10,391 bases of DNA, from positions 1-10,391 of the forward strand of contig JAJRTK010000242.1 in assembly GCA_024278345.1 (NCBI GenBank). Direction: 5' to 3'. Source of the DNA: a bacterium. GTDB taxonomy: Bacteria; CSSED10-310; JAJRTK01. Both the position numbers and the translations under genes were made by a program. The notes under the pieces are model-generated. The model was given only the letters and a program-made list of their open reading frames with translations, had not been told where the DNA came from and did no database searches. Below are positions 1 to 10,391 of this stretch, piece by piece. The stretch's first letter is position 1; each line of letters opens with the position of its first letter.

Positions 1-140
1 CCGGTTGACAAGTCCACGCACGAAAGGAACCCACCGTTCAATTCCGTGAATCCCGTCCAGCCCGCCACCGGCAAGATGCCGGTGCCACCAGGGCGGCGCC
101 GCGGAGTGTAAAGCAAAAACGCGGGGATTTGATAGGTCCC
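1..140. repeat. Dispersed repeat copy A, left end cut by the window edge
   Basis: This is a partial copy of the element seen complete at 4603-4756. Positions 1-140 align without any gap to 4617-4756. Both share the first ten bases (ccggttgaca), a central 8-bp hairpin with an AGA loop (66-84, caccggcaagatgccggtg), aagcaaaaac at 111-120, and the terminal tttgataggtccc at 128-140. The blocks between are poorly conserved. The 14-base left terminal repeat expected from the other copy would lie just outside the window. The copy sits downstream of the aroC operon terminator, so it is in a 3'-intergenic position like the other copy. No ORF of note lies inside. Confidence 0.8.
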
Positions 141-181
141 GGATTTCGCAGTAGGACTGCCCTTCAGTCGTCCCACCATCC

Positions 182-210
182 AAAAACAGACACTACGCTG
201 CGGGTGTCTG
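182..210 (-). terminator. Rho-independent terminator of the aroC operon
   Basis: On the minus strand a perfect 7-bp stem (cagacac/gtgtctg, plus-strand 187-193 and 204-210) with a 10-base loop is followed directly by a run of five T (plus-strand A at 182-186). It lies about 70 bases beyond the stop codon of the small minus-strand ORF, the right place to end an aroC transcript. No T run follows it in the plus direction. Confidence 0.75.
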
Positions 211-281
211 CCTCTCCTCCTTGCTGAAATCGCGTCTCAGACTGGCACGCGACGATCCATCAAGGTCTCCGAATCCGGAAG

Positions 282-581
282 TCACCCTCGGCCCACGAGC
301 CTCCTGAGAACAGTCTGGAACTCGGCGACGGAAATGTTGACATGTTCCACGACTCTCCCGTAGAGCATTGCCGACGGGACGTTTCTGTCTCCCAGCTCTT
401 TTTGCGTCGTCCACATGACGTGAAGAACGACCCTTTCGACTCTTGTGAGCCCGTCCCTCACGTCAGGAATGCGGTCGTAGTCGTGGCGCTCCGGGGGCGG
501 TTCTTGATGGGAAGATGCTCGAAGCCGTTGAATCCTCCCAAAAGAAGAGGTTGTTTGCCGAAGCTCATCATCGTTCATCAT
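282..581 (-). CDS. Small uncharacterised protein downstream of aroC
   Basis: A 99-residue protein of unknown function on the minus strand. I chose the ATG at 579-581 (a second ATG follows immediately) because a purine-rich ribosome binding site, AGGGGAAGG, ends about five bases upstream. A longer reading from GTG at 608 would overlap aroC by 13 bases but has no better site. The stop is TGA at 282-284. The N-terminal half is polar and proline/arginine-containing and probably disordered. The C-terminal half, from LTRVERVVLHVMW to LRRLVGRG, reads like a compact helical or winged-helix-sized fold, but I recognise no family. The gene begins 14 bases after the aroC stop codon and is followed by a terminator, so it is likely co-transcribed with aroC. 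Its reality rests on the ribosome binding site and the position. A chance ORF is still possible. Confidence 0.55.
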   Translation of the reverse strand: MMNDDELRQTTSSFGRIQRLRASSHQEPPPERHDYDRIPDVRDGLTRVERVVLHVMWTTQKELGDRNVPSAMLYGRVVEHVNISVAEFQTVLRRLVGRG

Positions 582-595
582 CCGCGCCTTCCCCT

Positions 596-1678
596 CTAGA
601 TTCCGCACTGCGCAAAGTGCCGAAGAGCGTGATCCGCCAAAACCAACGCCATGGCCGCTTCTACCACGGGAACCGCCCGGGGAACGACACAGGGGTCGTG
701 ACGCCCGCGAAGCAGCAGTTCAACCTCTTTTCCTTCATCATCGATGGTTTGCTGCGGCAAGAAGATGCTTGCCACCGGCTTGAAGGCGACCCTCACGAGG
801 ATTGGCTCGCCGTTGGAGATTCCACCTTGGATTCCCCCCGAATAGTTGGTCCGTGTGCAAACCCGGCCCTGCTTCATGAAGAAGGGGTCGTTGTGCTCGC
901 TTCCCCGCATCCTGGTTCCTCGAAATCCGCTACCCACCTCAAATCCTTTCGCCGCGGGGATCGACAAGAGAGCGTGGCCCAAGTCCGCTTCGAGCTTGTC
1001 GAATACGGGATCCCCCCAACCGGGCGGCACACCTCTGGCGACGGCCGCCACGACGCCGCCAAGAGAATCCTTCTCCTTGCGCACTCCGGTAATGAGGGCT
1101 TCCATTTCCCGAGCCGCTTCAAGATCGGGGCAACGAACGGGAGTCCTGTCCACGGCAGGGCGATCAACGCTCTGGGAAACGACCCTGGACCCCACATTTC
1201 CGACGCTTTCCACCCAGGCAACAATCTCGACTCCCCAGCGATCCAGAAGAAACTGTTCCGCGAGTGCTCCCGCGGCAACCCGCGCGGCCGTTTCCCTGGC
1301 GCTTGCCCGCCCGCCACCTCGAGGGTCGCGAATTCCATATTTCGCGGCGTACGTATAATCAGCGTGGCTAGGCCGATAGACGTGCGTCAATTCCCGGTAG
1401 GCAGAGGAATCGGCATTTTTGTTCTCCAGCACAAGCGCGATAGGAGTGCCTAGAGTGCGTCCCCGGTAGACTCCCGAAAGAATTCGAAGGCGATCCGGCT
1501 CTCGGCGAGGGCTTGTCAACGAACTCTGGCCCGGTCGGCGACGCAGGAGCTGCTCTTGTATCCCGGCTTCGTTGATCCGAAGTCCTGGCGGGAAGCCTTC
1601 AACGACAACCCCAACGGCTGCGCCATGGCTTTCGCCGAACGTCGTCACTCGAAACAGGGTGCCCCAAATACTTCCCAT
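596..1678 (-). CDS. aroC: Chorismate synthase
   Basis: Chorismate synthase converts 5-enolpyruvylshikimate-3-phosphate to chorismate, the last step of the shikimate pathway, using reduced FMN in the cytoplasm. The 360-residue product has the normal family length and signatures: the N-terminal GESHG at residues 15-19, RRRPGQSS near 47-53, the RPSHADYTY segment at 102-110 with its conserved histidine, GGGRASARET at 121-130, the GGISNGEPI segment in the last third, and the C-terminal stretch RHDPCVVPRAVPVVEAAMA. The ATG at 1676-1678 is preceded by AAGGAAAG at five-base spacing, a good ribosome binding site. The stop is TAG at 596-598. A small ORF follows 14 bases after it and then a terminator. 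The gene is divergent from the ATP-grasp gene, with 71 bases between the two starts. No clear -10/-35 pair was found there. All catalytic regions look intact. Confidence 0.97.
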   Translation of the reverse strand: MGSIWGTLFRVTTFGESHGAAVGVVVEGFPPGLRINEAGIQEQLLRRRPGQSSLTSPRREPDRLRILSGVYRGRTLGTPIALVLENKNADSSAYRELTHVYRPSHADYTYAAKYGIRDPRGGGRASARETAARVAAGALAEQFLLDRWGVEIVAWVESVGNVGSRVVSQSVDRPAVDRTPVRCPDLEAAREMEALITGVRKEKDSLGGVVAAVARGVPPGWGDPVFDKLEADLGHALLSIPAAKGFEVGSGFRGTRMRGSEHNDPFFMKQGRVCTRTNYSGGIQGGISNGEPILVRVAFKPVASIFLPQQTIDDEGKEVELLLRGRHDPCVVPRAVPVVEAAMALVLADHALRHFAQCGI

Positions 1679-1749
1679 GGATCTTTCCTTGATGGCAAAA
1701 CAGAGCCTGCCAAGACTTTCATCACAAATCTACCGCGAGACCGAATCCA

Positions 1750-2982
1750 TTGTTTTCCCAAGCAAACCATCACCAGAAGCCGGGTCCAGTGACCCAAGAC
1801 CACGGCGCTCCTCGGAAGACGTTCGGCATCCTTGTCCATCTCGCCCCAAACCCCAGAGACGAGCGTACACCGAGACAAACTCCTCTGGGCCGCACCGCCC
1901 TCGCCCTCCGAAGCCGGGGCTTCGAGCTCCTTTTCGTCGATCCGGCCGGGCTGGAACTCCGCCAAAGAGAAGTTTGGGGATTCGGACTGGCCAGCGACCA
2001 ACTTGGAGAAACGTGGATACCTTCTCACAGACAGCTCTCCGCGGTCTACAACCGCTACCCAGCCACGGGACGTCCAGCTCCTTTCGCCAGAGCATCGGCT
2101 CTGCTCCAGAAAAGCCACATCCCCTGGGGAAACGGCATCGCCGTGACAAAGCTCTGCACCGATAAGCTCCAGGCGGAGATCTTGTTGAAAAAGGCCGGAG
2201 TGCCGACCCCGGAGACCTTGACCGACCCTGAAAGAGCGCTTGAAGCTCTGAGCCAATGGCGGGCGCTCTATGCCAAGCCTGGTTTTGGCTCTTTAGGCCG
2301 GGGAATCTACTATGTGTGGCTCGATGGGAACAAGATCCTGGTCGAACCGCACCCGAATGCCGACAGCGACGGGGAGGAAACCGCCTGCCTCTCCAGAAAC
2401 CAGGCGGCAATCTGGTTTTCAGAATTGGCGCAGGGCGAGGCAACCTTGTTCCAAATGGCGATTCCGCCGCCGGTCCCGGGACTCCGGGGATGCTCTATCC
2501 GCTCTCTTGTCCAGCGTTCCCCCGACGGCAAATGGCAAACAACGGGCCGTGTGGTACGGGTGTCCAAAACCGACCCCATTGCCAACGTCGCACGAGGCAG
2601 CAAAGTCTGGAGCCTTGAGAAGCTTGCCCACCAGCGGAAGCTTGCCGGAAATTCACAACACTCCACACAGCTTGGCAAGCGTCTACACTTCCTGGACAGG
2701 CTCATTGCCACGGTCCTGGAAAGGGCCGAGCATTCAAACAACGATCAAACGCTGGAGATTGGCATCGACTATGCTTGTCATCCCGTATTGGGACCCGTGC
2801 TCCTGGAAGTCAACGGCAGGCCCCTGGGTCGATTTTCCACACTTGCCAACCTTGATCCGCAAGGAAGAAGACTCCACCTCCAAGCGCTGCTGCACCCATT
2901 CCTCCTTCTCGACCAGCTCTCGCCACCCTCGCTTTTGACTGGGAGGCAAGCCCTGGGTTTTCTAGATGGGCTGCCGGCATAA
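1750..2982 (+). CDS. YheC/YheD-like ATP-grasp protein
   Basis: A 410-residue protein with an ATP-grasp fold, most like the YheC/YheD family known from Bacillus spore-coat contexts. ATP-grasp enzymes join a carboxylate to an amine or thiol through an acyl-phosphate. The substrate here is unknown. In order: an N-terminal TFGILVHLAP strand (24-33), an NRYP motif (101-104) resembling the NRxP of the family, TDK (137-139) and the lysine/glycine loop YAKPGFGSLGRG (174-185) for ATP, QMAIPPP around 235-241, SIRSLVQ with R251, GRVVRVSK (266-273), and the metal-binding end EIGIDYA...LLEVNGRP with D340, E353 and N355. No signal peptide or membrane segment is evident. The start is uncertain: TTG at 1750 gives the longest frame but has no good ribosome binding site. 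GTG at 1789 would shorten it by 13 residues and keep the whole core. A weak terminator follows 30 bases after the stop. It could also be another peptide-ligase-type ATP-grasp. Confidence 0.85.
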   Translation: MFSQANHHQKPGPVTQDHGAPRKTFGILVHLAPNPRDERTPRQTPLGRTALALRSRGFELLFVDPAGLELRQREVWGFGLASDQLGETWIPSHRQLSAVYNRYPATGRPAPFARASALLQKSHIPWGNGIAVTKLCTDKLQAEILLKKAGVPTPETLTDPERALEALSQWRALYAKPGFGSLGRGIYYVWLDGNKILVEPHPNADSDGEETACLSRNQAAIWFSELAQGEATLFQMAIPPPVPGLRGCSIRSLVQRSPDGKWQTTGRVVRVSKTDPIANVARGSKVWSLEKLAHQRKLAGNSQHSTQLGKRLHFLDRLIATVLERAEHSNNDQTLEIGIDYACHPVLGPVLLEVNGRPLGRFSTLANLDPQGRRLHLQALLHPFLLLDQLSPPSLLTGRQALGFLDGLPA

Positions 2983-3010
2983 CTTGAAAAAGCCAAAGGC
3001 ACCGGCGAAA

Positions 3011-3032
3011 AACACTGGTCACAGCCAGTTTT
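3011..3032 (+). terminator. Possible weak terminator after the ATP-grasp gene
   Basis: A short perfect stem, ACTGG (3014-3018) with CCAGT (3025-3029), loop of six, is followed by TTT, giving a run of four T. It stands about 30 bases beyond the ATP-grasp stop codon. Five base pairs is weak for a Rho-independent terminator, so this is tentative. The T run overlaps a DnaA-box-like 9-mer. Confidence 0.35.
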
Positions 3033-3260
3033 CCACATGGACGTTGCAGTGGCGATTCAGATCTTTGCTGGTCCCAATTAGGAGATTCCCTTTGAAAATC
3101 CAGAGACTTTTCAACACACCTGATCGCCGGATGAACACACCATGCAACACGTTGTGACCGGCACTCCACAACTCCTCCCCAGAATAGCTCCTGGGTTATC
3201 CACAGGTTATCCACACCGTTTTTTTTCACAATACCAACTAGATTCTGTAGAAAATTACCG
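3029..3260 (+). promoter_or_regulatory. DnaA-box cluster, candidate replication origin or DnaA-binding locus
   Basis: Two perfect DnaA boxes, TTATCCACA, occur at 3196-3204 and 3207-3215, eleven bases apart and in the same orientation. Two further 9-mers fit the relaxed consensus TTWTNCACA: TTTTCCACA at 3029-3037 and TTTTTCACA at 3222-3230. A run of eight T (3219-3226) and AT-rich DNA to about 3275 follow at once, the arrangement expected of boxes beside an unwinding element. The stretch is gene-free. Against an origin: no dnaA, dnaN, gyrB, rnpA or gidA gene is in the window, and I saw no switch of G/C strand bias around it by eye. It could instead be a DnaA-titration or regulatory site. Confidence 0.5.
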
Positions 3261-3294
3261 CCTCAAAAACCCAACCTGGTCCTTTCGGTTGGCC

Positions 3295-3405
3295 GGGTAT
3301 CCACGCAAGGCGGGACATTCCCAGGACTGTGGAATCGCAAGCGTCCGGGGGGTATCCACGTAAAGTGGGACACTTCATGGATTGTGGTAATGCCAATCGT
3401 CCGGG
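3295..3405 (+). repeat. Two tandem units of a roughly 55-base repeat
   Basis: Unit 1 starts at 3296 and unit 2 at 3351. Both open with the identical ggtatccacg, share a middle of the form (C/T)AA(G/A)G(C/T)GGGACA, then a (A/G)(C/T)TGTGG-like block, and both end in cgtccggg. Identity is high at both ends and moderate in the middle, with one single-base indel. Within each unit tCCACgcaaggcGGGa or tCCACgtaaaGTGGGa can fold into a small hairpin. Neither unit encodes a plausible protein. Iterated motifs of this kind occur at the ends of some insertion sequences (IS21-like elements carry multiple terminal repeats), but no transposase remains here, so the origin is unknown. Confidence 0.7.
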
Positions 3406-3523
3406 CAGCGCCTCGCGCTGCTCGGCGGGTCACGCCGCGCGTTACCCGAAGTCGTCCGGGGACTCCGTCCCCAGTCCCCTGGCAGGGCTTTGCCCCGCAC
3501 CCACCAGGGAGCTAGCTCCCTGG
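3405..3523. repeat. Train of five short GC-rich hairpins
   Basis: Five successive inverted repeats lie head to tail: gcagcg/cgctgc (3405-3410, 3416-3421), cggcg/cgccg (3423-3427, 3433-3437), ggggac/gtcccc (3448-3453, 3457-3462), gggc/gccc (3485-3488, 3492-3495), and the perfect 20-base palindrome ccagggagctagctccctgg (3504-3523). Loops are 0 to 5 bases. No ORF through it is credible. The last palindrome is followed within ten bases by a run of five T (3532-3536), so it might terminate rightward transcription, but the spacing is long. The function is unknown. Confidence 0.7.
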
Positions 3524-3739
3524 ACCCACATTTTTGTACGCTGCGCGTCTTTTTCTGGTTTTGTCGTGTGTCCCGGCTTCGGTGCATACCCCGGTTGGCC
3601 TCCCCACTGCCGGGCATGAATCGATGAACAGGCTTTTTGGGTTGGGCCCACTCACGACAGGACCCACGCCTTCGGCGCGAGTTTCCCGCCACTCGCCTTG
3701 CCATGAGCGCTCACCCCCAACCTATCGGACTCCAGCATC
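3524..3739 (+). other. Gene-free stretch upstream of the permease
   Basis: No credible gene is seen here. Two more small stems continue the hairpin-rich character: cgcc/ggcg (3667-3670, 3674-3677) and gcgag/ctcgc (3677-3681, 3692-3696). I see no convincing promoter or ribosome binding site for the permease gene that follows. Short ORFs across this stretch on both strands are rich in Arg, Pro and Gly and look like chance frames. Confidence 0.5.
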
Positions 3740-4582
3740 ATGCAAAACCCCAACTCTTCACCCATAAAAGAGTCCCCCGCCAGTCCTAGCTGGTTCCGCG
3801 GTTTTTTGGCCATTGCCCGGCTGAGCCTGGAGCAACAGTTCCGCAACCGCCGGGCACTGCTCTTGGCTCTGTTGGCCGCCCTGCCGCCGGCACTGGCTGT
3901 TGGGGCCGTCTCCACCAGATCTTTCCTGCCAAGCCTCCAGCTCAGCAACAACGCGGTCTACCAGATTTCTTTCACTCTTCTTTACGCCAACCTGTTGATC
4001 TTGCTGGCTCCGTTGCTGTGCGCGGTGAATCTCATCGCCGAGGAAGTGGAGAACCATAGCCTTGTTTGCCTCTTGACGCGCCCCATCCCGAAGAGTGTTA
4101 TTCTGGCTGCGAAGTTTGCGGGATACATCGCTCTCTCATCGGCCATCCTCTGCACGTCGCTGGTCTTAGATTACACGATTCTCTATGCCAGTCGAGGAAG
4201 CGGATGGCTGGTCTCGAGCCTCCCTGATCTGGGACGCGACCTGGCCGTCGTGGAAGCCGGCCTTTTGGTGTACGGAGCGCTCTTTACTCTCTTTGGGTTA
4301 CTCTTCAAGCGCTCCTTACTCGTCGGCCTACTCTATGCCTTCGTCTGGGAGAGCACCATGGCTTATGTTCCCGGAGTCCTGCACCAGTTGACCGTGCTGC
4401 ACCACTTGCAGTCCATGAGCCGCTGGAGCTTCCAAGAGGCAGCCATCCTGAGCTTCCTTGGGGAACGAACATCGATGGCAACCGCGCAGAGCTTTCTGGC
4501 GTTGGCTTTCGTCGGGATCTCAGCCATTGGCATCTTGGTCTTCCAACACCGTCAGTATGGCGTGCAACGCCAGGAAGTCTAG
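3740..4582 (+). CDS. ABC-2 type transporter permease subunit
   Basis: A 280-residue inner-membrane protein with about six hydrophobic segments (near residues 38-58, 76-100, 118-145, 167-189, 191-210 and 250-268), the usual size and topology of ABC-2 family permeases, which need an ATPase partner to export a substrate. After the second segment, AEEVENHSLVCLLTRPIPKSVILAAKFAGY (100-129) matches the family's cytoplasmic coupling-helix region, where a glutamate-rich stretch and a 'llTRPI' motif precede the next membrane helix. The ATG at 3740 has only a poor ribosome binding site (cggact), but no better in-frame start was found. No ATPase gene adjoins: upstream is 757 bases of repeats, downstream a convergent gene. 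The partner must lie elsewhere or have been lost. The stop codon lies 20 bases before the MITE-like element. The substrate is unknown. Confidence 0.8.
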   Translation: MQNPNSSPIKESPASPSWFRGFLAIARLSLEQQFRNRRALLLALLAALPPALAVGAVSTRSFLPSLQLSNNAVYQISFTLLYANLLILLAPLLCAVNLIAEEVENHSLVCLLTRPIPKSVILAAKFAGYIALSSAILCTSLVLDYTILYASRGSGWLVSSLPDLGRDLAVVEAGLLVYGALFTLFGLLFKRSLLVGLLYAFVWESTMAYVPGVLHQLTVLHHLQSMSRWSFQEAAILSFLGERTSMATAQSFLALAFVGISAIGILVFQHRQYGVQRQEV

Positions 4583-4602
4583 CCCCAAAACTTTGGGTTG
4601 AA

Positions 4603-4756
4603 GGGACCTATCAGATCCGGTTGACAACATCACCGCTGGGGCGGGCCTCCTTCCCGGCTCCGTGCAGCCCGGAGGGCGCTACACCGGCAAGATGCCGGTG
4701 CCACCGTTTCGGCGAAGAAAATTGTGAAGCAAAAACACGACAATTTGATAGGTCCC
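4603..4756. mobile_element. MITE-like element with terminal inverted repeats, copy B
   Basis: A 154-base element with ends gggacctatcaga (4603-4615) and tttgataggtccc (4744-4756), inverted copies matching at 12 of 13 positions. It is flanked by the direct repeat gggttgaa(g) at 4595-4602/3 and 4757-4764/5, as expected of a target-site duplication of 8-9 bp. Inside is a perfect 8-bp hairpin with an AGA loop (4682-4700) and a second stem, aaattgt/acaattt (4719-4725, 4740-4746), enclosing aagcaaaaac. It has no coding capacity, so if it moved, a transposase acted in trans. It separates two convergent genes, 20 bases after one stop codon and 12 bases from the other. Its hairpins could contribute to transcription termination. 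The family is unknown to me. Confidence 0.75.
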
Positions 4757-4768
4757 GGGTTGAAGAAA

Positions 4769-5482
4769 CTACCTGGCCCGGAGGGCCCGGGCGATAGGAC
4801 CGGCCCAGATCGCCAGGGGCAAGAGTAAGCCGGCAACGCCGACGCTCAAATAGAGGGGTCCCAGTCCTTGGCCCAAAGGCAAAGCTCCCGATGGAAGCCC
4901 CGCCGTGCTCATCAGGGCCGCGCCGGCGGCTGCCAACGCCAACAAAGACCAGGTTTTGAGCCTGACAAGGCCCACGAGCCCCACCACGCCCAAACCGACA
5001 CCCAAGACGACGACGAACCAGGTTTCCGTGCGAGGGCCAAGAAGTTGCAGAATGAGGATCGGCAATGTCGTGGCAGCGCTTTGAACGCTGCGGCCAAGGC
5101 GCCTGGCGGAATCTTCGTCGATATTGAAGGTCAACCGCCATTCCGGCGCACCTTCATAATGGGAGGCCATCGTCGAACCATAGAGGGAGGCCAGTGCTAG
5201 AAGGTGACTTCCTCCCAGCAAAGCAAAGAACGTGGTGTACTCTGGGTTCTGTAGAATCCCCAGAAGGTAGAGCGAGCCAAAATAGCAGAGGCCGATCCCG
5301 TACCAGCGGCCCCAAAACCAATCGGAGCTCACGGCAAAATACCCAGTGGCATAGACTAATGTCATGGCGCTCGTGAGGAAGAGGAGTTCTGGGGGGCCAA
5401 GCAGGGCATTGACCAACCACATCAGCCCGTTCGCTGCTAGAATGAGGGCCGCGAGCGACCGCCGAAAAGAAACGAGTGCCAT
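4769..5482 (-). CDS. Polytopic membrane protein of unknown function
   Basis: A 237-residue hydrophobic protein with about eight predicted membrane segments (near residues 8-28, 32-51, 58-76, 83-101, 133-150, 154-173, 177-193 and 208-228) and one polar loop of about 30 residues (103-131) containing YEGAPEWRLTFNIDEDSARR. I recognise no family signature, no conserved charged pair within the membrane and no cofactor motif. The ATG at 5480-5482 is chosen over GTG at 5530 because GGAGG lies seven to eight bases upstream of it. The longer reading would add 16 residues. On the minus strand, TATAGA near 5531-5536 could be a -10 box but has no good -35 partner. It is convergent with the ABC permease gene, so there is no operon evidence for joint function. 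The stop is TAG at 4769-4771, next to the MITE-like element. Confidence 0.7.
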   Translation of the reverse strand: MALVSFRRSLAALILAANGLMWLVNALLGPPELLFLTSAMTLVYATGYFAVSSDWFWGRWYGIGLCYFGSLYLLGILQNPEYTTFFALLGGSHLLALASLYGSTMASHYEGAPEWRLTFNIDEDSARRLGRSVQSAATTLPILILQLLGPRTETWFVVVLGVGLGVVGLVGLVRLKTWSLLALAAAGAALMSTAGLPSGALPLGQGLGPLYLSVGVAGLLLPLAIWAGPIARALRAR

Positions 5483-5655
5483 GGGACGAACCTCCGACAA
5501 AACTGAAAACTTAGAAAAAAACGATCCCACTCTATAGTCCTAACACACCGGCAGCGATCTGGTTCAAAATCGCCTTTCCCCAGGGCCGGCGCCGCGAACG
5601 TCATCACGGCATTTCGCCACTGACCGCCGGTGGGGCAAGCCTTGGAAACCGAGTT

Positions 5656-5716
5656 CCATATTATGGCAAAATCGGAAACTCAGCTATAATTTTGTCCCCG
5701 GCGTTCCGCAACCGGG
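5656..5716 (+). promoter_or_regulatory. Candidate promoter of the SEC-C/S51/phosphodiesterase operon
   Basis: The -10 hexamer TATAAT is perfect at 5685-5690. The -35 region is poor (ttatgg at 5661-5666, 18-base spacer), suggesting an activated promoter or an alternative sigma factor. A near-perfect dyad, ccata-t-tatgg, at 5656-5666 overlaps the -35 area and could be an operator. The predicted transcript would begin close to a small stem, cccgg/ccggg (5697-5701, 5712-5716), leaving a leader of about 120 bases before the ATG at 5817. The rest of the 5483-5816 gap shows nothing else I can name. Confidence 0.4.
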
Positions 5717-5816
5717 CAAAGAGGCTGGAGCCCGTGGATCTCATCACGGATCGTAAGTGGGCAGTCGGGGGTGTTTTCAGTCCGCCACAATTCCACATGG
5801 GAGTCCACGAACAATC

Positions 5817-6563
5817 ATGCCTTCGCTCTTCACCTACAGCATATTCGATGCCGAAACCTGGGCGGAAGCCATGGACTCGCTAACTCGTGCCATCCACCGG
5901 GCGGCTGGCGGTCGAAATCAGCCTTGCCCGTGCGGCAGCGGAAAAAAATACAAAAAGTGCCATGGGGGAGCCGACGCCGAACTGCCTCTGGAACAATGGC
6001 TCGACACCGGCGGTGAACTTCGGCTGGGGAATGCTGTGGGTATCGACCGGGAGCTGGCGCAGCAGGCGAATCACGTTGCACGGTTACAGAGGGCGGCTCG
6101 ACTCTTCGGTGGCGCCCGAGATCTGGACGTGCTGGGTCCGAGACCACTTGCCAGCGATCTTGCGGCTGCCGCCGCGGTCCTTCGCGAAGAAACCGGTGGG
6201 GACGAGGAGCTCCAAGAAATCTTGAGCCGCCTCCTTGACATGGCTCCAGACTACCAGTTGGATTACCAGAGGATTGTTTTCGATCTGGTTGAGATCTGCC
6301 AAACTTCCGGCAACCTGGAGCCGGCTATTCGGGCGCAAAAATGGTGGATCGAGTTCCTGGAGGATTTCGGTGAGTTCTTCTTCCTTCGGGTCGAAGCGAT
6401 CAACAAGCTCTACGATCTCCTGCTGAAAGCGGGAGAGATCGTAGACTCAGCCGATTCGAAGAAGGCCCTGCGACAGCGATTCGCCACCTCGAAGGCCCGT
6501 GATCGCTCCTGGGTCATGGACAAGCTCAAGCGCGGCGAACCGCCACCCGATTCGAGCTCCTGA
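5817..6563 (+). CDS. SEC-C motif protein with a helical C-terminal domain
   Basis: A 248-residue protein whose clear feature is a SEC-C zinc motif near the N terminus, [17 protein letters not shown] (residues 35-51), with ligands C37, C39, C48 and H49. This motif binds zinc and is best known from the C-terminal tail of SecA, where it contacts SecB and ribosomes. It also occurs in many unrelated proteins. The remaining 200 residues are charged and probably helical (for example [14 protein letters not shown] and [19 protein letters not shown]), with no catalytic motif I recognise and no membrane segment. The start is uncertain: ATG at 5817 is used, GTG at 5757 would add 20 residues, and ATG at 5871 would leave only 18 residues before the motif. 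None has a strong ribosome binding site. It is 78 bases ahead of the S51-like gene on the same strand, so co-transcription is likely but not certain. Confidence 0.75.
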
Positions 6564-6641
6564 CCTGGCCGGCCCCAAGACATCCACTCCGCCTCATGGC
6601 AAGCGCGATCCCATTCTGCTTCCGCACCGTAGGGTTCCCAA

Positions 6642-8054
6642 ATGCACTCGTCCCGCCATCTTTCTGATTTGGACTCTCCCCCACCGCTGCCTCCACCGCC
6701 CAAGCTGTTTGACCACAAAGTGCGGGGTTGGATCTGCCTCAACGGGAACGTGGCGTGGGAAAGCGACCTCGTGGAGATGTTCAAATTTCGGATCCTCGAG
6801 CCTCAGCATTTCGACGAGGAGGTGGGGAAAAAGCGAAAAGTCCTCCTGGTGACAGCCGCGTTCAACCGCGGCCACGAGCACCGTGATCGGCACATCATCA
6901 GCCTTTTTGAAAAAATCGGAATCGACGCCGACTGGGATGGCCGGCACCCTCACAACATCCAGAACCTGTCGATCTACACGATGTTCGAGGAATTCCAACG
7001 CCACGAGCCCTGGATCTACCGTCGTTACACGGAAAAACAAGACATCATCAAGGCCATCACGCGGGACTATGGCCGGAAAAATCAACGCTACGTGGAGACC
7101 GTGCGCCGCCTTTTGGGGGTTCTGGAAGGGCGCTATTCTTCTCTAAGACTCTACGATTTCTACCACGCCACGCACCCGGGCAGGGGCCTTCATGCCCTTG
7201 TCAACGACGAAGAAACGAACCGGCATCCCGGCTCCGAAAACCGCATCGAAGCCTTGAAGCAGCTCTCCCGCTCCAAACCCGATCTTGCCCGTTGCTCCAG
7301 GCTTTACCGGATCGTGGAACACCTGGTCTACAAGGATGAAGAAGTCTTTGCCATGTGCCGCGGCGTCGAGGATCACTTTCTGGACCGAAGTGGCGTCCGG
7401 CAAAGCGGCCTCTATCGCGCACAAAAGAATGAGCTCCGTGACCGCGTTCTCTCCAGCGCTTCGGTTTTCCTCTTCGGCGGCCGCGTTTTTGTCCTTGTGA
7501 ACCGGCTTCGGTTTTACGGCCTCGGGGACGTCTTCTCCGAGGCCCTCGACCGAGGCACGAACCTCTATGGCATCAGTGCCGGCGCCATCTGTATGACCCA
7601 ACGCTGGTCGCTGACCTTCGATCACCATGGAACGAGTCACCTTCATGCCGCGGATCACGGAATGGGCCTGGTCAAGGGAATCCGGATCTTCCCTCACGCC
7701 GATGATTTCCGGTCGATCCGCGAGGGACGGCGAGACGACCTCTCTTTCTTTGCCCTCCGCATGCCCGACGAAGTCCCCGTGGGCCTCAACGAAAAGAGCG
7801 TCGTTCTCTGCGAAACCTACCGCGATCCTCTCGACAAAAAGATCTACCAACGCCTCACATCCGTGGGCTCCGATCCTGTCCTGGTCTTTGGCCCCCGAGG
7901 CGAACGGCACGAAATGGCACGCATGTCCCAAATCCTCGTCGAAAGATGCAAGTTCTACCAGGGACGCCATCAACTGGCGACCCAGTCAGAAATCCTGGAG
8001 CTAGAGCGGCTGCAACGCCAAACGATCAACTCCTCCAATGACCTAGAGCCCTGA
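6642..8054 (+). CDS. Divergent peptidase S51-like protein (cyanophycinase/dipeptidase E fold)
   Basis: A 470-residue protein whose C-terminal part matches the S51 serine-peptidase family (dipeptidase E, cyanophycinase): SASVFLFGGRVFVLVNRLRFYGL (272-294) like the family's GG strand-turn, GISAGA (310-315) with S312 at the nucleophile elbow, and GMGLVKGIRIFPHADDFRSIREGRR (340-364) with H352, 40 residues after the serine as in known members, then VGLNEKSVVLCE (380-391). An N-terminal strand, VLLVTAAFNRG (67-77), also fits. Between it and the GG strand lie about 195 residues, far more than the roughly 60-70 usual there, rich in charged helices: an inserted domain. Residues 1-25 are polar with a poly-proline stretch, and there is no signal peptide. 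The ATG at 6642 has a modest TAGGG upstream. The next gene starts 15 bases after the stop, so the two form an operon. The substrate is unknown. Cyanophycin or an isoaspartyl peptide is only a family-based possibility. Confidence 0.75.
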   Translation: MHSSRHLSDLDSPPPLPPPPKLFDHKVRGWICLNGNVAWESDLVEMFKFRILEPQHFDEEVGKKRKVLLVTAAFNRGHEHRDRHIISLFEKIGIDADWDGRHPHNIQNLSIYTMFEEFQRHEPWIYRRYTEKQDIIKAITRDYGRKNQRYVETVRRLLGVLEGRYSSLRLYDFYHATHPGRGLHALVNDEETNRHPGSENRIEALKQLSRSKPDLARCSRLYRIVEHLVYKDEEVFAMCRGVEDHFLDRSGVRQSGLYRAQKNELRDRVLSSASVFLFGGRVFVLVNRLRFYGLGDVFSEALDRGTNLYGISAGAICMTQRWSLTFDHHGTSHLHAADHGMGLVKGIRIFPHADDFRSIREGRRDDLSFFALRMPDEVPVGLNEKSVVLCETYRDPLDKKIYQRLTSVGSDPVLVFGPRGERHEMARMSQILVERCKFYQGRHQLATQSEILELERLQRQTINSSNDLEP

Positions 8055-8069
8055 TAGAAGGAGAAACGA

Positions 8070-9605
8070 TTGTTTTTCTACGGGTTGATTTCCGCTCGCG
8101 TCGCTCGCATCCGCTGCGCGCCACTCGCCTCTCGCCACCACGAAGCATTGCCCCAAAAGCGTGTCACCTCCCGAATCTTGTCCGCCTTGGTCACAGCACT
8201 CTTCATTGGATGCGCGGCAGTCACTTTCCAAGCCCCTGGCCCCGCGACGGCGCCGCCTGTTCCAGGGCATCCGACGAACCTCTTGCTCGCACTGGATGGC
8301 ATCAGCTACCAGCAGTTCCTTCAGGCCCGGCAGCGTGGCATGCTTCGAGGATTCCGGCCGCCAGTCCCCTTGATATCAACATTCCCCAGCCTGACTTCCA
8401 CCGCCTTCTCCTCCATGGTTCAACCGGTGGGCTATCCCCCGTCGCCCGGTTACGAAAACCGCCACTATGACTGGGGGCGAAACAAGGTGGGGGGGGGAAT
8501 CCCCTATCTGCACTTCCCGTGGCATGACTACTTCGAGATCGATCCCAATACTTTATCCCACAAGACCCTTGGGTATTGTTGGCCCAGGCGGCTTGCCCGG
8601 GCTGATTTTCGCGAAGTGGAGCGGCAAGCACTGGAGCTGGATCGCGGTTTTATTACGGCTTACCTGTCCAACACCGACGCCTTCGCTCACCTCCACGGGA
8701 AGAGTGGAGCTTTGGAAGTTTTGAGGCTTCTTGGCGAAATGGTTCCCAAACTGAAAGCGGCGTACCAACACCGCTACAAGCGGCCTCTTTACGTGACGGT
8801 CCTCACGGATCACGGGCAGTCAGTGGTGAAACAACGGCCTGTGACCGGCCTCAAGCGCCATCTGCGGTTGGGGGGCTTCGTTCCGGGATCGTCCATCAAA
8901 AACGATAGGAGCGTGGTGGTCGTGCCATTCGGTTACGTGAGTGCCGGCATGCTTTTTTTGCGGCACCGGTTTCAAAGAAAGCTGAGTCGATGGCTTGTAA
9001 GACTCGACGGAATCGACCTTTGCACCTACCGGCGCGACGACGGTGTCATCGTCATCATCGGCAGAAACCACCGCGAAGCCCTGATCGAGGCACGCGGAAC
9101 AGCCGACGGCCTCGAGCTCCGCTACAACGATCTCCAGGGCGATCCACTGGAATATGGCGAGATCCGCGAACGCCTCCGCAAACGGGGATGCCTGGGTCCG
9201 GACGGATTCGCGGAGGCCCGGGAGTGGCTGGAGGAAAGCGCTTTCGCCTCCTATCCGGATGCTCTGTTCCGCCTTTACGATGCCTTCCACAACAAGGCGA
9301 TTGAGAATACGGCCACGGTCATCTTCTCCACGGCCACCGGCCGAGCCTACGGACACCCCATCACGCGGGCCCTCTCCTGGCTCAGAGCGGGCAAGCTCGA
9401 CTCGACCCATGGCGGCCTGGACAGTGACGGCAGTCTTGGGGCCGTCATCACCGACAATCCCGTCATGCCGCTTCCCATGGCATTTCGTTTCGATGAGATC
9501 CTTCCCTTCGCGGAACGCTACGGCAAGCCTCCTGACGCGAAAAACTGGCCCGCGGCTCCACCAGAGACTGAAAACTATTTGGCAACCGGAGCCTCAGCTC
9601 AATAA
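8070..9605 (+). CDS. Exported alkaline-phosphatase-superfamily phosphodiesterase
   Basis: A 511-residue member of the type I phosphodiesterase/nucleotide pyrophosphatase branch of the alkaline phosphatase superfamily, two-metal enzymes that cleave phosphoesters. The metal and nucleophile sites are all visible: LLLALDG (D76), STFPSLTSTAF (nucleophile probably T109), YLSNTDAFAHLHG (D203, H207), VLTDHGQ (D247, H248) and DSTHGG (H447). The segment RVTSRILSALVTALFIGC (31-48) looks like a signal peptide with a non-ideal lipobox at C48, implying export and possibly lipid anchoring. The TTG start at 8070 is supported by AAGGAG six to seven bases upstream, but it leaves an unusual 30-residue basic lead before the signal. 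TTG at 8178 is an alternative. Fifteen bases separate it from the S51-like gene. A G9 run at 8489-8497 (residues 140-143) is a possible slippage site. The substrate is unknown. Confidence 0.85.
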   Translation: MFFYGLISARVARIRCAPLASRHHEALPQKRVTSRILSALVTALFIGCAAVTFQAPGPATAPPVPGHPTNLLLALDGISYQQFLQARQRGMLRGFRPPVPLISTFPSLTSTAFSSMVQPVGYPPSPGYENRHYDWGRNKVGGGIPYLHFPWHDYFEIDPNTLSHKTLGYCWPRRLARADFREVERQALELDRGFITAYLSNTDAFAHLHGKSGALEVLRLLGEMVPKLKAAYQHRYKRPLYVTVLTDHGQSVVKQRPVTGLKRHLRLGGFVPGSSIKNDRSVVVVPFGYVSAGMLFLRHRFQRKLSRWLVRLDGIDLCTYRRDDGVIVIIGRNHREALIEARGTADGLELRYNDLQGDPLEYGEIRERLRKRGCLGPDGFAEAREWLEESAFASYPDALFRLYDAFHNKAIENTATVIFSTATGRAYGHPITRALSWLRAGKLDSTHGGLDSDGSLGAVITDNPVMPLPMAFRFDEILPFAERYGKPPDAKNWPAAPPETENYLATGASAQ

Positions 9606-10025
9606 GCGGGGAAGGAATGAGAACACCGAGCATCGGCTCGGCGGTCCAGTGAATTGCACGCCCAGCTTCCAGACTCTTGCCCGGCTAGAGTCGCTTCTCC
9701 GGACAGTGCCCCTTTCTCCCAAACTACGGGGAACTCCATCCCTGTCATCTTTGGGAATCTTCCCCTTCCCCCCATGGTCATCCCATGCAATTGATGCCGT
9801 GTTGAATGGCTGCCAGTCTCTTCCCGACATCAACGAGGGAGAGTTTAGGATGATGCGGCGTGACCAGGGCTACAGACACCTCTTCTCCCAGCGAGAAAGG
9901 GGGAGACCTGGTGGCGGCCATTTTCGGCCTGGAGAACAGTGGAAGCGCGGAGGGGATTCTCGCTTTCTTGGATGCGTCAGAATCGATGGCTCGTGGAGGC
10001 ATCGGAAAAGCTGGGCACGGCAAAG
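9606..10025. other. Gene-free stretch after the phosphodiesterase gene
   Basis: I find no confident gene here. A possible small ORF runs on the plus strand from ATG 9850 to 10092 (80 residues, Arg/Gly-rich), and another frame from GTG 9860 gives 67 residues. A minus-strand frame ends at 9778 with EEVSVALVTPHHPKLSL followed by a short tail, which reads slightly more like protein. None has family motifs. A strong ribosome-binding-like GGGGAAGG precedes an 11-codon ORF at 9617-9652. No terminator for the upstream operon was seen immediately after its stop codon. Confidence 0.4.
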
Positions 10026-10068
10026 AAAAAGCCCCTACGAACCGAAAAAGCTCGGCACGGTAGGGGCT
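10026..10068 (-). terminator. Rho-independent terminator-like hairpin on the minus strand
   Basis: A perfect 9-bp stem, agcccctac (10030-10038) with gtaggggct (10060-10068), encloses a 21-base loop that can itself pair ccga/tcgg. Read on the minus strand it is followed by T5 (plus-strand A at 10026-10030), the form of an intrinsic terminator. In the plus direction no T run follows, so it is not a good terminator for the phosphodiesterase operon. Any minus-strand transcript ending here would have to come through or from the palindromic repeats to the right. Confidence 0.6.
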
Positions 10069-10087
10069 CGGGGGGAGAACTGGGCGC

Positions 10088-10272
10088 CTTAGCCCGGATT
10101 TCTCATCAAATCCCGTCGCGAGGCAGCGCGGGCGCGCAGCCATCGAGTCCGACGACAGGTAGGCACCGGAGGCGTAGTAGAACTACGTTGAGGATGCCTG
10201 ACCGAGGAGGGCGCTGTTGGCTGCGATGATTGCGTTGACGCAGCAGGGATTTGATGAGATTTCCGGGCTTAG
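10088..10272. repeat. Large imperfect palindromic repeat, copy 1
   Basis: An inverted-repeat element of about 185 bases. The outer arms, 10091-10114 and 10246-10269, pair at 22 of 24 positions. Further in, cgcagcca (10135-10142) pairs with tggctgcg (10218-10225), aggca (10161-10165) with tgcct (10195-10199), and cgtagt (10173-10178) with actacg (10182-10187) around a three-base loop. The nested symmetry suggests a cruciform or a long RNA hairpin rather than a coding sequence. The apparent minus-strand ORF starting inside it at 10143 is probably spurious. No flanking target duplication can be assigned because a related copy abuts it on the right. Confidence 0.75.
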
Positions 10273-10391
10273 GGCGGATATCTCACACGGATCGTAGCGA
10301 GGTGTTCGGAGGCGCGTTTCCACCAAGGAGGAGGAGAGGCGGACACCGGAGGCGTAGTCGCGCACTACGTCGAGGAGCCGCCCGACGAGGA
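10271..10391. repeat. Palindromic repeat, diverged copy 2, cut by the window edge
   Basis: This copy begins 180 bases after copy 1 (aggGCGGATatctca against agcCCGGATttctca) and again reaches the identical core caccggaggcgtagt, at 10344-10358 against 10164-10178. The core stem cgtagt/actacg is retained with a five-base loop. The flanking stem is retained with changed sequence: ggcgg (10338-10342) with ccgcc (10378-10382) replaces aggca/tgcct of copy 1. Similarity outside the core is partial, with small offsets. The right half lies beyond the window. Confidence 0.65.

Follow-up and report, generated by a model that had tools for sequence, protein, structure and literature searches.

The gene at positions 6642 to 8054 of the window, by which we mean the whole stretch of 10,391 nucleotides that was analysed, codes for a protein of the peptidase S51 family into which a long, predicted all-helical insert has been built. 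Judged by its sequence the protein is a peptidase S51 homologue, and in this it is of a known kind; what was found here to be new to the curated models, PDB sequences and open literature searched is the insert, together with an operon in which some of the relatives are encoded. The conclusion that the insert marks an S51 subfamily undescribed in the databases and open literature searched, as the preliminary description of this DNA had surmised, is supported because neither a separate model in Pfam or NCBIfam nor an insert-bearing structure among the PDB sequences was found, nor a known S51 subfamily already carrying this domain, and because no description of the insert or of the operon was found in the open literature searched. 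The best reading is that of an active S51 amidase or isopeptidase with a helical hairpin that would serve as a lid or a docking element; we infer the activity, the substrate and the role as a lid from the evidence below. The parts of the gene, all on the forward strand, are as follows.

6642..8054, forward strand: whole gene, S51 peptidase with helical insert, 470 amino acids (open reading frame and Pfam PF03575, E 5.5e-11)
6723..6749, forward strand: first core strand, GWICLNGN region, residues 28-36 (strand at 28-33 in the model; NGN conserved in relatives)
6837..6860, forward strand: second core strand, KVLLVTAA, residues 66-73 (alignment with relatives and model)
6954..6971, forward strand: third core strand, NIQNLS, residues 105-110, the strongly conserved entry to the insert (invariant N108 and L109; strand at 106-110 in the model)
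6972..7451, forward strand: predicted all-helical insert, residues 111-270 (models; helices at about 123-164 and 212-249 in a long antiparallel hairpin, plus short helices)
7461..7481, forward strand: GG strand, residues 274-280 (model and alignment)
7575..7577, forward strand: S312, the nucleophile in GISAGA (hhalign and core alignment)
7695..7697, forward strand: H352, the catalytic histidine (hhalign and core alignment)
7791..7793, forward strand: E384, the probable third catalytic residue, GLNEKS lying on the S51 motif GIxExT (hhalign and core alignment)

All the S51 features open to testing were found in this protein, namely, a Pfam score above the cut-off, the nucleophile elbow and histidine, the third residue, and the predicted fold. 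The profile search that had been proposed for peptidase S51 matched PF03575 (Peptidase_S51) with 43 bits, above the curated cut-off of 23.9; the alignment covers only residues 259-389, from profile position 70 of 206 onward, because the insert interrupts it. A genome-wide search found no other S51 match in the source genome. In hhalign the insert family matched 11 ordinary S51 proteins at 97.6%. The full-length AlphaFold model was built with four sequences and has a low mean pLDDT of 61; despite this the S51 fold is clear in it. When the model was compared with known structures, the first 11 matches were all S51 enzymes (Z 8.4-14.2), cyanophycinase and dipeptidase E, the two structures proposed earlier for comparison, being among them, and the first unrelated match had a Z of only 4.8. 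The top match was 7uqv_C (Z 14.2, 216 residues, 3.2 Å). Thus the S51 fold assigned in the preliminary description holds, and so do the positions it gave for S312, H352 and GG 279-280. Its start at 6840 corresponds to residue V67, where a core strand does open, but the gene itself starts at 6642; a proline-rich leader and the first core strand (GWICLNGN, residues about 29-36) lie upstream, and VLLVTAA (67-73), which had been called the first strand, is the second.

The GxSAG elbow with S312 and the PH352 motif are in register with the 11 ordinary S51 proteins in hhalign, so the two residues do fall on the S51 dyad, the catalytic loops being of low confidence in the model. In sequence register, E384 aligns with the conserved Glu of GIxExT. 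In the literature the S51 triad is Ser-His-Glu or Ser-His-Asp (PMC9239234, PMC11078827); at the position of E384, L009, L050 and most Sericytochromatia members have Gln. In the AlphaFold model the third strand (106-110) is followed by helices only, up to residue 270, and then by the GG strand (274-279). The helical part is the better modelled (blocks of about 65-94) and the S51 core the worse; since pLDDT is below 50 at residues 312-362, the model speaks for the fold and not for the arrangement of the catalytic site or for the face that carries the insert.

From the end of the second strand to the GG strand there are 204-205 residues in the window protein versus 42-51 (mean 48.6) in a sample of eight ordinary S51 proteins that were drawn from other genomes, while the spacing from GG to Ser is 33-34 in both. 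The excess is therefore about 155 residues. An insertion of over one hundred residues had been claimed; it is real but larger than that. The wide gap before the GG strand likewise stands, the figure of about 195 becoming 204-205 when counted from the second strand, whereas the 60-70 residues given as usual for the family do not agree with the eight ordinary proteins. Since the frame is open, the G+C content by codon position is 64/39/71%, and relatives at 45-49% identity share the insert, it is not an assembly artefact. The full-length model and a model of the insert alone (mean pLDDT 81.7) agree that the inserted part is helical, as had been suggested, and the latter gives a long hairpin of antiparallel helices, with short helices besides. 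Searches for a known fold with the insert alone returned as best PDB matches unrelated coiled coils and hairpins with Z no higher than 7.0, which is under the chance level for helical bundles and is no proof of a new fold. Matches to prefoldin and protein-origami structures were put down to coiled-coil chance, and the Pfam match to WRW (E 0.014) was under the cut-off.

A long two-helix hairpin that resembles only generic coiled coils and has few invariant residues (P123, Y143 and D232 are conserved in at least 80% of 34 members) would also suit an insert that serves mainly for oligomerisation or as a scaffold and leaves the active site unshaped, in what would in other respects be an ordinary aspartyl dipeptidase or cyanophycinase. 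We regard this as unlikely. The N-L pair at the third strand, Y143 and D232 are kept in all the insert-bearing groups among the 34 aligned members, which suggests specific contacts, whatever the partner, and the protein scores far under the equivalog cut-offs of the NCBIfam models for PepE (NF003642, 20.3 bits versus 156) and cyanophycinase (TIGR02069, 11.9 bits versus 126.6).

The search for homologues that share the insert, which had been put forward as a check, found them in several distant bacterial groups. Full-length relatives at 45-49% identity come from two more genomes in the window's phylum, one labelled Schekmanbacteria, and others at 33-35% identity from Sericytochromatia. A profile made from the insert only matched 7 of the 18 Sericytochromatia genomes and no genome among the roughly 320 other Cyanobacteriota sampled; among 386 relatives it added three small lineages (G588/G452, G675/G544 and G465/G602) and G594. 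In the phylum of G594, which has large genomes, 57 of the 187 genomes sampled have a family member. Three forms occur there: L050 resembles the window protein, group 2 stands alone and is about 375 residues long, and group 3, at about 325-345 residues, has a shorter insert with an excess of about 93. The insert is longest in the window branch. In a tree on core columns, from which the insert was omitted, a branch with support of 96/96 separated the 34 insert-bearing proteins from 11 ordinary S51 proteins, in a small ordinary sample, with long branches flagged and a family gathered with insert-containing profiles. The insert is heritable, and because of this separation a single origin fits best, one gain being the simplest reading. 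A mobile or viral origin was considered and dropped, as there was no match in phages or plasmids and none confirmed in viral contigs; nor did PADLOC give a match to a defence system.

The genes around these relatives fall into two kinds. In 15 operon-type loci, comprising group 3, G465/G602 and the fused proteins, a PF00756 enterochelin-esterase-like hydrolase adjoins or is fused to the S51 gene in 14, and an ATP-grasp gene is near it in 11. The stop and start of the esterase and S51 genes overlap by 1-16 bases in the loci checked. Fusion of the two occurs in four genomes from two small lineages; each protein, of about 800-855 residues, consists of an S51 part with the insert, lacking Ser and His, and an enterochelin-esterase-like domain.

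L030, 8428-10932: fusion protein
L031, 8405-10969: fusion protein
L032, 6862-9255: fusion protein
L033, 7503-9908: fusion protein

Several group 3 loci also have a second small esterase. In two of the group 3 loci GCS2 and CBS domains are combined in one protein (L087:8871-10832, assigned by Pfam; L083:25-2010, by similarity noticed on reading the translation). An operon in the large-genome phylum (L087:1752-10832, L083:25-6269, L084 and L086) brings together ATP-grasp ligases, the S51 gene, a Fes-like esterase, a second small esterase and the ligase-like GCS2-CBS protein, and it looks like an undescribed amide-forming pathway. Group 2 genomes also have an operon-type copy. In 22 other loci (window branch, Sericytochromatia and group 2), several of which end at contig edges, phmmer found no match to the operon esterase; an open reading frame at L039:6517-7359 resembles another esterase by eye. 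In one Sericytochromatia locus an ATP-grasp-like open reading frame (L037:7359-8234), sub-threshold in Pfam but with similarity to a DcsG-like protein in L087, overlaps an S51 gene with intact Ser and His. In two other Sericytochromatia genomes (L039:7619-8902 and L040:9374-10672) the S51 gene is directly preceded and overlapped by a gene for a protein of some 430 residues that Pfam does not match.

The overlapping genes and the fusions raise the question whether the insert docks partner enzymes, the ATP-grasp and the esterase, the window branch having kept it after loss of the operon or having acquired the gene alone. This is very improbable, we think, as the window, group 2 and most Sericytochromatia loci keep the insert without such neighbours, and it is in the window branch that it is longest.

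The two kinds of loci also differ in the catalytic residues. The grouping was made after inspection and its loci are related to one another, so the Fisher values calculated for it serve as description only. Ser and His are both intact in all 20 stand-alone members (4/4 in the window clade, 5/5 in Sericytochromatia and 11/11 in group 2), whereas Ser or an in-register His is absent in 9 of 14 aligned operon-type members. The four fused proteins have lost both, with IGTGAE, VGSGAE or VGAGAE at the elbow and Q, P, K or E in place of His; Ser is missing in L035 and L067, both are missing in L064, His is missing in L068, and in L034 it is shifted by one. It follows that the fold can serve without catalysis, and the subfamily may then consist of binding proteins or pseudoenzymes that recognise a peptide-like product, with hydrolysis secondary or absent. 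Although the four fused proteins and the other five just named retain the insert, we consider this rather improbable, because Ser and His would hardly have been retained in every stand-alone member, the window protein included, if they were not in use.

In the window itself phmmer found no match to the operon esterase or to the operon ATP-grasps, and the same was true of its three closest relatives, L007, L009 and L069; no conserved neighbourhood was found among these four. Nor do the genomes of the window branch encode anything close to the operon esterase: their best matches, where there is one at all, have E values of 3e-19 to 2e-25, versus 1e-150 in operon genomes. The neighbours are the following.

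596-1678, reverse strand: chorismate synthase (AroC), above the NCBIfam cut-off
1750-2979, forward strand: ATP-grasp gene, YheC/D type (PF14398, E 4.7e-23)
5757-6563, forward strand: SEC-C motif protein just upstream of the S51 gene
8070-9605, forward strand: protein with sub-threshold similarity to type I phosphodiesterase, 15 bases downstream of the S51 gene

A link between the S51 gene and the ATP-grasp gene at 1750-2979 was rejected: by phmmer it is non-homologous to the operon ATP-grasps, it is 3.7 kb away with four genes between, and it is not near the S51 gene in L007, L009 or L069. The two nearest neighbours (5757-6563 and 8070-9605) are not kept beside the S51 gene in the relatives seen. 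A 38-base unit occurs twice in the intergenic stretch 3295-3387, as direct copies that match imperfectly (79%) and lie 55 bases from each other.

On balance, an active S51-fold serine hydrolase of a distinct insert-bearing subfamily is probable, its insert capping the active-site face or docking a partner, and its substrate a ligase-made amide. By homology, Ser312 as nucleophile, with His352 and probably Glu384, would cleave an amide beside an acidic residue. In the S51 fold the loops after the core strands sit on the nucleophile-elbow side. Since the insert begins where a core strand ends, at the sheet edge of the nucleophile elbow, capping of the active-site face is its most likely role. The roughly 155 extra residues between the third strand and the GG strand, most likely gained once, would thus cap or extend this face and select for an amide substrate that is larger or branched, or else dock a partner. 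The ATP-grasp ligases and esterases beside the relatives' gene suggest, by analogy with CphA and CphB, that the enzyme acts on an amide or isopeptide made by a ligase, in the way that CphB acts on cyanophycin. The window branch would be a stand-alone version that has neither the ATP-grasp nor the esterase of the operon, and by its kinship it too would have a ligase product as its substrate.

CphA, an ATP-grasp ligase, and CphB, an S51 hydrolase, are encoded together in 81% of the genomes that have both (PMC10206079), and the insert-family operons are alike in placing an ATP-grasp ligase beside an S51 hydrolase; they differ in that their ATP-grasps are of other types, that Fes-like esterases are present and that two loci add the GCS2-CBS protein, and the window has no CphA. 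CphB (3en0, 7uqw) and pseudo-CphB (7uqv) share with the window protein the fold (Z 13-14), the GG strand and the register of Ser and His, and several insert-family members are weakly similar to TIGR02069, but these proteins have 260-266 residues, lack the helical insert and are only 15-20% identical to the window protein. PepE (1fy2, 6a4r, 7c9b) has the same fold (Z 12-13) and a Ser-His-Glu triad (PMC9239234); its solved chains are of 220-240 residues and lack the insert, and the window protein falls under its model's cut-off. The MccG-type peptidases, which belong to clade V of the six in the published S51 tree (PMC9239234), are similar in their peptide-conjugate chemistry and mostly stand-alone genes; by description they are set apart by an Asp in the triad, and the paper mentions no insertion.

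A wider proposal, which we put forward tentatively and think unlikely as a whole, is that the insert-bearing S51 proteins act as hydrolase or reader in a system for amide conjugation that is as yet undescribed, made up of the ATP-grasp ligases, the GCS2-like ligase and the Fes-like esterases; active copies would remove the conjugate, copies lacking Ser and His would bind it, and the window branch would be a deconjugase of this kind that is free-living.

Few roles are known for the small S51 family; they concern dipeptides, cyanophycin and microcin C. A branch of it in which an extra domain is conserved, and which is recurrently linked to amide ligases and esterases, points to peptide or polymer metabolism beyond the curated models, and the insert family displays repeated loss of catalytic residues in its operon-borne copies. 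Together, the insert family and the operon make up a gene set that can be tested.
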